Of a DNA stretch of 64,000 nucleotides, positions 1-64,000 are shown in pieces; position 1 is the first letter of the stretch; every line of letters starts with the position of its first letter. The stretch spans positions 248,001 to 312,000 of the forward strand of contig NZ_KI911560.1 of the NCBI RefSeq assembly GCF_000515275.1. Direction: 5' to 3'. The notes below the pieces were generated by a model that saw only the letters and a list, made by a program, of their open reading frames with translations, was not told the DNA's origin and ran no database searches. The DNA comes from Methylophilus sp. 5 (lineage in GTDB: Bacteria; Pseudomonadota; Gammaproteobacteria; Burkholderiales; Methylophilaceae). Both the position numbers and the translations under genes were made by a program.

Positions 1-606
1 CACAACGGGCATTTGGTGCTCGCACAAAGTGTGCTCGACACCCTGCACTGCACGCAAATCCGCGTCATTCCGGCGGCAGTTCCGCCGCATAAAGAAACAC
101 CAGCAGTCACCGCACAACACCGCGCCGCGATGGTACAACTGGCGATACAAAACCACCCAAAGTTTGTACTCGATACCTGCGAGCTAGAACGCCAGGGCAC
201 CTCATACACCATAGAAACCCTGCACCTATTACGCCAACGCTTCCCCAGCCAAGCGCTATGCTTAATGATGGGCCAAGACAGCTACCAAAAACTCCCCACC
301 TGGCACCGCTGGTTAGAGCTGCTAGATTATTGCCACCTGCTAGTCGTACACCGCGCAGACCGCGAAAAAACCTTATTCTGGCATCCAGAGCATGACGGCA
401 AGTTAGTAGACATCGCAGCAGCGCCAGAAGCGTTTGCAGCACAAGCGAACGGCCTGATCAGCTTTTTGCCAACCACGCCGCCAGATATCTCATCTACACG
501 TATTCGTGAACAGTTAAGTCAGAATGACGACACTGTGATCACTGAAATACCGCAACAGGTATTCAGCTATATAGAACAGAATCGTTTATATAAAACAGTA
601 GATTGA
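1..606 (+). CDS. nadD: Nicotinate-nucleotide adenylyltransferase, 5' end outside the window
   Basis: The enzyme transfers AMP from ATP to nicotinate mononucleotide to give deamido-NAD in cytosolic NAD synthesis. The reading frame is open from base 1 and begins inside the nucleotidyltransferase HxGH motif (HNGH at bases 1-12), so only about 15-20 N-terminal residues are missing. The C-terminal ISSTRIRE motif (SSTxIR) of the family is present near residue 165, as is the SYTIETL segment near residue 65. The first in-frame start inside the window (TTG at 13) is an internal codon, not the true start. NadD is usually followed by rsfS in betaproteobacteria; here the hxs operon converges on it 21 bases downstream, so the usual neighbourhood is interrupted. 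Confidence 0.95.
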   Translation, partial: HNGHLVLAQSVLDTLHCTQIRVIPAAVPPHKETPAVTAQHRAAMVQLAIQNHPKFVLDTCELERQGTSYTIETLHLLRQRFPSQALCLMMGQDSYQKLPTWHRWLELLDYCHLLVVHRADREKTLFWHPEHDGKLVDIAAAPEAFAAQANGLISFLPTTPPDISSTRIREQLSQNDDTVITEIPQQVFSYIEQNRLYKTVD

Positions 607-627
607 GTTTAATAAAGACTCTTGAAA

Positions 628-1194
628 CTAGTTTGCCTCAACATCACACACGAACCCCCAACGTCCCTCTTTAATATTTACATGGGGCCCTGTAACTGTC
701 GCAAGAAAATACACAGCGTTTTTTGGTTCATACTTAAAAGTGAAACTAAAGTCAGTAGCATTTTCTTCATTGACTCCGTACACCCCAACCAAACTAGTGG
801 AATCTGCGCCAACGAATTCTTTTCTTATGAGTAGTTTTTTATTTTCATCACTAAATGGTGAGAAATAGTTTTGTGCTCTTTCCAAAAGCGCACCATCTAT
901 CGACCATGACTCGATTACAACTTTATTAACTTCAAATGGTAAGTTGCCAATATTCTTTATCGTTACACCCAAATTGGCCAAGCATAACTCTTTTGCTGGC
1001 AGTCTCCCCCAATTCAGAAAACCAGTTGAAGCAGTCCTTATTTCTAAAGGCTTTTCTATTGTTATATATTTTGAGTAAGCCCATGCTCCTGCAATAAGTA
1101 TTGCAAGTATCTCGACCGTGTATTTAATAATCTCTAAGCAAGCTTTGGCCCTAGAAAAGGGAGTTTTATGAGCCCTACTTAAGAAACGCCTCAT
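628..1194 (-). CDS. Membrane-anchored protein of unknown function, fifth gene of the hxs operon
   Basis: Encodes 188 residues of unrecognised function. There is a short basic N-terminus, one transmembrane helix at about residues 25-42 (VEILAILIAGAWAYSKY), then about 145 residues with alternating hydrophobic strands. The segment VTIKNIGNLPFEVNKVVIES resembles an Ig-like or CARDB-type beta sandwich, so an N-in protein with an extracytoplasmic beta domain is the best structural guess. Its ATG overlaps the hxsC stop codon in an ATGA arrangement, which implies translational coupling to the radical SAM genes. It is not one of the four named Hxs components, so membership in the system is inferred from operon structure only. 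Confidence 0.7.
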   Translation of the reverse strand: MRRFLSRAHKTPFSRAKACLEIIKYTVEILAILIAGAWAYSKYITIEKPLEIRTASTGFLNWGRLPAKELCLANLGVTIKNIGNLPFEVNKVVIESWSIDGALLERAQNYFSPFSDENKKLLIRKEFVGADSTSLVGVYGVNEENATDFSFTFKYEPKNAVYFLATVTGPHVNIKEGRWGFVCDVEAN

Positions 1195-2348
1195 AAGGCT
1201 TTGATATGATCACTATATCGATGTTGCAAACTGGATGAGAAAAAACCTCCGCAATCATTTGCACTTTTACATCCGTCACACTCAGGTGCGAACTCATTCT
1301 TCCAGTCTGAAATTGATTTTCTATAAAAAGGCAAAATATCTTTGTTAACAGTACAAAGCTGATGGTTATACACAGAGGTAGTTAGTTTATAGCTATTCAG
1401 TATGCTCACGGCATCGCTCAAGATATCTTTATACTCATAAGGGTCTATCCAAAGACTATCCAAGTTTGCACGAGTAAACCCCATCATTTCCAACCCCATT
1501 AGAGCAACGTGATCTACAAACAATAAATTCCGGCCAATAAACTCACATAGGTCTAGTAACCCTTCAATTGATTGTTTATGAATAACTACTCTAATTTCTA
1601 CTTTTTGATTCAACCGCTTAAGATTTAAAACACCAGCCAAAGTCTCATCTAACGCACCTGCACTTTGAACTATATAGTCATGTATTGAAGGGTTTGAAGA
1701 GTAAATTGGGATACCAACCATCATGTCAAAATGATTAATATTGGCATATCTTTTCGCAAATCTTATATCTTTAAAAGCTCTTCCATTCGAGAGTATATGA
1801 ATACCAGTTTGAGGTAGATGGCTCTTAGTAAACTCTAATAACTCCAAGAATCTTTCACCAAATAATGTAGGCTCACCACCAGAAAAACCAATTTCTTTCG
1901 TGTTCTTTGGTATCAACTTGATTAAGTTGAAAGCTTCACTTAATAGGTAAGAATCATCCTGATTTTTAGGTGGCTGCGAACACATTAAACAATAGTGATT
2001 ACATTGCTCAGTAATCATAATCGTATTATTAGTAGCCTTTTTCCGGTAAAGAACTCTTATATGCTCTTTATTAGGTGTAATGCGAACAATATCTTCATCA
2101 TTTAAGTAATTGAACTCATCCGGTAAAACCGTGAAACTCTCACCCTCAGAAAATGCAACCTCATCGACAAATGACTCAAACGTAATATAGTGAGCAAATC
2201 CTTTAGGAATAGTCTTCAACTTGGCAATGAACGCTTTATCAGCTCTCAAAACCTGAGGTAAATTTGGATTAGAGCTCATCACAAATAACGTTGCTCTTTC
2301 GGAGCCGATCTCGTGCACTTGGATGACCCTACCCCCGAGTTTAATCAT
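1191..2348 (-). CDS. hxsC: His-Xaa-Ser system radical SAM maturase HxsC
   Basis: Radical SAM enzyme, 385 residues. The [4Fe-4S] cluster motif CxxxCxxC is CNHYCLMC at about residues 115-122, preceded by TIMITEQ, and a GGEPT motif follows about 35 residues later. A C-terminal cysteine cluster (CDGCKSANDC) suggests an auxiliary iron-sulphur site. The first 110 residues are a separate domain without cysteines. It is the third radical SAM/partner gene after hxsA, hxsD and hxsB and overlaps hxsB (ATGA). Hxs enzymes are presumed to modify the HxsA repeat protein, but the reaction is not known. Confidence rests on the complete four-gene order. Confidence 0.88.
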   Translation of the reverse strand: MIKLGGRVIQVHEIGSERATLFVMSSNPNLPQVLRADKAFIAKLKTIPKGFAHYITFESFVDEVAFSEGESFTVLPDEFNYLNDEDIVRITPNKEHIRVLYRKKATNNTIMITEQCNHYCLMCSQPPKNQDDSYLLSEAFNLIKLIPKNTKEIGFSGGEPTLFGERFLELLEFTKSHLPQTGIHILSNGRAFKDIRFAKRYANINHFDMMVGIPIYSSNPSIHDYIVQSAGALDETLAGVLNLKRLNQKVEIRVVIHKQSIEGLLDLCEFIGRNLLFVDHVALMGLEMMGFTRANLDSLWIDPYEYKDILSDAVSILNSYKLTTSVYNHQLCTVNKDILPFYRKSISDWKNEFAPECDGCKSANDCGGFFSSSLQHRYSDHIKAL

Positions 2349-3802
2349 CGGTTAGCCCAGCCCAGAAATAATTTCTTAGTATCAGAACTACTTTCCATGA
2401 GACTAATTAAATGCTTAAAAATACTCATGTTCTTTTTACAGAACTCCGACTCTGGTTTTCTTCCTAAAAAATCTTTATGAATGGCATGGTGATACACGGG
2501 CTCTGAACCACAGTACGGTTCAAATGCACATTCAGAGCACATCGGCGCACTTAGTGTGAAAGATTCTTCAAGCGCATCAAGTAGCTTGTCTGAGAGAATG
2601 ATATCTTCATAAGAGTCGGACAATATGTTACCTAACTCAAAAGTTCTATCCCCCATCTCAGCAAGCATTCGACTTTCATCGGAAGCGTAGACTTTACCAT
2701 CGTAATTAAAAACGATTGCTGCAATACCAATTCCAGCAGGACTCATTAGATCTACGTATCCAGACTCTTGAGCACTAAGAATTTTTTTTAAAATGAGACT
2801 TGAGTAATATTCTGAAAACTCCACACCGTTTCTATTTAACTCAATAATGTAATCAAGACCTGATTTATAGAACTGCAACCATCGCTCAGTGTTGTATGCC
2901 ATAAATCTTTTTGTTTTGATCGCAAAACCATACGGAGATAATGGTCTTAAAAATACTCCCTTGAATCCTAATCTTAAATATTCATCGATAATTTCTTTGA
3001 CTTTATCAAGACTCAACTCAGTAGTTGTCATCAAAGCAGAGATTTGATCGTAACCAAGTCGAGCTCTTGCTTTCTCTAATCCGGCTACAAATCGTTGATG
3101 ACTATCCTTATTTGGCTTAGGTCTATTTGAGTTATGTAAAGCTTCAGGACCATCTAAAGAAGTAGAAATCTGGATTTTATGTAATTTGCAGAAGTCTAGA
3201 ATCTCATCATTTATTAAAGACAAGGTAGTCGCAATTACAAAAGCAAGATCTCTAGCCGCAACTCTGTTTCTGCTTTCAGCAGACTCAACAATGTATTTAA
3301 TTAACTCAAAGTTTAGTAATGGCTCTCCGCCTTGAAATTCAATTTTGATAGCTGGAGATGGAGATCTAAATACAAAATCTAGAGACTTGTCAGCCATGTC
3401 TCTAGTCATATCAAATGAAGACTTATCCTCTGACTGTCTAGAAACCTGACAATAAGGACAACTATGATCACAACGAAGTGTGACGACAAAAATATGTAAA
3501 TTAGTAAATTGAGAAAGCCTAGATAGCTTTGTCCTTAACTTTAAAGCCAACAATTCAATTGGTGACTTTTCCTTCGGCAATCTGATGAAGTGCTTAGACC
3601 TTAATTGACAATATAAGCGACTAGTAACATCTAGTTTTCGATGAACCAATGCTTCTAAATCTTCATGTTCAATCAGCAGATACTCGCCAACGATATTAGT
3701 GATGATGTAACTTTCATCATTAAACCTATCAAATTTAAAAGGTAGTAACTCATAAGCTGAGTCTTCTGCAGCATAGCTTTCAAGCCCTTTAAATTTACTC
3801 AA
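2345..3802 (-). CDS. hxsB: His-Xaa-Ser system radical SAM maturase HxsB
   Basis: Radical SAM/SPASM protein of 485 residues. The SAM cluster motif is CDHSCPYC at about residues 111-118, followed by FQGGEPLLNF near 156 and STSLDGP near 215, all typical of peptide-modifying radical SAM enzymes. The C-terminal SPASM-like cysteines are CSECAFEPYC near residue 430 and a last Cys near 460. The start is a TTG codon that overlaps the 3' end of hxsD by 8 bases; no better ATG lies in frame nearby. Expected to work with HxsC on the HxsA product. The codon use is strikingly AT-rich compared with the housekeeping genes downstream. Confidence 0.88.
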   Translation of the reverse strand: MSKFKGLESYAAEDSAYELLPFKFDRFNDESYIITNIVGEYLLIEHEDLEALVHRKLDVTSRLYCQLRSKHFIRLPKEKSPIELLALKLRTKLSRLSQFTNLHIFVVTLRCDHSCPYCQVSRQSEDKSSFDMTRDMADKSLDFVFRSPSPAIKIEFQGGEPLLNFELIKYIVESAESRNRVAARDLAFVIATTLSLINDEILDFCKLHKIQISTSLDGPEALHNSNRPKPNKDSHQRFVAGLEKARARLGYDQISALMTTTELSLDKVKEIIDEYLRLGFKGVFLRPLSPYGFAIKTKRFMAYNTERWLQFYKSGLDYIIELNRNGVEFSEYYSSLILKKILSAQESGYVDLMSPAGIGIAAIVFNYDGKVYASDESRMLAEMGDRTFELGNILSDSYEDIILSDKLLDALEESFTLSAPMCSECAFEPYCGSEPVYHHAIHKDFLGRKPESEFCKKNMSIFKHLISLMESSSDTKKLFLGWANR

Positions 3803-4103
3803 TTTTTTGCAGACCAGTATTCAAGAAAGTGGCACTCAATATTAAATTTCTGACAGTCTCGGTTTCTTTCGCAATTAACTGCCGTAGATGTTGATCAAGA
3901 ATCTCTTTCTTAAAATCCGCTTTTAATTTTTGCAGTTGGCTATCTGAGTGCTCGCTATCAAATATGATATGACAAAGTATATCCCTATCAATTAACTCAA
4001 AATCCACTGTAAATTTATTGATAAAGCGATACGCAGCCTTCTGTATTGTTTCAACAGAATAAACACGCTCGTCGAATTTGAGCGTCAACTCACTCTTACT
4101 CAC
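3795..4103 (-). CDS. hxsD: His-Xaa-Ser system protein HxsD
   Basis: Small cytosolic protein of 102 residues, a constant partner of the HxsB/HxsC radical SAM pair and of unknown biochemical role (possibly a leader- or substrate-binding factor). The C-terminal part LRQLIAKETETVRNLILSAT is the recognisable family signature. It starts with GTG immediately after the TAA of hxsA (TAAGTG), with no spacer. No signal peptide or membrane segment is seen. Confidence 0.85.
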   Translation of the reverse strand: MSKSELTLKFDERVYSVETIQKAAYRFINKFTVDFELIDRDILCHIIFDSEHSDSQLQKLKADFKKEILDQHLRQLIAKETETVRNLILSATFLNTGLQKIE

Positions 4104-4385
4104 TTAATATCCAGACGAGTGAGAGCGATGAGATGAATGTGAGCTATGCGAGGAATGGGAGTAATGAGCGGCATAAAAGATGCCATCACTATTTGGTTTA
4201 AGGATAAACTTTAAAGCAGTTTTATCGCCAAAGTCGAATTTGTTAACTTCTTCAGTCTCGATCTCAAGCAAATTAGACTTAGCTTGTTCATCTATTGAAT
4301 TGTTATCAACAGATTTCGCATTTGATTGGTTTGCAGTCAAGGCACTAGCTAACACAGCCAATGGCAAAAGATATTTTCTTTTCAT
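4104..4385 (-). CDS. hxsA: His-Xaa-Ser repeat protein HxsA
   Basis: Ribosomal product of 93 residues and the presumed substrate of the downstream radical SAM enzymes. Residues 1-23 form a Sec-type signal peptide (MKRKYLLPLAVLASALTANQ then SNA). A middle acidic stretch is followed by a C-terminal tail of six consecutive H-x-S triplets (HYS HSS HSS HSS HRS HSS) ending in GY. Start ATG is supported by an AGAGG ribosome binding site about 5 bases upstream. It is the first gene of the five-gene operon. The His/Ser tail could bind metal or carry the modification; neither is shown. Confidence 0.9.
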   Translation of the reverse strand: MKRKYLLPLAVLASALTANQSNAKSVDNNSIDEQAKSNLLEIETEEVNKFDFGDKTALKFILKPNSDGIFYAAHYSHSSHSSHSSHRSHSSGY

Positions 4386-4720
4386 GATTAGCCTCTCACG
4401 TGTATTGATATTTTTTTAAATAAACTATCATGGAAATTACATTGACGTCCATAAACCATCATTCCGAATTTAGATTAAATAATGTAAATATTTGCATTCA
4501 ATCATTTAAATCCGAAGAATCATCAATCCCTTTTTCAAAATTCCATACAGTAAAAAACTAACAATAAGACAATTGAATATTTAAACTCGTAAAAACGTTA
4601 CTTACAAAGATGCCTTTAAATATCTGAGTTGCTATCTACTCAATAACAACTTCGTTACCACACAATAAACTTTCCAAAGAAATATTTTAATAATATAATT
4701 TCCAAAGAAAGGAATAAATC
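4386..4720. other. AT-rich divergent intergenic region
   Basis: 335 bases without a plausible gene between divergent hxsA and the Xre-type antitoxin gene. It must hold the hxs operon promoter (left) and the toxin-antitoxin promoter (right). Apart from the tandem 12-base repeats listed separately I see no clear operator or structured RNA; the low GC makes promoter calls by eye unreliable. Confidence 0.6.
4671..4710. promoter_or_regulatory. Tandem direct repeats before the Xre/RES module
   Basis: Two perfect copies of TTTCCAAAGAAA lie at 4671-4682 and 4699-4710, 28 bases apart, the second ending 10 bases before the antitoxin ATG. Repeats at this position are typical operators for autoregulating antitoxins; binding by the encoded Xre-type protein is inferred. 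The second copy runs into the AAAGGA ribosome binding site. Confidence 0.5.
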
Positions 4721-5101
4721 ATGGCAACTGTAACTACTAAAACAGCAACCCAACCCGATGCTGCACAAGTATTAAGCAAAGCAGTAGGCCGGGCTGCCGA
4801 ACGACTACAGCTTTCGCGCGCGATGTTGGCGACGATTCTTGGCTTGAGCCCAGCGACGATTACACGCTTGTATGACGGTAAGTATTTGCTAGACCAGAAG
4901 CGTAAAGAGTGGGATTTTGCGTTGTTGTTTGTGCGGGTTTTCCGCTCGCTGGATTCGATTGTGAGCAATGATGAAACTGCGCGAGTGTGGTTGACCAATA
5001 AAAACCTTGCCCTCAATGCCCGCCCCATCGACTTAATTACTCAAACGGAAGGCTTGGTGCGTGTCGTACACTATCTGGACACCTCACGCGGTCTCGTCTG
5101 A
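4721..5101 (+). CDS. Xre/MbcA/ParS-type antitoxin of a RES module
   Basis: 126 residues. An N-terminal helix-turn-helix is seen around residues 28-55 (LQLSRAMLATILGLSPATIT), followed by the toxin-binding C-terminal domain (DUF2384 type) ending RPIDLITQTEGLVRVVHYLD. It should neutralise the RES toxin encoded immediately downstream and repress its own promoter. Start ATG has a good AAAGGA site 7 bases upstream. The 3' end overlaps the toxin start by 41 bases, so the two are translationally linked. Confidence 0.88.
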   Translation: MATVTTKTATQPDAAQVLSKAVGRAAERLQLSRAMLATILGLSPATITRLYDGKYLLDQKRKEWDFALLFVRVFRSLDSIVSNDETARVWLTNKNLALNARPIDLITQTEGLVRVVHYLDTSRGLV

Positions 5102-5774
5102 GGCGTTTGCCTGGCGTGGCTTAGCTTGGCGCATGGTGGAGGCGCAGCATGTGGCTTCGACCATGAAGCTGGTGGATACGGCGGCTGAGCAGAACATGCT
5201 TGAAGCGTTGCTCGACAATAGCAAACCGGCCTACCCTGACACCACAGCAAAGCTGGATTATCTGCTGGCAACACCTTTTCGCTACCCGACGCGTAAAGGG
5301 GGCTCGCGATTTAGAGGTGCTAATGACCCTGGGGTGTTTTATGGGGCTGAGTCGGTAGCAACCGCAGCCGCTGAGCTTGGGTTTTGGCGCTGGAAGTTTT
5401 TGATGGATGCGCCTGCCCTGACACATATTGAACCCGTTGCACACACGGCATTTCAAGTCTCACTTAAGGCACAAACGGTGGATTTACGACAACCACCTTT
5501 TGATGCAGATGCGGCATGGCTGCACAAATCAAATTACGGTCCGACGCAAGCATTTGCGCAATTGGCAAGAAGTGTTGATTTAGGCTGCATCCTTTATCGA
5601 TCAGTGAGAAGCCCACAACCGGCATGGTGTATTGCGGTGCTAAAACCAGACGCTTTTGCGCAGAATAAACCCAAACCGGAAACGCAAACCTGGTGGTTAG
5701 CCGTGAGCCAACATGAGGTGATTTGGCGCAGAGAGCGCCAATCGCTAACTTTCAATCCGGCCATTTGGAAGTGA
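5061..5774 (+). CDS. RES-domain toxin
   Basis: 237 residues. RES toxins of type II modules act on NAD (NADase or phosphorylase activity) or ADP-ribosylate targets. The N-terminal part WRMVEAQHVASTMKLVDT is characteristic of the subfamily; the catalytic-type residues appear as RFRG near residue 85, FYGAES near 98 and AAELGFWR near 106. The GTG start at 5061 gives the expected N-terminus SYTIWTPHAVSSEA and lies inside the antitoxin gene in the +1 frame. Length is normal, so it is probably active. Confidence 0.87.
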   Translation: MSYTIWTPHAVSSEAFAWRGLAWRMVEAQHVASTMKLVDTAAEQNMLEALLDNSKPAYPDTTAKLDYLLATPFRYPTRKGGSRFRGANDPGVFYGAESVATAAAELGFWRWKFLMDAPALTHIEPVAHTAFQVSLKAQTVDLRQPPFDADAAWLHKSNYGPTQAFAQLARSVDLGCILYRSVRSPQPAWCIAVLKPDAFAQNKPKPETQTWWLAVSQHEVIWRRERQSLTFNPAIWK

Positions 5775-5948
5775 AGTTAGCGGATTAATTATAGGTGTTT
5801 TATGCAAAAAACCCCTTAAATTATTGAATTAACGATATAAATACTATCTTTACAGTGTATACACCCCTAAAAAATTTTGATATGTTACCGATATATCACA
5901 ATAAATATGATGCTTTTGCGTCAAACAAACATCGGGGTGACATTGAAA

Positions 5949-6167
5949 ATGATGGATATGTCTGGAAAATATTTGTACACCATACGCAGTGCGAATGGGG
6001 TGTTGGTTGAAAATTTGCAGATTTTTGGCAAGTCGCGTAACGAGGCGGACGCAAAGATCAGGCAGATGTATTGGCGCTGCGAAATTTTGAGTTGCAGCCT
6101 GGTGGCGGATTTGAGTGCGCGTGCACCAAACCTGAAAATGCAGTGGCTGCGGCCAAATGCTGCGTGA
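5949..6167 (+). CDS. Small protein of unknown function
   Basis: 72 residues from the ATG at 5949, which has a GGGGTG ribosome-binding-like run about 10 bases upstream; the frame can be extended to 5877 but without better initiation signals. The protein is basic (pI judged by eye), with GKYLYTIRSANGVLVENLQI suggesting beta strands and two cysteines (CEILSC). No domain is recognised. It stands alone between two toxin-antitoxin modules and is followed at once by a strong terminator, which supports its being a real transcription unit. Confidence 0.55.
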   Translation: MMDMSGKYLYTIRSANGVLVENLQIFGKSRNEADAKIRQMYWRCEILSCSLVADLSARAPNLKMQWLRPNAA

Positions 6168-6180
6168 ATAAAATGCTTTG

Positions 6181-6212
6181 AAAAAAGGCGCTTGGATTCA
6201 AGCGCCTTTTTT
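6181..6212. terminator. Bidirectional rho-independent terminator
   Basis: Stem AGGCGCTTG / CAAGCGCCT with a four-base loop (GATT), flanked by six A on the left and six T on the right, so it can end both the small gene at 5949-6167 and the leftward VapC transcript. Confidence 0.85.
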
Positions 6213-6245
6213 ATTACCTAAAATAAATCGTTAAACAATGGCAAC

Positions 6246-6632
6246 TTACACACTTATTAATGCCACAGGATACTGTGCCACTACACTATCAGCCGTGACC
6301 AATGTCACCCCTTCGACCAAGGTTTGCGATAGCAACATACGATCAAACGGATATTTATGAATATCTGGTAAGGCTTGCAGGTTGACGGTGTGAGTGCTGT
6401 TGATCATGATTTCCTCAAAGCCATTATCCAGCAAGCACCGTCGTAGTACGGCTGGGTCAACCTTAAAGTCTGCACGACCCAATGTATTTTTAATGGCGAT
6501 TTCCCACAGGCTGGCACTACTGAAATACAGCTGGTTTTCAGGGTCTTCAATGAGTAACTTGGCTGTGTTTGAAAGTTGATTGGAGCCTTCTGCCGCCCGC
6601 AGCAGAATATGGGTGTCTAGCAATAACTTCAT
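6246..6632 (-). CDS. PIN-domain toxin, VapC-like ribonuclease
   Basis: 128 residues from the ATG at 6632 (MKLLLDTHILLRAA). PIN-domain acidic residues expected to hold Mg2+ are visible: Asp in LLDTH, Glu in SLWEIAIK, Asp in YPFDRML and Asp in VTADSV. Such enzymes cleave RNA, often tRNA. The longer in-frame start at 6671 would overlap the antitoxin gene and lacks support. It begins one base after the antitoxin stop codon (TAA C ATG), a normal antitoxin-toxin operon. Confidence 0.88.
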   Translation of the reverse strand: MKLLLDTHILLRAAEGSNQLSNTAKLLIEDPENQLYFSSASLWEIAIKNTLGRADFKVDPAVLRRCLLDNGFEEIMINSTHTVNLQALPDIHKYPFDRMLLSQTLVEGVTLVTADSVVAQYPVALISV

Positions 6633-6633
6633 G

Positions 6634-6876
6634 TTATTCCAATCTAAACAGATGGGTAATTTCGGTTGCACCCATCACGTCAAAATCATCAGGAACCTGA
6701 ATTTGACCTTTCATAAAGCCGATGCGCTGAGGCAGCTGCGTTTCTGGTGTATCAAGCTTAATCACCTTAACCAGAGGTTTGCCTGCTTTGGCGATAATAA
6801 AAGACTCACCATTCACTGCTTGGTCCACTAATTTGGAAAGCTGTGTTTTTGCTTCGTGTATGTTGATAACTTGCAT
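6634..6876 (-). CDS. Phd/YefM-type antitoxin
   Basis: 80 residues from ATG at 6876 (MQVINIHEAKTQLSKLVDQA), the usual Phd N-terminus; a GTG two codons upstream is an alternative. The N-terminal half forms the Phd DNA-binding fold, with GESFIIAKAGKPLVKVI diagnostic of the family, and the C-terminal part should wrap the VapC-like toxin encoded next. Confidence 0.88.
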   Translation of the reverse strand: MQVINIHEAKTQLSKLVDQAVNGESFIIAKAGKPLVKVIKLDTPETQLPQRIGFMKGQIQVPDDFDVMGATEITHLFRLE

Positions 6877-6887
6877 GGCCACACCAG

Positions 6888-6914
6888 TAAACTAAGTTTA
6901 GTTAGTTTAGTTTA
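6888..6914. promoter_or_regulatory. Probable operator of the Phd/VapC module
   Basis: TAAACT-A-AGTTTA (6888-6900) is a perfect inverted repeat 12 bases before the antitoxin start, followed by further GTTTAG/TTAGTTTA copies to 6914. Position and repetition fit autoregulation by the antitoxin; binding is inferred. Confidence 0.45.
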
Positions 6915-6945
6915 AATCTTGGTGTACTTTGCGTAAAAACTTATC

Positions 6946-7359
6946 TCAAAACAACGGCAGATTGCTGGCCCGCACATTATTCCTGACGACTTTTCTCTGC
7001 AGCATTTTTTTAACTGGGCTATCACTTGCAGCGAACAAGTCTTCTTCAAACAGCGATTGTTGTGCCGGGAACATATCGTCTTGCATCTGCGCGGTTTGCA
7101 GATCAAACCTGAGTTCGCACTCTAACCACAGGTCAGACTTGGGCACGCAGCAGCAGGGCAAGATTTCGTCAGCCGCGATAAAAGCGAGTGGCAGCTCGAC
7201 GTAATCGACTTCACCGTCTAGCATGCGTACGCGGCAGGCACCACAATAACCGCTGCGGCATTGATACTCTACTTCGTGGCCGGTGCGCTCCAGGCCTTCG
7301 AGCAGGGTTTCTTGCGGGAGCAGGCTAAAGCGGCTGTGCTGGCTGCGTACGCTAATCAT
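6946..7359 (-). CDS. yfaE: 2Fe-2S ferredoxin YfaE-like, ribonucleotide reductase maintenance
   Basis: 137 residues. Plant-type ferredoxin fold with cluster ligands CRSGYCGAC at about residues 34-42 and a distal Cys in PCCC near 70. YfaE reduces the di-iron centre of NrdB so that the tyrosyl radical can be rebuilt. It starts 8 bases after nrdB and is the last gene of nrdA-nrdB-yfaE. It is about 50 residues longer than the E. coli protein; the extra C-terminal part (residues 90-137) is acidic then basic, with no recognised domain. Confidence 0.85.
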   Translation of the reverse strand: MISVRSQHSRFSLLPQETLLEGLERTGHEVEYQCRSGYCGACRVRMLDGEVDYVELPLAFIAADEILPCCCVPKSDLWLECELRFDLQTAQMQDDMFPAQQSLFEEDLFAASDSPVKKMLQRKVVRNNVRASNLPLF

Positions 7360-7367
7360 GGTTCATA

Positions 7368-8501
7368 TTACAATTCAAAACCGTTAAGGTCGTCTGCCGA
7401 TACTTCGGAGTCAATCTGACCAATCAGGTAGGAGCTTAATTCTACCTCTTGCGGCGCGACTTGCACGGTGTCTGAGGCGAGCCAAGTGTTGATCCATGGA
7501 ATCGGGTTATTTTTGGCACCGGGGAATGCGGGCGGTAAACCAACCGAGGCCATGCGGCTATTGGTGATGTATTCGACATATTGGCACAAAATATCTTTAT
7601 TGAGGCCAATCATAGAGCCATCTTTAAACAGGTATTCTGCCCATTCTTTTTCTTGCTCGGCGGCTGTTCTAAACATCTCAAAACACTCGCTATGCAGTTC
7701 GGCGGCAATTTCGGCGAACTCGGGGTCGTCCTGGCCGGAGCGCATGATATTGAGCATGTGCTGGGTGCCGGTGAGGTGCAAGGCTTCGTCACGTGCAATC
7801 AGGCGGATGATCTTGGCATTGCCTTCCATCACCTTGCGCTCGGCAAAGGCAAACGAGCAGGCAAAGCTCACATAAAAACGAATCGCTTCAAGAATATTAA
7901 CGCTCATCAGGCAGCGGTAAAGCAGCTTTTTAAGTTCGCGCTTATTCACCACCTTGGTTTCGCCATTGATCACGTGGTCACCCTCACCCAGTTGTGAGTA
8001 CAACATGGTTTGATGAATCAACTCATCGTAATAGTGGGCGATGTCAGAGGCACGCGCAGTAATATTGTCGTTACGCACGATGTCGTCAAAAATAATGGAA
8101 GGATCATTGACGATATTGCGGATGATGTGGGTATAAGAGCGCGAGTGGATCGTCTCGGAAAACGCCCAGGTTTCAATCCAGGTCTCGATCTCAGGCAATG
8201 ACACCAATGGCAACAAGGCAACGTTAGGGCTGCGGCCCTGAATCGAATCAAGCAGCGTCTGATATTTGAGATTGCTGATGAAAATATGCTTTTCGTGCTC
8301 TGGCAAGCCTTGGTAGTCAGCACGGTCTTGTGACACATCGACTTCTTCCGGGCGCCAGAAAAAAGACAACTGCTTTTCGATCAGCTTTTCGAACACCGGG
8401 TATTTCTGCTGGTCGTAACGCGCCACGTTGACCGGCTGACCAAAGAACATGGGTTCTTTGAGCTGTTCGTTGTCGATTTTGGTAAAGATGCTGTAGGCCA
8501 T
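7368..8501 (-). CDS. nrdB: Class Ia ribonucleotide reductase, beta subunit
   Basis: 377 residues, nearly the length of E. coli NrdB and collinear with it. It holds the di-iron/tyrosyl radical cofactor: the radical Tyr lies in [14 protein letters not shown] near residue 123, with iron ligands around FISNLKYQ (Asp/Glu-rich helix), EAIRFY and [10 protein letters not shown]-terminal residues [12 protein letters not shown] match the tail that docks to NrdA and carries the radical-transfer tyrosine. Separated from nrdA by 210 bases filled largely by a long palindrome. Confidence 0.97.
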
Positions 8502-8570
8502 AGCCGTGTTCCTAATGTTTAAGTTTTATTCTCAAACTGTTTTTAAAATCTACTCATTACCCCACTGCAA

Positions 8571-8710
8571 TAAGCGTTTAATCAGTGAGCGAGCGGGATA
8601 AAGTGCAAGGCGTCCGGAGCACAGAAACCGGAATGTACATGGAGTACATGAGGATTTCGAGCACCGCACAACGTTGCAATTTGCCCGCGCAGCCACTGAG
8701 TCAGCGCTTA
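8571..8710. repeat. Long imperfect palindrome between nrdA and nrdB
   Basis: About 140 bases that fold back on themselves around position 8641. The left arm (TAAGCGTTTAATCAGTGAGC at 8571) pairs imperfectly with the right arm ending CACTGAGTCAGCGCTTA at 8710, and the apex is ATGTACATGGAGTACAT. No coding frame is credible. It looks like a dispersed intergenic hairpin element; in the nrd mRNA it would form one long stem between the two subunit genes. Confidence 0.7.
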
Positions 8711-8711
8711 T

Positions 8712-10991
8712 TTAAATCTTGCAGGCACCACTCGCACAACCATCGTCCTCTGCCTCAGTGCCACCTTCAGTCGCACCATCGCGGGTGTTGTGGTAGTACA
8801 AGGTTTTGATGCCCAACTTGTACACCTGCAGCAGGTCTTTGAGCAATTGCTTCATTGGCACACGGCCACCTTCAAAACGGGTTGGGTCGTAGTTGGTGTT
8901 AGCAGAAATAGACTGATCAACAAACTTTTGCATAATGCCCACCAGCTTGAGGTAACCCTCGTTGTTAGGCATTTTCCACAACAGTTGATACTGGTCACGC
9001 AGGCGGTCGATCTCTGGCACCACCTGGCGCAAGATACCGTCCTTAGACTGCTTAACCGACACCAGGCCACGCGGCGGCTCAATACCATTGGTTGCGTTTG
9101 CAATCTGGCTGGAGGTTTCTGACGGCATCAGCGCAGTCAAGGTAGAGTTGCGCAAGCCATCTTTTTGAATCTCTTTGCGCAGGCTCTCCCAATCTAACAG
9201 CAATGGCTCGCTACACACGGCGTCAAGGTCAGACTTATAGGTATCAATCGGCAACATGCCTTTGGCGTAGGTGGTTTCGTTAAACGCACCGCATGGGCCA
9301 AATTCGCGCGCCAACTGCACCGAGGCTTTTAACAAGTAGAACTGAATCGCCTCGAAAGTGCGATGAGTCAGGCCCAGCGCAGAATCACTGGTGTAGTTGG
9401 TGCCATTTTTGGCCAGGTAATAGGCGTAGTTGATGACGCCAACGCCCAATGAGCGGCGTTTGTTGGTCGCATTGAGTGCCGCTTTTACCGGGTAATCCTG
9501 ATACTCCAGCAACGCATCCAGTGCACGCACCACTAAATCAGCCAGGCCTTCCAGCTCGTCTAATGATTCCAGCGCGCCCAGGTTAAAGGCAGACAAGGTA
9601 CACAAGGCGATTTCGCCTTCTTCATCATTGATGTCATTCAATGGATTGGTCGGCAGTGCAATTTCCATACACAGGTTAGACTGGCGCACCGGAGCCACGG
9701 CCGGGTCAAACGGGCTGTGTGTGTTGCAATGGTCTACGTTTTGAATATAGATACGGCCAGTGCCTGCACGCTCTTGCATCATCAGCGAGAACAGGTCCAC
9801 CGCTGGCAGGCTGCGTTTGCGGATGCTGTCATCGGCTTCATATTGGGTATACAGGCGCTCAAACTCATCCTGATCGGCAAAGAACGCATCGTACAGCCCT
9901 GGCGTGTCATGCGGCGAGAACAAGGTAATTGTTTGGCCCTTGATCAGGCGCTGGTACATCAAGCGGTTAAGTTGTACGCCGTAATCGAGGTGGCGCACAC
10001 GGTTTTCTTCTACACCGCGGTTGTTTTTAAGCACCAGCAAAGACTCGACCTCAAGATGCCAGATCGGGTAGAACAAGGTGGCAGCACCACCACGCACGCC
10101 GCCCTGCGAGCAAGATTTCACCGCAGACTGGAACAATTTGTAGAACGGCAGGCAACCGGTATGCTGTGCTTCGCCACCACGGATTTCACTCCCCAGGGCG
10201 CGGATACGGCCCGCATTGACGCCTATCCCTGCGCGTTGTGAGACATATTTCACAATCGCACTGGTGGTGGCATTGATACTATCCAAGCTGTCGCCACACT
10301 CAATCAGCACACAAGAACTAAACTGTCTGGTCGGCGTACGCACGCCCGCCATGATAGGCGTAGGCAGAGAAATCTTAAAGGTAGACACAGCGTCATAAAA
10401 ACGCTTGATGAAATCCAAGCGCGCCTGGCCTTTATAGTTAGCAAACAGACACATCGCGACCAAAATATACAAAAACTGCGGGCTCTCGTAGATTTTTTTG
10501 GTCACCCGGTTTTGCACCAGGTACTTGCCCTCAAGCTGCTTGACCGCAGCATAAGAGAAGTTCATATCGCGCCAGTGGTCAATGGTGCTATTGAGCACGT
10601 CAAATTCTTCGCGGCTGTAATCCTTTAACAAATGCTGGTCGTATTTGCCAAGGGCAGTCAGATTGGTCACATGGTCAAACAAATGCGGTGGCTCAAACTG
10701 GCCATAAGCAATTTTGCGCAGGTGAAAAATAGACAAGCGTGCAGCCAGATATTGATAGTCTGGCGTTTCTTCAGAGATCAGGTCAGCCGCTGATTTAATA
10801 ATGGTTTCATGAATGTCATCGGTGCGGATGCCATCATAAAACTGGATATGGGAGCGCAGCTCCACCTGGGAGACCGATACATTGTTCAGGCCTTGTGATG
10901 CCCAATCAATCACCCGATGAATTTTATCGAGATTGATTGGTTCCTTGCGGCCATCTCTTTTTGTGGCCTGCATGGATTCGTATTTTGACAT
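8712..10991 (-). CDS. nrdA: Class Ia ribonucleotide reductase, alpha subunit
   Basis: 759 residues; reduces ribonucleoside diphosphates to deoxyribonucleotides. N-terminal ATP-cone (about residues 5-95), then the ten-stranded barrel with active-site cysteines in FSSCVLIEC (near 225) and IALCTLSAF (near 463), the NLCMEI loop (near 440) with the catalytic Cys and Glu, and the C-terminal redox pair in CASGACKI. The ATG at 10991 follows GGGAGCC. Expression is probably controlled by the promoter, NrdR boxes and cobalamin riboswitch upstream. Full length, no anomaly. Confidence 0.97.
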   Translation of the reverse strand: MSKYESMQATKRDGRKEPINLDKIHRVIDWASQGLNNVSVSQVELRSHIQFYDGIRTDDIHETIIKSAADLISEETPDYQYLAARLSIFHLRKIAYGQFEPPHLFDHVTNLTALGKYDQHLLKDYSREEFDVLNSTIDHWRDMNFSYAAVKQLEGKYLVQNRVTKKIYESPQFLYILVAMCLFANYKGQARLDFIKRFYDAVSTFKISLPTPIMAGVRTPTRQFSSCVLIECGDSLDSINATTSAIVKYVSQRAGIGVNAGRIRALGSEIRGGEAQHTGCLPFYKLFQSAVKSCSQGGVRGGAATLFYPIWHLEVESLLVLKNNRGVEENRVRHLDYGVQLNRLMYQRLIKGQTITLFSPHDTPGLYDAFFADQDEFERLYTQYEADDSIRKRSLPAVDLFSLMMQERAGTGRIYIQNVDHCNTHSPFDPAVAPVRQSNLCMEIALPTNPLNDINDEEGEIALCTLSAFNLGALESLDELEGLADLVVRALDALLEYQDYPVKAALNATNKRRSLGVGVINYAYYLAKNGTNYTSDSALGLTHRTFEAIQFYLLKASVQLAREFGPCGAFNETTYAKGMLPIDTYKSDLDAVCSEPLLLDWESLRKEIQKDGLRNSTLTALMPSETSSQIANATNGIEPPRGLVSVKQSKDGILRQVVPEIDRLRDQYQLLWKMPNNEGYLKLVGIMQKFVDQSISANTNYDPTRFEGGRVPMKQLLKDLLQVYKLGIKTLYYHNTRDGATEGGTEAEDDGCASGACKI

Positions 10992-11171
10992 TAATGGCTC
11001 CCAATCCAGGAAGCGAGGGGTCCCAAAGCCAGACGCATTTCAACCGGGCAATACCCGGCCATCATCACGATGAAAAATGCACCCGCTCAAAGGCCAGACT
11101 AACAATCAGTGTTTATAGACCAATTGCATCTGCCGAGGACACCCCGCCTCAAACGTTAACAAGAAAAATTT

Positions 11172-11368
11172 CCACGGCAGGTCTCCTGGCTCTCAGGTCG
11201 TCATTATTTGCTTTCGCCTTCCCGAAATTGATTCAGTGGCTTGAGTGGCAGCAAACAACTCGCTGATTACAGTTGCGGGGGCAGCCCTGGCTTGATGATA
11301 CTTAAGCGGCTTCACGCACCAGGTTCCCTATTAAATACAGAAGAAGAGTCTCTTCTGCATACCGTATG
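11172..11368 (-). ncRNA. Cobalamin riboswitch in the nrdA leader
   Basis: Read on the minus strand, the conserved elements appear in order: AATAGGGAACCTGGTGCGTG, GGGCTGCCCCCGCAACTGTAA, the B12-box-like AAGCCACTGAATC and AGCCAGGAGACCTGCC. This is the full adenosylcobalamin-type core. It begins near the predicted transcription start (about 11368) and ends 180 bases before the nrdA ATG. Such switches normally lower expression when B12 is plentiful, which suits a B12-independent reductase when a B12-dependent class II enzyme exists elsewhere; that second enzyme is not in the window. Confidence 0.93.
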
Positions 11369-11374
11369 GATGCG

Positions 11375-11403
11375 ACTATAAAACAATATCTATGGCTTTT
11401 CAA
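11375..11403 (-). promoter_or_regulatory. Sigma-70-type promoter of nrdA-nrdB-yfaE
   Basis: On the minus strand: TTGAAA (11403-11398), a 17-base spacer, then TATAGT (11380-11375). This is near consensus and places transcription start at about 11368, exactly at the 5' edge of the riboswitch. Confidence 0.75.
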
Positions 11404-11428
11404 TTACCTAAAACACAATATATTGATT
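11381..11428. promoter_or_regulatory. Two NrdR-box-like sites
   Basis: ACACAATATATTGATT at 11413-11428 matches the NrdR box (aCaCtAtATaTwGtGt) at nearly all positions; a weaker copy, AAACAATATCTATGGC, lies at 11381-11396. Their starts are 32 bases apart, the three-turn spacing typical of tandem NrdR boxes, and the weaker copy sits inside the -35/-10 spacer where binding would repress. Confidence 0.6.
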
Positions 11429-11707
11429 TATTTTAATTGACAGCAAGCAACTGATTGTTTTCATTCAGGAATATTTCCACCACAAACAAATAGAGGTTTT
11501 TGCAACAATGTGCATGCAACTCGCATAGAATAAAAAGCTAGCCGAATCGATACATTCGCCAGTCGGAATCAACGCTTTTAAGGCGAGTAAACATAGTTTT
11601 AGTCACTATGCCAACGACAATAACCATGTAATCTACGCTTTATTATCGCAACACAGTTTTGTTAAATTATGCGACATTACGTATAACGAATAAAAACCAA
11701 ATCCACT

Positions 11708-12985
11708 ATGACTGATTTCTGTCATTACACACTACGTATTGCAACCCTACTCGCCTTAGCAGGCGCTTGCAGTGCAGTGCACGCCACCAATGGGATTAAC
11801 CTGATTGGCTTTGGCGCTGAATCGACCCTGATGGGCGGTGCTGACGTTGCCGTCGCGCGCGATACCAGCGCGCTGAATACCAACCCGGCCGGGCTGACGC
11901 AAATCAAGGCGCCATTGCTGGATATGTTTGGCTCGGTGCTGCGTACGACCGACCTGGTGCACAAAGATCCGCGCAACGAAGAACATGCGTCGAACCGCTA
12001 TACTTTACTTGGCGGTGGCGGCTATGCACGGCCGCTGGAAAATACCGCTTGCACGGCCGGTATCGGCCTGTTCGCGCAAGGTGGCGCCGGTGGCGTGTTC
12101 GACAACCTGCGTACGCCGTTTGGCAATCGCGATGACCTTTCCTCGCTGTTTGGTATCGCCAAGATCATCCCCGGTATCGGCTGTGAAGTAACGGACAAGC
12201 TCTCTCTAGGCGCCAGCCTGAATATCGTTTATGCGAGCATAGAACAGGATTTTTTCTCCAACACGTCTGTCAACTTTGGCGGCGGCTCGAGTTTTGCTGG
12301 CTATAAATTAGAGGGCGCCTCAGCCATCCGTACTGGCTTCAAGCTCGGCATGCAATATCGGGTAACGCCAACGCTGACGCTGGCGGCCGCCTATACTGAA
12401 AAAACCGAGCTCCCCATGACTGGTGGCACGCTGGTCGCTGATGACACCGCTCTTGGACTGGGCAAAGTAAAGTATTCAGATGCCTCCATAAAAGGCTTCG
12501 CCTTGCCGCGCGAAGTGGCTGTAGGGTTGGCGTTTAAGCCTACAGATGACTGGCTGCTATCATTTAAGCTCAATTGGCTCAACTGGGACGATGCGATCAA
12601 TGAAGTGACCCTGCGTGCCACTACACCAAACAATGCCTCTGCGAAATCCGTCTATGGCAGCCCAATGAATGCCAACTGGAAAGACCAATGGGTGGTCGCA
12701 ACAGGCGTCGCTTACAACTGGGATGACCGCACCACGCTTTATGCAGGTCACAATTACGGCAAAAACCCGATTCCGCGCCAGAACTCAAGTCCTTTATTGG
12801 CAGGCACCCTTGAGCATCACCTGACCTTCGGCGCCGCACGCAAGATTGACCAGCACTGGCTGATGACAGGCGGGGTCGAGTGGATGTTGCCGGTCAGCGT
12901 CAAATACAACAGCCGATTATTTGGTGAGTCTGAAATTCGTAATGAGGCGATTGTGCTGCACTTTATGCTGAGCCGCCGCTGGTAG
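11708..12985 (+). CDS. FadL/OmpP1/TodX-family outer membrane transport protein
   Basis: 425 residues. Signal peptide at about residues 1-26 ending VHA, then the N-terminal hatch sequence TNGINLIGFGAESTLMGGAD and NTNPAGLTQI that mark FadL-type porins, followed by a predicted 14-strand beta barrel ending in W. Such channels admit hydrophobic molecules (fatty acids, aromatic hydrocarbons) across the outer membrane; the substrate cannot be told. It converges with the PepSY gene of cluster A with only 21 bases between them. The 340-base leader shows no recognised operator. Confidence 0.88.
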   Translation: MTDFCHYTLRIATLLALAGACSAVHATNGINLIGFGAESTLMGGADVAVARDTSALNTNPAGLTQIKAPLLDMFGSVLRTTDLVHKDPRNEEHASNRYTLLGGGGYARPLENTACTAGIGLFAQGGAGGVFDNLRTPFGNRDDLSSLFGIAKIIPGIGCEVTDKLSLGASLNIVYASIEQDFFSNTSVNFGGGSSFAGYKLEGASAIRTGFKLGMQYRVTPTLTLAAAYTEKTELPMTGGTLVADDTALGLGKVKYSDASIKGFALPREVAVGLAFKPTDDWLLSFKLNWLNWDDAINEVTLRATTPNNASAKSVYGSPMNANWKDQWVVATGVAYNWDDRTTLYAGHNYGKNPIPRQNSSPLLAGTLEHHLTFGAARKIDQHWLMTGGVEWMLPVSVKYNSRLFGESEIRNEAIVLHFMLSRRW

Positions 12986-13006
12986 ATTTAAACAAATAGC
13001 TGAGCA

Positions 13007-14233
13007 TTAATTTGTGATGCCCAGTTTTGATTTTGCAGACTGTTTTTTGCTCCAGATGAATACACCGGTGATAGAAATCATCACCAACACGATGCCAGTG
13101 AAACTGACAAATATTCGGTACGGCAAACCGAACACCTGCCCCATATGCAATGCCCCCAGCCAGTTACTGAAGGTATTCCCGGCCTCACCATGCGTCGGTA
13201 GCCACCAACCTTTTATTTCCCCTGTATAGACATCTATCAAAATGGCGGTATTGCCCCTGTCTTCGCGCAAATCGGCGGAGCTATGGACGGAATACATATA
13301 CACCCCACGCTGACGATCTAATCGTAGCCTGTCTTCAAACTGAATAGTCAAATCGTGGGTATGCACAAAGCTCTGCATGGCTTGACGTGCCATGACGTGG
13401 GCCGCTGGCCAGGGCATGGGTAAACTTGCGAGCGGCTTATCTAATTTGGGCACGCTACGCCACGACAAATCGAATGGCAATATTTTGGACATGACGGGTA
13501 AATAGAGTTGGTCACGCAAGTTAAACATGACGCTGGACCAGGCGAAGATGAGTAAAACCGTGCATAACCACAAACCACAGGCGCGATGCAGGTCAAAATT
13601 GATACGCGTGGCACTGGCTTGCCATTTCACCATCCAGGCTGGTTGCCATCGGTGCCAGAATCTCTTTTTTGCATGCGTCTGGCGTCTGGGCAACGTCAAT
13701 ATAAACGCAACACAGGTGTCCAACGTCCATAACAAGGCCACAACTCCCATGATCAGATGCCCGCTTTCGCCCGGCAGGGCTAGCGAATAATGCAGCTTAT
13801 AGAGAAATGTAATCAGGGTTGCTCGCTGAAACGGGCTCTCACCCCATTTGCGTGCGCCTAGGCTCGCACCCGTCTGCGGGTCGATAAACAGCTGGTCAGC
13901 CACCATCTCCATGGCTTGTGGATCTGCAGCACTAAGCCTGAAAGCCAGTACACGCTCAGTCAGGCCGGGGACAATATGTGCCTCTGGCAGCGTGAACAAC
14001 ACTTCATCTACCAGCGTACCGGCCGGGGCCTGCTGCTGCGCCAACTGTTGTAAGTGATAGGCATCCAGCACCGGTTGGCCAGCCTGCCAAGCTGGTTGAA
14101 ACAGTTGCGGATTTAACCAGGCATCTATCTCATCTTCAAACGCAATGATGGTGCCAGTGAGCCCAGAAATAATCAGAAATGCTGCCATCGCCAGGCCCAC
14201 CCAGCGATGCCACAGTACAAGTACGTGTCGCAT
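13007..14233 (-). CDS. PepSY-type inner membrane protein, cluster A
   Basis: 408 residues with four transmembrane helices: about residues 11-33 (VGLAMAAFLIISGLTGTIIA), 160-180, 215-235 and 370-392. Membrane-embedded histidines (VLWHRW, LHYSLA, LHRACG, LHMGQV) suit haem binding. PepSY_TM proteins next to TonB receptors (FoxB, FpvG, PiuB types) are thought to reduce ferric siderophores in the periplasm. Its ATG overlaps the receptor stop codon (TAATG), so it is co-translated with the cluster A receptor. Confidence 0.85.
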   Translation of the reverse strand: MRHVLVLWHRWVGLAMAAFLIISGLTGTIIAFEDEIDAWLNPQLFQPAWQAGQPVLDAYHLQQLAQQQAPAGTLVDEVLFTLPEAHIVPGLTERVLAFRLSAADPQAMEMVADQLFIDPQTGASLGARKWGESPFQRATLITFLYKLHYSLALPGESGHLIMGVVALLWTLDTCVAFILTLPRRQTHAKKRFWHRWQPAWMVKWQASATRINFDLHRACGLWLCTVLLIFAWSSVMFNLRDQLYLPVMSKILPFDLSWRSVPKLDKPLASLPMPWPAAHVMARQAMQSFVHTHDLTIQFEDRLRLDRQRGVYMYSVHSSADLREDRGNTAILIDVYTGEIKGWWLPTHGEAGNTFSNWLGALHMGQVFGLPYRIFVSFTGIVLVMISITGVFIWSKKQSAKSKLGITN

Positions 14234-16710
14234 TACCAGCGATAGGTCAAAGTGGCCATCACATTACGGCGATAGCCCCATTTACAACCATCTCCATAGT
14301 AACCACATGCAGCCACATATTCTTTATCAAATAAATTGCTCGCATTCATGGCAGCCTGCCACCCCTTCCACTGCTGGCCCAACAATGCCATATCGTAGCG
14401 CAGACTGGCGTCAACCAAGGTGTAGGCAGGCACTTTATACTCATTGGTATCTTCGCCATACCTAGCCCCGACATAACGAACACCCCCGCCTACACTCAAC
14501 CCTGCCAACCAAGCAGTCGGCAGCTGGTAGTTAGCCCATAATGCAGCGGCGTGCTTGGGGATATTATTGGGGACATTCCCCTGCACCCCATCATTACTCT
14601 TGGTGATGTCCATCACGGTATGCGTAAAACTCGCTATCAAATCCAGGCCATTATCAAGCTGTGTTTTAGCTTCCGCTTCAAATCCTCGTGATCGGACTTC
14701 ACCGCGCTGAATGTTGTAAGTGCCCGTGGCATCCTGCAAATCGGCCGTGGTGAGATTCTTGCGTGTGAGGTCAAATAACGAAAACGTGAGCATAGTGCGT
14801 TGCCCTTCCGGCTGAAAGCGCAGGCCTACTTCATATTGCTTGCCAGACTCTGGCTCAAATGGCTTACTGCCACGCGCCGGAGAACTGGTACCAATCACTG
14901 GCGTAAATGACTCGGTATAGCTGGCATAAGGTGCCCAGCCACTGTCTGTCAAATACACAAGACCCGCACGCCATGTTGTTGCCTGATCATTTTGAGCATT
15001 ACTGTCAGCAGGCGTTAGATGATCCTCGCTGCTAGTGCGTGCCCAATCGCGTCGACCGCCCAGCGTTAACACCCATTTCTCATCTATTTTGATCTGATCC
15101 TGAAGATAAAAACCGGTTTGTCTTAATCTCTGAGTCACATCGTTATTGACGTTAAGCGTCGGGAGACCAACACCATAGACCGGGTTGTATATATCCAGAT
15201 CAGAAAATACCCCAAAAGTACCTTCCACATCACTGCGCATTTTTTGATGGTCCAGGCCAATCAATGCCGTATGTGCAAAGATGCCTGACGCCCATTTGAA
15301 TTGGGCATGGTTATCCACTGTCAGATTATCAACATCTTCTTTACTACCGCCGCCAAAACGGCTGATGGTACGGTTATCTGACTGCAATCCACTCAGGTAT
15401 ACAGACAGCGCATTGGTACGCATATGCTGATAGCGCAAGTTTTGACGAAACAGTAGATGCTCATTAAACGCATGCTCAAACAAATAACCCAATGCATAAC
15501 GTTCCTGATTGAATTTATCTACACCTGGCTCACCGATAAATCGACTGGTTGGAATCCTGCCATTAGGATTAGCGTCCAGCGTGCCGACTTTAGGCAATGC
15601 CTGATAGCCCTGGCCGCGTACATTTTTTTGATAATCAGTCAGAATCGTCAACGAGGTTGCATCACTAGGACGCCATGTGATGGCCGGTGCAATAAAGACA
15701 CGATCATCTTTCACATAGTCAATTTGTGTATCTGAATCCCGCCACAAACCAGTCAAGCGATAAGACCACACGCCATCGTCTGTCAACAACCCGCCAAAAT
15801 CGGCAGCAACCTGCTTGCGGTCGAAACGACCAACCTGTGCCTGTAACTCATGAATAGGCACATCGGTTGGTTTTTTGCTGACCAGATTCACCAATCCACC
15901 CGGACCGCCTTGCCCATATAAAATTGAAGAGGGCCCACGTAGCACTTCCACCCGTTCCAGCCCATATGGCTCCAACACTGTGCCGCCCTGGTTGTTAAAC
16001 GCATAAGACCGCAAACCATCGCGATATTGGTCTCGTCCATTGGCATCAAAACCACGAATGACAATATTATCTGCCCGCGGATCAGGGCCGTTAGACTCGG
16101 CATATACACCTGCGGTATATCGCAACGCATCACTGACAGACTGCACATTTTGCGCATTCATTTGATCACGTGTGATGACCGCAATCGATTGCGGAGCCTC
16201 GATAATGGCGGTATCCGTTTTGGTCGCAGAGGCACTTCGCTTGGCAACATAGCCATTCACCGGGCCGGTTGCTATTTCAGTGTCGCGGCCTTTAGGTGCA
16301 ACCACGGTCACTTCCTTCAACGTTTGCACATCCTGTTGACTTTTAATCTCTGGACTGGATCTTTGCAAGGAAAACACGCCCCTACTCACTTCAATCGCCT
16401 GCAACCCTGTCCCTGATAGCAAAGCATCGAACCCTTGCTGCACCGTGTAATTCCCGTTGATTCCTGAACTAGTTTTGCCATTGACCAAGCCTGGCGGCAA
16501 GGTGATGCTAACACCTGACAGGCTCGCAAACTCACTGAGAGATTGCTCCAATGTATCGGCTTTAATGCGATAGCTTGTCACTGTGGCCTTGGTGCCATCT
16601 GCTGCATATACCGCAGACATATAAACAAATGAAGTACCGCTAACCGCCATCACAAGTAATGCAGTTTGAACTGCCTTGCGCAGTTGGTAACGATGAGTGT
16701 GCTGCTGCAT
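14233..16710 (-). CDS. TonB-dependent siderophore receptor with STN domain, cluster A
   Basis: 825 residues from the ATG at 16710, which follows AAGGGA; an in-frame ATG at 16764 has no such site. Signal peptide 1-36, STN signalling domain about 45-115, TonB-box-like EVTVVAP near 130, plug about 165-280 (APQSIAVITRDQM, NIVIRGFD, RVEVLRGPSSILYG), then a 22-strand barrel ending YRW. The STN domain implies signalling to the FecR of the same cluster. Paralogous to the cluster E divergent receptor (shared GPVxGYVAKRSA before the plug). Ligand unknown. Confidence 0.92.
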   Translation of the reverse strand: MQQHTHRYQLRKAVQTALLVMAVSGTSFVYMSAVYAADGTKATVTSYRIKADTLEQSLSEFASLSGVSITLPPGLVNGKTSSGINGNYTVQQGFDALLSGTGLQAIEVSRGVFSLQRSSPEIKSQQDVQTLKEVTVVAPKGRDTEIATGPVNGYVAKRSASATKTDTAIIEAPQSIAVITRDQMNAQNVQSVSDALRYTAGVYAESNGPDPRADNIVIRGFDANGRDQYRDGLRSYAFNNQGGTVLEPYGLERVEVLRGPSSILYGQGGPGGLVNLVSKKPTDVPIHELQAQVGRFDRKQVAADFGGLLTDDGVWSYRLTGLWRDSDTQIDYVKDDRVFIAPAITWRPSDATSLTILTDYQKNVRGQGYQALPKVGTLDANPNGRIPTSRFIGEPGVDKFNQERYALGYLFEHAFNEHLLFRQNLRYQHMRTNALSVYLSGLQSDNRTISRFGGGSKEDVDNLTVDNHAQFKWASGIFAHTALIGLDHQKMRSDVEGTFGVFSDLDIYNPVYGVGLPTLNVNNDVTQRLRQTGFYLQDQIKIDEKWVLTLGGRRDWARTSSEDHLTPADSNAQNDQATTWRAGLVYLTDSGWAPYASYTESFTPVIGTSSPARGSKPFEPESGKQYEVGLRFQPEGQRTMLTFSLFDLTRKNLTTADLQDATGTYNIQRGEVRSRGFEAEAKTQLDNGLDLIASFTHTVMDITKSNDGVQGNVPNNIPKHAAALWANYQLPTAWLAGLSVGGGVRYVGARYGEDTNEYKVPAYTLVDASLRYDMALLGQQWKGWQAAMNASNLFDKEYVAACGYYGDGCKWGYRRNVMATLTYRW

Positions 16711-16764
16711 GAGTTTCCCTTTTATTGGCATGTAAGTAATGAGAAATGCATCTCCCTTACTCAC

Positions 16765-16792
16765 TTCACACGCCAGTTTTAAAAAAGGGACA
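16765..16792 (-). promoter_or_regulatory. Candidate ECF promoter of the cluster A receptor
   Basis: Minus strand reads TGTCCC, T tract, AAAACTG, GCGTGTGAA. The C-rich block, T tract and 12-base spacing to GCGTGT match the elements before other receptor and accessory genes in this window. Inferred to be read by a FecI-type sigma factor. Confidence 0.5.
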
Positions 16793-16823
16793 AAAAAGAA
16801 TTACTTTTATGCGCACGAATTTA

Positions 16824-17771
16824 TTAAGTCTCTGGCCTATCCAGCATCATCCAATAACGCGTGAGGTAACTCACGCTCACTGGCAAGATAGTTGGCAAGC
16901 TGGCAAATACTTCGTCAGTATTACGTAACTGGAAAACACCGGATACTTTCAGGTCAGCCACGCCAGGCGCGCAACGGACAATACCGTTGCGATAGCGTGC
17001 CAACTCAGCCGCAAAATCGGCCAGCCGCATTTCGCGTGCGTGCAGAATGCCGCGCGTCCAGCCATCTTGATGAGGGCTCACGGTCACAGGAGCAGCGATT
17101 GCATCATGGTCAAAATGCGTCTGCCAGCCAGCGTTTAACACATGTTGCTGCCCACCACTGGTTATAATTTCAACTGCCCCCTCCAGCACAGCAAGACTTA
17201 TGCTGTTGGAGCGCTGCTTCACAATAAACCGCGTGCCCAGTGGCCGTAACCGTCCATAACGCGTGGCAATCAACAGCGGTCGTTGCAACTTATCATGGTA
17301 ACCAGTCTGTACCAGCACCTCGCCACCTTCCAATACGATCAAACGTTGTGATTGATCAAACGCGGTATTGAGTCCGGTCGCAGTATTCAAATAAATATCC
17401 GTGCCATCAGTCAGCTGTATGTGTTGCTGCTCACCGGTGCGCGTCCTGTATTCTGCACGTAGCATGCGCGCGGGCTCACTTTGCCAGCCTTGCCACCCAA
17501 TCGCCCCAGTAGAAAGCAATATTGCCAGTGTTTTGATGGCACGACGGCGCCCGGCTTGCTGGCCATGTTGTAATGTGGCATAGGCCAGACTACCAGGCAG
17601 ACCACTCATTTTATGACTCACTTCGACGGCACGCTGCCAGGCCATTTCATGCGTAGCATCCGCCGCACGCCATGTTTGGCAGGCAAGGTGGTCGTCCTGG
17701 CTGGCATTCGGCTCCTGCAAGCGGAAAAACCATTCAGCTGCCTGCAAAGCAGTTTTATTTGTCATGGTCAT
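16824..17771 (-). CDS. FecR-family anti-sigma regulator, cluster A
   Basis: 315 residues from the ATG at 17771, which overlaps the sigma stop codon (ATGA); the frame can be opened to 17789. Cytoplasmic N-terminal sigma-binding part with AAEWFFRLQEP, then RRRAIKTLAILLSTGAIGW (about residues 75-95), a single membrane helix preceded by twin arginines, then the periplasmic FecR domain (RTGEQQHIQLTDGT, LEGGEVLVQT) and a C-terminal STN-like part (VSGVFQLRNTDE). It should relay receptor occupancy to the partner sigma factor. Confidence 0.92.
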   Translation of the reverse strand: MTMTNKTALQAAEWFFRLQEPNASQDDHLACQTWRAADATHEMAWQRAVEVSHKMSGLPGSLAYATLQHGQQAGRRRAIKTLAILLSTGAIGWQGWQSEPARMLRAEYRTRTGEQQHIQLTDGTDIYLNTATGLNTAFDQSQRLIVLEGGEVLVQTGYHDKLQRPLLIATRYGRLRPLGTRFIVKQRSNSISLAVLEGAVEIITSGGQQHVLNAGWQTHFDHDAIAAPVTVSPHQDGWTRGILHAREMRLADFAAELARYRNGIVRCAPGVADLKVSGVFQLRNTDEVFASLPTILPVSVSYLTRYWMMLDRPET

Positions 17772-18295
17772 GGCATCAATACAATACATTGCGCCATGGC
17801 TTGTACCATGTAACGTTTCACACTGCGTTCGCTCACCCTGAGCTGTGTCGCAATGTCCGCATAAGGCATCCCCTCCAGTTGCGCCAGTAAGAAGGCAGCG
17901 CGTACTTTGGTTGGCAACCCATCCAGCATGCGATCAATTTGCTGCAAGGTCTCTAAAATAACGAACTTATGCTCGGCAGAAGCGACTGATGATTCGGGCA
18001 TCAATGCTAAAGAATCCAGATAGGCTTGTTCTAATGCACGCCGACGATACAGGTTGGCAAGCAGTCGCTTAGCTACGACAGTGAGATAAGCGCGCGGCTC
18101 ATTTAAATGCCAGTCTGAATTTTTTTCAATGATAGATTCAGGCGCATTAAGGAGACGCATAAAAGTATCCTGCGCCAAATCTGCAGCATCCGCCGCATGC
18201 CCAAGCTTACGCTGCAACCAACGTTGCAGCCAAGAATGGTGCTGTGTATAAAGCGCCTCAACAGCTTGCTGAATAACAAACTCGTTCGCTGACAT
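17768..18295 (-). CDS. ECF sigma factor, FecI-like, cluster A
   Basis: 175 residues. Region 2 (DAADLAQDTFMRLL, about residues 35-50) and region 4 (EGMPYADIATQLRVSERSVKRYM, about 140-165) are both clear. The N-terminus LYTQHHSWLQRWLQRKLG is the FecI-type pattern. It should direct RNA polymerase to the cluster A receptor and perhaps other iron genes. A Fur-box-like sequence lies 19 bases upstream of the start. Confidence 0.93.
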   Translation of the reverse strand: MSANEFVIQQAVEALYTQHHSWLQRWLQRKLGHAADAADLAQDTFMRLLNAPESIIEKNSDWHLNEPRAYLTVVAKRLLANLYRRRALEQAYLDSLALMPESSVASAEHKFVILETLQQIDRMLDGLPTKVRAAFLLAQLEGMPYADIATQLRVSERSVKRYMVQAMAQCIVLMP

Positions 18296-18313
18296 ATTAA
18301 GCTAACCTGCAAA

Positions 18314-18328
18314 TGATAATTATTCTCA
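18314..18328. promoter_or_regulatory. Fur box, cluster A sigma gene
   Basis: TGATAAT-T-ATTCTCA, a 7-1-7 inverted repeat with six of seven positions paired, 19 bases before the sigma start. Predicted iron-dependent repression. Confidence 0.75.
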
Positions 18329-18429
18329 TTTTATCATGTGCAGTTGATTTTTATAAGCATGCAACCTTGCTTGCTCTATTGGTATGGATAATGACCGACC
18401 AATGAAGGCACATACCATTGTCAAAACCG

Positions 18430-18467
18430 GGGGATGCTAGCCAACAACACGCATGACTAGCATCCCC
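18430..18467 (-). terminator. Hairpin after the cluster B receptor gene
   Basis: GGGGATGCTAG and CTAGCATCCCC form a perfect 11-base stem around a 16-base loop, 15 bases past the receptor stop. The following T run is short, so termination is likely but may need Rho. Confidence 0.55.
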
Positions 18468-18481
18468 GATTTCTTTAACAA

Positions 18482-20947
18482 TTACAAACTACCACGCACG
18501 GTGAGCATGATGTTTTGCGGATCACCGTAGAATGTCTGCAAGGCATCCAGGTAATAGTGCTTATCGAACAGGTTGTTGATGTTCACTGCTGCCGTCCAGC
18601 GATTGTCTATCTTGTAACTGGCCTGCGCGCTCCAGATTGCATAGCCACCTTGCTCGCGCTTGATACTGTCCTGCGGCGTGGTGTAAGACGTCCGGCTTTG
18701 CATCACAACGCCGCCACCGATAGTGAAACGGTCCCACTCACCTGACAGGCGATAAGTGTTCCAGGCACGGAATAGATTGCGTGGGTTGTGGTCACTGTTC
18801 AGGCTTACCCCGTTCAGGTTGGAGTCACTGGCTCTGACATATTTGGCATCATTAAAGGTATACCCGGCAGAGACCTGCCAGCCCGGTAAGACTTCACCAC
18901 TAATCTCTGCATCCAACCCTTTGCTTTTTTGCTCGCCTGCATTGATAGAGCAGGCACCGCCGGCGCAACCAACAAGGTTCTGTGGGTCATTAATAGCACC
19001 GTTAGATTGCTTGATATCGAACAAAGTCAATGAGGTATTTAGCTTGCCATCATAAAACTCGCCTTTGATGCCGGCTTCATAGTTTCTGCCGGTGGCTGGA
19101 TTCAGCGCACTACCATTTGCCGTCAACATATTGCTTTGCGGTTTGAAGATCTCAGTGTAACTGCCATATAGCGACCAGTTGTCATTCAAGCGATAAATCA
19201 GCGCAGCATAGGGCGTGACTTCGTTTGATTGTTTGTAGCCACCATTAAATGAGCTTTCATACTCATACCAGCTGATACGGCCGCCAAGAATCAATTTGAG
19301 CGAATCTGCCAATTGCAATCGGGCATTGCCATAAAGACCTTGCCGGATTTCTTTGGAGTTTAAAGAGGCCGCATATACGCCTGGGTATAAACGTGGTACC
19401 TGTGACAGATCCAAAGTATTGAAATTGACGGCGTATTGCGGCACATATGAAACACGCGATGTCCTGCTGGATGGCATCTCAGCCTGCTGCCAGTTGGCAC
19501 CGACAAACACTTCATGCGTCTGACCGAGTGCATCGAACTTGCCGGTTACCTGCGCATCGACTGCAGTGGTTTCGTATAATACCTTGGAGAACTCAACACG
19601 CGTATAACGCGTGCCTGTGAGTGTCAGTGGGTCTACCCGGCCATCGTTTGTACGGATAATCGTGTCTTCACGGTCATTACGCTGATAGAGTCCGCTCAGC
19701 TTAAATTTCCAGTTTTCATTGAATTGATGCGTAATATCCCCAAAAAATTCCTGCGTCTGGCTGTCATAACCAGTCCAGCTTGGCGCCAGTGAGGTAGACC
19801 GGGGCAGATTCAGATTGCTGCCATCAGTAGACATTGGTAAGCCACCGCGCACACGGCCACCATACTGGCGGTAATCCTGGTAGCGCATACCAATGGAGGC
19901 AACTGTCTTCTCTCCCAGATCCGCTTCCAGAATTCCGTACAGCAAAGGTAACTTTGATTGTGTCGCTTCATAGAAATAATGCCGGTCTTCGTAGCCTGCA
20001 ATCAGGCGGCCACGTAAGGTACCCGCTGCATTGAGTGCACCAGTGATATCAGCATCCAGACGGTAATAATCCCAACTACCGGCACGCCCTGTGACTTGCA
20101 GTTGCTGCTCAGCCATTGGCCGTTTGCGCACCATGTTCACGGTACCGCCTGGGTCGCCATTGCCAATCAGCAAACCGGGTGCGCCGCGCAACACTTCGAC
20201 ACGGTCCAGCATGATGGTGTCCGGTGGCGTTCCGATGCCACCATAATCCCCCATAGGCACACCATCTACCATGTAGTTGCTGATTTCAAAGCCACGGGAA
20301 TAATAGGTCGAGTGTCCGTAACCACGTAGCTGCTTGGTCACACCGGTGGTTTGCATTAACACACTGTCCAGTGTGGTCAGGTTCTGGTCGTCCATGCGCT
20401 GGCGCGTCATCACACTCACGGACTGTGGTGTTTCTCTCAAACTCTGCTCACCCTTGCCGATTGTCACGGCACGGGCGGTATAAGATTTAGTGCCTTCGCT
20501 AATGGCAGCCGATTCACGTGCTTTATTGGCAGTCACACTGACCTCAGGCAATGTCTGTTGTTGGCTGACCTCGTCACGCGATGATGGGGCTTTGCGCAAC
20601 GCATAGCCTGCTGCGGTTTTTTCAGCGCTATAGCCAGTATCCGCCAGCAGTTTGGCAAAACCTTCCTCTACGCTATAGGCCCCTTTTAAACCGGCGCTAC
20701 GCAAAGATTGAATATCTGCGGCATCCAGTGAAATAGAAACGCCAGACTGCTGCGCAAAACGCGTGAGCGCACTCGCCAGCGGCCCGGCAGCAATGTCGTA
20801 TTGTTTAGTGGCCGCCACAGACTCTGCATAAGCGATCATGGGGCTAGTGAATAAAATAGGCAGACAGGCCAGTTGCAAGGCAAGCACAACAGGCGACAGC
20901 TTGTAGCCGCCTGCCTGCGCCTGGCGCTTTTGATTCAACGATTGCAT
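18482..20947 (-). CDS. TonB-dependent siderophore receptor with STN domain, cluster B
   Basis: 821 residues. Signal peptide 1-41 (ending IAYA), STN domain about 50-110, TonB-box-like PEVSVTAN near 135, plug about 165-290 with LRETPQSVSVMTRQRM, RVEVLRGAPGLLIG and GTVNMVRKRP, then a barrel ending LTVRGSL. The plug and the IGKGEQxLR segment resemble the cluster D receptor and the FpvA/PupB type of hydroxamate or pyoverdine receptors. A short loop with CAGGAC may be a surface disulphide. The substrate is not determined. Confidence 0.92.
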   Translation of the reverse strand: MQSLNQKRQAQAGGYKLSPVVLALQLACLPILFTSPMIAYAESVAATKQYDIAAGPLASALTRFAQQSGVSISLDAADIQSLRSAGLKGAYSVEEGFAKLLADTGYSAEKTAAGYALRKAPSSRDEVSQQQTLPEVSVTANKARESAAISEGTKSYTARAVTIGKGEQSLRETPQSVSVMTRQRMDDQNLTTLDSVLMQTTGVTKQLRGYGHSTYYSRGFEISNYMVDGVPMGDYGGIGTPPDTIMLDRVEVLRGAPGLLIGNGDPGGTVNMVRKRPMAEQQLQVTGRAGSWDYYRLDADITGALNAAGTLRGRLIAGYEDRHYFYEATQSKLPLLYGILEADLGEKTVASIGMRYQDYRQYGGRVRGGLPMSTDGSNLNLPRSTSLAPSWTGYDSQTQEFFGDITHQFNENWKFKLSGLYQRNDREDTIIRTNDGRVDPLTLTGTRYTRVEFSKVLYETTAVDAQVTGKFDALGQTHEVFVGANWQQAEMPSSRTSRVSYVPQYAVNFNTLDLSQVPRLYPGVYAASLNSKEIRQGLYGNARLQLADSLKLILGGRISWYEYESSFNGGYKQSNEVTPYAALIYRLNDNWSLYGSYTEIFKPQSNMLTANGSALNPATGRNYEAGIKGEFYDGKLNTSLTLFDIKQSNGAINDPQNLVGCAGGACSINAGEQKSKGLDAEISGEVLPGWQVSAGYTFNDAKYVRASDSNLNGVSLNSDHNPRNLFRAWNTYRLSGEWDRFTIGGGVVMQSRTSYTTPQDSIKREQGGYAIWSAQASYKIDNRWTAAVNINNLFDKHYYLDALQTFYGDPQNIMLTVRGSL

Positions 20948-21038
20948 GTGATGTGTTACTCCCTTAGTGAACAGTGTTAATCACCAAGACAACCGGCAAT
21001 CAAAAACCGGAACCAGACAGTAAACATTTAATGCATTT

Positions 21039-22004
21039 TTAGGGATTAATTTTGACTGACACAATCCACGGAGTGAACTGTTGCAGTTGTATCGGGAAGC
21101 TCTCAGCCAATAATGCCAATGCACGCTCAGGGTCATCCAGCGGCAAAACCGCACTGACCATATAGCGTGAGCAAGCGGCGGTATCAAAGCGCAGATAGCC
21201 CTTGTGGTGACGCGCCAACGTGGCCAGCACATCAGATAATGGCTGATTATGTACCACCAGCTGATGCAGCTTCCAGGCATCATTAATGCTCTCGGCATCA
21301 ACGGTATGCAGCACCCCAAGCTCGCTAGACGTAAAGCTGAGCCCTTCCCCCTGTTTAACAACAGACTGCACAGCCGCCTGTTGGCCGGGGCTGACACGCA
21401 CTTTAGATTCAAGCATCAGGACTTCTGTAGAGTGGGCACGACGGCTCACTACAAAACGGGTGCCGAGGGCGGTAATACTGCCGTGCTCGGTCTCAACCAC
21501 AAACGGGCGGCTGGCATCTTTGGCCACATCGACCAGCACCTCCCCTTGCAGTAGTTTTAAAGTACGGCGCCGCGCTGAAAAATCGACATCAATCGCGCTA
21601 TGGCCGTTGAGTGTTACCTGGCTATGGTCGGCTAACGCTGACGATTGCCACTCGGCGGTGGCCGTGTGCATGTCTGCCAACCAGTAAGAGAGTGGATAGC
21701 CTTCCAGCATCAGGCGCGCGGGTAATGCCAACACCAGCAATAACGCCATCACACCCGCACCGCGCTTGAGTTGTCTACGGCGTTTTTCTTGCCTGATACC
21801 GGCCTGTATCGCATGATGTGCCACCCCTGATTGCGGACGCAAACCCTCCAGCCTGGCAATCATGTCCTGCATCTGTTTAACCGCCTCAGCATGGGCCGGA
21901 TCACGTGCCAGCCATTGCTGAAACGCACTGTTCAAAGCAGGGTCTTGTGCGTCGTCTTCCAGGCGTAATAACCATTCAGCGGCTTGTTTGGCAATCGATG
22001 TCAT
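21039..22004 (-). CDS. FecR-family anti-sigma regulator, cluster B
   Basis: 321 residues. Cytoplasmic part with AAEWLLRLEDDAQDP, then KRRRQLKRGAGVMALLLVLA as the membrane segment with preceding arginines (about residues 75-100), the periplasmic FecR domain (LADHSQVTLNGHSAIDVDFS, LLQGEVLVDV) and a C-terminal STN-like region. Its ATG shares one base with the sigma stop (TGATG). The N-terminal sigma-binding part and normal length suggest a functional anti-sigma. Confidence 0.92.
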   Translation of the reverse strand: MTSIAKQAAEWLLRLEDDAQDPALNSAFQQWLARDPAHAEAVKQMQDMIARLEGLRPQSGVAHHAIQAGIRQEKRRRQLKRGAGVMALLLVLALPARLMLEGYPLSYWLADMHTATAEWQSSALADHSQVTLNGHSAIDVDFSARRRTLKLLQGEVLVDVAKDASRPFVVETEHGSITALGTRFVVSRRAHSTEVLMLESKVRVSPGQQAAVQSVVKQGEGLSFTSSELGVLHTVDAESINDAWKLHQLVVHNQPLSDVLATLARHHKGYLRFDTAACSRYMVSAVLPLDDPERALALLAESFPIQLQQFTPWIVSVKINP

Positions 22005-22522
22005 CAGGCAGACTCACCCAGCACCATATGGCAATGCACCAGCACACTCACCAGGTACTTCTGCACCATTCTGGTGGAGACTTGCAACTCGGCCGCAATC
22101 TCTGCATGAGACAAGCCATCCAGATAGCGCAGCAGAAAAGCTTCACGTGGCTTGTGCGCCAAGCCTTGCAACATATGGCTGATATGCTCCAGCGCCTCAA
22201 CGGCAGCAGCCACCTGCTCGGCTGAAGGGGCATAGGCTTCGCCCATGGCGACCACACCGGCAAGATAAGTTTCCTCAATCACTCGTCGCCGCGCTTGATT
22301 CAACAGCAGGCGCTTGGCCGTGGTGGTCAAATAGGCACGCGGCTCACGCATGGTGAGCAAGGCATCACGAGATACTAAAATACGGGTAAAAGTATCCTGC
22401 ATCAGGTCAGCAGCCGCATGCGGACATCCCAGTTTTCTTCTTAACCAGGAAAATAACCAACCGTGATGTTCGCTATATAGACTATGTAGGGTTTGTTGCA
22501 GTGCACGCTCGTTTGCCAGCAT
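22004..22522 (-). CDS. ECF sigma factor, FecI-like, cluster B
   Basis: 172 residues; region 2 near residues 33-50 (HAAADLMQDTFTRIL) and region 4 near 130-160 (DGLSHAEIAAELQVSTRMVQKYL). N-terminal LYSEHHGWLFSWLRRKLG as in the other FecI-like factors here. Preceded by a Fur-box-like element and followed directly by its FecR. Confidence 0.93.
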   Translation of the reverse strand: MLANERALQQTLHSLYSEHHGWLFSWLRRKLGCPHAAADLMQDTFTRILVSRDALLTMREPRAYLTTTAKRLLLNQARRRVIEETYLAGVVAMGEAYAPSAEQVAAAVEALEHISHMLQGLAHKPREAFLLRYLDGLSHAEIAAELQVSTRMVQKYLVSVLVHCHMVLGESA

Positions 22523-22549
22523 GTGAAGACAGATTCCGCAAATTACAAA

Positions 22550-22564
22550 TGATAATAATTCTCA
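22550..22564. promoter_or_regulatory. Fur box, cluster B sigma gene
   Basis: TGATAAT-A-ATTCTCA, same half-sites as cluster A, 28 bases before the sigma start. Confidence 0.75.
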
Positions 22565-22633
22565 TTATACCATGTCATGCATTAACATTAATGCGTATCC
22601 GCTGCGTCTTTCAAGCACAGTCGCAACGCATGC

Positions 22634-24028
22634 TCAAGAGGCTGCACGCGCCCAGCCGCCGCCCAGGGCACGATACAGGTCAACCGAGGCCTGCAAGCGC
22701 TGTTGGCGTATTTGCAGCGTGACATCCTTGGCCATAAATAAGGTGCGCTCGGTATCCAGCAAGGTCAGCATCGTTTCAGCCCCCGCCAGGTAGCGGGACT
22801 GGGCAAAGCTGAACGCACGTTCAGCATTCTCCAGCGCCTCGGCTTGGGCAGCTGCCTGCTGCTCCAGCCCCTGGATACGGTTGAGGGCAGCCTCGACATC
22901 GGCAAATGCAGCCACAATGGTCTGCCGATAATTAGCCAATAGCTCTTGCCTGCGGGCAATCGTGAGATCCCTTTGTGCAGCAAGCCGCCCGGCATTGAAA
23001 ATAGGTGCAGCCAAACCACTGGCAAGGCTGTACAAAGGATGATCAAGCACACGGCTCAGGTGGTCACTACTGGTAAGCACCCCTCCACGCAGGGTGATAC
23101 TCGGCAACATCACGGCACGTGCCACTGCAATATCAGCCTGCGCTGCCAATAAGGCTGCTTCGGCACTGGCGATGTCCGGCCTGCGTGCCAGCAGGCTGGC
23201 GGGCACCCCTGCCCCTAACTGAGGCACTTGCACCTCTGCCAGCCGACTCTGATCCAACTGTAATCCGGCCAATGGCTGCGACAACAGTGTCGCCAGAATC
23301 GCCTCGGTATTGCCCTGTTGCTGCCTGAGGAGCGCCAAAGTTCGCCGCTGCGTAGCGACCAGACCTTGCTGCTGCGCCAGTGATAGCTGGTTAGCCGCCC
23401 CGGCACGGTAACGCGACTGCACCAGCTTTAATACCTGTTCAGCATTGTTGAGATTCTGCTGCGCAATCAACGCGCGCTCACGCAGGCCGGTCAGCTCCAT
23501 CCAGGTATTGGCCACACTGGCGCAAAGTGAGAGACGTACACTGTCACGGTCAAACTGGCTAGCAGCAACCCTGGCCAACGCCCCTTGGTAAGCGGACCGG
23601 TTCTTGCCCCAGAAATCGATCTCGTAGCTCGCCGCCATGCCTACGGCATATTGGCTGACGTGAGCGGTATCACCACTGCCATCTAACCGCCCTTGGCGCC
23701 CGGCACTGGCTGTTGCCGACACCTCAGGCAGCAATGGTGCCCCTGCGACCACCGCCAGCTTCTGCGCCTGTGTGACGCGCGCAACGGCAGCGGCAAGATC
23801 GTAATTGGCGGTTTGCGCCTGTTGCACCAGTTGATCCAGCGCTGTGTTGCCAAATGCCTGCCACCAGTCCCGCTCTAGCTGCGCCTCACCTGGCGTAGAC
23901 GGATACCGCCACTGCGCAGGCACCGTACTCAAACCATCTCCGGGGTTAAGCTGTAAGGGCTGCAACGGGCTGCAGGCGGCGAGCAATACTACCAGGGGAA
24001 AATAAACAATTAATTTCATATTACTCAT
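22634..24028 (-). CDS. Outer membrane efflux lipoprotein, OprM/NodT type, cluster C
   Basis: About 464 residues from ATG at 24028 ([10 protein letters not shown]); the internal ATG at 24019 is equally possible. Lipoprotein signal with lipobox LLAACS near residue 19, so the mature protein is lipid-anchored in the outer membrane. Two OEP repeats form the trimeric channel ([40 protein letters not shown]). It overlaps the end of macB and completes a tripartite MacA-MacB-OprM exporter whose transcription is probably tied to the cluster C siderophore genes. Similar in design to the PvdRT-OpmQ siderophore recycling pump. Confidence 0.9.
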
Positions 24029-25982
24029 TGGCAAGCGCCACCACAGGATCCAGGCTGGCGGCTTTACGCGCGGGCATAAAACCAAATACCAGGCCGGTGA
24101 TCACGGCACAGAAAAAAGCACCCATAATCGCAGTCAGTGAAAAGATGACCGGCATGCCGAAAAAAACCAGTGTAATGCCGATAGATAGCCCAATCACAAC
24201 ACCAGTCACGCCACCAACCGTCGTCACCAGCACTGCCTCAGTTAAAAACTGTCGCAAAATATCGCGCTGACGCGCCCCTGTCGCCATGCGAATCCCGATC
24301 TCGCGCGTACGCTCGCGCACCGTCATTAACATGACATTCATGACACCGATACCGCCCACGCCCAGTGACACCACAGCAATCAGGGCGAGCATAAAGCCCA
24401 TACTATCCTGGGTTTTGGCTTGTGCTGCGATCCAGGCGGCTGCGTTTTCGATTTGAAAATCACGCACACCGTGGCGGGCAAACAGCAATGTCTCCATGCT
24501 CTCGGCAGCCGCATCGACCAGTGTCATGTCTTTTACTTCTAACGTGACATAGCTCGGCTCCCGCTCGCCAAACACCCGCAGGCTTGCCGTGGAATAAGGG
24601 ATAATCACCAGGTCATCATCACTCTGGTCGCCCGTCACCGCGCCCTTGGAGGCCAACACGCCGATCACCTGAAACGGCACGTTGCCTATCAAAATGGTTT
24701 CACCGATCGGATTTTTAACATCCGGCATCAGGTTTTGCACCAGCCGCTGCCCCAACACAGCCACCGTTGCCATGTGTTCGTCATCCTCTTCGGTAAAAAA
24801 GGAGCCTTTGACCACAGGCCAGGACAACATACGTGACATGGCCGCGCGCGACCCCTTAATGCGGGTTTGTGTATCTTCATTGCCAAAACGCACCACCTTG
24901 TTGCCAGAAAGACTAGGCAGTACATAGCTAATTTGCGGCAATTCTGCCAGCGCTTCCATGTCAGCAACGCTGATCCCACGACCGGGAATACGCGAGCTTT
25001 CGCGCTTGGCGTAGATATAAATATGATTAGTACCAAAAGCGCCCAGCTCTGCCACCACCCGCTCTTTGGTGCCCATGCCCACGGCCAGCATCACAATGAC
25101 CGACGCAACGCCGATAATAATGCCGAGCAAGGTCAACCCGGTACGAAAGCGGTTGACCCACATCACACGCCAGGCAGCACGACAGGCTTCCAGCATATCG
25201 CCGCGCCACTGGTTGACTGCATCGCCAGCGGCAAATGTCAGGGCGGGAATATGATTGTGTTTAGCCGTATCACCAGCGTCTGTCGTGGCAAATTCAGTGT
25301 CACTGATGACATGACCATCCCGGATTTCAACCACACGGCGCGCGCGCGCAGCGACCTCGCGGTCATGCGTGATGAGGATGATGGTATGCCCGGCATCGGC
25401 CAGCTCATTCAGCAAAAGCATGACCTCTTCGCCACTGTGAGAGTCGAGCGCGCCAGTAGGTTCATCGGCCAGAATAATGTGGCCGCCATTCATGAGCGCC
25501 CGCGCAATAGAGACACGTTGCTGCTGGCCGCCTGACAACTGCTGCGGCCGATATTGCAGGCGTTCGGCCAACCCAAGCCGGGTCAGCAGTGCGGTTGCAC
25601 GCTCAGCCCGTGCAGACTCCGCCATGCCAGCATACAGCGCAGGCATTTCTACATTCTCCTGCGCCGTCTCGGTTGAAATCAGGTGATAGCCCTGAAACAC
25701 AAAGCCAAAGGCTTCGCGTCGCAGCCAGGCCAAGTCATCCGCGTCCAAATCGGCCACATCACGTCCGGCAAAATGATAGTGCCCGCTGCTTGGCCTATCC
25801 AGGCAGCCCAGGATATTCATCAAGGTAGATTTACCCGAGCCAGACGCCCCGACAATGGCGACAAACTCACCGGCGTGTATCTCCAGTGAAATGCCATGCA
25901 ATATCTCAACCCGTGGCTGGTCACCACCGCCATAATGCTTGCGGATGTCACGCAGTGAAATCAATGGTTGGCAGCCGGTCAA
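24021..25982 (-). CDS. macB: MacB-type ABC exporter, ATPase-permease fusion
   Basis: 653 residues. N-terminal ATPase with Walker [10 protein letters not shown] near residue 45, signature [15 protein letters not shown] near 147 and Walker [13 protein letters not shown], then the first membrane helix near 280, a periplasmic domain, and three C-terminal helices of the FtsX fold. It drives export from the periplasm rather than transport across the inner membrane. The start is TTG at 25982, overlapping the macA stop by 4 bases; a TTG six codons downstream is an alternative. Substrate in this setting could be a siderophore rather than a macrolide. Confidence 0.92.
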
Positions 25983-27145
25983 AACTGGAACTTCCAGGCA
26001 CTGGGCTGTGGAGATTTATCCGCAATAATTAACTGTTCACCTTCTGCCAGGCCAGAAACAATCTCGGCACGCAAGCGCGTACGCACACCGGTGACTACCT
26101 CATGCCAGCCGACTTGGCGATCTTTCGTCAGCACACGCACTTTGTATTGGTTAGGCTTACCCTCTACCAGGCTCAGCGCCGAGGTGGGCGCCAGAATCAC
26201 CTGCTTGGCCTGCGCTACAACAAAAGACACTTGCGCTGTCATTTGCGGCATCAGCTCACCATCGGTGTTATTCACATCAAACAGCACCGTATAAAGCACC
26301 ACTTTATTGCTCGTAGCTGCTTGAACGCCGCTTGTGCTGGCGGTCTCGGGCTTGGGCGGTGCTGGCAACACCTGCCGCACAGTGCCCGTCCAGCGGCGGC
26401 TATCGCCGCCCAGTGTTTTAAAATACACAATCATTCCGGGTTTAACATGCCGCACATCCGCCTCGGAAACATCGGTCCACACCGTCATCGTCGACAAGTC
26501 AGCAATCCGCAATAGCGTAGGTGTCTGGTAAGTGGCATTCAGCGTCTGGCCCGCTTTGGCATCAATAGACACCACGGTACCTGACATAGGCGCATAGATG
26601 CGCGTAAACCCGAGCAGCGCCTCATTCCCTTGCAAAGTCGATTGTGTCTGCACGATCTGCGCCTTGAGGTTTTTGATACGCGCAGCGGCCGTTTTCATGG
26701 TCGCCTCTGCCTGCTGCACATCCTCGGCACGTGTCGCATCTTCGGCATGCATACGCTGCTGGCGGGCATCCTGCTGGCGGGCAAAGGCATATTGCGCCTC
26801 TTGCTCCTCAAGCTGCGCTTGCAGCCCGGCCAGTGCTGCGCGCCCGGCATCCACGGTTGCTTGCGGCACACGCGGGTCTATCTCTGCCAGCAGTTTACCT
26901 TTTTCAATCACATCGCCCGGCTGCACATGCAAGGCCAGTATCTGTCCAGATACCTGCGCCCCCACGTCTACGTAGCTGCGTGGTTGCAACGTGCCTATCG
27001 CCGTCACGTTCTGCTCGATATCGCCACGCTGGACAACTTCTGTCTCATACGGTGATTGTCCCTGTGCTTGCCACCAGCGCCCCCCCATACCGAGCAGAAT
27101 GATCACCAACAAGACCACAGGCCATCTGTACTGACGCCATCTCAT
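25979..27145 (-). CDS. macA: MacA-type periplasmic adaptor protein
   Basis: 388 residues. N-terminal membrane anchor (residues 7-23), lipoyl/barrel-sandwich halves ([20 protein letters not shown] near 58 and [16 protein letters not shown] near 175), a coiled-coil hairpin between them (about 95-165, rich in Ala, Gln, Glu and Arg), and a beta-barrel/membrane-proximal region. It bridges MacB to the outer membrane channel. Begins directly after the TAA of the DUF4198-like gene (TAAATG), and its stop overlaps macB. Confidence 0.92.
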
Positions 27146-27772
27146 TTAAGGCCGAACCTCAAAACTCAGCGTGGCGGTATGGCGCACATCTGCATACTGT
27201 TTACCCTGATAGTTCGCACTGCCGTTAACGCGGGCAGTCACCTCCAGTACATACAAGCCGGGGAAAAGAGGGCTTAGGGTGACCGTGCCATCCTCTGCCG
27301 GCTTGAGTGTGCGCACCCAGCCTTCGCTGGTACTCACATTTACTTGTGAGGCAGCCACCGCGTTGCCTTTCCATACCAGTTTAAACGTATTGCCATTGGG
27401 CTCCAGTGGCACCAACTCCAGGTCATTGACCGGTTTGGTTTCACTACGCCCCAGCTTGGCCTGGTAAAAATTCAACACATCACCCTGGCTCACCACCTGC
27501 GCGGTCAGCCTGATATCGCCTGACGCCGGATCAACCTGCAAATGGTCTTGTTGCTTTTTGAGTGACAGCGTTTGCCCATCTGCTACAAAAGCGCGACTGC
27601 TATTGAGCACTGTAATATCGGCACGCTTTGCAGTCTCATGTTGGCCGATAAAAACGTGCGTGCCATCCGCTGACGGCTCCAGCCAGACGTAATCGGCATT
27701 TGCCGCACAACTGCCTATAAGGCACGCGGCGGCGACCGCCCGTAACCCGAGGGTAAAGAGGCCGGTGTTCAT
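27146..27772 (-). CDS. Secreted DUF4198-like protein, cluster C
   Basis: 208 residues with signal peptide 1-26 (ending ANA). The mature part starts DYVWLEPSADGTHVFIGQ and ends in an Ig-like strand region (GLYVLEVTARVN). This pattern resembles DUF4198/NikM-like periplasmic proteins that accompany metal-uptake receptors; the role is not defined. It leads the macA-macB-oprM run and has its own candidate ECF promoter, so it likely belongs functionally with the exporter and the PepSY protein upstream. Confidence 0.65.
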   Translation of the reverse strand: MNTGLFTLGLRAVAAACLIGSCAANADYVWLEPSADGTHVFIGQHETAKRADITVLNSSRAFVADGQTLSLKKQQDHLQVDPASGDIRLTAQVVSQGDVLNFYQAKLGRSETKPVNDLELVPLEPNGNTFKLVWKGNAVAASQVNVSTSEGWVRTLKPAEDGTVTLSPLFPGLYVLEVTARVNGSANYQGKQYADVRHTATLSFEVRP

Positions 27773-27830
27773 ATGAAAACGCTCCTTGTAATCTTGTGAT
27801 GTTCAGAAAAATGTACGCACTTATAAGCTA

Positions 27831-27856
27831 TGACACGCGAGCATCCAAAAAGGGCA
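27831..27856 (-). promoter_or_regulatory. Candidate ECF promoter of DUF4198-macA-macB-oprM
   Basis: Minus strand: TGCCCTTTTTGGATGCTCGC then GTGTCA. The 12 bases between CCC and CGCGTGTC equal those before the PepSY gene at 29148 and before the cluster E receptor at 42435. Confidence 0.6.
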
Positions 27857-27885
27857 CTTTTGTCGTCTTGTGACAGGCGTAGCAC

Positions 27886-29148
27886 TTATGACGCATGTAC
27901 TGGCAGTCGCTGATGCTTGGCATGGCCATTTTTGGCGGCAGAACGCCGCTTTCTCAACCAGATAATGATGCCGGTCACACTGAGCATGGCAACCACCAAG
28001 CCCATCAGCGAAATCAGAATACGGCCGGGCAATCCGATAATGCGCCCGGAATGCAAAGGAAACTGTGCCTGCATAAAGATATCTCCGGCAGTGCCTGTGC
28101 CTGGCACATCGCAGCCTATCACCTGGCCGGTCATGGCATCAAAATATAACCAGGGGTTACCCAACCCGCCATCGCCATGCGCCTGCGCCGGTTCAAAAAA
28201 ACCAACCTGATACGTGCCATATCGATCGGCATACGCAATCGCTCCTGCCGGGAGATGCCAACCACGTTTATCTGCCTCTTCACGGGCGACAGCTAGTATT
28301 TGCTCGCGACTAAAAGCAGGTTTAATCGGCGCATTATCAGGGCTAGGTTTACGCGCATCAAACGGACTTGGGGTTAACGGTGAAAAGACCGACACCAATG
28401 GCTGCATCACCGCGTCGTTCAGGTTCATAGACACAGAAGTAATGGCCAGCATCAACAGTAATAACCAGGTCCACACGCCGCCTGAGCGATGCAAATCAAA
28501 ATTCATTTTTGGCCAGCCCTGGCCAACACGAAAAGCAAATGATTTACGCCAGCTAGCCAAGTTAGGGAATGATATCCATAGCGCCAGAAAACAATCCAGC
28601 ACCCAAACAATGGCAATGATCCCCATCACCCACAAACCTAAATAAAAATCTTCGCCAATTTTTGGCAGGTGCAGGCTGTAATGCAGCTTATAAAGAAACG
28701 GCAGCAGGTTTTCGCGCGTCATGGATACTGCCCCCCATTGCCGTGCACCCTGCATGGCAGCGGTCGCCGGGTCAATCGCCACTTGATTAAAACCGAGCTC
28801 AATACGTTTGCCCGTGTCTGCACTTATCTGGCCACGCACCCCCATCATTAAAGTGTGACCAGCCTCAATGGATAAAGGCACATAACTCACCAGCAACTGT
28901 GGATTGGCTATTTCTACCTGACGTGCCAGCGCTAATGGTGACAATGGCTTGGCGGATTCGCCGCTGCGTGCACTAAATAATTGTGGGTTAAGCAACGCAT
29001 CCAGTTCATGATCCCACGAAATCACGGCCCCAGTCAGTCCGGCAATAAACAGGAAGACTGCCATAAACAGCCCTGCCCAGCGGTGCACCGTCACCAGCGT
29101 CAAACGTAAATGGGATAACTTCACAAACCAACCTTTCAACCACGACAT
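27886..29148 (-). CDS. PepSY-type inner membrane protein, cluster C
   Basis: 420 residues, four membrane helices (about 24-48 WAGLFMAVFLFIAGLTGAVI, 180-203, 232-252, 373-395). Conserved histidines in VTVHRW, LHYSLHLP, DLHRSGG and PLHSGR fit a haem-carrying reductase of the PiuB/FoxB type. It follows the cluster C receptor after 199 bases and has its own candidate ECF promoter in that gap, so it may be expressed separately from the receptor. It is the nearest relative in the window of the cluster A PepSY protein. Confidence 0.85.
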   Translation of the reverse strand: MSWLKGWFVKLSHLRLTLVTVHRWAGLFMAVFLFIAGLTGAVISWDHELDALLNPQLFSARSGESAKPLSPLALARQVEIANPQLLVSYVPLSIEAGHTLMMGVRGQISADTGKRIELGFNQVAIDPATAAMQGARQWGAVSMTRENLLPFLYKLHYSLHLPKIGEDFYLGLWVMGIIAIVWVLDCFLALWISFPNLASWRKSFAFRVGQGWPKMNFDLHRSGGVWTWLLLLMLAITSVSMNLNDAVMQPLVSVFSPLTPSPFDARKPSPDNAPIKPAFSREQILAVAREEADKRGWHLPAGAIAYADRYGTYQVGFFEPAQAHGDGGLGNPWLYFDAMTGQVIGCDVPGTGTAGDIFMQAQFPLHSGRIIGLPGRILISLMGLVVAMLSVTGIIIWLRKRRSAAKNGHAKHQRLPVHAS

Positions 29149-29210
29149 ACTGAATTACGAGGCGCACTACATGCGCCTTGATGATGCGCAAATAACAACC
29201 TCTTCTCTGT

Positions 29211-29240
29211 CATGACACGCGAGAATGAAAAAAAGGCACC
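29211..29240 (-). promoter_or_regulatory. Candidate ECF promoter of the cluster C PepSY gene
   Basis: Minus strand: GGTGCC, T tract, CATTCTCGCGTGTCATG. The downstream element CTCGCGTGTCAT is identical over 12 bases to that before the DUF4198-like gene. Confidence 0.6.
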
Positions 29241-29347
29241 TCAATCTTTAAAATATTTACGCGATGAGTGATTGATCTGGGGTCGAATAGGCTGTGATTG
29301 ACGCAGTGACCCAAGCAGGCGCTTGCTCAAGCCACTGCTGTCATGAA

Positions 29348-31828
29348 TTAAAAATCGATAGTGGCAGAAAGATTTAACAGTCGCGGTTTGCCAAGATATA
29401 ACCAACTGCCTGAACCACTAACCCAATACTCATGACCGAATAAGTTTTCTATGCCCGCCCGCAGTGTCACTGGCTTGCCCCAGGAGTTTGTTTTATAACG
29501 GCCACCCACATCCCAGCGTGTCCAGCCTGGAATACTATAAGTGTTGGTCGCATCAATATACTGTGCACTACTGGAAATCATGCGGGCAGTGAGTGTGACG
29601 CCTGACAAGCCTCTAACATCGTATTCAGTGCCAAGGTTAAGCTGCCATTTGGAAACGTTGGGCGCATAGTTGCCATCATTTAAACCGCCTTCAGTATGGG
29701 TCTGGCGGGCATCAATGTAGGCCACCCCGCCCAGCAAGCGTACATCAGGTATCACTTCACCAAACACATTGAGCTCTACGCCGCGATTACGCTGCTCGCC
29801 ATCGACTTTGTAAGTGCGCGTAAGATCGGCGTTGATGACAGAAAAACCACTGGGCTTTTCAATTTGAAACAAGCTCAGTGTCGTGCTGAAGCGACCAAAG
29901 TCGTACTTCGCACCGACTTCATATTGCTTGGTTTGAAATGGCGCGAACACCTGCCCGGCATTGGTGGTGCCAGGTGATGCTGTATCACCTTTGCTTAAGC
30001 CTTCAATGTAGTTTCCGTAGATGGAAAAGTTTTGCATGGGTTTAACCAGCAATGCCAGCATCGGGGTCAAAGCACTTTTGTCATAGCTAGTTGTGCCACC
30101 CCCTGTACTTGTATCATAAGTAATGACTTTGACAGTTTGATGCCTTACTCCTAATGTCACCGCAACGCGTTCATCCATAAAAGAGATCGTGTCCGCAAAT
30201 GCTACCGAAGGCAGTTGTAGTGAATCTGTTTTGGGTGGGTTGGATGAAAATCCTGCAAGCGATGGTTGATCAACACTGGCTGCATCGTAAATATTGGTGT
30301 TAAAGCTGGTGAACCCATAGTACGCAGCAGTGAATCCATGCGTTTGCTTCAAATAGGAGGCGTTCAGGTTAATTTGATGTTTGACTTCACCAGTATGGAA
30401 CAAGCCACGCAAGCCAGCTTGCACGGTCTTGTAGTTCCAGTAATCCGGCCAGTAATATACGGTTGCCTGCGCATTACCCTGGGCATCAGTGACATAGATG
30501 TCAGTGGATAAATACTGAAAGCGATTATTCCCTTCGCCCAGCGCGCCATACAGGGTCCAGTCAGGATGAATGTCGAACTCCAGCTTGGTCAGAAAATAAT
30601 CACTTCTGGTTTTGGCATACTCCCAGTCCTGGGCGATTTGTTTAGTCGCACTTGGCGGGCGAGGAATCGCAATGGTGTCGGCGATGCCCAACCCGCCAGC
30701 ACCTTGTGGCGCCTCATTATTCATGGTTTGGTGCCCGGCATCCAGAGAAGCGCGCAATTTATTGCCTCTGTAATCAATGCCAATTGTCGCGGCGCCTAAC
30801 TCGATAGATTGGCCATCTGTCGCGGTTTTACCATTGCGATACACACCATTAAAACGCACGCCCCATTCGTTCTCTTCGCCAAAACGACGGCCTATATCTA
30901 AATGCCCGCCAAACACGCCTTTCGACATATAGGTCGCGGTCAATCTGGTCAATGGTTTATCCCCTGCCCGCTTGGGCACCATATTAATGGCACCACCTGC
31001 CGAGTCGTAAGGCGCCATGCCATTTAACAATGCGCTGGGGCCTTTAAGCACTTCTATACGCTCAGCCGTCTCCACTGGCAGCGTACGATTAGGCGCGATG
31101 CCGTAAATACCGTCAAACAGCATGCCATTTTGAATCGGAAACCCGCGAATCATAAAAGAGTCGCCTGCACCGGCCGCATTGGTTAGGCCATAAGAAATCG
31201 TACGTACCGAAGGATCATTAGCCAATACATCTGCCGCCGTAATCGCTTGCTGGTCTTCTATGAGTTGTGACGTGTAGCTGGTGATATTAAACGGTGTATC
31301 TATGATTTCTTTGTTGCCCAACAAACCAACACGGCTACCACGTGCCACTTGCCCACCTGCATAGGCGGGCATGAGTTCGCTTTTAGCCTGGTCCGTTTTT
31401 GCGGTGACTTTCACTTCGGGCAATGTCTCTACCGTTTCACTTGAAACTGCATTGGTAGCGGATTTTTTGAGGGTATAACGCCCGGCCTGTACTTCTACAG
31501 CCTGCAATTTGGAGCCTTGCAGCAACAGCTCAAACCCTTGCTGAATAGTGTAATTGCCTTTAAGCCCCCTGGTCACTAAATGCTTGGCCTGATCGGCCTC
31601 AAATGACAGCACCACACCTGCCTCACCAGCAAAGTGACTTAAGGCCTTATCCAAGGCACCGGCTGGAATATCGTAGCCACGTGACGCCTCATTTTCTGCG
31701 GCAAGCGCTAATGAAAAATGTGCGGATAAAGGCAACATTGCGATGCCCATGGCAGTGGCCAAGAGGCCACTCATGACCTGTTTCTGTAGTTGCGTTCGGC
31801 GATGGCCGGGTTGTTGTTTTATTTTCAT
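29348..31828 (-). CDS. TonB-dependent siderophore receptor with STN domain, cluster C
   Basis: 826 residues. Signal peptide about 1-43, STN domain about 50-115, TonB-box-like PEVKVTAK near 138, plug about 170-290 (IDTPFNITSYTSQLI, DSFMIRGFPI, RIEVLKGPSALLNG), barrel ending SATIDF. It shares GGQVARxxRxGLLG and the whole plug pattern with the cluster G receptor, so the two are recent paralogues. Upstream partner genes are the cluster C sigma and FecR. Substrate unknown. Confidence 0.92.
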   Translation of the reverse strand: MKIKQQPGHRRTQLQKQVMSGLLATAMGIAMLPLSAHFSLALAAENEASRGYDIPAGALDKALSHFAGEAGVVLSFEADQAKHLVTRGLKGNYTIQQGFELLLQGSKLQAVEVQAGRYTLKKSATNAVSSETVETLPEVKVTAKTDQAKSELMPAYAGGQVARGSRVGLLGNKEIIDTPFNITSYTSQLIEDQQAITAADVLANDPSVRTISYGLTNAAGAGDSFMIRGFPIQNGMLFDGIYGIAPNRTLPVETAERIEVLKGPSALLNGMAPYDSAGGAINMVPKRAGDKPLTRLTATYMSKGVFGGHLDIGRRFGEENEWGVRFNGVYRNGKTATDGQSIELGAATIGIDYRGNKLRASLDAGHQTMNNEAPQGAGGLGIADTIAIPRPPSATKQIAQDWEYAKTRSDYFLTKLEFDIHPDWTLYGALGEGNNRFQYLSTDIYVTDAQGNAQATVYYWPDYWNYKTVQAGLRGLFHTGEVKHQINLNASYLKQTHGFTAAYYGFTSFNTNIYDAASVDQPSLAGFSSNPPKTDSLQLPSVAFADTISFMDERVAVTLGVRHQTVKVITYDTSTGGGTTSYDKSALTPMLALLVKPMQNFSIYGNYIEGLSKGDTASPGTTNAGQVFAPFQTKQYEVGAKYDFGRFSTTLSLFQIEKPSGFSVINADLTRTYKVDGEQRNRGVELNVFGEVIPDVRLLGGVAYIDARQTHTEGGLNDGNYAPNVSKWQLNLGTEYDVRGLSGVTLTARMISSSAQYIDATNTYSIPGWTRWDVGGRYKTNSWGKPVTLRAGIENLFGHEYWVSGSGSWLYLGKPRLLNLSATIDF

Positions 31829-31862
31829 TTCGTCTCTCGTTGCTAAATGGTTTCATAGCATT

Positions 31863-31889
31863 GGTCGAACGAAATTTAAAAAGGGACAA
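31863..31889 (-). promoter_or_regulatory. Candidate ECF promoter of the cluster C receptor
   Basis: Minus strand: TTGTCCCTTTTTAAATTTCG then TTCGACC. Same C-rich block and T tract as the others, but the downstream element is GTTCGACC rather than CGCGTGTC. Confidence 0.5.
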
Positions 31890-31925
31890 TGCAAACAGCG
31901 TTTTTTGACGTTTTTTTCGAAATAG

Positions 31926-32906
31926 TTATGTAGCAAGCCGCAAACTGACCCAGTAACGCGTGAAATACTCCACACGCACTTGTGGCAGAGCTGTTTGAAT
32001 GGCCTCCAGGGCAATATCGGTATTATCTAGCGGAAAGGCGCCTGAAATACGCTGATCAGCCAGTTGTGGATCGCAGCGCAAAACACCGGGGCGGTAACGG
32101 TTCAACTCCGCGACCAACGCATCCAGCCGCCAATCGGTAATAACTAGCATACCGCGCACCCAGCTGGCCTCCTGCCCGGTCAACGCAGATAACGCACTGC
32201 CGCCTTGCACACTCAGCGTCATTTGCTGCCCAGCCTTGACTTGAAACCGCGGCTGCCCCGCAGTCGGTGTGACCTCTACGGCATGCTGCAAAACACCCAG
32301 CCAGGTTGATGCAACTTGCTGCCTGACAACAAATTGCGTCCCTAACGCACGCAAACTGGCTTGAGCAGTATGGACAATAAATGGTCGCTGATGCGTATCC
32401 TGATGACCGGTTTCAATATAAACCTCACCGCGAATGAGTTGCACCAGGCGCACATGGTCATCAAAAATAACATTCACCACACTGTCGGTATTCAGCACCA
32501 GGCGCGTGCCATCGGCCAGCCGCCATTCGCGCCGCTCACCGGTGGCAGTACTGTAATCGGCCAATATAGGCTGCCAAGGCTGCATGCGCCAGCCAACCCA
32601 GGCAACCGGTGCCGACAGCGTAAACACGCCCAGCCCTTTGAGTATGGCGCGACGTTTTGCTTGCATGGCGTCATGCCCGGCAAGCAATACCTGCTGCGTC
32701 ATCTGCGCCGGGGTGGTGTGTATTTGTTGCTGTAATAGCTCTACGCGCGACCAGGCCCACTGTTGCTCCCAGCCTTGCGCTTTCCAATGCTGCCAGGCCT
32801 GTGTATCCTCGGCAGAGGCTTGCCCTGAGCAAAGTTGGCTATACCAGAGCGCGGCCTCGCGAATCACGCGCCTGGCTGTTTTTGGATCTGGCGTTGACGC
32901 TGTCAT
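31926..32906 (-). CDS. FecR-family anti-sigma regulator, cluster C
   Basis: 326 residues from ATG at 32906, overlapping the sigma stop (ATGA). Cytoplasmic N-terminus with REAALWYSQLCSGQ, then KRRAILKGLGVFTLSAPVAW, a twin-arginine-like membrane segment near residues 85-105, the FecR domain (TGERREWRLADGTRLVLNTD, IRGEVYIETG) and the C-terminal ISGAFPLDNTDIAL module. Partner of the sigma factor just upstream. Confidence 0.92.
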   Translation of the reverse strand: MTASTPDPKTARRVIREAALWYSQLCSGQASAEDTQAWQHWKAQGWEQQWAWSRVELLQQQIHTTPAQMTQQVLLAGHDAMQAKRRAILKGLGVFTLSAPVAWVGWRMQPWQPILADYSTATGERREWRLADGTRLVLNTDSVVNVIFDDHVRLVQLIRGEVYIETGHQDTHQRPFIVHTAQASLRALGTQFVVRQQVASTWLGVLQHAVEVTPTAGQPRFQVKAGQQMTLSVQGGSALSALTGQEASWVRGMLVITDWRLDALVAELNRYRPGVLRCDPQLADQRISGAFPLDNTDIALEAIQTALPQVRVEYFTRYWVSLRLAT

Positions 32907-33412
32907 ACCAGAGAAAACAACAGGCAATGCTCAATGGCACGTGCCATGTATTTTTTAATAGAACTGACGGAAAGATTCATTTGTACGGCAATCTCAGGGT
33001 AGGTCAACCCATCCAGCTGAGACAACAAAAAGACCTGTCGCGTTTTAGCGCCTAGCGCATCCAGCATGGCATCAATCTCGCACAATGTTTCAATCACCAT
33101 GGTGCGCTCTTCAACAGAAATCTGTACGGCTTCCGGCATCGCGGACAGTGCCTCCAGATAAGCACGCTCCAAGGTGCTGCGCCTAAAATAATCCACCATG
33201 ACACGCCGTGCCACGGTCGCGAGATAGACACGCGGCTCCACTATCTGGCTGGCATTACGCGCGGCAATCACACGAATAAACGTGTCGTGTGCCAGGTCAG
33301 CAGCGCTGTCACTGCAAATCAATTGACGTCTCAACCAGTTTTTTAACCAGTGGTGGTGGGTTGTGTAAAGGCGCTCAACCGATTGCTGCAATGCTAACTC
33401 GCTTGCTGACAT
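32903..33412 (-). CDS. ECF sigma factor, FecI-like, cluster C
   Basis: 169 residues from ATG at 33412 (MSASELALQQSVERLY), which aligns with the starts of its paralogues; an ATG at 33433 is in frame but adds nothing conserved. Region 2: SAADLAHDTFIRVI; region 4: DGLTYPEIAVQMNLSVSSIKKYM. A Fur box lies 29 bases upstream. Confidence 0.92.
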   Translation of the reverse strand: MSASELALQQSVERLYTTHHHWLKNWLRRQLICSDSAADLAHDTFIRVIAARNASQIVEPRVYLATVARRVMVDYFRRSTLERAYLEALSAMPEAVQISVEERTMVIETLCEIDAMLDALGAKTRQVFLLSQLDGLTYPEIAVQMNLSVSSIKKYMARAIEHCLLFSLV

Positions 33413-33440
33413 ACTCACTATATCGCTCAACAATTACAAT

Positions 33441-33455
33441 TGATAATGATTCTCA
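33441..33455. promoter_or_regulatory. Fur box, cluster C sigma gene
   Basis: TGATAAT-G-ATTCTCA, 7-1-7 inverted repeat close to the Fur consensus. Confidence 0.78.
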
Positions 33456-33582
33456 TTGTACCATGAGCATCAGATGCGAAATAGATAGAAACATTAGGTG
33501 CTACAGCTGAATAGATTGCCATGCTGCCGGCACTCATCACTGAGGCCAGCATCATGGGGGTTAGGCAATGACAGAGGCTGCG

Positions 33583-35982
33583 TTAAAAACTGCCGCGCAA
33601 GGTCATCATCACATTGCGTGGCTCACCAAAATAGGTTTGGCGTGACCACCCTTCCAGACGGGAGTAGTATTTTTTATCGAACAGATTATTGCCCGTCAGG
33701 CTGAGATCCCATTGCGGGTTGATACGGTAGCCTACTTGCGCAGAGGCGAGTGTGTAACTACCTTGTTCCCACTTATTGGTGCCATCAGAGGCATAGACCC
33801 CGCTGCTCATATCCAGTCCACCACCTAACGTCCATGCCTCAGAAATCCGGTATTTGTTCCACAGCTTGAAGCTGTGTTTAGGCGTAGAGGTTGCAAACAC
33901 CAAGCCCTGCAAACCCGCATCTGCTTTCAGATATTTGGTATCGGTATACGCATACCCTGCAATCAATTCCCATTGGTCATTCAAGCGCCCACTAATTTCA
34001 GCCTCGGCCCCCTGGCTACGCACTTCACCTGCAGAGATTGAGTAGAGTGGATTTGCCGGATCGGTCATGGCGCGGTTTTCATCATCAATACGAAACAAGG
34101 CTGCATGCATATTGAGTCTGCCGCCTTGTAGCTCACCTTTAACACCCACCTCATATTGCTTGCCGGTGCGTGGTTTGAGCATTTTATTCGTTGCACTCAA
34201 ACTGTATTGCTGTGGCTGGAAGATATCGCTATAGCTGCCATACAAGGCGTATGACTCATTCAAGTCGAACACCAACCCGGCATATGGTGTGAATTGGTGA
34301 GTGAAGCTACCACTGCCATCGGGATTCCCTTTGACTTCTGTTTTCCAGTTACTCAGGCGCCCGCCTAAAATCAGCCTGGTGTTTTCAAGCACTTGCAAGC
34401 GGGTTTGAGCATACAAGCCGCTTTGTCGTGTTTGATAAACGTCAGCGGGGTCATATATAAAATCAGGCTTGGCAATGGCATGCGTCGGGGTGAAAATATT
34501 TTGCGTCGCACCATATACCTGTGCATAAGCCGTGCTGGAATTAAATACGCGGGTATTAAATCCCACCAGCAAGTGGTGCTGCTTTTGCAAAAACTCAATC
34601 GGCTGGCTTAAATAAGCATCCAGCCCATAGTCGCTGGTTTTACCTTTGCTACCCAGCAAAATGCGGTCAAAATTGCCTGCGGCATCAATATACGAATCAC
34701 CAAACGCACTGCTTTCCAGGCCATATTTACGGTCAATGGCACTTGCGCGCAACTTGAACTCACCGCCTTGCGCTAGATGGTGCTCGAGTTCAACAAAATA
34801 CTGGTTGCTGTTTTCGTGTTTATTATCCCAGCCCGAGCCAATAAAGGTCGACCGGCGAATATCTGCAACCTGACCATTCGCATAAGTAGGCAAACCAAAG
34901 GTTGGCCGCGAGTCCATACTGGTAATAGTGGCGCCGACGGACAAGGTTGTTTGGGGAGCAAGGTCAACCTCAAGGGTACCGTACAGCAGTGGCTTGCGCA
35001 TATAATCAGCATCAACGAATGAATGCTTGTCCTGATACATCGCCACCAAACGGCCGCGTACCTTGCCTTCGCTATCTAGGGCCCCTGTCACATCCAGCTC
35101 GCCACGGTAATTATCCCAAGAGCCTGCTTGCATGCGTGTTTTCACCATCACATCTGCCATGGCACGTTTTCTGACCAGGTTAACTGTGCCGCCTGGTTCG
35201 CCAGTCCCTTGCAACAAAGCAGCCGCACCTCGTAAAACCTCAATACGGTCATAAGTAGTGAGATCTTGCGAACTCGTCCCCCATGCCCCCTGGCTATCTT
35301 GTACCGGAATGCCATCAATTTGAATTGTATCCAAGCCATAACCACGCATCGAAATACCGGCAGTATTACTGCCATAGCTCACCACGGTGATGCCTGTGGT
35401 TTGTTGCATCGCTTCAGCAACCGTTGTCAGGTTCTGATCCTCGATACGCTGCCGTGTCACAATAGAGATAGATTGCGGGATGTCGCGTAAGCGCTGCTCC
35501 CCTTTACCGATGGTGACGACATTCGAGGTGTAAGCACCGGTATATTCAGTCGTAGCGGCTCTTTCCCTTTTTTGTTTGACCACGACTTCAGGCAGTTCAT
35601 CTATCTGAGATGATAGGCTAGCGACCGGCAGCTTTTTGAGTGTATATCCACCATCTATCCCCAATATCGCTTGCAAACCGGCCGGGGCTAACAGGCTATC
35701 AAAGCCATGCTTAAGTGTGTAACTGCCCTTTAAACCCTGGCTGGTTTTGCCTGCAGTGAGCGCAGGGTCGAATGAGATCACCACCCCTGCCGTCTGGGCA
35801 AAACTATTCAGTACGTTGGTCAGCAATCCACCAGGAATATTGTAAGGCTGCTCACTCTCAGCCTGGCTGGCAGCCTCAGCATGCGCAGATAACGGGACCG
35901 TGATCACGGTGGCGGCTGACATCGCCAGTAGCAAATGCATGGCAATGGCCAGCGGTTTTTGTTTTAAATGATAGAACGGCAT
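33583..35982 (-). CDS. TonB-dependent siderophore receptor with STN domain, cluster D
   Basis: 799 residues. Signal peptide 1-34 (ending SAHA), STN domain about 42-110, TonB-box-like PEVVVKQK near 128, plug about 155-270 (IPQSISIVTRQRI, ISMRGYGLDTIQIDGIPV, RIEVLRGAAALLQG), barrel ending MTLRGSF. Close in plug sequence to the cluster B receptor, both FpvA-like. Its upstream gap to FecR (82 bases) contains TGTCTCTCCCC and GGGCGTCATTG, a looser version of the candidate ECF promoter. Confidence 0.92.
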   Translation of the reverse strand: MPFYHLKQKPLAIAMHLLLAMSAATVITVPLSAHAEAASQAESEQPYNIPGGLLTNVLNSFAQTAGVVISFDPALTAGKTSQGLKGSYTLKHGFDSLLAPAGLQAILGIDGGYTLKKLPVASLSSQIDELPEVVVKQKRERAATTEYTGAYTSNVVTIGKGEQRLRDIPQSISIVTRQRIEDQNLTTVAEAMQQTTGITVVSYGSNTAGISMRGYGLDTIQIDGIPVQDSQGAWGTSSQDLTTYDRIEVLRGAAALLQGTGEPGGTVNLVRKRAMADVMVKTRMQAGSWDNYRGELDVTGALDSEGKVRGRLVAMYQDKHSFVDADYMRKPLLYGTLEVDLAPQTTLSVGATITSMDSRPTFGLPTYANGQVADIRRSTFIGSGWDNKHENSNQYFVELEHHLAQGGEFKLRASAIDRKYGLESSAFGDSYIDAAGNFDRILLGSKGKTSDYGLDAYLSQPIEFLQKQHHLLVGFNTRVFNSSTAYAQVYGATQNIFTPTHAIAKPDFIYDPADVYQTRQSGLYAQTRLQVLENTRLILGGRLSNWKTEVKGNPDGSGSFTHQFTPYAGLVFDLNESYALYGSYSDIFQPQQYSLSATNKMLKPRTGKQYEVGVKGELQGGRLNMHAALFRIDDENRAMTDPANPLYSISAGEVRSQGAEAEISGRLNDQWELIAGYAYTDTKYLKADAGLQGLVFATSTPKHSFKLWNKYRISEAWTLGGGLDMSSGVYASDGTNKWEQGSYTLASAQVGYRINPQWDLSLTGNNLFDKKYYSRLEGWSRQTYFGEPRNVMMTLRGSF

Positions 35983-36064
35983 TGAAATAACTCTTCCCTT
36001 ATGTGTTGTCTTTCAATCAATGACGCCCAACACACGGGGAGAGACAGTGAAATCTCAATATTTT

Positions 36065-37048
36065 TTATTTCTCAGGCTGAACCACGGTCAACCAAGGTGT
36101 ATACGGTGTGATGGTCACCGGAGTGGTACGGGCCAGCATACCAAGCGTCTGCGTCGTGTTATCCAATGCAAATACGCCAGACACATAAATACCCTCAAGG
36201 GCACTCTCGTTAAAAGAAAGGTGCCCAGCATAATAGCGTTGTAATTCGTTCAGTAGCTGTGGCAATGGCATATGATCAGCCACCAGTTTGAAGTGGGTCC
36301 AGGCAGCTTCGGCCTGAGGATCAACCAGCGTTGTACGTGGTGTCATACCGGGTTGCAAGTGGGTCGACTCACTTGGAGAAAGCGTCACGCACGTGCGGGG
36401 TTGCACCGAACATGCCTCTACGCGCGACTCAATCACCATCACTTGTGTGACCTTGCGCTGGCGGCGGACAGTAAATTCTGTACCCAGGGCACGTGCTGTG
36501 CCTTCAGCCGTTTCTACAATGAATGGGCGTTGCTTATCTTTGGCCACCTGCAACAATATATTCCCTTGCAACAATTCAATATGACGCTGCCCGGCATTAA
36601 AGTGGATATTCACTGCCGTATGCGTATCCAGTGTCACCCGGCTATGATCAGCCAGTTCTAATGTGCGTTGCTCACCAATGCCGGTATGATAGTCCGCGAG
36701 CAGGACACGCACTGGTAACGTATGAGCGCCCATCGCGACAAGCAGCATCACACCCAGTAAACAGAACGCCGTTGTAGCCGCTTTGACGCGCTTGCGTCGT
36801 GCAGGTTTGAGTACGGCCTGCAAGGCATGCTTGGCTGGCGCTTCCTGTACCTCATCAAACTGCGCCCAAAGCTTTTGCATTTGCATGTATGCCGTGGCAT
36901 GGCGTGCATCTGCTGCCATCCACTGCGCAAATCCATCCCGGTCTAAATCACTGACATCATCCGCCTGCAGCTGTGTATGCCACTCGGCAGCCTGCACAAT
37001 AATGTCCGCATAAGGAGAAGTAGTGGCCGATTGCATCGCGCTATACAT
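36065..37048 (-). CDS. FecR-family anti-sigma regulator, cluster D
   Basis: About 327 residues if started at ATG 37048; ATGs at 37057 and 37036 are alternatives, and the longest frame (37126) would overlap the sigma gene by 86 bases. Cytoplasmic QAAEWHTQLQADDV, membrane segment after ARRKRVKAATTAFCLLGVML, FecR domain (IGEQRTLELADHSRVTLDTH, LLQGNILLQV), C-terminal VSGVFALDNTTQ. Three cysteines in ACSVQPRTC are unusual in the periplasmic part. Confidence 0.9.
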   Translation of the reverse strand: MYSAMQSATTSPYADIIVQAAEWHTQLQADDVSDLDRDGFAQWMAADARHATAYMQMQKLWAQFDEVQEAPAKHALQAVLKPARRKRVKAATTAFCLLGVMLLVAMGAHTLPVRVLLADYHTGIGEQRTLELADHSRVTLDTHTAVNIHFNAGQRHIELLQGNILLQVAKDKQRPFIVETAEGTARALGTEFTVRRQRKVTQVMVIESRVEACSVQPRTCVTLSPSESTHLQPGMTPRTTLVDPQAEAAWTHFKLVADHMPLPQLLNELQRYYAGHLSFNESALEGIYVSGVFALDNTTQTLGMLARTTPVTITPYTPWLTVVQPEK

Positions 37049-37568
37049 TCTCACCATGGATAATATGATGGCAATGCACCATGGCTCTGGCAATATATTG
37101 CTTAACCATACTGACAGAAACACCAAGCATCTGGCTGATTTCGAGATAGGTCAGGTTTTCGAGACGACTCAGCATAAACGCCTGACGGGGCTTCTCTGGC
37201 ATACTTTCTAATATGCCAGCAATCAGGGTTAATGTTTCAATCACCTCCAAATGCTGCTCAGGCGACACTGCGTAGTTGTCCGCATGTGTCAGTGCCAATA
37301 TTTCTAAGTAAGCCTGTTCTATTTTCTGGCGACGCGACCGGTCGATCATTAAACGTGTTGCGATTGTTGTCAAATAGGCACGCGGGATTTGCAGCGCCTC
37401 AAGCTCAGCACGCGAGAGCGATAGCAGGCGACAGAACGTGTCTTGCACCATGTCAGATGCGAGCTCACCACAACCCAGTTTACGTCGCAACCAATGCCGC
37501 AACCATTGATGGTGGTGAGTATAAATATGTTTAACCGCCTGTTGTAATGCAAGCTCGTTTGCTGACAT
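37041..37568 (-). CDS. ECF sigma factor, FecI-like, cluster D
   Basis: 175 residues; region 2 SDMVQDTFCRLLSLS near 37-52 and region 4 ENLTYLEISQMLGVSVSMVKQYI near 140-162. The N-terminus IYTHHHQWLRHWLRRKLG follows the local FecI pattern. Fur box 23 bases upstream. Divergent from the flavin-reductase-like gene at 37680. Confidence 0.92.
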   Translation of the reverse strand: MSANELALQQAVKHIYTHHHQWLRHWLRRKLGCGELASDMVQDTFCRLLSLSRAELEALQIPRAYLTTIATRLMIDRSRRQKIEQAYLEILALTHADNYAVSPEQHLEVIETLTLIAGILESMPEKPRQAFMLSRLENLTYLEISQMLGVSVSMVKQYIARAMVHCHHIIHGENV

Positions 37569-37591
37569 TCTGAGGTGTCTCTACATTTAAA

Positions 37592-37606
37592 TGATAATGA
37601 TTCTTA
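37592..37606. promoter_or_regulatory. Fur box, cluster D sigma gene
   Basis: TGATAAT-G-ATTCTTA, 7-1-7 repeat in the 111-base divergent gap; it could also affect the gene at 37680. Confidence 0.75.
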
Positions 37607-37679
37607 TTCTATCATGTAAAATAGGTTTATATCATAGGCTATCAATCGTATTGAAAACGCCTCTCATGCAGGCAAATAT

Positions 37680-38306
37680 ATGACAATTTCATATTCCCCC
37701 ATCACTTCAGTTGCCGCACTTCGTCAAATTTATGATGAGCCAGCAACAGCCATTCGCGATAAGGCATTGCCTACGCTAGACAAACACAGCAAACACTTTA
37801 TTTCGCTTTCGCCTTTTTGCTGCATCAGTACGCAAGGGCAGGAAGGGCTTGGAGATGTTTCGCCTCGCGGTGGCGAGCCAGGGTTCGTACATGTGCTGGA
37901 TGAAACGCACATTGCGTTTCCTGATCGCCCGGGCAATAACCGTCTGGATACGCTGGTGAACCTGATCAACACCCCCGGCATCGGCATGCTGTTTTTTCTG
38001 CCTGGCATTGATGAAATGTTGCGATTAAACGGGATTGCTTCGATCACAGTGGATGAGCATCTCATGCAGCATTTTGTGTATGAAGGCAAACGACCACGCG
38101 CAGTCATCGTGGTCGAAGTCAAAGAAGTGTATATGCACTGCTCCAAAGCCTTGCGTCGGTCAGCGTTGTGGAATCCTGAAAAACAACTGACTAAAAAAAA
38201 CTTTCCATCCCTGGGCCAAATTGCCAGGGATCAATACAAATTACTGGTTCCGGCCACGTTGATTGACCTGGCACTCGCGCAGGATGCCAAAAAGAATCTG
38301 TATTAA
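37680..38306 (+). CDS. Pyridoxamine 5'-phosphate oxidase-family FMN-binding protein
   Basis: 208 residues, cytosolic, no signal peptide. The split-barrel flavin-binding fold is indicated by FISLSPFCCISTQGQEGLGDVSPRG, FPDRPGNNRLDTLVNLI and MLFFLPGIDEMLRLNG; the whole looks like the MSMEG_1061/DR_2398-type PPOX subfamily rather than true PdxH. A reductase or haem/flavin role is possible but not shown. It lies between clusters D and E, divergent from the cluster D sigma and convergent with a receptor, sharing the Fur-box intergenic region. A link with intracellular iron release is only suggested by position. Confidence 0.85.
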   Translation: MTISYSPITSVAALRQIYDEPATAIRDKALPTLDKHSKHFISLSPFCCISTQGQEGLGDVSPRGGEPGFVHVLDETHIAFPDRPGNNRLDTLVNLINTPGIGMLFFLPGIDEMLRLNGIASITVDEHLMQHFVYEGKRPRAVIVVEVKEVYMHCSKALRRSALWNPEKQLTKKNFPSLGQIARDQYKLLVPATLIDLALAQDAKKNLY

Positions 38307-38330
38307 CCCCTGCTGGCTAGCCATGGCAGC

Positions 38331-40652
38331 CTACCAAGTGTAGCTCAGTGTGCCGATGACTGTCCGTGGCTGCGACAGATAGCAATAACCCTGCGTACAA
38401 ACCGCATAGCGGTTATCCGACAGATTCGTAGCATTGACTGCAAGGCGCCAATGCGGGTCGATTTGGTAGTGTGTCGTCATATCAAAGATGGTTGCACTCT
38501 GATTGGTATACGTATTGGCATCATCCCCATAGCTACTGCCAATCCGGCGAACACCGGCCCCCAACCCTAAACCATGCAACATGCCCGATGGCACGGTATA
38601 GTCTGTCCACAAAGACAGGTTGTTTTTCGGCTGGCCGGATTGCAAGTTATCGTAATTATCATCTCCCTGCCCCGTGAATCGCGATATCAGGTATGTATAT
38701 GCTGCAGTCAGATTTACGCCAGAATCCAGGCTGGTTTTAGCCTCAACTTCAAACCCGCGTGCGCGTACACCGCCTACTTGACGCTGAGCCGCTGGTCCAG
38801 ATGCCACGACTACATTCTGCTTATTGATTTGGAACACAGATGCAGTGACCATCAGCTTCATATCTTCTGGCTGAAACTTGAGACCTGCTTCAATTTGCCT
38901 GCCAGTCGTTGGACTTAAGAAGCCACCCGAAGCATTGCGTCCTAACAGCGGCACAAATGAGGTTGCATAGCTGACATACGGCGTCAGACCATTGCCCATT
39001 TGATAGCCTAAGCCAATGCGACCGGTGAACTTCTTAACGCTGTCATCATCGGTTTCATCCGTTGTTTCCTGAGCAGTTTCAGCCCAATCCTGACGTCCAC
39101 CAACAGTTAATATCCATTGCTGCCATTTCATTTGGTCCTGCGCATAAACACCCACCTGATTCATACGATATTGATATGGCGTATCCAATACTGGACTAGC
39201 GATAGGCTGAGTACCGTAATTAAGCGTGGTCAGGTCCAAATCTGGTGCAGTACCCAAACCAGTCTTACCGTTATTAATCGACTTGGTCCAATCCAATCCA
39301 AACAACACGGTATGATTCACACTACCGGTATGACCTTGCCACTGCGCCTGGTTATCAATCGCATAGGTTTGCAGGTGCTCTATCATTCTCTGTGTATATC
39401 GGCTGGCAACATTACCAGTCACTGAATCAAAATCAGTGTACTTAATATCCGCGGTTACCCGACCGGTACGTACATTTTGCCGCAAGGTCCAATGCTCGTT
39501 CAGCAAATGCTCGAACATGTATCCAACCTGATATTGCTCTTGTGTGAAGTTCTGAAATGCCGGGTCACCTGTAGGCGTATTTCTCAATACATGCCCATCA
39601 GCATCGTTATAGTAAGCCGCATTACCAACCGTCGTATTTTTCAGATAATGCGTCAGAATCGTCAATGTCGTTTTATCGTTCGGCTGCCAGGTCAGCGCAG
39701 GTGCGATATAAGTTCTGTCATCGTGCGCGCCTTTCAGTGGGCTATCACTGTCCCGATACAAACCGGTTAAGCGGTAAGCCAGGGTACCATCATTATCCAG
39801 CGCACCCGTTGTATCAAAACGTACTTGCTGGCGGTCATAATTACCTAGTTGAACATCCGCCTGATGTTTAGACTCAAATTGTGGCCGCTTGCTCACAATA
39901 TTCACTAATCCGCTCGGTTCTGCCTGGCCATAAAGTACCGAGCTTGGGCCTTTGATAATATCAATACGCTCAGCAGAATAAGGCTCTTCCTTATAAAGCG
40001 TCATGTTGCTTCCCAGCTGGCGTAAGCCATCGCGATAAATGCTGGTGTAAGTCGAATCAAACCCGCGAATACTGAATGAATCAAAACGCGGATCAAACCC
40101 AAATGCGCCAACGCGCACACCTGAGGTGTAAGCCACGGTATCGGTGAGTGTCTGCACATTACGCGCATCCATTTCATCACGAGTCACCACTGAAATTGAC
40201 TGCGGCACCTCGGTAATTGGTGTATCTGTTTTACTGCCCGTTGCACTACGTTTGGCCACATAGCCTTTTACTGGCCCGACCGCTGTCTCGCTCACCTTGC
40301 TGGAAGATACTTTCACCTCGGGCAACAACTGCGGCTCATTTTTGCTCTCTGGTGCACGTGGCAGCTCAATAATCGTATAGCCGCCTGCCGCGGTATCTTT
40401 GACCTGCAAGCCACTGCCAAGCAACAGTTTTTCCAGTGCTTGGCGCGTGGTGTAATCCCCCTTGAGCAAAGCAGATGTTTTCTGGTTGGTCATAGTGGTC
40501 GAAAAAACAATACGCTCACCCGTCTGATGCGCCAGGGCATTAAGGGCTTTATCCAGCGACTGGGCGGGGATATTGAGCTCAACCGCCTGGGCGGTGAAAA
40601 CAAGGTTAGCCAGAAGCAGGGCAAGTAAGGTTGGTTTACGCATATGGGACAT
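38331..40652 (-). CDS. TonB-dependent siderophore receptor with STN domain, cluster E divergent copy
   Basis: 773 residues from ATG at 40652 (GGAAAG just upstream); the ATG at 40664 adds four residues. Signal peptide about 1-23, STN about 25-90, TonB-box-like PEVKVSSS near 110, plug about 140-250 (VPQSISVVTRDEM, FSIRGFDST, RIDIIKGPSSVLYG), barrel ending LSYTW, with a Cys pair in CTQGYC near the end. Closely related to the cluster A receptor. It has no sigma/FecR pair of its own on its strand; the nearest pair diverges from it. The upstream segment AAGGACCTC...GTCGTCGG may be its promoter. Confidence 0.92.
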   Translation of the reverse strand: MSHMRKPTLLALLLANLVFTAQAVELNIPAQSLDKALNALAHQTGERIVFSTTMTNQKTSALLKGDYTTRQALEKLLLGSGLQVKDTAAGGYTIIELPRAPESKNEPQLLPEVKVSSSKVSETAVGPVKGYVAKRSATGSKTDTPITEVPQSISVVTRDEMDARNVQTLTDTVAYTSGVRVGAFGFDPRFDSFSIRGFDSTYTSIYRDGLRQLGSNMTLYKEEPYSAERIDIIKGPSSVLYGQAEPSGLVNIVSKRPQFESKHQADVQLGNYDRQQVRFDTTGALDNDGTLAYRLTGLYRDSDSPLKGAHDDRTYIAPALTWQPNDKTTLTILTHYLKNTTVGNAAYYNDADGHVLRNTPTGDPAFQNFTQEQYQVGYMFEHLLNEHWTLRQNVRTGRVTADIKYTDFDSVTGNVASRYTQRMIEHLQTYAIDNQAQWQGHTGSVNHTVLFGLDWTKSINNGKTGLGTAPDLDLTTLNYGTQPIASPVLDTPYQYRMNQVGVYAQDQMKWQQWILTVGGRQDWAETAQETTDETDDDSVKKFTGRIGLGYQMGNGLTPYVSYATSFVPLLGRNASGGFLSPTTGRQIEAGLKFQPEDMKLMVTASVFQINKQNVVVASGPAAQRQVGGVRARGFEVEAKTSLDSGVNLTAAYTYLISRFTGQGDDNYDNLQSGQPKNNLSLWTDYTVPSGMLHGLGLGAGVRRIGSSYGDDANTYTNQSATIFDMTTHYQIDPHWRLAVNATNLSDNRYAVCTQGYCYLSQPRTVIGTLSYTW

Positions 40653-40831
40653 AGGACTTTCCAATGTATGAATTGATTGCTAACACTGGCATGTCGTTTG
40701 AACCGACGACCATGTTGAGGTCCTTAAATTTATTTTACACATGCAGCATGGCTTGCCTGCTCAATGCGGCTGAATGGTTGATTGATCTCACACTCCGGGC
40801 ACTGTTACAACCCGCAATCCTGACATATAAT

Positions 40832-40846
40832 TGAGAATAATTGTCA
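40832..40846. promoter_or_regulatory. Fur box, cluster E sigma gene
   Basis: TGAGAAT-A-ATTGTCA followed by a further ATTATCA half-site, 17 bases before the sigma start in the 211-base divergent gap. Confidence 0.72.
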
Positions 40847-40863
40847 TTATCAAAAAGAATTGT

Positions 40864-41370
40864 ATGTCTGTACCATCGGCATCTCACGAGTTACTGCACC
40901 ATCTTTATAGCGACCACCACGGCTGGTTGCTTGGCTGGTTGCGGCATAAGGTCAAGGGCAGAGAGCAGGCAGCCGATTTAGCACAAGACACCTTTCTGAG
41001 CATTATGAATGCCAACCAGGTATCGGTTATCCGCGAGCCACGCGCATTTTTGGCTACGATTGCCAGACGACTGGTCGCCAACCACTACCGGCGGCGGCTA
41101 ATTGAGGAAGCCTACCTGGACGCACTGTCGCACTTACCTGAAAGCCATGCCCCCTCCCCAGAAGAACATGCCTTGGCACTAGAGCTGCTACAACACATAG
41201 ACCGTGCACTCAGTGGCCTGCCCACCCGAGTCAAACAGGCATTTTTACTCGCGCACCTGGAAGAGCTGTCGTATGCAGAGATTGCTAAAGTGCTGAAAGT
41301 ATCCACCAGCTCAGTCAAGCAATACCTGAGCCGCGCCAATCAACAATGCTTTTTTTTCGTGCCTGACTAA
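40864..41370 (+). CDS. ECF sigma factor, FecI-like, cluster E
   Basis: 168 residues from ATG at 40864 (MSVPSASHELLHHLYSDHHG); the longer frame from 40831 would read through the Fur box. Region 2: EQAADLAQDTFLSIM; region 4: EELSYAEIAKVLKVSTSSVKQYL. It is the only sigma/FecR pair on the plus strand in this region and lies between two receptors reading away from each other, so it may control both. Confidence 0.92.
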   Translation: MSVPSASHELLHHLYSDHHGWLLGWLRHKVKGREQAADLAQDTFLSIMNANQVSVIREPRAFLATIARRLVANHYRRRLIEEAYLDALSHLPESHAPSPEEHALALELLQHIDRALSGLPTRVKQAFLLAHLEELSYAEIAKVLKVSTSSVKQYLSRANQQCFFFVPD

Positions 41371-41374
41371 GCCC

Positions 41375-42343
41375 ATGCTTACCTCCCATTTCTCGCCCAA
41401 AATTGCCAAGGCGGCCGCAGGCTGGTTCACACTCAGTATGGACACGGCATTCAGCCCGCAGGATGCCGAGCGCCTGCACCAATGGCGGCAGGCACACCCT
41501 GAGCATGAGCGGGCATGGCAGCATATCCATCAAATGCGCACGTCGCTGCACCAGTTAAATAGCCATGCCGCCTATCAAACACTATCAAGCCTGCCCTCGC
41601 CTGCGAGACGCTCAACACTCAAAACACTGGCATGGCTGAGCATGGCAACGGGTAGCGGGTTGCTGGCCAGCAAAACAGAAACATGGCAACGGCAGGTTGC
41701 TGACTACAGCACCGACACCGGCGAGCTTAAAACGTTGGCATTGGCAGACGGCACGCAGATTGTGCTTAACACCAACAGTGCGATTGATGTCAATCTGACA
41801 CACACCGCACGCACGGTGACTTTACGTTACGGTGAAATCATGGTCACTACCGGCCATTTGCCTGGTGAGCGCAGAGTATTTCAGCTAGCCACAAACCACG
41901 GCAACATTGAACCCATAGGCACCCAGTTTAATGTCAGGCACCTTGAAAACAGCATTGCAGTGGCTGTATTGCAGGGCGCAGTAAAAATCATGCCTCACCA
42001 TAGTCAGGCGGTGACTTTGCAAGCAGGCATGCATACCACCTTCTCCAGCCACCATACTGAACCGGCCACGCCCGCATCGGCGAATGCAGGCGCATGGCGC
42101 AAGGGCCTGCTATTTGCAAATAATATGCGCCTGGCAGATTTAACCCAAGAACTGGCACGCTACCGCCCGGGCTTTATTCACTGTGATAGCACCGTGGCCG
42201 ACTTTAGAATCTCCGGCGTATTTCCATTAAGCAATACCACGCAGGCACTTGATGCCATCCCCAACTCGCTGCCCGTTAATATCGTCTATCGCACACGCTA
42301 TTGGGTCGGCATGACCGCAGCGCAAACCGGCAACATGCCTTAA
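41375..42343 (+). CDS. FecR-family anti-sigma regulator, cluster E
   Basis: 322 residues, 4 bases after the sigma stop. Cytoplasmic KAAAGWFTLSMDTAFSPQDA, then ARRSTLKTLAWLSMATGSG, a twin-arginine-like membrane segment (about residues 74-95), FecR domain (TGELKTLALADGTQIVLNTN, LRYGEIMVTTG), C-terminal ISGVFPLSNTTQ. Normal length. Confidence 0.92.
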   Translation: MLTSHFSPKIAKAAAGWFTLSMDTAFSPQDAERLHQWRQAHPEHERAWQHIHQMRTSLHQLNSHAAYQTLSSLPSPARRSTLKTLAWLSMATGSGLLASKTETWQRQVADYSTDTGELKTLALADGTQIVLNTNSAIDVNLTHTARTVTLRYGEIMVTTGHLPGERRVFQLATNHGNIEPIGTQFNVRHLENSIAVAVLQGAVKIMPHHSQAVTLQAGMHTTFSSHHTEPATPASANAGAWRKGLLFANNMRLADLTQELARYRPGFIHCDSTVADFRISGVFPLSNTTQALDAIPNSLPVNIVYRTRYWVGMTAAQTGNMP

Positions 42344-42367
42344 TCACAAAAAAATTAATAGAAAACA

Positions 42368-42394
42368 CTGCCCGATCTTCATGCTCGCGTGACC
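42368..42394 (+). promoter_or_regulatory. Candidate ECF promoter of the cluster E receptor
   Basis: CTGCCCGATCTTCATGCTCG then CGTGACC, 41 bases before the receptor ATG. ATGCTCGCGTG is identical to the minus-strand element before the DUF4198-like gene, with the same 12-base spacing from CCC. Confidence 0.6.
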
Positions 42395-42434
42395 TCCCTG
42401 ATGTCATTCATCAATTCAATCATCAGGAATCCCA

Positions 42435-44849
42435 ATGAGTCACCCGTCTTACACACACAAAACATTACAGTTGGCCCTGCTATTGGCCTTTCAGGGCAGT
42501 CTGGCTAGCACGGTCTGGGCAGAAGAAGCGGCAAGCACCATGCAAGCCATCAGAACCTACCATATTCCGGCTGGAGAGCTCACAACCGCGCTACAAACAC
42601 TGGCTGGTGAAGCAGGCCTGATTCTGACTTTTACGCCAGAACAAACCGCGGGCAAACAGTCTAGCCTCTTGCATGGTCGTTACTCTGTTGAACAGGCATT
42701 TGACATCCTGCTGACCGGCAGCGGACTGGCAGCCAAGAAAAACGCCCCCAATCAGTACTCCCTGCTTAAAGTCACGGCACCCTCCCCGAGCGCCACGCGC
42801 AGTGAATCCAAAGACATAGACACCTTGCCTGAAGTCATGGTGGTCGACAAAAAAGACCAACCCGCATCCAGCGCCTTACAAAATGAAGGGACAGCAGCAC
42901 AAGGATATCGCGTCAAAACTATTTCATCTGTCGGCGCACTGGGCGCCATGAAACTGCAAGATACGCCATTTTCAATGAGCGTCGTTCCAAGAGAGTTGAT
43001 TCAGAACATCCAGGCTCAATCACCGGACGATATTTACAAGGTCAACCCGTTTGCGCGTACGACAACGCCTCAAATTACCAGTTGGTCACCGGCCACCAAT
43101 ATACGTGGCTTTACTGCCTACAACACGGCAGAAGATGGCCTGCGCCGCCCATATAACCACGCGGCGGTCACCGAGGACAAGGAACGTGTAGAAATTATGA
43201 ACGGACCATCTGGCTTTTTATATGGTGCAGCCACCCCGGGCGGTATGGTTAATTTCGTTTACAAGCGCCCTACTCTTGAACGACTAAATAGCGTCACGCT
43301 AGGTAACTATGGCGGCGACCAGTATTACGTACACGGCGACTTTGGTGGTCGCATTGATGATGAAGGCCGCGCAGGCTATCGCCTGAATGTTGTCAGGCAG
43401 GATGGCAATACCGCTATCGACCACCAGAAAATAGACCGTGTATTGGTGAGCGGTGCCATCGACTGGCAGTTAACCGATCAATTACTGCTTGAGCTCAACG
43501 CCAGCTACAACGACTACAAAACACAGGGGACGTCTGCCTACTGGTTTTACGATGTCAAACATGGCAAAGCCCCCGACGCCAGCAAGCTGTGGTCACAACC
43601 CTGGGCGCGCGATGAGTTTGAAAATACCAAGCTGATGGGCAAACTGACTTACCAGCTCAACGACAATATCACCCTGCGCGGCGCTTATATGCGCGATTAT
43701 GTTGACCGTCCATTGGTCATTCACACCTTGAACAATGTAATTTCGAACACAGCATACAACCAAATACGCACCTTTTCCGGTAGAACCAAGGACACTTACG
43801 ATGCCGCACAAGCCATGGCTGATATCCGCTTTGATACCGGCTCTGCGCAGCACAAGCTGACAGTGGGCTATTACATGTACTCAGACAAGTTCTACCAGAC
43901 GCCTGCTAACAGCAATAGTGGCTGGTTAGGACCTTATTCCCTCAACAGCCCCACTTATGTAGCAGAGCCCGCTTTTAACGGCGGCAGCGCGACCTACTAT
44001 GCCGGTTATGACCTGAATGAAAACTACCTGATCGGCGACGCCATCACACTGAATGAACAATGGTCCGCGTTGCTTGGTGTCAACCGCAGCAACATACTCA
44101 GCCAGAGCTTCACACAGTCTGGGGCCAAAAGCCAAGCCGATTACAACAAAAGCCGTAATTCACCCTCAGCCTCGCTCATATTTAAACCCATGCCATGGTT
44201 GACCACCTACGCTAGCTATATCGAAGGATTGGAAATGGGTGGGCGTGCTGACAGTAGTGCTGCCAATCCCAATCAGATCATGCCTCCAATGATAACGAAA
44301 CAGAAAGAGATAGGCGCAAAAGCCACCGTGGGCAACATACTGCTGACTTCGGCCCTGTTCGAAATCGAAAAAGCCAATGAATATACCAATAGCGACAATA
44401 TCTACACGCAAAATGGCCGCCAAAACCACAAAGGTATAGAGTTCAGCGCCACCGGCCGGGCAACGGAGCGCTTAACCGTAGTGGGTGGGCTGACCTTACT
44501 GGATGCAAAAGTGCGCAAATCGGAATTCGACGGCAACCTGCCAATGAATGTTGCCGAGCAGCATGCAAAAATCTATACCGAGTACGATCTTTCCGGCGCC
44601 CTGGCTGGGCTAACTCTGACCGGGGGCGTGCAATACACCGGCAAGCAACAGGCAAATGACGCTAATACAGACAGCTTGCCATCAGTGGTGACTGCCGATA
44701 TTGGCGCACGTTATAAAACCATGCTGTCTAATCACCCACTGACATTACGTTTGAATATCAACAATATGTTTGATAAAAATTACTGGTTAAATGCATATTA
44801 CGTTGGTACTCCACGCAGTGTTGCTTTCTCGGCAAACCTGCAGTTTTAA
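42435..44849 (+). CDS. TonB-dependent siderophore receptor with STN domain, cluster E
   Basis: 804 residues. Signal peptide 1-29 (ending VWA), STN about 38-105, TonB-box-like PEVMVVDK near 133, plug about 165-275 (LQDTPFSMSVVPRELI, NIRGFTAYN, RVEIMNGPSGFLYG), barrel ending SANLQF. The plug is distantly similar to the cluster C and G receptors. Ribosome binding site AGGAATCCCA precedes the ATG. Ends at a strong bidirectional terminator facing the cluster F receptor. Confidence 0.92.
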   Translation: MSHPSYTHKTLQLALLLAFQGSLASTVWAEEAASTMQAIRTYHIPAGELTTALQTLAGEAGLILTFTPEQTAGKQSSLLHGRYSVEQAFDILLTGSGLAAKKNAPNQYSLLKVTAPSPSATRSESKDIDTLPEVMVVDKKDQPASSALQNEGTAAQGYRVKTISSVGALGAMKLQDTPFSMSVVPRELIQNIQAQSPDDIYKVNPFARTTTPQITSWSPATNIRGFTAYNTAEDGLRRPYNHAAVTEDKERVEIMNGPSGFLYGAATPGGMVNFVYKRPTLERLNSVTLGNYGGDQYYVHGDFGGRIDDEGRAGYRLNVVRQDGNTAIDHQKIDRVLVSGAIDWQLTDQLLLELNASYNDYKTQGTSAYWFYDVKHGKAPDASKLWSQPWARDEFENTKLMGKLTYQLNDNITLRGAYMRDYVDRPLVIHTLNNVISNTAYNQIRTFSGRTKDTYDAAQAMADIRFDTGSAQHKLTVGYYMYSDKFYQTPANSNSGWLGPYSLNSPTYVAEPAFNGGSATYYAGYDLNENYLIGDAITLNEQWSALLGVNRSNILSQSFTQSGAKSQADYNKSRNSPSASLIFKPMPWLTTYASYIEGLEMGGRADSSAANPNQIMPPMITKQKEIGAKATVGNILLTSALFEIEKANEYTNSDNIYTQNGRQNHKGIEFSATGRATERLTVVGGLTLLDAKVRKSEFDGNLPMNVAEQHAKIYTEYDLSGALAGLTLTGGVQYTGKQQANDANTDSLPSVVTADIGARYKTMLSNHPLTLRLNINNMFDKNYWLNAYYVGTPRSVAFSANLQF

Positions 44850-44866
44850 CTTTGGTCATCCTTAAG

Positions 44867-44901
44867 AAAAAGCCCGTCAATATTCACTGACGGGCTTTTT
44901 T
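44867..44901. terminator. Bidirectional terminator between two convergent receptor genes
   Basis: AAAAGCCCGTCA / TGACGGGCTTTT stem of 12 bases with an eight-base loop, A-rich on the left and T-rich on the right; serves receptors ending at 44849 (plus) and 44957 (minus). Confidence 0.88.
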
Positions 44902-44956
44902 ACAACCATCCCTTTATAGCAGAAAGTCATGGTTACCTTGGCAGTATAAGCGCCTA

Positions 44957-47329
44957 TTAAATCTCTAGCTTAAGTGCCACCCCAAACAAACGTGGTGCAC
45001 CAACATCCAGCACATTGCCGGTGCTATTGTTGGTGATATATTCGCGATCAAACAGGTTACGCACAAAGGCATTAAGCGTCGTGCGCGGGTTCAAACGGTA
45101 AGAGGCATTGGCATTCACCAGCACCACGCTGTCGTTACGTCTGGTTTCTGTGAGCAGATACACAGAGGGGCTACTGTCCTGGTAAACCGTATCCACATTG
45201 AACAACCACTGATTACCCAAGTGATAATTCACACCCAGATTCACTTTTGTTCTCGGCGCCATCGTAAACTGCTTGCCACGCATATTGAGGCCATCACTGT
45301 TAATAAAGTCCAGGTACTCGGTATGGTTGTAGGCAGCACCGGCAATCATCTGCCATTCACTGTTAATCACATACTCTGTCGATACTTCTAACCCGCGCAT
45401 GCGGCTTCTGGCCGCGTTAGAGACATACAGGCTGTCGGTCGGGGCATCGTATTGGCGCACCTGCTGGTTTTTCCAGTCGGTGTAATACAGGTTGGCAAAC
45501 GTTTTCAGGCCATACTCAGGCCAACTGCCACGATAAGAAAACTCATAAGTCGTCGTGAACTCTGCGTCATAGGGGCGATGATCTGACGGGACACGCATAT
45601 TAACGCCACCGCCACGATAGCCACGTTGCACAACAAAGCCGGTGCGTTGTGTGGGTGACCAGATATAGTTGACGCCCGCTTTTGGCAGCAATGCGCCGAA
45701 GCTCTTCTGCTCATTGGCCTGGTCGACTGGCGAGAATCCAAGACTATCCAGCGGGTAATCTACTTTGGCTTCATTTTTCTCACGGTCATAGCGTAAACCG
45801 GCAATGGCTTGCCAATGCTGGTCCAGGTCCCAGTTAATTTCACCAAAGATAGCATTGTTGCGTATCTGGCTTCGGCCATTGGCCTGTAACACATCGCCTA
45901 ACCCCACAATACGCAAGCCATCATTAAATTTAACACGGGAGTAGCCATAGTAAACGCCTGCATGCGCTTTAATCGTTTCGCCCTGGTAGGTGGCCCTGAA
46001 CTCCTGGCTGAATAACCGTGTTTGGTGATGGCGATCAGCCTCCTGGCTCGCATTGCTGCGTTGGTCAAAGTCCAGCAGGCTTTGATAACTGGCATTGGTG
46101 CCCGAGGTGATGCTGGTCAGCAACCAGGGCTGGCTTAGCTGATAGGTCAGTTTCAGCGTCGCCTCATTTTGCTGTACGGCATCAAAAGCATCTGTGTTCT
46201 GGTTTAGCCGATAATATTGCGGCTGGTTATTGAGTTGCGTCACGCCATTGCTGCCCGCGTGGTAGTCGGTGTGCGATAACGTCAGCAAAGCTTCTGTTTT
46301 TTCACCAACCAAGAACAGCAATTTGCCACGCGCATTGATAGAGCGGCGCGGGTCAGCATTGTTACCCAAAAAACTGTTGCTGATATAACCATCTTCATTT
46401 TGCACATTCAATGCAAAGCGGCCTGCCAACACATCTGGTACTAACACCGCATTGGCTGCAAGCGCCCCACCCTGCTGGTAATAGTTACCAAGGTTGCCTT
46501 GCAAGGTCAGCGTATTTTTAAACTCAGGATCATTGGTTTGCATAATCACGGCACCCGCCAATGCATTACGGCCTTGCACGGTAGATTGCGCACCGCGGTA
46601 AACCTCAACCTGTTTCATATCCCAGGTCGAGAGCGGGCTCATGGTCACCATACTGCTGGTTTGCAAAGCGCCATCGACAAATACCGACACCGCATTGTTT
46701 AATGACAACGGCCCCTGGTCATCAAAACCGGTCACCGGCACACCACGAATGCCCCAGGTTTCGTTACGCGATTGCGTATACACCCCAGGCGTACGCGCCA
46801 TGATGTCAGATAGCGACTGATCACCATGCGTACGAATATCCTGGGCGGTAGCGACAGCCACGCTGGAGTAGGTTTCACTGAGTTTACGCGTGATTTTTTC
46901 ACCCTGCACTGTCACTTCTGGCAAGGTATCCACCGACTCATGAGCGCTGGTCGTAGGTGCAGCATAGCTGCTGACTTTCGCGACCTTCTTTAACGAATAC
47001 TGCTGACCACCTTTATCATCAAGCGCAAAATCACTGCCCTTGAGCAAGGTGTCGAACCCCTCATTGACGCTGTAATACCCTTGCAGGCCGTCACTTTTCA
47101 AGTTGGCAACCAGTGCGGGGTCAAACGACAGGCGTGTGCCAGTCAAGGCAGCAAACTCTGCCAGCACATGGCCCAAGGGGCCTGGGGCGAGTTGATAACG
47201 CTGTTTCTCGGCGATGGCTTTGGGGCTATCCGCCATCACCAGCGACGGGCTGGCCGCCAAGATAAAGCCGCACAAAGCAACACGCAATGCGCTCTGCAAC
47301 GGAGTAAGTTTAAAAACGGAAGAGGTCAT
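44957..47329 (-). CDS. TonB-dependent receptor with STN domain, cluster F
   Basis: 790 residues. Signal peptide 1-33 (ending VMA), STN about 40-110, TonB-box-like PEVTVQGE near 138, plug about 150-270 (SVAVATAQDIRTHGDQSLSD, WGIRGVPVTG, QVEVYRGAQSTVQG), barrel ending ALKLEI. The plug differs from the siderophore-type plugs of the other seven receptors and looks more like broad-range FecA/IutA-like receptors. It is the only receptor under the two-tier sigma/FecR arrangement. Confidence 0.9.
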   Translation of the reverse strand: MTSSVFKLTPLQSALRVALCGFILAASPSLVMADSPKAIAEKQRYQLAPGPLGHVLAEFAALTGTRLSFDPALVANLKSDGLQGYYSVNEGFDTLLKGSDFALDDKGGQQYSLKKVAKVSSYAAPTTSAHESVDTLPEVTVQGEKITRKLSETYSSVAVATAQDIRTHGDQSLSDIMARTPGVYTQSRNETWGIRGVPVTGFDDQGPLSLNNAVSVFVDGALQTSSMVTMSPLSTWDMKQVEVYRGAQSTVQGRNALAGAVIMQTNDPEFKNTLTLQGNLGNYYQQGGALAANAVLVPDVLAGRFALNVQNEDGYISNSFLGNNADPRRSINARGKLLFLVGEKTEALLTLSHTDYHAGSNGVTQLNNQPQYYRLNQNTDAFDAVQQNEATLKLTYQLSQPWLLTSITSGTNASYQSLLDFDQRSNASQEADRHHQTRLFSQEFRATYQGETIKAHAGVYYGYSRVKFNDGLRIVGLGDVLQANGRSQIRNNAIFGEINWDLDQHWQAIAGLRYDREKNEAKVDYPLDSLGFSPVDQANEQKSFGALLPKAGVNYIWSPTQRTGFVVQRGYRGGGVNMRVPSDHRPYDAEFTTTYEFSYRGSWPEYGLKTFANLYYTDWKNQQVRQYDAPTDSLYVSNAARSRMRGLEVSTEYVINSEWQMIAGAAYNHTEYLDFINSDGLNMRGKQFTMAPRTKVNLGVNYHLGNQWLFNVDTVYQDSSPSVYLLTETRRNDSVVLVNANASYRLNPRTTLNAFVRNLFDREYITNNSTGNVLDVGAPRLFGVALKLEI

Positions 47330-47392
47330 TGCCTGAGCACTTTCTTAAGTATCAATAATGAAATGGCCTTGAAACGGCCTTCATCATGTACA

Positions 47393-47417
47393 CCGGACGA
47401 ATGCTAAAAAAGTATCA
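47393..47417 (-). promoter_or_regulatory. Candidate ECF promoter of the cluster F receptor
   Basis: Minus strand: TGATACTTTTTTAGCATTCG then TCCGG. T tract and ATTCG resemble the cluster G element; the C-rich block is weaker. Confidence 0.42.
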
Positions 47418-47433
47418 GGGTAAACAACATTTT

Positions 47434-48387
47434 TTATCCTGCGGCAGATGCAGGTTCAACCATGATCCAATAACGGCTTGGCGCAATCACTTGCACCGGT
47501 AAGGTTTTTTGCAGCAAATCCAGCGCGGCATCGGTATCGGTTAACGGAAACGCACCCGACACCGTTATTTGCTTTAAATCAGGATGGCAACGGATCACAC
47601 CACGGCGATACCGCGCCAACTCTTTGAGTAAATGGTCTAACGGCATGTCTTGTGCCAGCAACATGCCTTGTTGCCAAGTGCCCACACGTTGTTCAGCCAA
47701 CCGTGTTTGCTCAAAGGCATCTTGAGCAAATGAACGTTGCTGCCCGGCTTGCACCACTGCACTTCGGCCATTGCGGAGGTCAATACGGACAGCCCCCTCA
47801 GTGACGGCCAGCGTGGTGCGCTCTGCACTCAACCGGACATTAAAGCGCGTACCCAATGGCACCAGCTGCCCGTGTGGCGTTGTTACGACTAATGGGCGCT
47901 GATCCTGATGCCCGGTTTCCAGCCAGATTTCCCCCTGGCGCAACATAATCTGGCGTTGGGCGTGGTATTGCACATCGACTGCTGAATCTGTATTCAAGAC
48001 CAGCCGTGTGCCATCGCCCAATTGCAGGTGTTTTTGCTCACCGACAGCCGTCTGGTATTCCGCACGCCAGCGCGAAAATGGCAAGGTGCGATAACCCAGC
48101 CAGGCAGCGGGCACTAATATACCCAGTGTGCCCAGTTTTTTGAGGGCATTGCGACGCGATGCCGGATCTATGCTTGTGAGCACCTGCTTAGCAAAGTGTT
48201 TGTGTGGCACTTGTGCAAAGGTGTGCTGTATGTGGGTCAGGCGTGACCAGGCCGCTGCATGCTGCGGATGGCTAGCCACCCAGTGTTCAAACGCCTCTAG
48301 CGTGGCCGCCGTTGGTTGCTCGGATTGCAGTTTGAGCAGCCAGTCTACTGCTTGCTCCAGTGCGGGCTGAGTGCCGGACGAGATCAT
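47434..48387 (-). CDS. FecR-family anti-sigma regulator, cluster F second pair
   Basis: 317 residues from ATG at 48387, overlapping the sigma stop (ATGA). Cytoplasmic EQAVDWLLKLQSEQP, then SRRNALKKLGTLGILVPAAW, a twin-arginine-like membrane segment, FecR domain (VGEQKHLQLGDGTRLVLNTD, LRQGEIWLETG), C-terminal VSGAFPLTDTDAAL. Typical of the standard FecR proteins in the other clusters. Confidence 0.92.
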   Translation of the reverse strand: MISSGTQPALEQAVDWLLKLQSEQPTAATLEAFEHWVASHPQHAAAWSRLTHIQHTFAQVPHKHFAKQVLTSIDPASRRNALKKLGTLGILVPAAWLGYRTLPFSRWRAEYQTAVGEQKHLQLGDGTRLVLNTDSAVDVQYHAQRQIMLRQGEIWLETGHQDQRPLVVTTPHGQLVPLGTRFNVRLSAERTTLAVTEGAVRIDLRNGRSAVVQAGQQRSFAQDAFEQTRLAEQRVGTWQQGMLLAQDMPLDHLLKELARYRRGVIRCHPDLKQITVSGAFPLTDTDAALDLLQKTLPVQVIAPSRYWIMVEPASAAG

Positions 48388-48884
48388 AAGCTCAAGCACG
48401 CCAGATACGCCTTACGCATATGACGCTTAACGGTAATTAATGACAGGCCAAGCTGGTCGGCAATGTGTTGATAGGTCAAGCCATCTAATTGCGCCAACAA
48501 AAAAATAGCGCGGGTTTGCGCAGGCATGTTTTGCAATAGCCGATCAATTTGCTGTAGCGACTCTAAAATCAAATGCTGCTCTTCTACCGATGGGCACAAG
48601 TCTGCTGGCAGTTGCGCCATCGTTTCATAATAAGCACGCACGACTTGCTGGTGGCGCCAGTGATCGATCACCAGCCCTTTGGCAATATGCACCAGCAAAG
48701 CCCTGGGCTCCGCCGCCAACTGCGCCAGCTTGTCTTTATGCATCACGCGCAAAAACGTGTCATGCGCAATATCTGCCGCATCCCAGCTGTTACCTGTTTT
48801 TTTGCGTAACCAGCCTTGCAACCAGTCATGATGCTGGTAGTAGACTTCTTGTAATTGTTGCCAGCGCGTATTTAGCAAAGCCAT
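48384..48884 (-). CDS. ECF sigma factor, FecI-like, cluster F second gene
   Basis: 166 residues; region 2 WDAADIAHDTFLRVM near 34-48, region 4 DGLTYQHIADQLGLSLITVKRHM near 134-156, and the usual YYQHHDWLQGWLRKKTG N-terminus. Unlike every other first-in-cluster sigma gene here it has no Fur-box-like sequence in the 44 bases upstream, which fits its lying inside the F transcription unit behind another sigma/FecR pair. Confidence 0.92.
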   Translation of the reverse strand: MALLNTRWQQLQEVYYQHHDWLQGWLRKKTGNSWDAADIAHDTFLRVMHKDKLAQLAAEPRALLVHIAKGLVIDHWRHQQVVRAYYETMAQLPADLCPSVEEQHLILESLQQIDRLLQNMPAQTRAIFLLAQLDGLTYQHIADQLGLSLITVKRHMRKAYLACLSL

Positions 48885-48928
48885 AGCACGCGCTTTCCGG
48901 CCAACACAAAAAAGAGGCTCATCATTGT

Positions 48929-49771
48929 TTAACGATGCCTGATCACAACCGACTGGTCGGGCCGCCGGTCTACGTGCACGGGCAGAATCTCGGGCAATAC
49001 ATCAAGCAAGGCATCAATGCCTTTGATGTCGTATTCACCAGACAGGCGATATTGCGCGATGCGCGGATCAGCAATGTCAATCTGGCCAACATGGTAGCGC
49101 TGCACCTCGGCCACCACCTCGGCCAGCGGTGTGGCATCAAACATCAACCGCCCCTGTTGCCAGGCCGTGGCTGCGTTGTGGGCGTTGCAACAATGGTCGC
49201 TCATCTGGCCTGCTTGCGTATTCACAGACATACCCTTGGTGAGTAGTCGCGTTTGCTGTGCGGTATACACTTCTACACTGCCCTCAACCACGGTCACCAC
49301 CGCGCCAGGCTGGGTATGGCGCACATTAAACACGGTGCCAATATCCCTGATCTCAGCCTGGTTAGCGTAAACGGTAAACGGCTGCCAGCCATGCTTAACC
49401 GTGAACAAGGCTTCGCCCTGCTGCAAATAAAGCTGGCGCGAACGCACATGCTGCTCGGCAACTAGCACGCTATTGGTATTCAATATCACCTGGCTGCCAT
49501 CTTTTAATTGCACGGTCGCCTGCTGCCCAATCGCGGTGTGCAGTGTCTCGGTTGAAACCATGGGGTCCAGCCAGCCCACTGTCAGCAGCAAGCACATGCT
49601 GGTGGTGATCAGTGTTTTTTTAAATTGACGCTGCTGCTGTGTTTGCTGCCTGGCCTCACGTAAAATATCTTCTTTGGCCGGAAAATGCGCCAGCAAGGCA
49701 TCACTATATGGCGACAACGAGTCCTCTGGCGCTTTCGGCAATACAGCAGGCATGTGGTTTTGCTCCAGCAT
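48929..49771 (-). CDS. Divergent FecR-family regulator, cluster F first pair
   Basis: 280 residues from ATG at 49771, sharing a base with the sigma stop (TGATG). It lacks the usual AAEWxxRL cytoplasmic motif and the twin arginines; its membrane segment is KKTLITTSMCLLLTVGW (about residues 52-68). The periplasmic part keeps the FecR features IGQQATVQLKDGSQVILNTN and LQQGEALFTV and ends with LSGEYDIKGIDALLDVLPEI. It is shorter than the other FecR proteins (about 315-330). Partner of the divergent sigma upstream. Confidence 0.88.
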   Translation of the reverse strand: MLEQNHMPAVLPKAPEDSLSPYSDALLAHFPAKEDILREARQQTQQQRQFKKTLITTSMCLLLTVGWLDPMVSTETLHTAIGQQATVQLKDGSQVILNTNSVLVAEQHVRSRQLYLQQGEALFTVKHGWQPFTVYANQAEIRDIGTVFNVRHTQPGAVVTVVEGSVEVYTAQQTRLLTKGMSVNTQAGQMSDHCCNAHNAATAWQQGRLMFDATPLAEVVAEVQRYHVGQIDIADPRIAQYRLSGEYDIKGIDALLDVLPEILPVHVDRRPDQSVVIRHR

Positions 49772-50283
49772 CACAGTGACACCTCCCATGCGCGCTGAAT
49801 AGCCGCCATGGCTTTGCCAAAGTGCTGCGTCACCATATTGCGTGAAATCCCCAATTCATCTGCAATTTCCTGCTGTGGCATCTGATGCAAGCGGTGCAAT
49901 AAAAACACCTGGCGCTGACGGGCGGGCAATTGCTCAATCATCGTAATCAACGCGGCCAGCCTCTGCTTAAAATGCAAAATATGCGCACCATCATGCGTAC
50001 TAGAGGTGGTCGCTATGGCTTGCATATCGGCAATATGGCGCTGCTGCACCTGCTGGCTACGGCATTTGTCAATGGCTCTATGCTTGAGCAAGTGCTGTAA
50101 AAATGCCAACGGCGTATGCACCACCTGTTGCGGTGGCCGCTCTATCAACTCGACACACACATCGTGCACCACATCTTGCGCAAAATGCCGATCACCAAAA
50201 TGATGCCGCACGTAATTGACCAAATGGTCATAGTGATAGACCAAGGTCACAACGAGTGAGGAGTTTTCAGGGGTGAGTAACAC
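49771..50283 (-). CDS. Divergent ECF sigma factor, cluster F first gene
   Basis: 170 residues from a GTG at 50283. Region 2 is HFAQDVVHDVCVELIERPP and region 4 HQMPQQEIADELGISRNMVTQHF, but the HHxWLxxWLRRKL signature shared by the other seven is absent (VYHYDHLVNYVRHHFG instead). It is therefore a separate FecI lineage. It is the Fur-controlled entry gene of cluster F. Confidence 0.9.
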   Translation of the reverse strand: MLLTPENSSLVVTLVYHYDHLVNYVRHHFGDRHFAQDVVHDVCVELIERPPQQVVHTPLAFLQHLLKHRAIDKCRSQQVQQRHIADMQAIATTSSTHDGAHILHFKQRLAALITMIEQLPARQRQVFLLHRLHQMPQQEIADELGISRNMVTQHFGKAMAAIQRAWEVSL

Positions 50284-50345
50284 AGTTGCCAGCTAATATA
50301 TGCTTAATAGCCAATATCTTAGCTGGCTCTGATTTTTTTCGCAAA

Positions 50346-50360
50346 TGAAAATCATTATCA
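50346..50360. promoter_or_regulatory. Fur box, cluster F
   Basis: TGAAAAT-C-ATTATCA, 7-1-7 inverted repeat 62 bases before the GTG start of the first sigma gene. Confidence 0.72.
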
Positions 50361-50407
50361 ATTGATTGTCAAGTCATGATCTCACCTATCTTTACTTACT
50401 CAGGCAT

Positions 50408-50437
50408 AAAAAAACCGCCATGGCAGGCATGGCGGTT
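50408..50437 (-). terminator. Rho-independent terminator of metE
   Basis: Minus strand: AACCGCCATG, five-base loop, CATGGCGGTT followed by a T run. Isolates metE from the cluster F transcription unit. Confidence 0.85.
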
Positions 50438-50497
50438 AAATTTGCTCACTGACAATACAGTGAAACGGGTATCAAGCCCTCTGCTCACTGCGCGCGA

Positions 50498-52789
50498 TCA
50501 GGCACTGGCACGCAATGTTTTGGCAGCAGCCACCATATTGGTCAGTGCTGGCAACACTTCTGCCCATTGCCGGGTTTTCAAGCCACAATCCGGGTTCACC
50601 CACAAACGCTCTGCTGGCACACGTTCGGCCGCTTTTTGCATCAACTGCACAATATGGTCCTGGGTTGGGATATTTGGCGAGTGAATGTCATATACCCCCG
50701 GCCCGATTTCGTTCGGGTAGTTGAAGGTGTCAAACGCATCCAGCAACTCCATATCCGAGCGCGACGTTTCAATCGTGATCACATCGGCATCCATGTCGGC
50801 GATCGCAGCAATAATGTCGTTAAACTCCGAATAGCACATATGCGTATGAATCTGGGTTTCGTCCTGCACACCGTTAGCCGTGATGCGGAAAGACTCCACC
50901 GCCCATTGCAGATACTCTTTCCATTGTGATTGACGCAAAGGCAAGCCCTCACGCAAGGCCGCTTCATCAATCTGAATCACGTTGATGCCTGCTTTTTCCA
51001 AATCGAGCACCTCTTCACGAATCGCCAATGCCAATTGGTAGCAGCTCACTGCACGTGGCTGGTCATCACGCACAAACGACCAGTTGAGTATCGTCACCGG
51101 GCCCGTCAACATGCCTTTCATCGGCTTGCTGGTGAGTGATTGCGCATACTTGATCCACGCTACCGTCATGGCTTGCGGGCGGCTAATATCGCCAAACAAG
51201 ATAGGTGGTTTGACGCAACGGGAACCATAAGACTGCACCCAGCCAAACTGGCTAAACGCATAGCCATCGAGCTGCTCGCCAAAGTACTCCACCATATCGT
51301 TACGCTCGGCCTCGCCATGCACCAATACGTCCAGGCCCAACAACTCCTGCTCGCGTACACTGCGTTCGATTTCAGTTTTCATCGCGATTTCATAGCCAGC
51401 GTTATCCAACGCCCCCGCCTTGAACTGACTACGTGCCTGACGAATCTCAGCCGTTTGCGGGAAAGAGCCAATGGTGGTGGTCGGATACTTGGGCAACTTG
51501 AGCAATGCGGCCTGTTTGGTCGCACGTTGCGCATACCCATTTTGACGTTGGCCCAATTGTGGCGTGAGTGTTGCCAACGCGGCTTTCACCTGTGGGTTAT
51601 GCACACGCTTCGAGGTGCGACGCGCATCAATTGCCACCTGGTTCACTGCCAGGGCCACTTTAACCGCCGCACGGCCATGATTCAATGCCGTCGCCAATAC
51701 CTGCAATTCATCCAGTTTTTGCTTGGCAAAGGCCAGCCAGGACTTGACCTCAGACTCCAGTGTCACCTCGCTATCGAGATCTACTGGCACATGCAACAAC
51801 GAGCACGAAGGCGCCAACCACAAACGCTCACCTAAACGTTCGGCTATCGGCTCCAGCCAATCCAACGTCGCATTCAAATCTGTTTTCCAGATATTGCGGC
51901 CGTTAATCACGCCCACAGATAACACTTTGTGTGCAGGCAGCATGCCAATTAATGGCACGATTTCCTGACGGGCATTAATGGCATCTACATGCAAACCAGC
52001 CACCGGCAAGTTAGCTGCCAGGTATTGGTTATCGGCTAATGGGCCAAAATAAGTGGCTAACAACAATTTAACGCGGCTAGCTTTCAATTGATGATACGCC
52101 AGGTTAAATGCATGCTGCCAGTCAGCCTCTAGCTCGGTCACCAATATCGGTTCATCAATCTGCACCCACTCTACGCCTTGTGCGGCCAAGGTTTCCAGCA
52201 GCTCGGTATACACTTGCAGCAATTGTGGCAACAACGCCAGCCGGTCTGAATCATCTTTTGCCTTGCCAATTGCCAAATACGTCACCGGGCCGATAATCAC
52301 CGGCTTGGCTTTCACGTGCTGTACTTTAGCTTCGGACAATTGCGCCAGCAAACGTGTTGCATCTAGCTTGAACTGTGTGTCGGCAGTAAATTCCGGCACG
52401 ATATAGTGATAATTGGTATCAAACCACTTGGTCATTTCACCCGCCGCCACGCCACCGCAGCAATGCGCATGTTCTTCAGCAGACTCGGCAGAGCGACCAC
52501 GTGCCACACGGAAGTAGTTATCCAAATCATCGCCATGAAAGCCTTGTACACGGGCTGGCAAATTACCCAGCGTAAAACTCATGTCCAGCACCTGGTCATA
52601 AAACGCAAAGTCACCCACAGGTGCCAAGTCCAGATTAGCTTGCAACGCCCAGTTGCCGCGGCGTAAGTCCTGGCCAACCTGTTTCAATGCATCTAGTGAA
52701 GACTGCCCTTTCCAATAAGCTTCTAAAGCAAACTTTAATTCGCGTTTTGCGCCTATGCGCGGAAATCCAAGATTGTGTGTGGTAACCAT
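50498..52789 (-). CDS. metE: Cobalamin-independent methionine synthase
   Basis: 763 residues, full length. Transfers a methyl group from 5-methyltetrahydropteroyl-triglutamate to homocysteine in the cytosol. N-terminal folate-binding barrel starts [17 protein letters not shown]; the C-terminal catalytic barrel has zinc ligands in [10 protein letters not shown] (near 643) and in NPDCGLKTR (near 726), plus the acid in [14 protein letters not shown] lies 6 bases before the ATG. Divergent from metR with a MetR-type box between. No cobalamin riboswitch is seen in its short leader, unlike nrdA. Confidence 0.96.
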
Positions 52790-52842
52790 GTGTGCCTCGT
52801 GATTAATCGTTTCAGAACACGCATTCTAAAAAACACAAACCA

Positions 52843-52865
52843 TGAAGTAAAATGGTATTATTTCA
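52843..52865. promoter_or_regulatory. MetR-type LysR box
   Basis: TGAAGTAA...TATTATTTCA, an imperfect 23-base inverted repeat in the 109-base metE-metR gap, framed by the TGAA and TTCA ends seen in MetR sites. Confidence 0.6.
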
Positions 52866-52898
52866 ACAATCAATTAATTTTATTCATACATAAACCCG

Positions 52899-53780
52899 AT
52901 GATTGAACGTATCCATTTAGCAATTATTCGTGAAGTTGAGCGGCAAGGCTCATTGACAGCCGCTGCCGAACATTTATTCCTGACCCAATCAGCCCTCAGT
53001 CACTCGATTAAAAAGCTGGAGCAGCAATTAGGCACGGATATCTGGCTACGTGAAGGTCGCAGTTTAAGGCTCACGCAAGCCGGGCAATACCTGCTGGCGG
53101 TCGCCAACCGATTGTTACCGCAACTTTCGCTCGCTGAAGAACGCTTGCGCCAGTTTGCGCAAGGCGAGCGCGGCACCCTGCGCATAGGCATGGAGTGTCA
53201 CCCGTGTTACCAATGGCTACTCAAAGTGGTGTCACCCTATTTAGCCGCCTGGCCGGACGTAGATGTAGATGTTAAACAGAAGTTCCAGTTTGGCGGCATA
53301 GGCGCTCTGTTTGGCTACGAGATCGACATGCTGGTCACCCCAGACCCGCTGTATAAACCCGGCCTGATGTTTCAACCAGTGTTTGATTACGAACAGGTGC
53401 TGGTGGTGAATAGCCAGCACGCATTGGCGCAGTCGGCCTATGTGCTGCCCGAGCAGCTCAGCAGCGAAACCCTGATTACCTATCCGGTCGATATTGATAG
53501 ACTGGATATTTATAACCAGTTTTTGCAACCCGCAGGCATCAGCCCGCAGTTGCACAAGCCAATAGAAACCACAGACATCATGCTGCAAATGGTCGCCAGC
53601 GGCCGTGGTGTCGCGGCCTTGCCGCGCTGGCTGGTCGAAGAGTATCAAAGCCGTTTTGAGGTGGTGCCGGTAAAACTGGGTAAGCAAGGCATCGCCAAGC
53701 AGATTTACTTAGGCATACGCGAAACAGAGGTGCAGATTGATTATGTGCAGGCGTTTATTGCGTTAGCCAACGCACAATAA
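52899..53780 (+). CDS. metR: LysR-family regulator of methionine genes
   Basis: 293 residues. N-terminal winged helix-turn-helix (residues 5-62; GSLTAAAEHLFLTQSALSHS) then an effector domain that in MetR senses homocysteine. Divergent placement from metE and the sequence LRIGMECHPCYQWL are typical of MetR. It should activate metE and repress itself through the intergenic inverted repeat. Start ATG chosen because it gives the normal LysR N-terminus. Confidence 0.93.
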   Translation: MIERIHLAIIREVERQGSLTAAAEHLFLTQSALSHSIKKLEQQLGTDIWLREGRSLRLTQAGQYLLAVANRLLPQLSLAEERLRQFAQGERGTLRIGMECHPCYQWLLKVVSPYLAAWPDVDVDVKQKFQFGGIGALFGYEIDMLVTPDPLYKPGLMFQPVFDYEQVLVVNSQHALAQSAYVLPEQLSSETLITYPVDIDRLDIYNQFLQPAGISPQLHKPIETTDIMLQMVASGRGVAALPRWLVEEYQSRFEVVPVKLGKQGIAKQIYLGIRETEVQIDYVQAFIALANAQ

Positions 53781-53841
53781 CGTACCTGCCACTTACGCGC
53801 AGCTACTAGGGCTTGAGCAAACAATGCGGGCTGAAGCAGGC

Positions 53842-55500
53842 TTATTGGGCGGGCTGCGCTTTAAGCGCTCGCGTGTTGATCAGCCAGTGATAGTCGCTAT
53901 GGCAAGCGGATGACTTGAATTGATAAGCCGTCAGCAAGGAGCAAAACACATCATCATGGCTCAGCGGATAGTCTGCATATGGCTGGATTTGCGCGACCTG
54001 ATACTTAAAGTGACGACCGAACCATACAATGGCTGGCACGTGGGTTTGCTCTTTAGGCGCCACTAAATAAGGTGCCGCATGCAAATAAATACCTTGTTCG
54101 CCTAATGACTCACCATGGTCTGACACATACAGCATGGCGGTCTCACGTTGAGCATCATATTTTTTCAGAAACTGAATCACTTCAGACAAGAAATAATCGG
54201 TATAAAGGATCGCATTATCATAGGCATTATCTACCTCCTGTTGGCTGCACTCGGACAAGCGTCCCGTCATACAAATAGGCATAAACTGCTTAAACTCATC
54301 AGGATAACGACGATAATACTCAGGCCCATGATTGCCCATTTGATGCAAGACAATCAACACGTCATGACCTTTGCTCTTGCTCACAAACTGATCCAGCCCA
54401 GCCAGCATGCCAATGTCCCTACACTCGTTTGCCTCGCACACAGAGTTTTGGCTTGGTGACTTAAAGTCTTCATAGGGCACACGCAAAGCCACACCCTTAG
54501 AATCGGAGTTGTTATCTCGCCACAACACCTTGACGCCGCGTTCACTCAGCACATCCAGCGCATTCTGCATATGCAGTGCTTTTTCTTCATTGTATTGTTT
54601 GCGCGTCAACATCGAGAACATACAAGGAACAGAAACACCCGTCGATGTGCCACAGGAAGTGACATTTTGTAAACTGACGACTTGCTCATTACTCAGACGC
54701 GGATTAGTCGGCTTGTGATAACCGTTGAGCGCAAAACGATCAAAGCGTGCCGTCTCTCCCACAACCATGATCATCAACTTAGGGTATGCGCTTGGTGCTA
54801 CATTGATTTTCTCTGTAGCAACCTTGCTTAGGCCGCTCACTTTTGAGCTAAACAGCTTGCCCGCGCCCCACTTGATTAACGAGTAATTATAAAAGGTGGG
54901 GTTCGCATACATGCGCACAATCTTATGCTCACGAACAAACTCCGTGTACTCAGCCTTAAATGGCACAACCACCAATACAATACCCAGGCATAGCCAGCCC
55001 ATATGCTTTAGGCGCACAACAATCGAGTCAACGCCAAGCGAGTGCGTCGATGTTTTCCAAATCAGCAATATCGCAGGCAACAGGCCAAGCAAGAGCATAC
55101 GTATCGCAAAACTCCAGGTGAGTAACCCAGCGACTTCTTTGCTATCTGTCTTTAAAGCATTATCCAGCATGACCGTATCAATGATCACACCGAACTCATC
55201 CATATAATAGCCAGTAAACGCACTCGCCAGCACAATCAAGGCCAATAACCAGCGGGTCGCCCTGCCATGGCAAATGAGCATGAGCCAAAGGGCTGTGATC
55301 AATGTAAAGAAAATTGTCACACTGATGAGAAAGCCCGCATGTTCAAACCGCCAAGGAAAATACTTTAGCAAATGTGCAAACAGGGCATTGTTAGCCGTAA
55401 GCATTAAACCAAACGTCACCACCCAGATTAAACGCATTTGAGGCGTCATCACGTTCAGTATATAAGTCGTTAATGTTGAAAAGAAACGCATATTCGGCAT
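53842..55500 (-). CDS. eptA: Lipid A phosphoethanolamine transferase, EptA family
   Basis: 552 residues. Five N-terminal membrane helices (about residues 10-175) followed by a periplasmic sulfatase-fold domain. Catalytic residues: Glu in VVGETARFDRF, nucleophile Thr in SCGTSTGVSVPCMF (near 285), His in MGNHGPEY and the DH pair in VSDHGESLGE. It moves phosphoethanolamine from phosphatidylethanolamine to lipid A, reducing its negative charge and polymyxin binding. The cysteines between (NSVCEANECRD, MPICMTGRLSEC) fit the family disulphides. Start may be ATG 55500 or the in-frame ATG three codons later. Converges with metR. Confidence 0.93.
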   Translation of the reverse strand: MPNMRFFSTLTTYILNVMTPQMRLIWVVTFGLMLTANNALFAHLLKYFPWRFEHAGFLISVTIFFTLITALWLMLICHGRATRWLLALIVLASAFTGYYMDEFGVIIDTVMLDNALKTDSKEVAGLLTWSFAIRMLLLGLLPAILLIWKTSTHSLGVDSIVVRLKHMGWLCLGIVLVVVPFKAEYTEFVREHKIVRMYANPTFYNYSLIKWGAGKLFSSKVSGLSKVATEKINVAPSAYPKLMIMVVGETARFDRFALNGYHKPTNPRLSNEQVVSLQNVTSCGTSTGVSVPCMFSMLTRKQYNEEKALHMQNALDVLSERGVKVLWRDNNSDSKGVALRVPYEDFKSPSQNSVCEANECRDIGMLAGLDQFVSKSKGHDVLIVLHQMGNHGPEYYRRYPDEFKQFMPICMTGRLSECSQQEVDNAYDNAILYTDYFLSEVIQFLKKYDAQRETAMLYVSDHGESLGEQGIYLHAAPYLVAPKEQTHVPAIVWFGRHFKYQVAQIQPYADYPLSHDDVFCSLLTAYQFKSSACHSDYHWLINTRALKAQPAQ

Positions 55501-55660
55501 GGATATAGTACAAGTTTAGTTTTTATCAATTGGGGACACATGCAACGATAAGCGCGTATGGTGACCGCTGCCTTTGTCACCACAATCTGTGACGGGGATT
55601 GATTATATCCGAAGTCAGTAGGCCATCGAATCGAACGCGAGAGTAACCCGAATAATTAGC

Positions 55661-55690
55661 AAAAAGACGCGGGGTAAGCGCGTCTTTTTT
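55661..55690 (-). terminator. Terminator after the 59-residue protein gene
   Basis: AAAAAGACGCG, loop, CGCGTCTTTTT; perfect stem followed by a T or A run on either side, so it can work leftward for cluster G. Confidence 0.8.
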
Positions 55691-55692
55691 GA

Positions 55693-55872
55693 TTATTTTC
55701 TGATGCTGCTTCTACGCCAGTAATACCAAATTATAAGTAGTGGAAAAGCCATGCTGAGCCACGAGAGCCAGTGCCAGATGCCAGTGCCCAGCAAGGCAGC
55801 CAGCAAGCCCAGGGTTGTTAGCAGGGCTAGCACAATCGGCCAGCCCCAAATGTCGATAAAACGTTTACTCAT
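55693..55872 (-). CDS. 59-residue two-helix membrane protein, last gene of cluster G
   Basis: Starts ATG at 55872, overlapping the PepSY stop codon (ATGA), and ends TAA just before a terminator. The product MSKRFIDIWGWPIVLALLTT continues with two hydrophobic helices (about 12-29 and 31-51) and ends YYWRRSSIRK. Length and coupling show it is a real gene although too short for most ORF cut-offs. It may be a subunit or stabiliser of the PepSY protein; no family name is claimed. Confidence 0.75.
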   Translation of the reverse strand: MSKRFIDIWGWPIVLALLTTLGLLAALLGTGIWHWLSWLSMAFPLLIIWYYWRRSSIRK

Positions 55873-57017
55873 CGCAAGGCCCCTTTCGCCATGACAGCAT
55901 GCTTGTGCTCAAGATCGGCAATGCGCTGTCCGGTATGCTGGCGGCGTTTGATCCAGAGATAAAGCCCACTCACCAGCACTACTATCGTGACCAAGTCCAG
56001 CAACGCCCAAATGACTTTTAATGGCAATCCACCATAGTCGCCAAAATGCAGCGGTTGTGACAGCAACAAGGTTTTCACATACCAGGGCATTTCCCTGGAG
56101 TCAGTCAACGTCGCGGTCTGCGCATCAATCAGCGCCGGGCGCAACAAGCGCGAGGTCAGCGGTGTATTTCCCTTCATAAACACCGTGTAATGATGCGGGC
56201 TGGAGAACATACTGCCAGGAAAAGCCACGAAGCTAACATGCATATCCGGCACGGTTTTTTTGGCTGTTTCAATTGAGTCTTGTAACGAGCCCAACCTGCT
56301 TGGCGGCGGCAGTCCTTTATAAGGCGCGATCATGTCGGCCATCTGGTCACCTTGCCAGACGGCAATCACCACCTGGCTCAAAGTATTGATAGTGCCTGTG
56401 ATACCAACCACCAGCGCCCATACCAGTGTGGCTACCCCTAGCAGGTTATGAATATCCAGCCACTTTAACCTGGCCTGCTTCTCACGCCGGAGGGTGCCAA
56501 AATCAAGGCGGCGCATAAAAGGATGATAAAGCACAATGCCAGAAATAACGGCCACAGCAAACAGCAAGCCCATCAACCCCAGAAACAGCATACCAGGCAA
56601 ACCGGCAAACATATCAATATGCAGTTTGAGCATCACATACATAAACCCGCGCTCCGGCGGTGGTTCGTCCAGCACTTTCGCCGTGCGCGAGTCAACCAGC
56701 ACAATATTTGAATCGTCAGGTGAGGCATCCATGGATTTCGCCATAGAGACTAGCGTCACGTTCGGGTGTTCGTCCTGCTGCCAAAACATAAAACGGATAA
56801 CATCCTGCGGCCGCTGCTTGCGGGCAGCCTCGGCCACGGCATCCATGCTGGCATTGGGCGTATTTTCCGCCATGACTGGGGCCTCCACCACGCCAGAAAG
56901 ATGCTCAATCTCTTCATGAAAAATCAGTGGCAAGCCAGTGATGCACAGCATCAGCAAAAATGCCGTGCACACCAGACTGGTCCACTTATGAATCAAATAC
57001 CACTTGCGTATACTCAT
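55869..57017 (-). CDS. PepSY-type inner membrane protein, cluster G
   Basis: 382 residues with four helices (about 13-33 VCTAFLLMLCITGLPLIF, 143-165, 195-215, 340-362). Histidines in YLIHKW, LHIDM, LDIHNLLG and PLHFGDYGG fit transmembrane haem ligation. It is more distant from the cluster A and C PepSY proteins than they are from each other. Lies 39 bases after the receptor gene, so is probably co-transcribed with it. Confidence 0.85.
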   Translation of the reverse strand: MSIRKWYLIHKWTSLVCTAFLLMLCITGLPLIFHEEIEHLSGVVEAPVMAENTPNASMDAVAEAARKQRPQDVIRFMFWQQDEHPNVTLVSMAKSMDASPDDSNIVLVDSRTAKVLDEPPPERGFMYVMLKLHIDMFAGLPGMLFLGLMGLLFAVAVISGIVLYHPFMRRLDFGTLRREKQARLKWLDIHNLLGVATLVWALVVGITGTINTLSQVVIAVWQGDQMADMIAPYKGLPPPSRLGSLQDSIETAKKTVPDMHVSFVAFPGSMFSSPHHYTVFMKGNTPLTSRLLRPALIDAQTATLTDSREMPWYVKTLLLSQPLHFGDYGGLPLKVIWALLDLVTIVVLVSGLYLWIKRRQHTGQRIADLEHKHAVMAKGALR

Positions 57018-57056
57018 GCTGCGGTCAATCCTCGCTTATCCCTCATGCATCCAAGC

Positions 57057-59492
57057 CTAAAAATCAGCCGTAGCCGATAACAGTAGTGTCCGTGGCATCC
57101 CCAGGTAGATATAGCCTTCGTTAGAAGTGTTCCAGTAATCACGGTTAAACAGGTTTTCAATATTGGCACGCAATGTAACAGGCGTCGCATTCAACACGGT
57201 TTTATAACGTGCCCCAATATCAAAACGGGTAATACTCGGGATAGACAAATTATTGGCTTGATCTACATATTGCTTGCTGGTGTAAATCACCCTGGAAGTG
57301 AGTGTCAGACCAGGCACAGGTACTGGATCCCACTCGCCACCCAGGCTGACTTGCCAATCAGGCACACCCACCGCGGTATTACCATTTAAAGCACTATCCT
57401 GATTTTTAACCAGCTCACCCTGCGTATAAGCACCGCCGCCCAGTACACGCACACCGTCAGCCACCTCACCAAACACATTAAATTCCACACCACGGTTACG
57501 CTGTTCACCACTCACGCTATACGTAGTACCGTTATTAATCGCACTAGGCCGCTCGATCTCAAACACACTCACGCTTGTGGCAAGCTTGCCCCAGTCCACT
57601 TTGACCCCTGCTTCTTTTTGTTTGGTTTTATAAGGCGAGAATATTTGTCCCCCATTACTTAATCCAGTCCCCGTAGGAGCCTGCTGCCCCTGACTCAAAC
57701 CTTCAATATAGTTAGCATACAAAGAAATGTTTTCTTGTAGCTTAAACACCACGCCAGCAACTGGTGTGAGGGCCTTTTTATCATAGGGATCAGTCGTCGC
57801 GAAAAGATAAGATTGTTGCTCTACTCTTTGATGCCTAGCACCTAACGTGACCTGTACTTTATCATCCAAGAAAGACAGCGTATCGGCCAGCGCATAACTG
57901 GTCAGCGTCATCGCGCCATACTTTTCCTTATTCCCAGGCAAACCTGCTGTACTTGGCGTATCAATATACGATGGCGCATAAATGTTACCGTTAATCGTGC
58001 CCGATACAGCAACAAAGTAAATATCGGTATTTTGGCTGACCTTGGTGGCACCCAGGCTCACCTGATGGCCAACAGGGCCGGTATCAAACTTGATACGGCT
58101 ACCCGCTTCAAACGACTCTGACTTGACTTCAAATAACTGCCACATGGCCATAGAGCTGTAGTTACCACTTGCGCTGGTCAGGCTCGGGTTCCCTGCCACG
58201 GCATCCATCTGGCTATTCCGGCTACCCACCCCAGCATAGACCATCACTGCATCGGTCAGGTCGTATTCGCCCCGCAACACCATAGAGCGGTCTTTCATTT
58301 GCGAGTGACCATATCCAGGATAATTTAACTGACTATCTGGCGCGCCGGGCATTTTGGTTAAACCAGCACCGACTGTAAATTGGCGGACCACTTTATTAAT
58401 GGTCTCTTGCTGGTTGATGAAGTCGGCTGTCACGCGCAAACGTTCACCACGGTAATCCAGTGCCAGGCTGCCCATGAATTCTTCCAGCTTTTGCTGATCA
58501 AGCGCGGTATCGCCTTTACGGTACATACCATTCAAGCGCACACCAAACTCGTTATTTTCACCGAAGCGACGACCTAAATCCGCCGTGCCGCCATAGACGG
58601 AGTCACTCATATAGGTGACACCAAAACGGCTTAGTGCCTCATCACCTGCACGTTTAGGGACAATATTAATACTGCCGCCAACGTTACCACTCGGTGGCAT
58701 GCCATTAAGCAATGCGCTAGGGCCTTTGAGCACCTCCACACGCTCAGCCATTTCTACCGGCACCCGAAAATATGGCATCAGCCCATACATGCCATTCAAG
58801 GCAATATCCTGGCTGGCCACGGTAAAACCACGGATAGAAAAGTCTTCGTTGATATTGGTACGGGCACTGGTCTGCCTGACAGAGGGATCATTTTGCAATA
58901 CATCACCAATACTGCGCGCCTGCTGATCCGCAATCACTTCAGCGGTATAGTTGGTGACATTAAACGGGACATCCAGAAAGTCACGCTGACCAAGTATCCC
59001 GGCACGACCTTTACGCGCAACCTGGGCACCCGCATATAACGCACTGTTTTCTGGCAGCCTTTTGCTTAAAACTGCAACCTCAGGCAAGGTATCTACCCTC
59101 TCTGATGTGGTCGGCGATACCGGCAAAGCTTTCTGTAACTTGTAGCTGCCGTTGTCCTGTATCACTGCCTGCAAACCACTCCCCACCAGGATAGCATTCA
59201 GGCCTAGCAATACATCATACTGCCCACGCAAGCCACGGCTTTGCTTGCCCTGAGTGAGACTGGCATCAATTACCAGCAAAATCCCCGTTTGTCTGGCATA
59301 GGCATTTAACACCTGATCGAGCGAACCTGAGTTGATATTAAATGCAGGTAAAGTCGCATTTTCTTGCACAGCTTCTGCATAGGCGTGTGGCATGTAGGCC
59401 ATCGATAGTAGGCCTGAAAGTAACATTAAACCAGCGATCTGCCTGATACGTAACGCAGGCATTGTTGCCTGGCGATAAGCGGGGTGTGACAT
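57057..59492 (-). CDS. TonB-dependent siderophore receptor with STN domain, cluster G
   Basis: 811 residues. Signal peptide 1-39 (ending HAYA), STN about 48-112, TonB-box-like PEVAVLSK near 135, plug about 165-285 (LDVPFNVTNYTAEVI, FSIRGFTVASQ, RVEVLKGPSALLNG), barrel ending SATADF. Close paralogue of the cluster C receptor (GAQVARKGRAGILG). Ligand unknown. Confidence 0.92.
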   Translation of the reverse strand: MSHPAYRQATMPALRIRQIAGLMLLSGLLSMAYMPHAYAEAVQENATLPAFNINSGSLDQVLNAYARQTGILLVIDASLTQGKQSRGLRGQYDVLLGLNAILVGSGLQAVIQDNGSYKLQKALPVSPTTSERVDTLPEVAVLSKRLPENSALYAGAQVARKGRAGILGQRDFLDVPFNVTNYTAEVIADQQARSIGDVLQNDPSVRQTSARTNINEDFSIRGFTVASQDIALNGMYGLMPYFRVPVEMAERVEVLKGPSALLNGMPPSGNVGGSINIVPKRAGDEALSRFGVTYMSDSVYGGTADLGRRFGENNEFGVRLNGMYRKGDTALDQQKLEEFMGSLALDYRGERLRVTADFINQQETINKVVRQFTVGAGLTKMPGAPDSQLNYPGYGHSQMKDRSMVLRGEYDLTDAVMVYAGVGSRNSQMDAVAGNPSLTSASGNYSSMAMWQLFEVKSESFEAGSRIKFDTGPVGHQVSLGATKVSQNTDIYFVAVSGTINGNIYAPSYIDTPSTAGLPGNKEKYGAMTLTSYALADTLSFLDDKVQVTLGARHQRVEQQSYLFATTDPYDKKALTPVAGVVFKLQENISLYANYIEGLSQGQQAPTGTGLSNGGQIFSPYKTKQKEAGVKVDWGKLATSVSVFEIERPSAINNGTTYSVSGEQRNRGVEFNVFGEVADGVRVLGGGAYTQGELVKNQDSALNGNTAVGVPDWQVSLGGEWDPVPVPGLTLTSRVIYTSKQYVDQANNLSIPSITRFDIGARYKTVLNATPVTLRANIENLFNRDYWNTSNEGYIYLGMPRTLLLSATADF

Positions 59493-59526
59493 GATTATTT
59501 CCTCATTGAAAAAGTAGTCTTCACTC

Positions 59527-59554
59527 CTATTCCGAATGAAAAAATAAAAGTGCT
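59527..59554 (-). promoter_or_regulatory. Candidate ECF promoter of the cluster G receptor
   Basis: Minus strand: AGCACTTTTATTTTTTCATT then CGGAATAG; same layout as the cluster C receptor element, with the ATTCG-type downstream part. Confidence 0.45.
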
Positions 59555-59606
59555 ACGCTTGAGGACTGTTTTTACAAAATCTCACACCATTAAAAACAAT
59601 GGTTAA

Positions 59607-60602
59607 TTAAGCCGCGTGCACTCGCACCCAATACCTTGAAAAATAATCAATGCGCAACGGCAATGCCTGCAATAACGACTGCAACACTCTATCAGTATCC
59701 AATAACGGAAACACCCCGGATACCAGCATATTCGCAACCGCCTGGTCGTAACGAATCACGCCCGCGCGATAACGGCTTAATTCATCAAGAAAATCGCCCA
59801 ACCGTAATTGCTCTGCTACCAGCCGACCATCCAACCAGGCATTCTCATTACCATTGGCACTCACCTTAGACAAAGCACCTTCCAGCAAACCCGCCTGCCT
59901 CCCGCTGGCAATGGTCAGGTCATGCAAGCCATTTGCGGACTGCAGTTTAACCGCCCCTTCATACACCGAGACTCTGGTTTCGTGTTGCTTCAGGCGCACA
60001 TTGAATTTTGTGCCTAAGGCAGTGGCCGCACCATCAGTAGCGGCACCATAAATGGTACCGTGCCGTGTTTGCACCAGCAAAGGCCTGGCTTGCACAACAT
60101 CCGGCGCCGTGCTGATATAAATTTCCCCGGCATGCAAAATGAGCTTACGCTCACGGGCACTGTAAGCAATATCCACTGACGTCGAGGTATTCATAACCAA
60201 CTGGCTGCCATCTGCCAACACGACTTTTTCTTGTTGCCCGGTATGCGTACGGTAATCTGCAGCCAGCGTTTGCCAGCTGTCACTTTGGCGCACAACGGGG
60301 ACAGCGCCGCCTGTCACCACGGCCACCCCTAACAGCTGCAATAATTGACGCCGCTTGGCTGATGGTAGCTTATGCCTGACCAAGCCGATGGTCGCCTGTG
60401 GGACCAATTGCAACTTTTGCTGCATGATTTCTATTTCTGACCAGGCCTGCTGGTGCGCGTCACTCATGGCCAGCCATACTTCAAATGCATGCTGCTGATC
60501 GGCAGTCACCTCTCCTGACCATAACAATACCTGCCACGCTAAAGCCTCCTGTTGCAGTTGTGCATAAGCTGCTGCCAGATTAAGGACATGTTGCTGACTC
60601 AT
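59607..60602 (-). CDS. FecR-family anti-sigma regulator, cluster G
   Basis: 331 residues; ATG overlaps the sigma stop (ATGA). Cytoplasmic QQEALAWQVLLWSGEVTADQ, then KRRQLLQLLGVAVVTGGAVP as a twin-arginine-like membrane segment, FecR domain (TGQQEKVVLADGSQLVMNTS, LHAGEIYIST) and C-terminal VSGVFPLLDTDRVLQ. An insertion GAATDGAATALGTKF within the FecR domain contains a near-duplication (AATDGAATALG). Confidence 0.92.
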   Translation of the reverse strand: MSQQHVLNLAAAYAQLQQEALAWQVLLWSGEVTADQQHAFEVWLAMSDAHQQAWSEIEIMQQKLQLVPQATIGLVRHKLPSAKRRQLLQLLGVAVVTGGAVPVVRQSDSWQTLAADYRTHTGQQEKVVLADGSQLVMNTSTSVDIAYSARERKLILHAGEIYISTAPDVVQARPLLVQTRHGTIYGAATDGAATALGTKFNVRLKQHETRVSVYEGAVKLQSANGLHDLTIASGRQAGLLEGALSKVSANGNENAWLDGRLVAEQLRLGDFLDELSRYRAGVIRYDQAVANMLVSGVFPLLDTDRVLQSLLQALPLRIDYFSRYWVRVHAA

Positions 60603-61102
60603 AACATCTCCATGCAGGCTTGTGTGGCTTTCAGCATGTATTTGCGGACTGCCGCCACCGAGATGCCTAGCTGATCTGCAATCTGACTGTAAGTGAGCTG
60701 CTCAAAGCGTGAAAGAATAAAGGTCTCGCGTACCTTGGCGGGTAATTGATCAAGTACGTTGTCTAGTTGTATCAAACTTTGTAAGGCAATCGCCTGCTGC
60801 TCGGGCGAAGGTGCGTCCACAGGGGGCAGTTGCAGCAGCCACTCCTGATAGGCCAACTCCAGGCGGTGGCGCCTGTAAAGGTCTATCATCAAGCCTTTGG
60901 CAATTTGCGTTAAATAAGCGCGCGCCTGCTCAGGCAAAGGCGTTTTATCCGCCACAATCAGCCGCACAAAAGTATCTTGTGCCAGATCAGCCGCAGTGTG
61001 CTGGCAAGACAGTTTTTTTCGCAACCAGGCTTTTAACCAGCCATGATGATGACTGTACAAATGATGCAACTGCTGTTGCACCCCGGGGTCAGGCATAGAC
61101 AT
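60599..61102 (-). CDS. ECF sigma factor, FecI-like, cluster G
   Basis: 167 residues; region 2 HTAADLAQDTFVRLI, region 4 EQLTYSQIADQLGISVAAVRKYM; N-terminus LYSHHHGWLKAWLRKKLS. The ATG at 61102 has a second ATG two codons later. Fur box 15 bases upstream. Confidence 0.93.
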   Translation of the reverse strand: MSMPDPGVQQQLHHLYSHHHGWLKAWLRKKLSCQHTAADLAQDTFVRLIVADKTPLPEQARAYLTQIAKGLMIDLYRRHRLELAYQEWLLQLPPVDAPSPEQQAIALQSLIQLDNVLDQLPAKVRETFILSRFEQLTYSQIADQLGISVAAVRKYMLKATQACMEML

Positions 61103-61116
61103 AATTTACTTGTTAA

Positions 61117-61131
61117 TAAGAATCATTATCA
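61117..61131. promoter_or_regulatory. Fur box, cluster G sigma gene
   Basis: TAAGAAT-C-ATTATCA, 7-1-7 repeat overlapping a further AATGATA on the right. Confidence 0.72.
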
Positions 61132-61292
61132 ATGATACCCAACACCGATTGACCAAAGCAATACTTATCTTGTGCAAGACAGTACCTAACGCTTAAATTT
61201 TACTTTTTAAACAACCGTGCTGACTAACAGCAGAGTCAAATAGAGCACTTAGCCTCTCATGCCCACTCGACCCCGGCTGATGCTACATACAG

Positions 61293-62606
61293 CTACTGCA
61301 CCAATCCGACCTGCTCACGCAGGCTGTTAATATCATGAGGCTCTCCACGCACAGTAAAAAAGGCACCTTCTTCTTCTGAGCGCTCGTTCAATACCTGACA
61401 GGTACTATAGATTTTGCCGCGTAGCTGCTGTGCTGACCAAGGCAGAAAAATCTCTGCTTCAACCAAGTCTTGCTGAAAAAAGTCGATGATGTGCTGGCGT
61501 AGCATCGCCACTTCTTCCGGACGGCGTGCACTCATGACAATGCAATCCGGGTATTTAAGCCGCAATGCCGCTTCACACGCTGCTTGCGCCGTGGCATCAC
61601 CCACGTAGTCAATTTTATTAAACACGCGAATACGCCGCACCACATCTGCGTCGATTTCTTCCAGCACTTTATCGGTCACTTCAAGCTGACGCTCAAACCC
61701 TGGGTCGCTGGCGTCGATCACATGAAGCAATAATGAGGCATCCAGTGCTTCATCCAGCGTAGACTTAAAAGAGGCCACCAGGTCATGAGGCAAGTTTTTA
61801 ATAAAGCCGACCGTATCACTCACCAGCACGCGTGGCACGCTCTCTGGGTACAGTGCGCGCACCGTGGTATCCAGCGTCGCAAACAGCTTATTCGCCACCA
61901 GCACCTCGCTGCCAGTGAGCGCGCGCATCAAGGTAGACTTACCGGCATTGGTGTAGCCAACCAAGGCCACACTCGCCAACGTCTGCCGTTCTTGACGCCG
62001 CGCGCGTTGCGTTTTGCGCTCGCCATCCATGACGATAATCTCTTGTTGCAGCTCGGCAATGCGGTCGCGAATCTTGCGTCTATCCAGCTCGGTATGCGAC
62101 TCCCCTGCGCCGCGACCACCCGCGCCACTGCGCTGACGCCCTTGTGGGCCAGCCAGCTTCGCCGCCTCACGCAACCGTGGCGCCATGTAACCCAAACGCG
62201 CGATCTCAACCTGCGCACGCGCGGCACGTGAGCGGGCATTGCGGTGAAAAATCTCCAAAATGACCATAGTGCGGTCCATCACCTCACAGCCAACTTCCAA
62301 CTCCAAATTACGCGCCTGCGACGGTGAAATTTCGTGGTCAACCAGCACCGCCTCAATAGGATGCACGGTGTGATTGAATGTCTGCGACTCGCTCTCCTCG
62401 GTCACACTGCGCACATACTCACGAATCTCTTCGCGCTTACCCACCCCAAGATAGCCAGTAATATCAAAGCCCTGACGCTTTTGCACAAAGGTGTGCACGA
62501 CCTTGTAGCCCAGCGTTTTAGCCAGTTCGCGCAGCTCGTTCAGCGAGGCTTCAAACTCCATATCGCTCACATTTGGCAGTTGAACGGCAGCAACAACGGC
62601 ATGCAT
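61293..62606 (-). CDS. hflX: Ribosome-associated GTPase HflX
   Basis: 437 residues from ATG at 62606, preferred because AAAGAG lies 6 bases upstream; an ATG at 62633 adds nine residues but lacks such a site. N-terminal HflX domain (FDITGYLGVGKREEI; RNLELEVGCEVMDRT), glycine-rich linker GAGGRGAGESHTELDRR, then the GTPase: G1 GYTNAGKST, G3 DTVGFIKNLP, G4 NKID. It rescues stalled or hibernating ribosomes, notably after heat stress. In many proteobacteria hfq precedes hflX; here no hfq is found upstream. Confidence 0.95.
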   Translation of the reverse strand: MHAVVAAVQLPNVSDMEFEASLNELRELAKTLGYKVVHTFVQKRQGFDITGYLGVGKREEIREYVRSVTEESESQTFNHTVHPIEAVLVDHEISPSQARNLELEVGCEVMDRTMVILEIFHRNARSRAARAQVEIARLGYMAPRLREAAKLAGPQGRQRSGAGGRGAGESHTELDRRKIRDRIAELQQEIIVMDGERKTQRARRQERQTLASVALVGYTNAGKSTLMRALTGSEVLVANKLFATLDTTVRALYPESVPRVLVSDTVGFIKNLPHDLVASFKSTLDEALDASLLLHVIDASDPGFERQLEVTDKVLEEIDADVVRRIRVFNKIDYVGDATAQAACEAALRLKYPDCIVMSARRPEEVAMLRQHIIDFFQQDLVEAEIFLPWSAQQLRGKIYSTCQVLNERSEEEGAFFTVRGEPHDINSLREQVGLVQ

Positions 62607-62782
62607 AACGGGCTCTTTTACTTCACTTTGCATTAGGGGATAAGGTCTTTATGAGTGTGTGAGGGCAGATAGTACCTGCAAATGCGAGAAGTACCACCAT
62701 GTGCGGTGAGATAAAGTGTTAATGAATGAGGTCGGTATGAGCGAGAGACGTAACGCCAATGGGACTTACGCAGAACGCGTAG

Positions 62783-62805
62783 GGCGGACTCGTTTACAGT
62801 CCGCC
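62783..62805. repeat. Intergenic hairpin GGCGGACT/AGTCCGCC
   Basis: Eight-base perfect arms with a seven-base loop inside the 240-base gap before hflX. The surrounding text (ACGCGTAGGGCGGACTCG ... CCGCCGTATGTCC) has the look of a dispersed short palindromic repeat. No second copy is present in this window. Confidence 0.5.
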
Positions 62806-62843
62806 GTATGTCCAATGCTTACGTGGGCTAAATCTGAGAACAA

Positions 62844-63101
62844 TTACTTTTGATTGTCGGCGAGTTTGGCGCAATGCAGATTAGCTTCTACTCGGTCAAA
62901 ACGAAAGCTTTCTGGCAATCGCCCGCGAAATACGCGCAAGCGCATAAGCAGTTCTTTCGCATGCTCTTGTTTAATGTCGTCAGAACTACGCTCACCTGCT
63001 ACACACAAGCTAATGTCGTCGCCCTCTTTAATCTCAAAAGCTTGTACAAAATTGTGAGGCAGTTTGACAGCTAATGAATTACCCCATTTTTGCACACGCA
63101 T
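62844..63101 (-). CDS. Orphan MazE/AbrB-type antitoxin, probably a remnant
   Basis: 85 residues from ATG at 63101 (MRVQKWGNSLAVKLP), the classic swapped-hairpin AbrB start. The middle EGDDISLCVAGE and RLRVFRGRLPESFRFDRVEAN match MazE-like antitoxins usually paired with a PIN toxin. Relatives normally end shortly after DRDEAN; here LHCAKLADNQK follows, and no toxin gene lies downstream, only the repeat-bearing gap before hflX. This looks like a module that lost its toxin by deletion. Confidence 0.75.
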   Translation of the reverse strand: MRVQKWGNSLAVKLPHNFVQAFEIKEGDDISLCVAGERSSDDIKQEHAKELLMRLRVFRGRLPESFRFDRVEANLHCAKLADNQK

Positions 63102-63181
63102 AAAACTAACCTCGCTTATTGATGACATGTACTAAGTGTGGAGCGAAACGGAATGCCACAGGCAAGTAACTCACATAGACT

Positions 63182-63406
63182 TTAGACAGACTTCTCAAGA
63201 CGCTCTGCAAGCCACACTTTAATAATTGATTGCCTGGTCACACCCAACCGCACGGCTTCCCGGTCAAGAGACTCAATCATCCATGTAGGGAAATCGACAT
63301 TCACCCGTTTTTGCGCTTGCATAGTGCGTGTTGCTTTTGACAAATCCAACGCAGCAGTGATATCAACACCTTCATCAAACTGCTGTTCAAAATCTTTAGC
63401 TTTCAT
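63182..63406 (-). CDS. brnA: BrnA-family antitoxin
   Basis: 74 residues. Central ribbon-helix-helix-like segment KRVNVDFPTWMIESLDREAV followed by LGVTRQSIIKVWLAERL. It should bind the BrnT toxin and repress the operon. Begins inside the last 11 bases of brnT. Confidence 0.85.
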   Translation of the reverse strand: MKAKDFEQQFDEGVDITAALDLSKATRTMQAQKRVNVDFPTWMIESLDREAVRLGVTRQSIIKVWLAERLEKSV

Positions 63407-63659
63407 AGAGTGCCACCTCCTCGGTACGTGAGCGACGAACAGAAATCAGCCGAACATTTGAACCTCTATAGGTAATCACGGCAGACCAATGCTTGCCATT
63501 AATCAGCCCGATCATCAGGTATCGCGGTTCATCTTCAGTTTTTGCAGGGATTTCCAGTAATCGGGAATCGTCCCACAACGCCTGAGCATCAATAAGATTA
63601 ATGCCATGCTTCTGAAGGTTGGCCTGACTTTTTGTTTCGTCAAACTCAAAAGTGATCAT
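63396..63659 (-). CDS. brnT: BrnT-family ribonuclease toxin
   Basis: 87 residues, RelE-like fold. Family marks: FEFDETKSQANLQKHGINLI near the start, EPRYLMIGLINGKHWSAVIT in the middle and VRLISVRRSRTEEVALYE at the end, including the conserved RR pair. Toxin precedes antitoxin, the normal BrnT-BrnA order. Confidence 0.88.
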   Translation of the reverse strand: MITFEFDETKSQANLQKHGINLIDAQALWDDSRLLEIPAKTEDEPRYLMIGLINGKHWSAVITYRGSNVRLISVRRSRTEEVALYES

Positions 63660-63736
63660 GGTATAAAAAATATACCTTTATTAATTAAAATGCAAGCACC
63701 TAAAGGTGGTATGTACTTGAGGACGTTAGTCACATT

Positions 63737-63756
63737 GTGGGCAACTAGTTGCCCAC
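63737..63756. repeat. Perfect 20-base palindrome
   Basis: GTGGGCAACTAGTTGCCCAC, fully self-complementary, followed by CCTTG. It may be an operator for a dimeric regulator, a terminator-like cruciform, or a dispersed GTGGGC-type repeat. Confidence 0.65.
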
Positions 63757-63773
63757 CCTTGTATTATCCCCCT

Positions 63774-63887
63774 ATCCTGATTTAGGATGATTGAGAGGCA
63801 TCTCAATCGAAGGCTAAGATGACGAGCCCACCCTTGGGATAAGCATGCTATATGTAAGCCCGCAACGTAGATTGTCACTTAGCCTTC
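63774..63887. other. Hairpin-rich intergenic stretch, function unknown
   Basis: Three nested or adjacent inverted repeats: ATCCT/AGGAT (63774-63788), GATTGAGA/TCTCAATC (63789-63808, four-base loop) and GAAGGCTAAG/CTTAGCCTTC (63809-63818 with 63878-63887, 59-base loop). Together with the palindrome at 63737 they leave little unpaired sequence, as in a structured RNA or recombination site. No known RNA family is recognised. The 307-base gap holds no other feature I can support. Confidence 0.45.
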
Positions 63888-63966
63888 AATTTCCATCCTT
63901 TAAAATCGAACGGTATCTTGGGCGCAACTATTTTCTGTTGTAGCCCGCATTCACAAGGTTGATTCT

Positions 63967-64000
63967 ATGGAAAACACTCAGTTAATCACTACACAACCTA
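63967..64000 (+). CDS. Start of a gene cut by the window end
   Basis: ATG at 63967 with AAGG 7-10 bases upstream opens a frame MENTQLITTQP that runs off the window. Eleven residues are too few to assign a function. Confidence 0.4.
   Translation, partial: MENTQLITTQP

Follow-up and report, generated by a model that had tools for sequence, protein, structure and literature searches.

Methylophilus sp. 5 carries a His-Xaa-Ser (Hxs) system of the HxsA2 type that is extended by a genus-specific fifth gene, whose product, F5, has in our estimate an even chance of being a membrane-anchored periplasmic partner of the exported precursor HxsA2. The His-Xaa-Ser operon itself is already known, if seldom studied; F5 is a new accessory. 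Genes that travel with Hxs are the cheapest clue to its chemistry and site of action, and F5, along with several other genes found behind hxsC, points to the envelope. The compact five-gene unit occurs in some Methylophilus species and not in others, which makes this a tractable genus for study. The original paper on the His-Xaa-Ser family is reportedly that of Haft and Basu. In the available part of PMC9062424, the motif described by these authors is presented as putatively relying on HxsB and HxsC; the available part of PMC8446631 merely lists Hxs genes, and the term "His-Xaa-Ser" occurs in that of PMC6537148. A literature search by system name, gene names and model accessions found, in the excerpts it returned, no account of Hxs chemistry or of the product's site of action, and neither the model accessions nor "HxsA2" occurred in the text searched.

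Operon layout and inheritance within Methylophilus

Within the window, by which we mean the whole 64,000-nucleotide stretch of DNA analysed, five tandem ORFs lie on the minus strand between 628 and 4385. These genes, and the block of DNA in which they are inherited, are as follows (window coordinates):

4104..4385, minus strand: hxsA2, His-Xaa-Ser repeat precursor, 93 aa (NF038296, 91.7 bits; cut-off 48)
3795..4103, minus strand: hxsD, 102 aa, GTG start (TIGR03976, 60.5 bits; cut-off 50)
2345..3802, minus strand: hxsB, radical SAM maturase, 485 aa, TTG start (TIGR03978, 639.8 bits; cut-off 370)
1191..2348, minus strand: hxsC, radical SAM maturase, 385 aa (TIGR03977, 391 bits; cut-off 267.9)
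628..1194, minus strand: the fifth gene, F5, 188 aa (no family; dN/dS and co-occurrence with hxsC)
628..4451 (4488 in the comparison with G017), no strand: DNA block common to the three hxs-bearing Methylophilus genomes (blastn)

A sequence-only reading of this DNA had claimed four hxs genes that abut or overlap, and its junctions are confirmed: the TAA of hxsA2 stands directly before the GTG of hxsD (TAAGTG), hxsD and hxsB overlap by 8 bases, and hxsB and hxsC share an ATGA. All four proteins pass their curated NCBI cut-offs, and the locus belongs to the His-Xaa-Ser system by its radical SAM maturase pair, its HxsD and the repeat precursor encoded beside the maturases. The same reading had the fifth gene continue the chain by a further ATGA overlap, with hxsC, and this too is borne out by comparison. 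The two hxs-bearing congeners (G014 and G017) preserve the start codons, the overlaps and the order of the genes, and the ATGA between hxsC and F5 is present in three of three genomes (these two and G000, the genome studied here), with differing flanks. The dN/dS ratios of F5 in the three genome pairs are 0.087, 0.034 and 0.061 (Nei-Gojobori), about equal to those of hxsC (0.043-0.075) and hxsB (0.034-0.071) and below those of hxsD (0.139-0.151), all of them rough values with synonymous sites near saturation in some pairs. Because these ratios are low, the F5 ORF is not a chance one; F5 is a real gene under purifying selection.

Across 22 Methylophilus genomes, 18 of them with completeness of at least 90%, hxsC was found in three (E<=1e-60) and F5 in the same three, a co-occurrence that, with three close F5 sequences found, counts one lineage. 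A sequence search of 101 relatives, the 22 Methylophilus genomes among them, found F5 in 3. Two further genomes of the Methylophilaceae, G041 and G127, encode HxsB over the cut-off, as do 6 of 199 genomes overall, and neither has F5. In G041 about 1.9 kb of DNA interrupts hxsB after residue 36; in G127 the gene changes frame around residue 360, perhaps through a sequencing error. Since hxsB is interrupted in both, the intact hxs operons seen in the family are three, all with F5, a number too small to weigh. The expectation that hxs operons of relatives would carry F5 holds for the same three Methylophilus, but F5 is absent from every hxs operon examined outside the genus, G041 and G127 included.

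The DNA common to the three hxs-bearing genomes is bounded on one side by the stop codon of F5, at window 628, and ends on the other slightly upstream of hxsA2; on the nrdB side, separate common pieces start again from about 5774 (blastn). Beyond F5, G000 has nadD, G014 a PIN-domain gene pair and G017 an RlmF-like gene, if the names that we read from sequence for neighbours outside the operon are right. Because the common block ends at the F5 stop codon and the genes beyond it differ between genomes, F5 lies within the inherited unit, as its last gene. A scan for promoters and terminators found 8 and 0 sites, where 14.8 and 3.8 would be expected, and is uninformative.

The region from nadD to a small ORF and a ferredoxin gene beside nrdB is variable across Methylophilus. 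In G008, 288 bp separate nadD from the small ORF near nrdB; G020, G013, G005, G009 and G004 have other genes between nadD and the nrdB side; and G000 has hxs plus F5 there, directly adjoining nadD. The nrdB side in G014 and G017 is the same as in G000, and nadD lies outside the 16 kb examined in both. Such variability would suit a different account, in which F5 is independent island cargo by nadD, expressed by way of the hxsC stop and serving another role (e.g. envelope stress or defence), as would a distant relative of F5 that stands alone in a genome with no hxsC over the cut-off (described below). We hold this to be possible though doubtful: F5 without hxs was not found among the 22 genomes of the genus, the stop codon of F5 marks one end of the common block, and the 4-base overlap persists in three genomes whose flanks differ.

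The HxsA2 precursor, its maturases and the F5 protein

The peptide gene had been called hxsA. It does encode a His-Xaa-Ser precursor, but of the HxsA2 type and not the classical one, since the classical HxsA model (TIGR03979) gives 33.4 bits against a cut-off of 121.65. Two features are apparent in its translation:

4317..4385, minus strand: residues 1-23 of HxsA2 (MKRK...SNA), which by eye look like a Sec signal peptide
4113..4166, minus strand: six His-Xaa-Ser units (HYS HSS HSS HSS HRS HSS) before the end GY; presumed modification site

The C-terminal end of HxsA2 is HYSHSSHSSHSSHRSHSSGY. An ORF with at least three His-Xaa-Ser units was found in 75 of 80 hxsC loci (the best 80 of 285 relatives), and of the 80 His-Xaa-Ser-repeat ORFs counted at the sampled loci, 79 stand before hxsC and 1 behind. 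A crude hydropathy count put the signal segments of 19 of 80 such ORFs over threshold, so that export of HxsA2 rests on an N-terminus read by eye; a periplasmic product is plausible.

By sequence, HxsC matches nine viperin-like or radical SAM chains in the PDB, over the radical SAM core, and over the same core the viperin models of PADLOC (E<=0.01) give 40.5 bits for HxsC and 26.6 for HxsB. These scores are far below their Hxs family scores, and the operon was not taken for an anti-phage defence system. No PADLOC defence model matched F5, HxsD or HxsA2 at E<=0.01.

Searches with F5 itself gave nothing in NCBIfam or Pfam at E<=1, nor any relative by sequence in the PDB at E<=5. Two parts of the protein can be predicted:

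1066..1122, minus strand: membrane segment of F5, about residues 25-43 (AlphaFold2 helix, hydropathy, charge bias)
646..1041, minus strand: F5 domain with seven predicted strands, residues 52-183, and conserved Cys71 and Cys183 (AlphaFold2, low confidence; alignment)

The earlier description of F5 as a one-helix, beta-rich protein agrees with AlphaFold2, which predicts one long helix (13-42 or 13-46) and then seven strands between 52 and 183, at low confidence (mean pLDDT 59.2 from three sequences and 64.3 from four, the remaining four models of each run scoring lower). The first model adds a short helix at 104-109. Foldseek searches with the two low-confidence models returned assorted beta-sandwich domains, with TM-scores of at most 0.43 among the matches listed; no function was read from them. 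Residues 1-24 carry charges of +7/-1 and residues 44-60 of +2/-2, which by the positive-inside rule would put the domain outside, and Cys71 and Cys183 are invariant in all four known sequences of the F5 family. F5 is probably a membrane protein; an anchor in the inner membrane and a domain outside it would agree with this evidence.

The cytoplasm is where radical SAM maturases act on peptides. From family membership, HxsB and HxsC, with HxsD as a helper, would modify the His-Xaa-Ser tail of HxsA2 in that compartment, and the putative signal peptide would then take HxsA2 through Sec. F5 may be made by translational coupling to HxsC and would be held in the inner membrane by its one N-terminal helix, with a strand-rich, perhaps Ig-like domain in the periplasm. 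From linkage and predicted topology we infer that it could there hold, present or protect exported HxsA2. The sequence-only reading had placed the modified product at the cell surface or periplasm by means of F5; a periplasmic location is plausible, but it is suggested by the HxsA2 signal peptide itself and not by F5 alone.

A periplasmic partnership of F5 with HxsA2 is favored by co-occurrence in 3 of 22 genomes, the block edge at the F5 stop, the kept ATGA and the low dN/dS, and likewise by the helix-and-strands model, the positive-inside charges, the cysteine pair, the hydrophobic enrichment behind hxsC and the PG_binding_1 domain that follows one membrane segment in two other hxs loci, L096 and L109 (both described below). 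Against it stand the presence of F5 in 1 of 80 loci, its distant relative away from hxs, the single lineage counted, the low AlphaFold2 confidence with TM-scores of at most 0.43 among the listed PDB matches, and the non-envelope neighbors of hxsC. F5 could instead be a membrane-tethered chaperone on the cytoplasmic side that holds an HxsBC complex and links modification to export. Its gene overlaps hxsC and not hxsA2, as such a role would have it, but the charge bias (+7/-1 vs +2/-2) and the conserved cysteine pair favor an outside domain, and we think a cytoplasmic-side chaperone improbable.

F5 and other genes behind hxsC across lineages

The wider collection contained 285 hxsC relatives; the sample used here is the best 80 of them, with 23 from Pseudomonas. 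F5 was found in one of these 80 sampled loci by phmmer, that of Methylophilus sp. 13, and in five of the 80 the contig ends less than 500 bases behind hxsC, too short to show F5. The F5 profile found no further member among all ORFs of the collected hxs loci (next best E 0.2), and four other genomes of the class with hxsC over the cut-off have no F5. The Methylophilus locus is like other Hxs systems of the HxsA2 type in its four proteins that pass the cut-offs and in the order A2-D-B-C, also that of Paraburkholderia pSYMBR3459; it differs by its overlapping F5. With F5 in just one of the 80 loci, the Hxs system works without it. Rather than a general component of Hxs, F5 is a lineage-specific accessory, and it therefore says little about Hxs chemistry at large.

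Searched at E<=0.05, 369 genomes of the class gave five matches to the F5 profile, of which those of G000 itself and of G329 (E 3e-7) were accepted. The three weak matches (E 0.005-0.03; L133, L134 and L135) were not, and L133 appears to be a chance match within the reading frame of what looks like a threonine-dehydratase-like protein. Among 398 genomes of the phylum only the own genome matched (E<=0.01), and no F5 was found in plasmids (tblastn, E<=0.01), in phages (tblastn, E<=1) or, by profile, in viral contigs. The G329 protein (L132), from another family of the same class, is homologous to F5 residues 16-184 (probability 96.5, E 7e-10) and keeps the membrane segment and both cysteines. 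It differs in having 25% identity to F5, in standing alone between genes of other kinds and in the lack of hxsC over the cut-off in its genome, where the best hxsC-like match reaches 55.7 bits against 267.9. Among 95 relatives of G329 searched, the match was only in G329 itself, and L132 was not found in plasmids. The expectation that F5 homologues sit beside hxsC consequently stands for the close homologues, three of three of which lie behind hxsC, but not for this distant one.

Other proteins are encoded behind hxsC elsewhere. At L096, L109 and L120 the gene behind hxsC encodes a membrane protein with a single segment (PG_binding_1 by Pfam in L096 and L109, with L120 placed by the same cluster); next come a TIGR03982-type protein and then a MauG-like enzyme, both of which L103 also has. 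In L096 the NCBIfam scores are 106.2 bits for TIGR03982 (cut-off 40) and 333.8 bits for TIGR03981, just under its cut-off of 340; NCBIfam ties both families to Hxs. These extended operons resemble the Methylophilus unit in having extra genes behind hxsC, one of them with a single membrane segment, but by profile comparison F5 is unrelated to both small membrane proteins. That F5 is a divergent TIGR03982 accessory or PG-binding membrane protein of this kind is very unlikely: it shares the slot, one N-terminal membrane segment and a size of similar order, but hhalign gives a probability of 0.2 against TIGR03982-type members and of 4.7, over the membrane segment only, against the PG-binding proteins, and F5 has neither a PF01471 domain (Pfam, E<=1) nor a TIGR03982 match (NCBIfam, E<=1). 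A search for TIGR03982 in G000, G014 and G017 found none; by itself it shows no absence, no control genome having matched either.

SxtJ-like membrane proteins, followed by carbamoyltransferases, occur at L081, L083, L086 and L090 (by clusters, and by Pfam for L083 and L086). Six loci form a cluster that has methyltransferase-like genes behind hxsC, with L057, L058, L059, L071 and L098 as apparent members; Pfam supports L098, and L057 is below every NCBIfam cut-off. A small exported protein is encoded behind hxsC in Legionella (L113 and L118, and at a distance of 728 bp in L124), and a GmrSD_C-domain protein in L131. Ten plasmid stretches were also surveyed. In those of Klebsiella and Aeromonas, hxsA itself lies behind hxsC with a 4-base overlap; this classical order resembles the Methylophilus one in its overlapping gene behind hxsC, but it has hxsA last, whereas Methylophilus has the peptide gene first and F5 last. 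The Methylobacter plasmid has a thermonuclease-family gene in this position, the Nostoc plasmid a small hypothetical gene and the Leptospira plasmid a mobilome protein, and no close same-strand gene is annotated behind hxsC on the Paraburkholderia, Novosphingobium, Sphingobium and Acidiphilium plasmids. The Cupriavidus plasmid stretch with hxsC carries no annotation. Several neighbors of hxsC are non-envelope (methyltransferase-like, thermonuclease family) or absent.

To count membrane segments in this position, we took from the 80 loci those ORFs of 80-260 aa that lie no more than 60 bases from the end of hxsC, with F5 excluded from both sets, and both sets may include non-genes. An N-terminal hydrophobic segment is present in 11 of 17 ORFs behind hxsC versus 12 of 51 matched ORFs behind other long ORFs; against a background of all other ORFs, the comparison is 11 of 17 versus 76 of 533. 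When families are collapsed, 7 of 11 behind hxsC compare with 10 of 43 control families (p 0.016), and three hydropathy thresholds give 8/11 vs 10/43, 7/11 vs 10/43 and 7/11 vs 5/43 (p 0.0036, 0.016 and 0.001). The idea arose from the same loci, and this enrichment is a lead, not a test.

The slot behind hxsC may, as a tentative suggestion, be a standing place in which each lineage keeps its own envelope partner for the modified peptide, taken repeatedly by unrelated proteins. In that case the Hxs product would serve the envelope as a structural or redox-active element, its anchoring swapped between lineages. The slot would be filled by F5 in Methylophilus and by HxsA where the order is classical; in Polynucleobacter, Nitrospira and a PS1-clade bacterium by a peptidoglycan-binding protein anchored in the membrane, with a MauG-like haem enzyme encoded two genes further along; and in Limnohabitans and Neopusillimonas by SxtJ-like membrane proteins. 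In L048, a locus of classical order, HxsA has a C-terminal stretch that, by eye, resembles a peptidoglycan-binding one.

The hxs region in Methylophilaceae

In both Methylophilaceae genomes found to carry hxs genes but to lack the fifth gene of the operon (G041 and G127; loci L042 and L043), the radical SAM maturase gene hxsB is interrupted. In Methylophilus, the stretch from nadD to the ferredoxin/nrdB genes (606-6946 in the window) is a variable cargo region: the distance from nadD to a small ORF, located at 5877-6167 in the window, is 288 bp in genome G008 and increases to as much as about 10 kb in genome G004. The window also has the following gene pairs:

4721-5774: Xre/RES toxin-antitoxin pair, adjoining the hxs operon
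6246-6882: PIN-domain toxin and antitoxin-like pair, putatively of the VapBC type, in the nadD-nrdB variable region

Similar Xre/RES pairs occur without hxs in three genomes (G020, G013 and G009), and Xre/RES genes are also found near hxs on an Acidiphilium plasmid (L180).

Genes behind hxsC at other loci

Extended Hxs operons, hosted by two Polynucleobacter, a Nitrospira and a PS1-clade bacterium, continue 3' of hxsC as follows:

L096, 8157-10168: PG_binding_1 (Pfam), TIGR03982-type protein, MauG-like enzyme
L103, 8543-10172: TIGR03982-type protein and MauG-like enzyme
L109, 1423-3429: PG_binding_1 (Pfam), TIGR03982-type protein, MauG-like enzyme
L120, 8159-10174: one-segment membrane protein, TIGR03982-type protein, MauG-like enzyme

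At L096, L109 and L120, a one-segment membrane protein precedes the TIGR03982-type/MauG-like pair, and these membrane proteins have the motif STPR(S/T)F(I/V)LPA in common. The MauG-like enzyme of L096, the one locus covered by the scan, scored slightly below the TIGR03981 cut-off. Six loci, grouped as one cluster, carry a methyltransferase-like gene 3' of hxsC, for example:

L098, 8155-8772: methyltransferase-like gene (Acidobacteria), overlapping hxsC by 4 bases
L057, 8287-8787: methyltransferase-like gene

Five loci (L088, L097, L098, L101 and L119) each contain two ORFs with His-Xaa-Ser repeats, one of which has 163 and 220 residues beyond the repeats in L097 and L098, respectively.

Plasmid-borne hxsC

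A tblastn search of a plasmid collection uncovered 432 plasmid records with hxsC, of which 332 are from Klebsiella and 347 are predicted to be conjugative.
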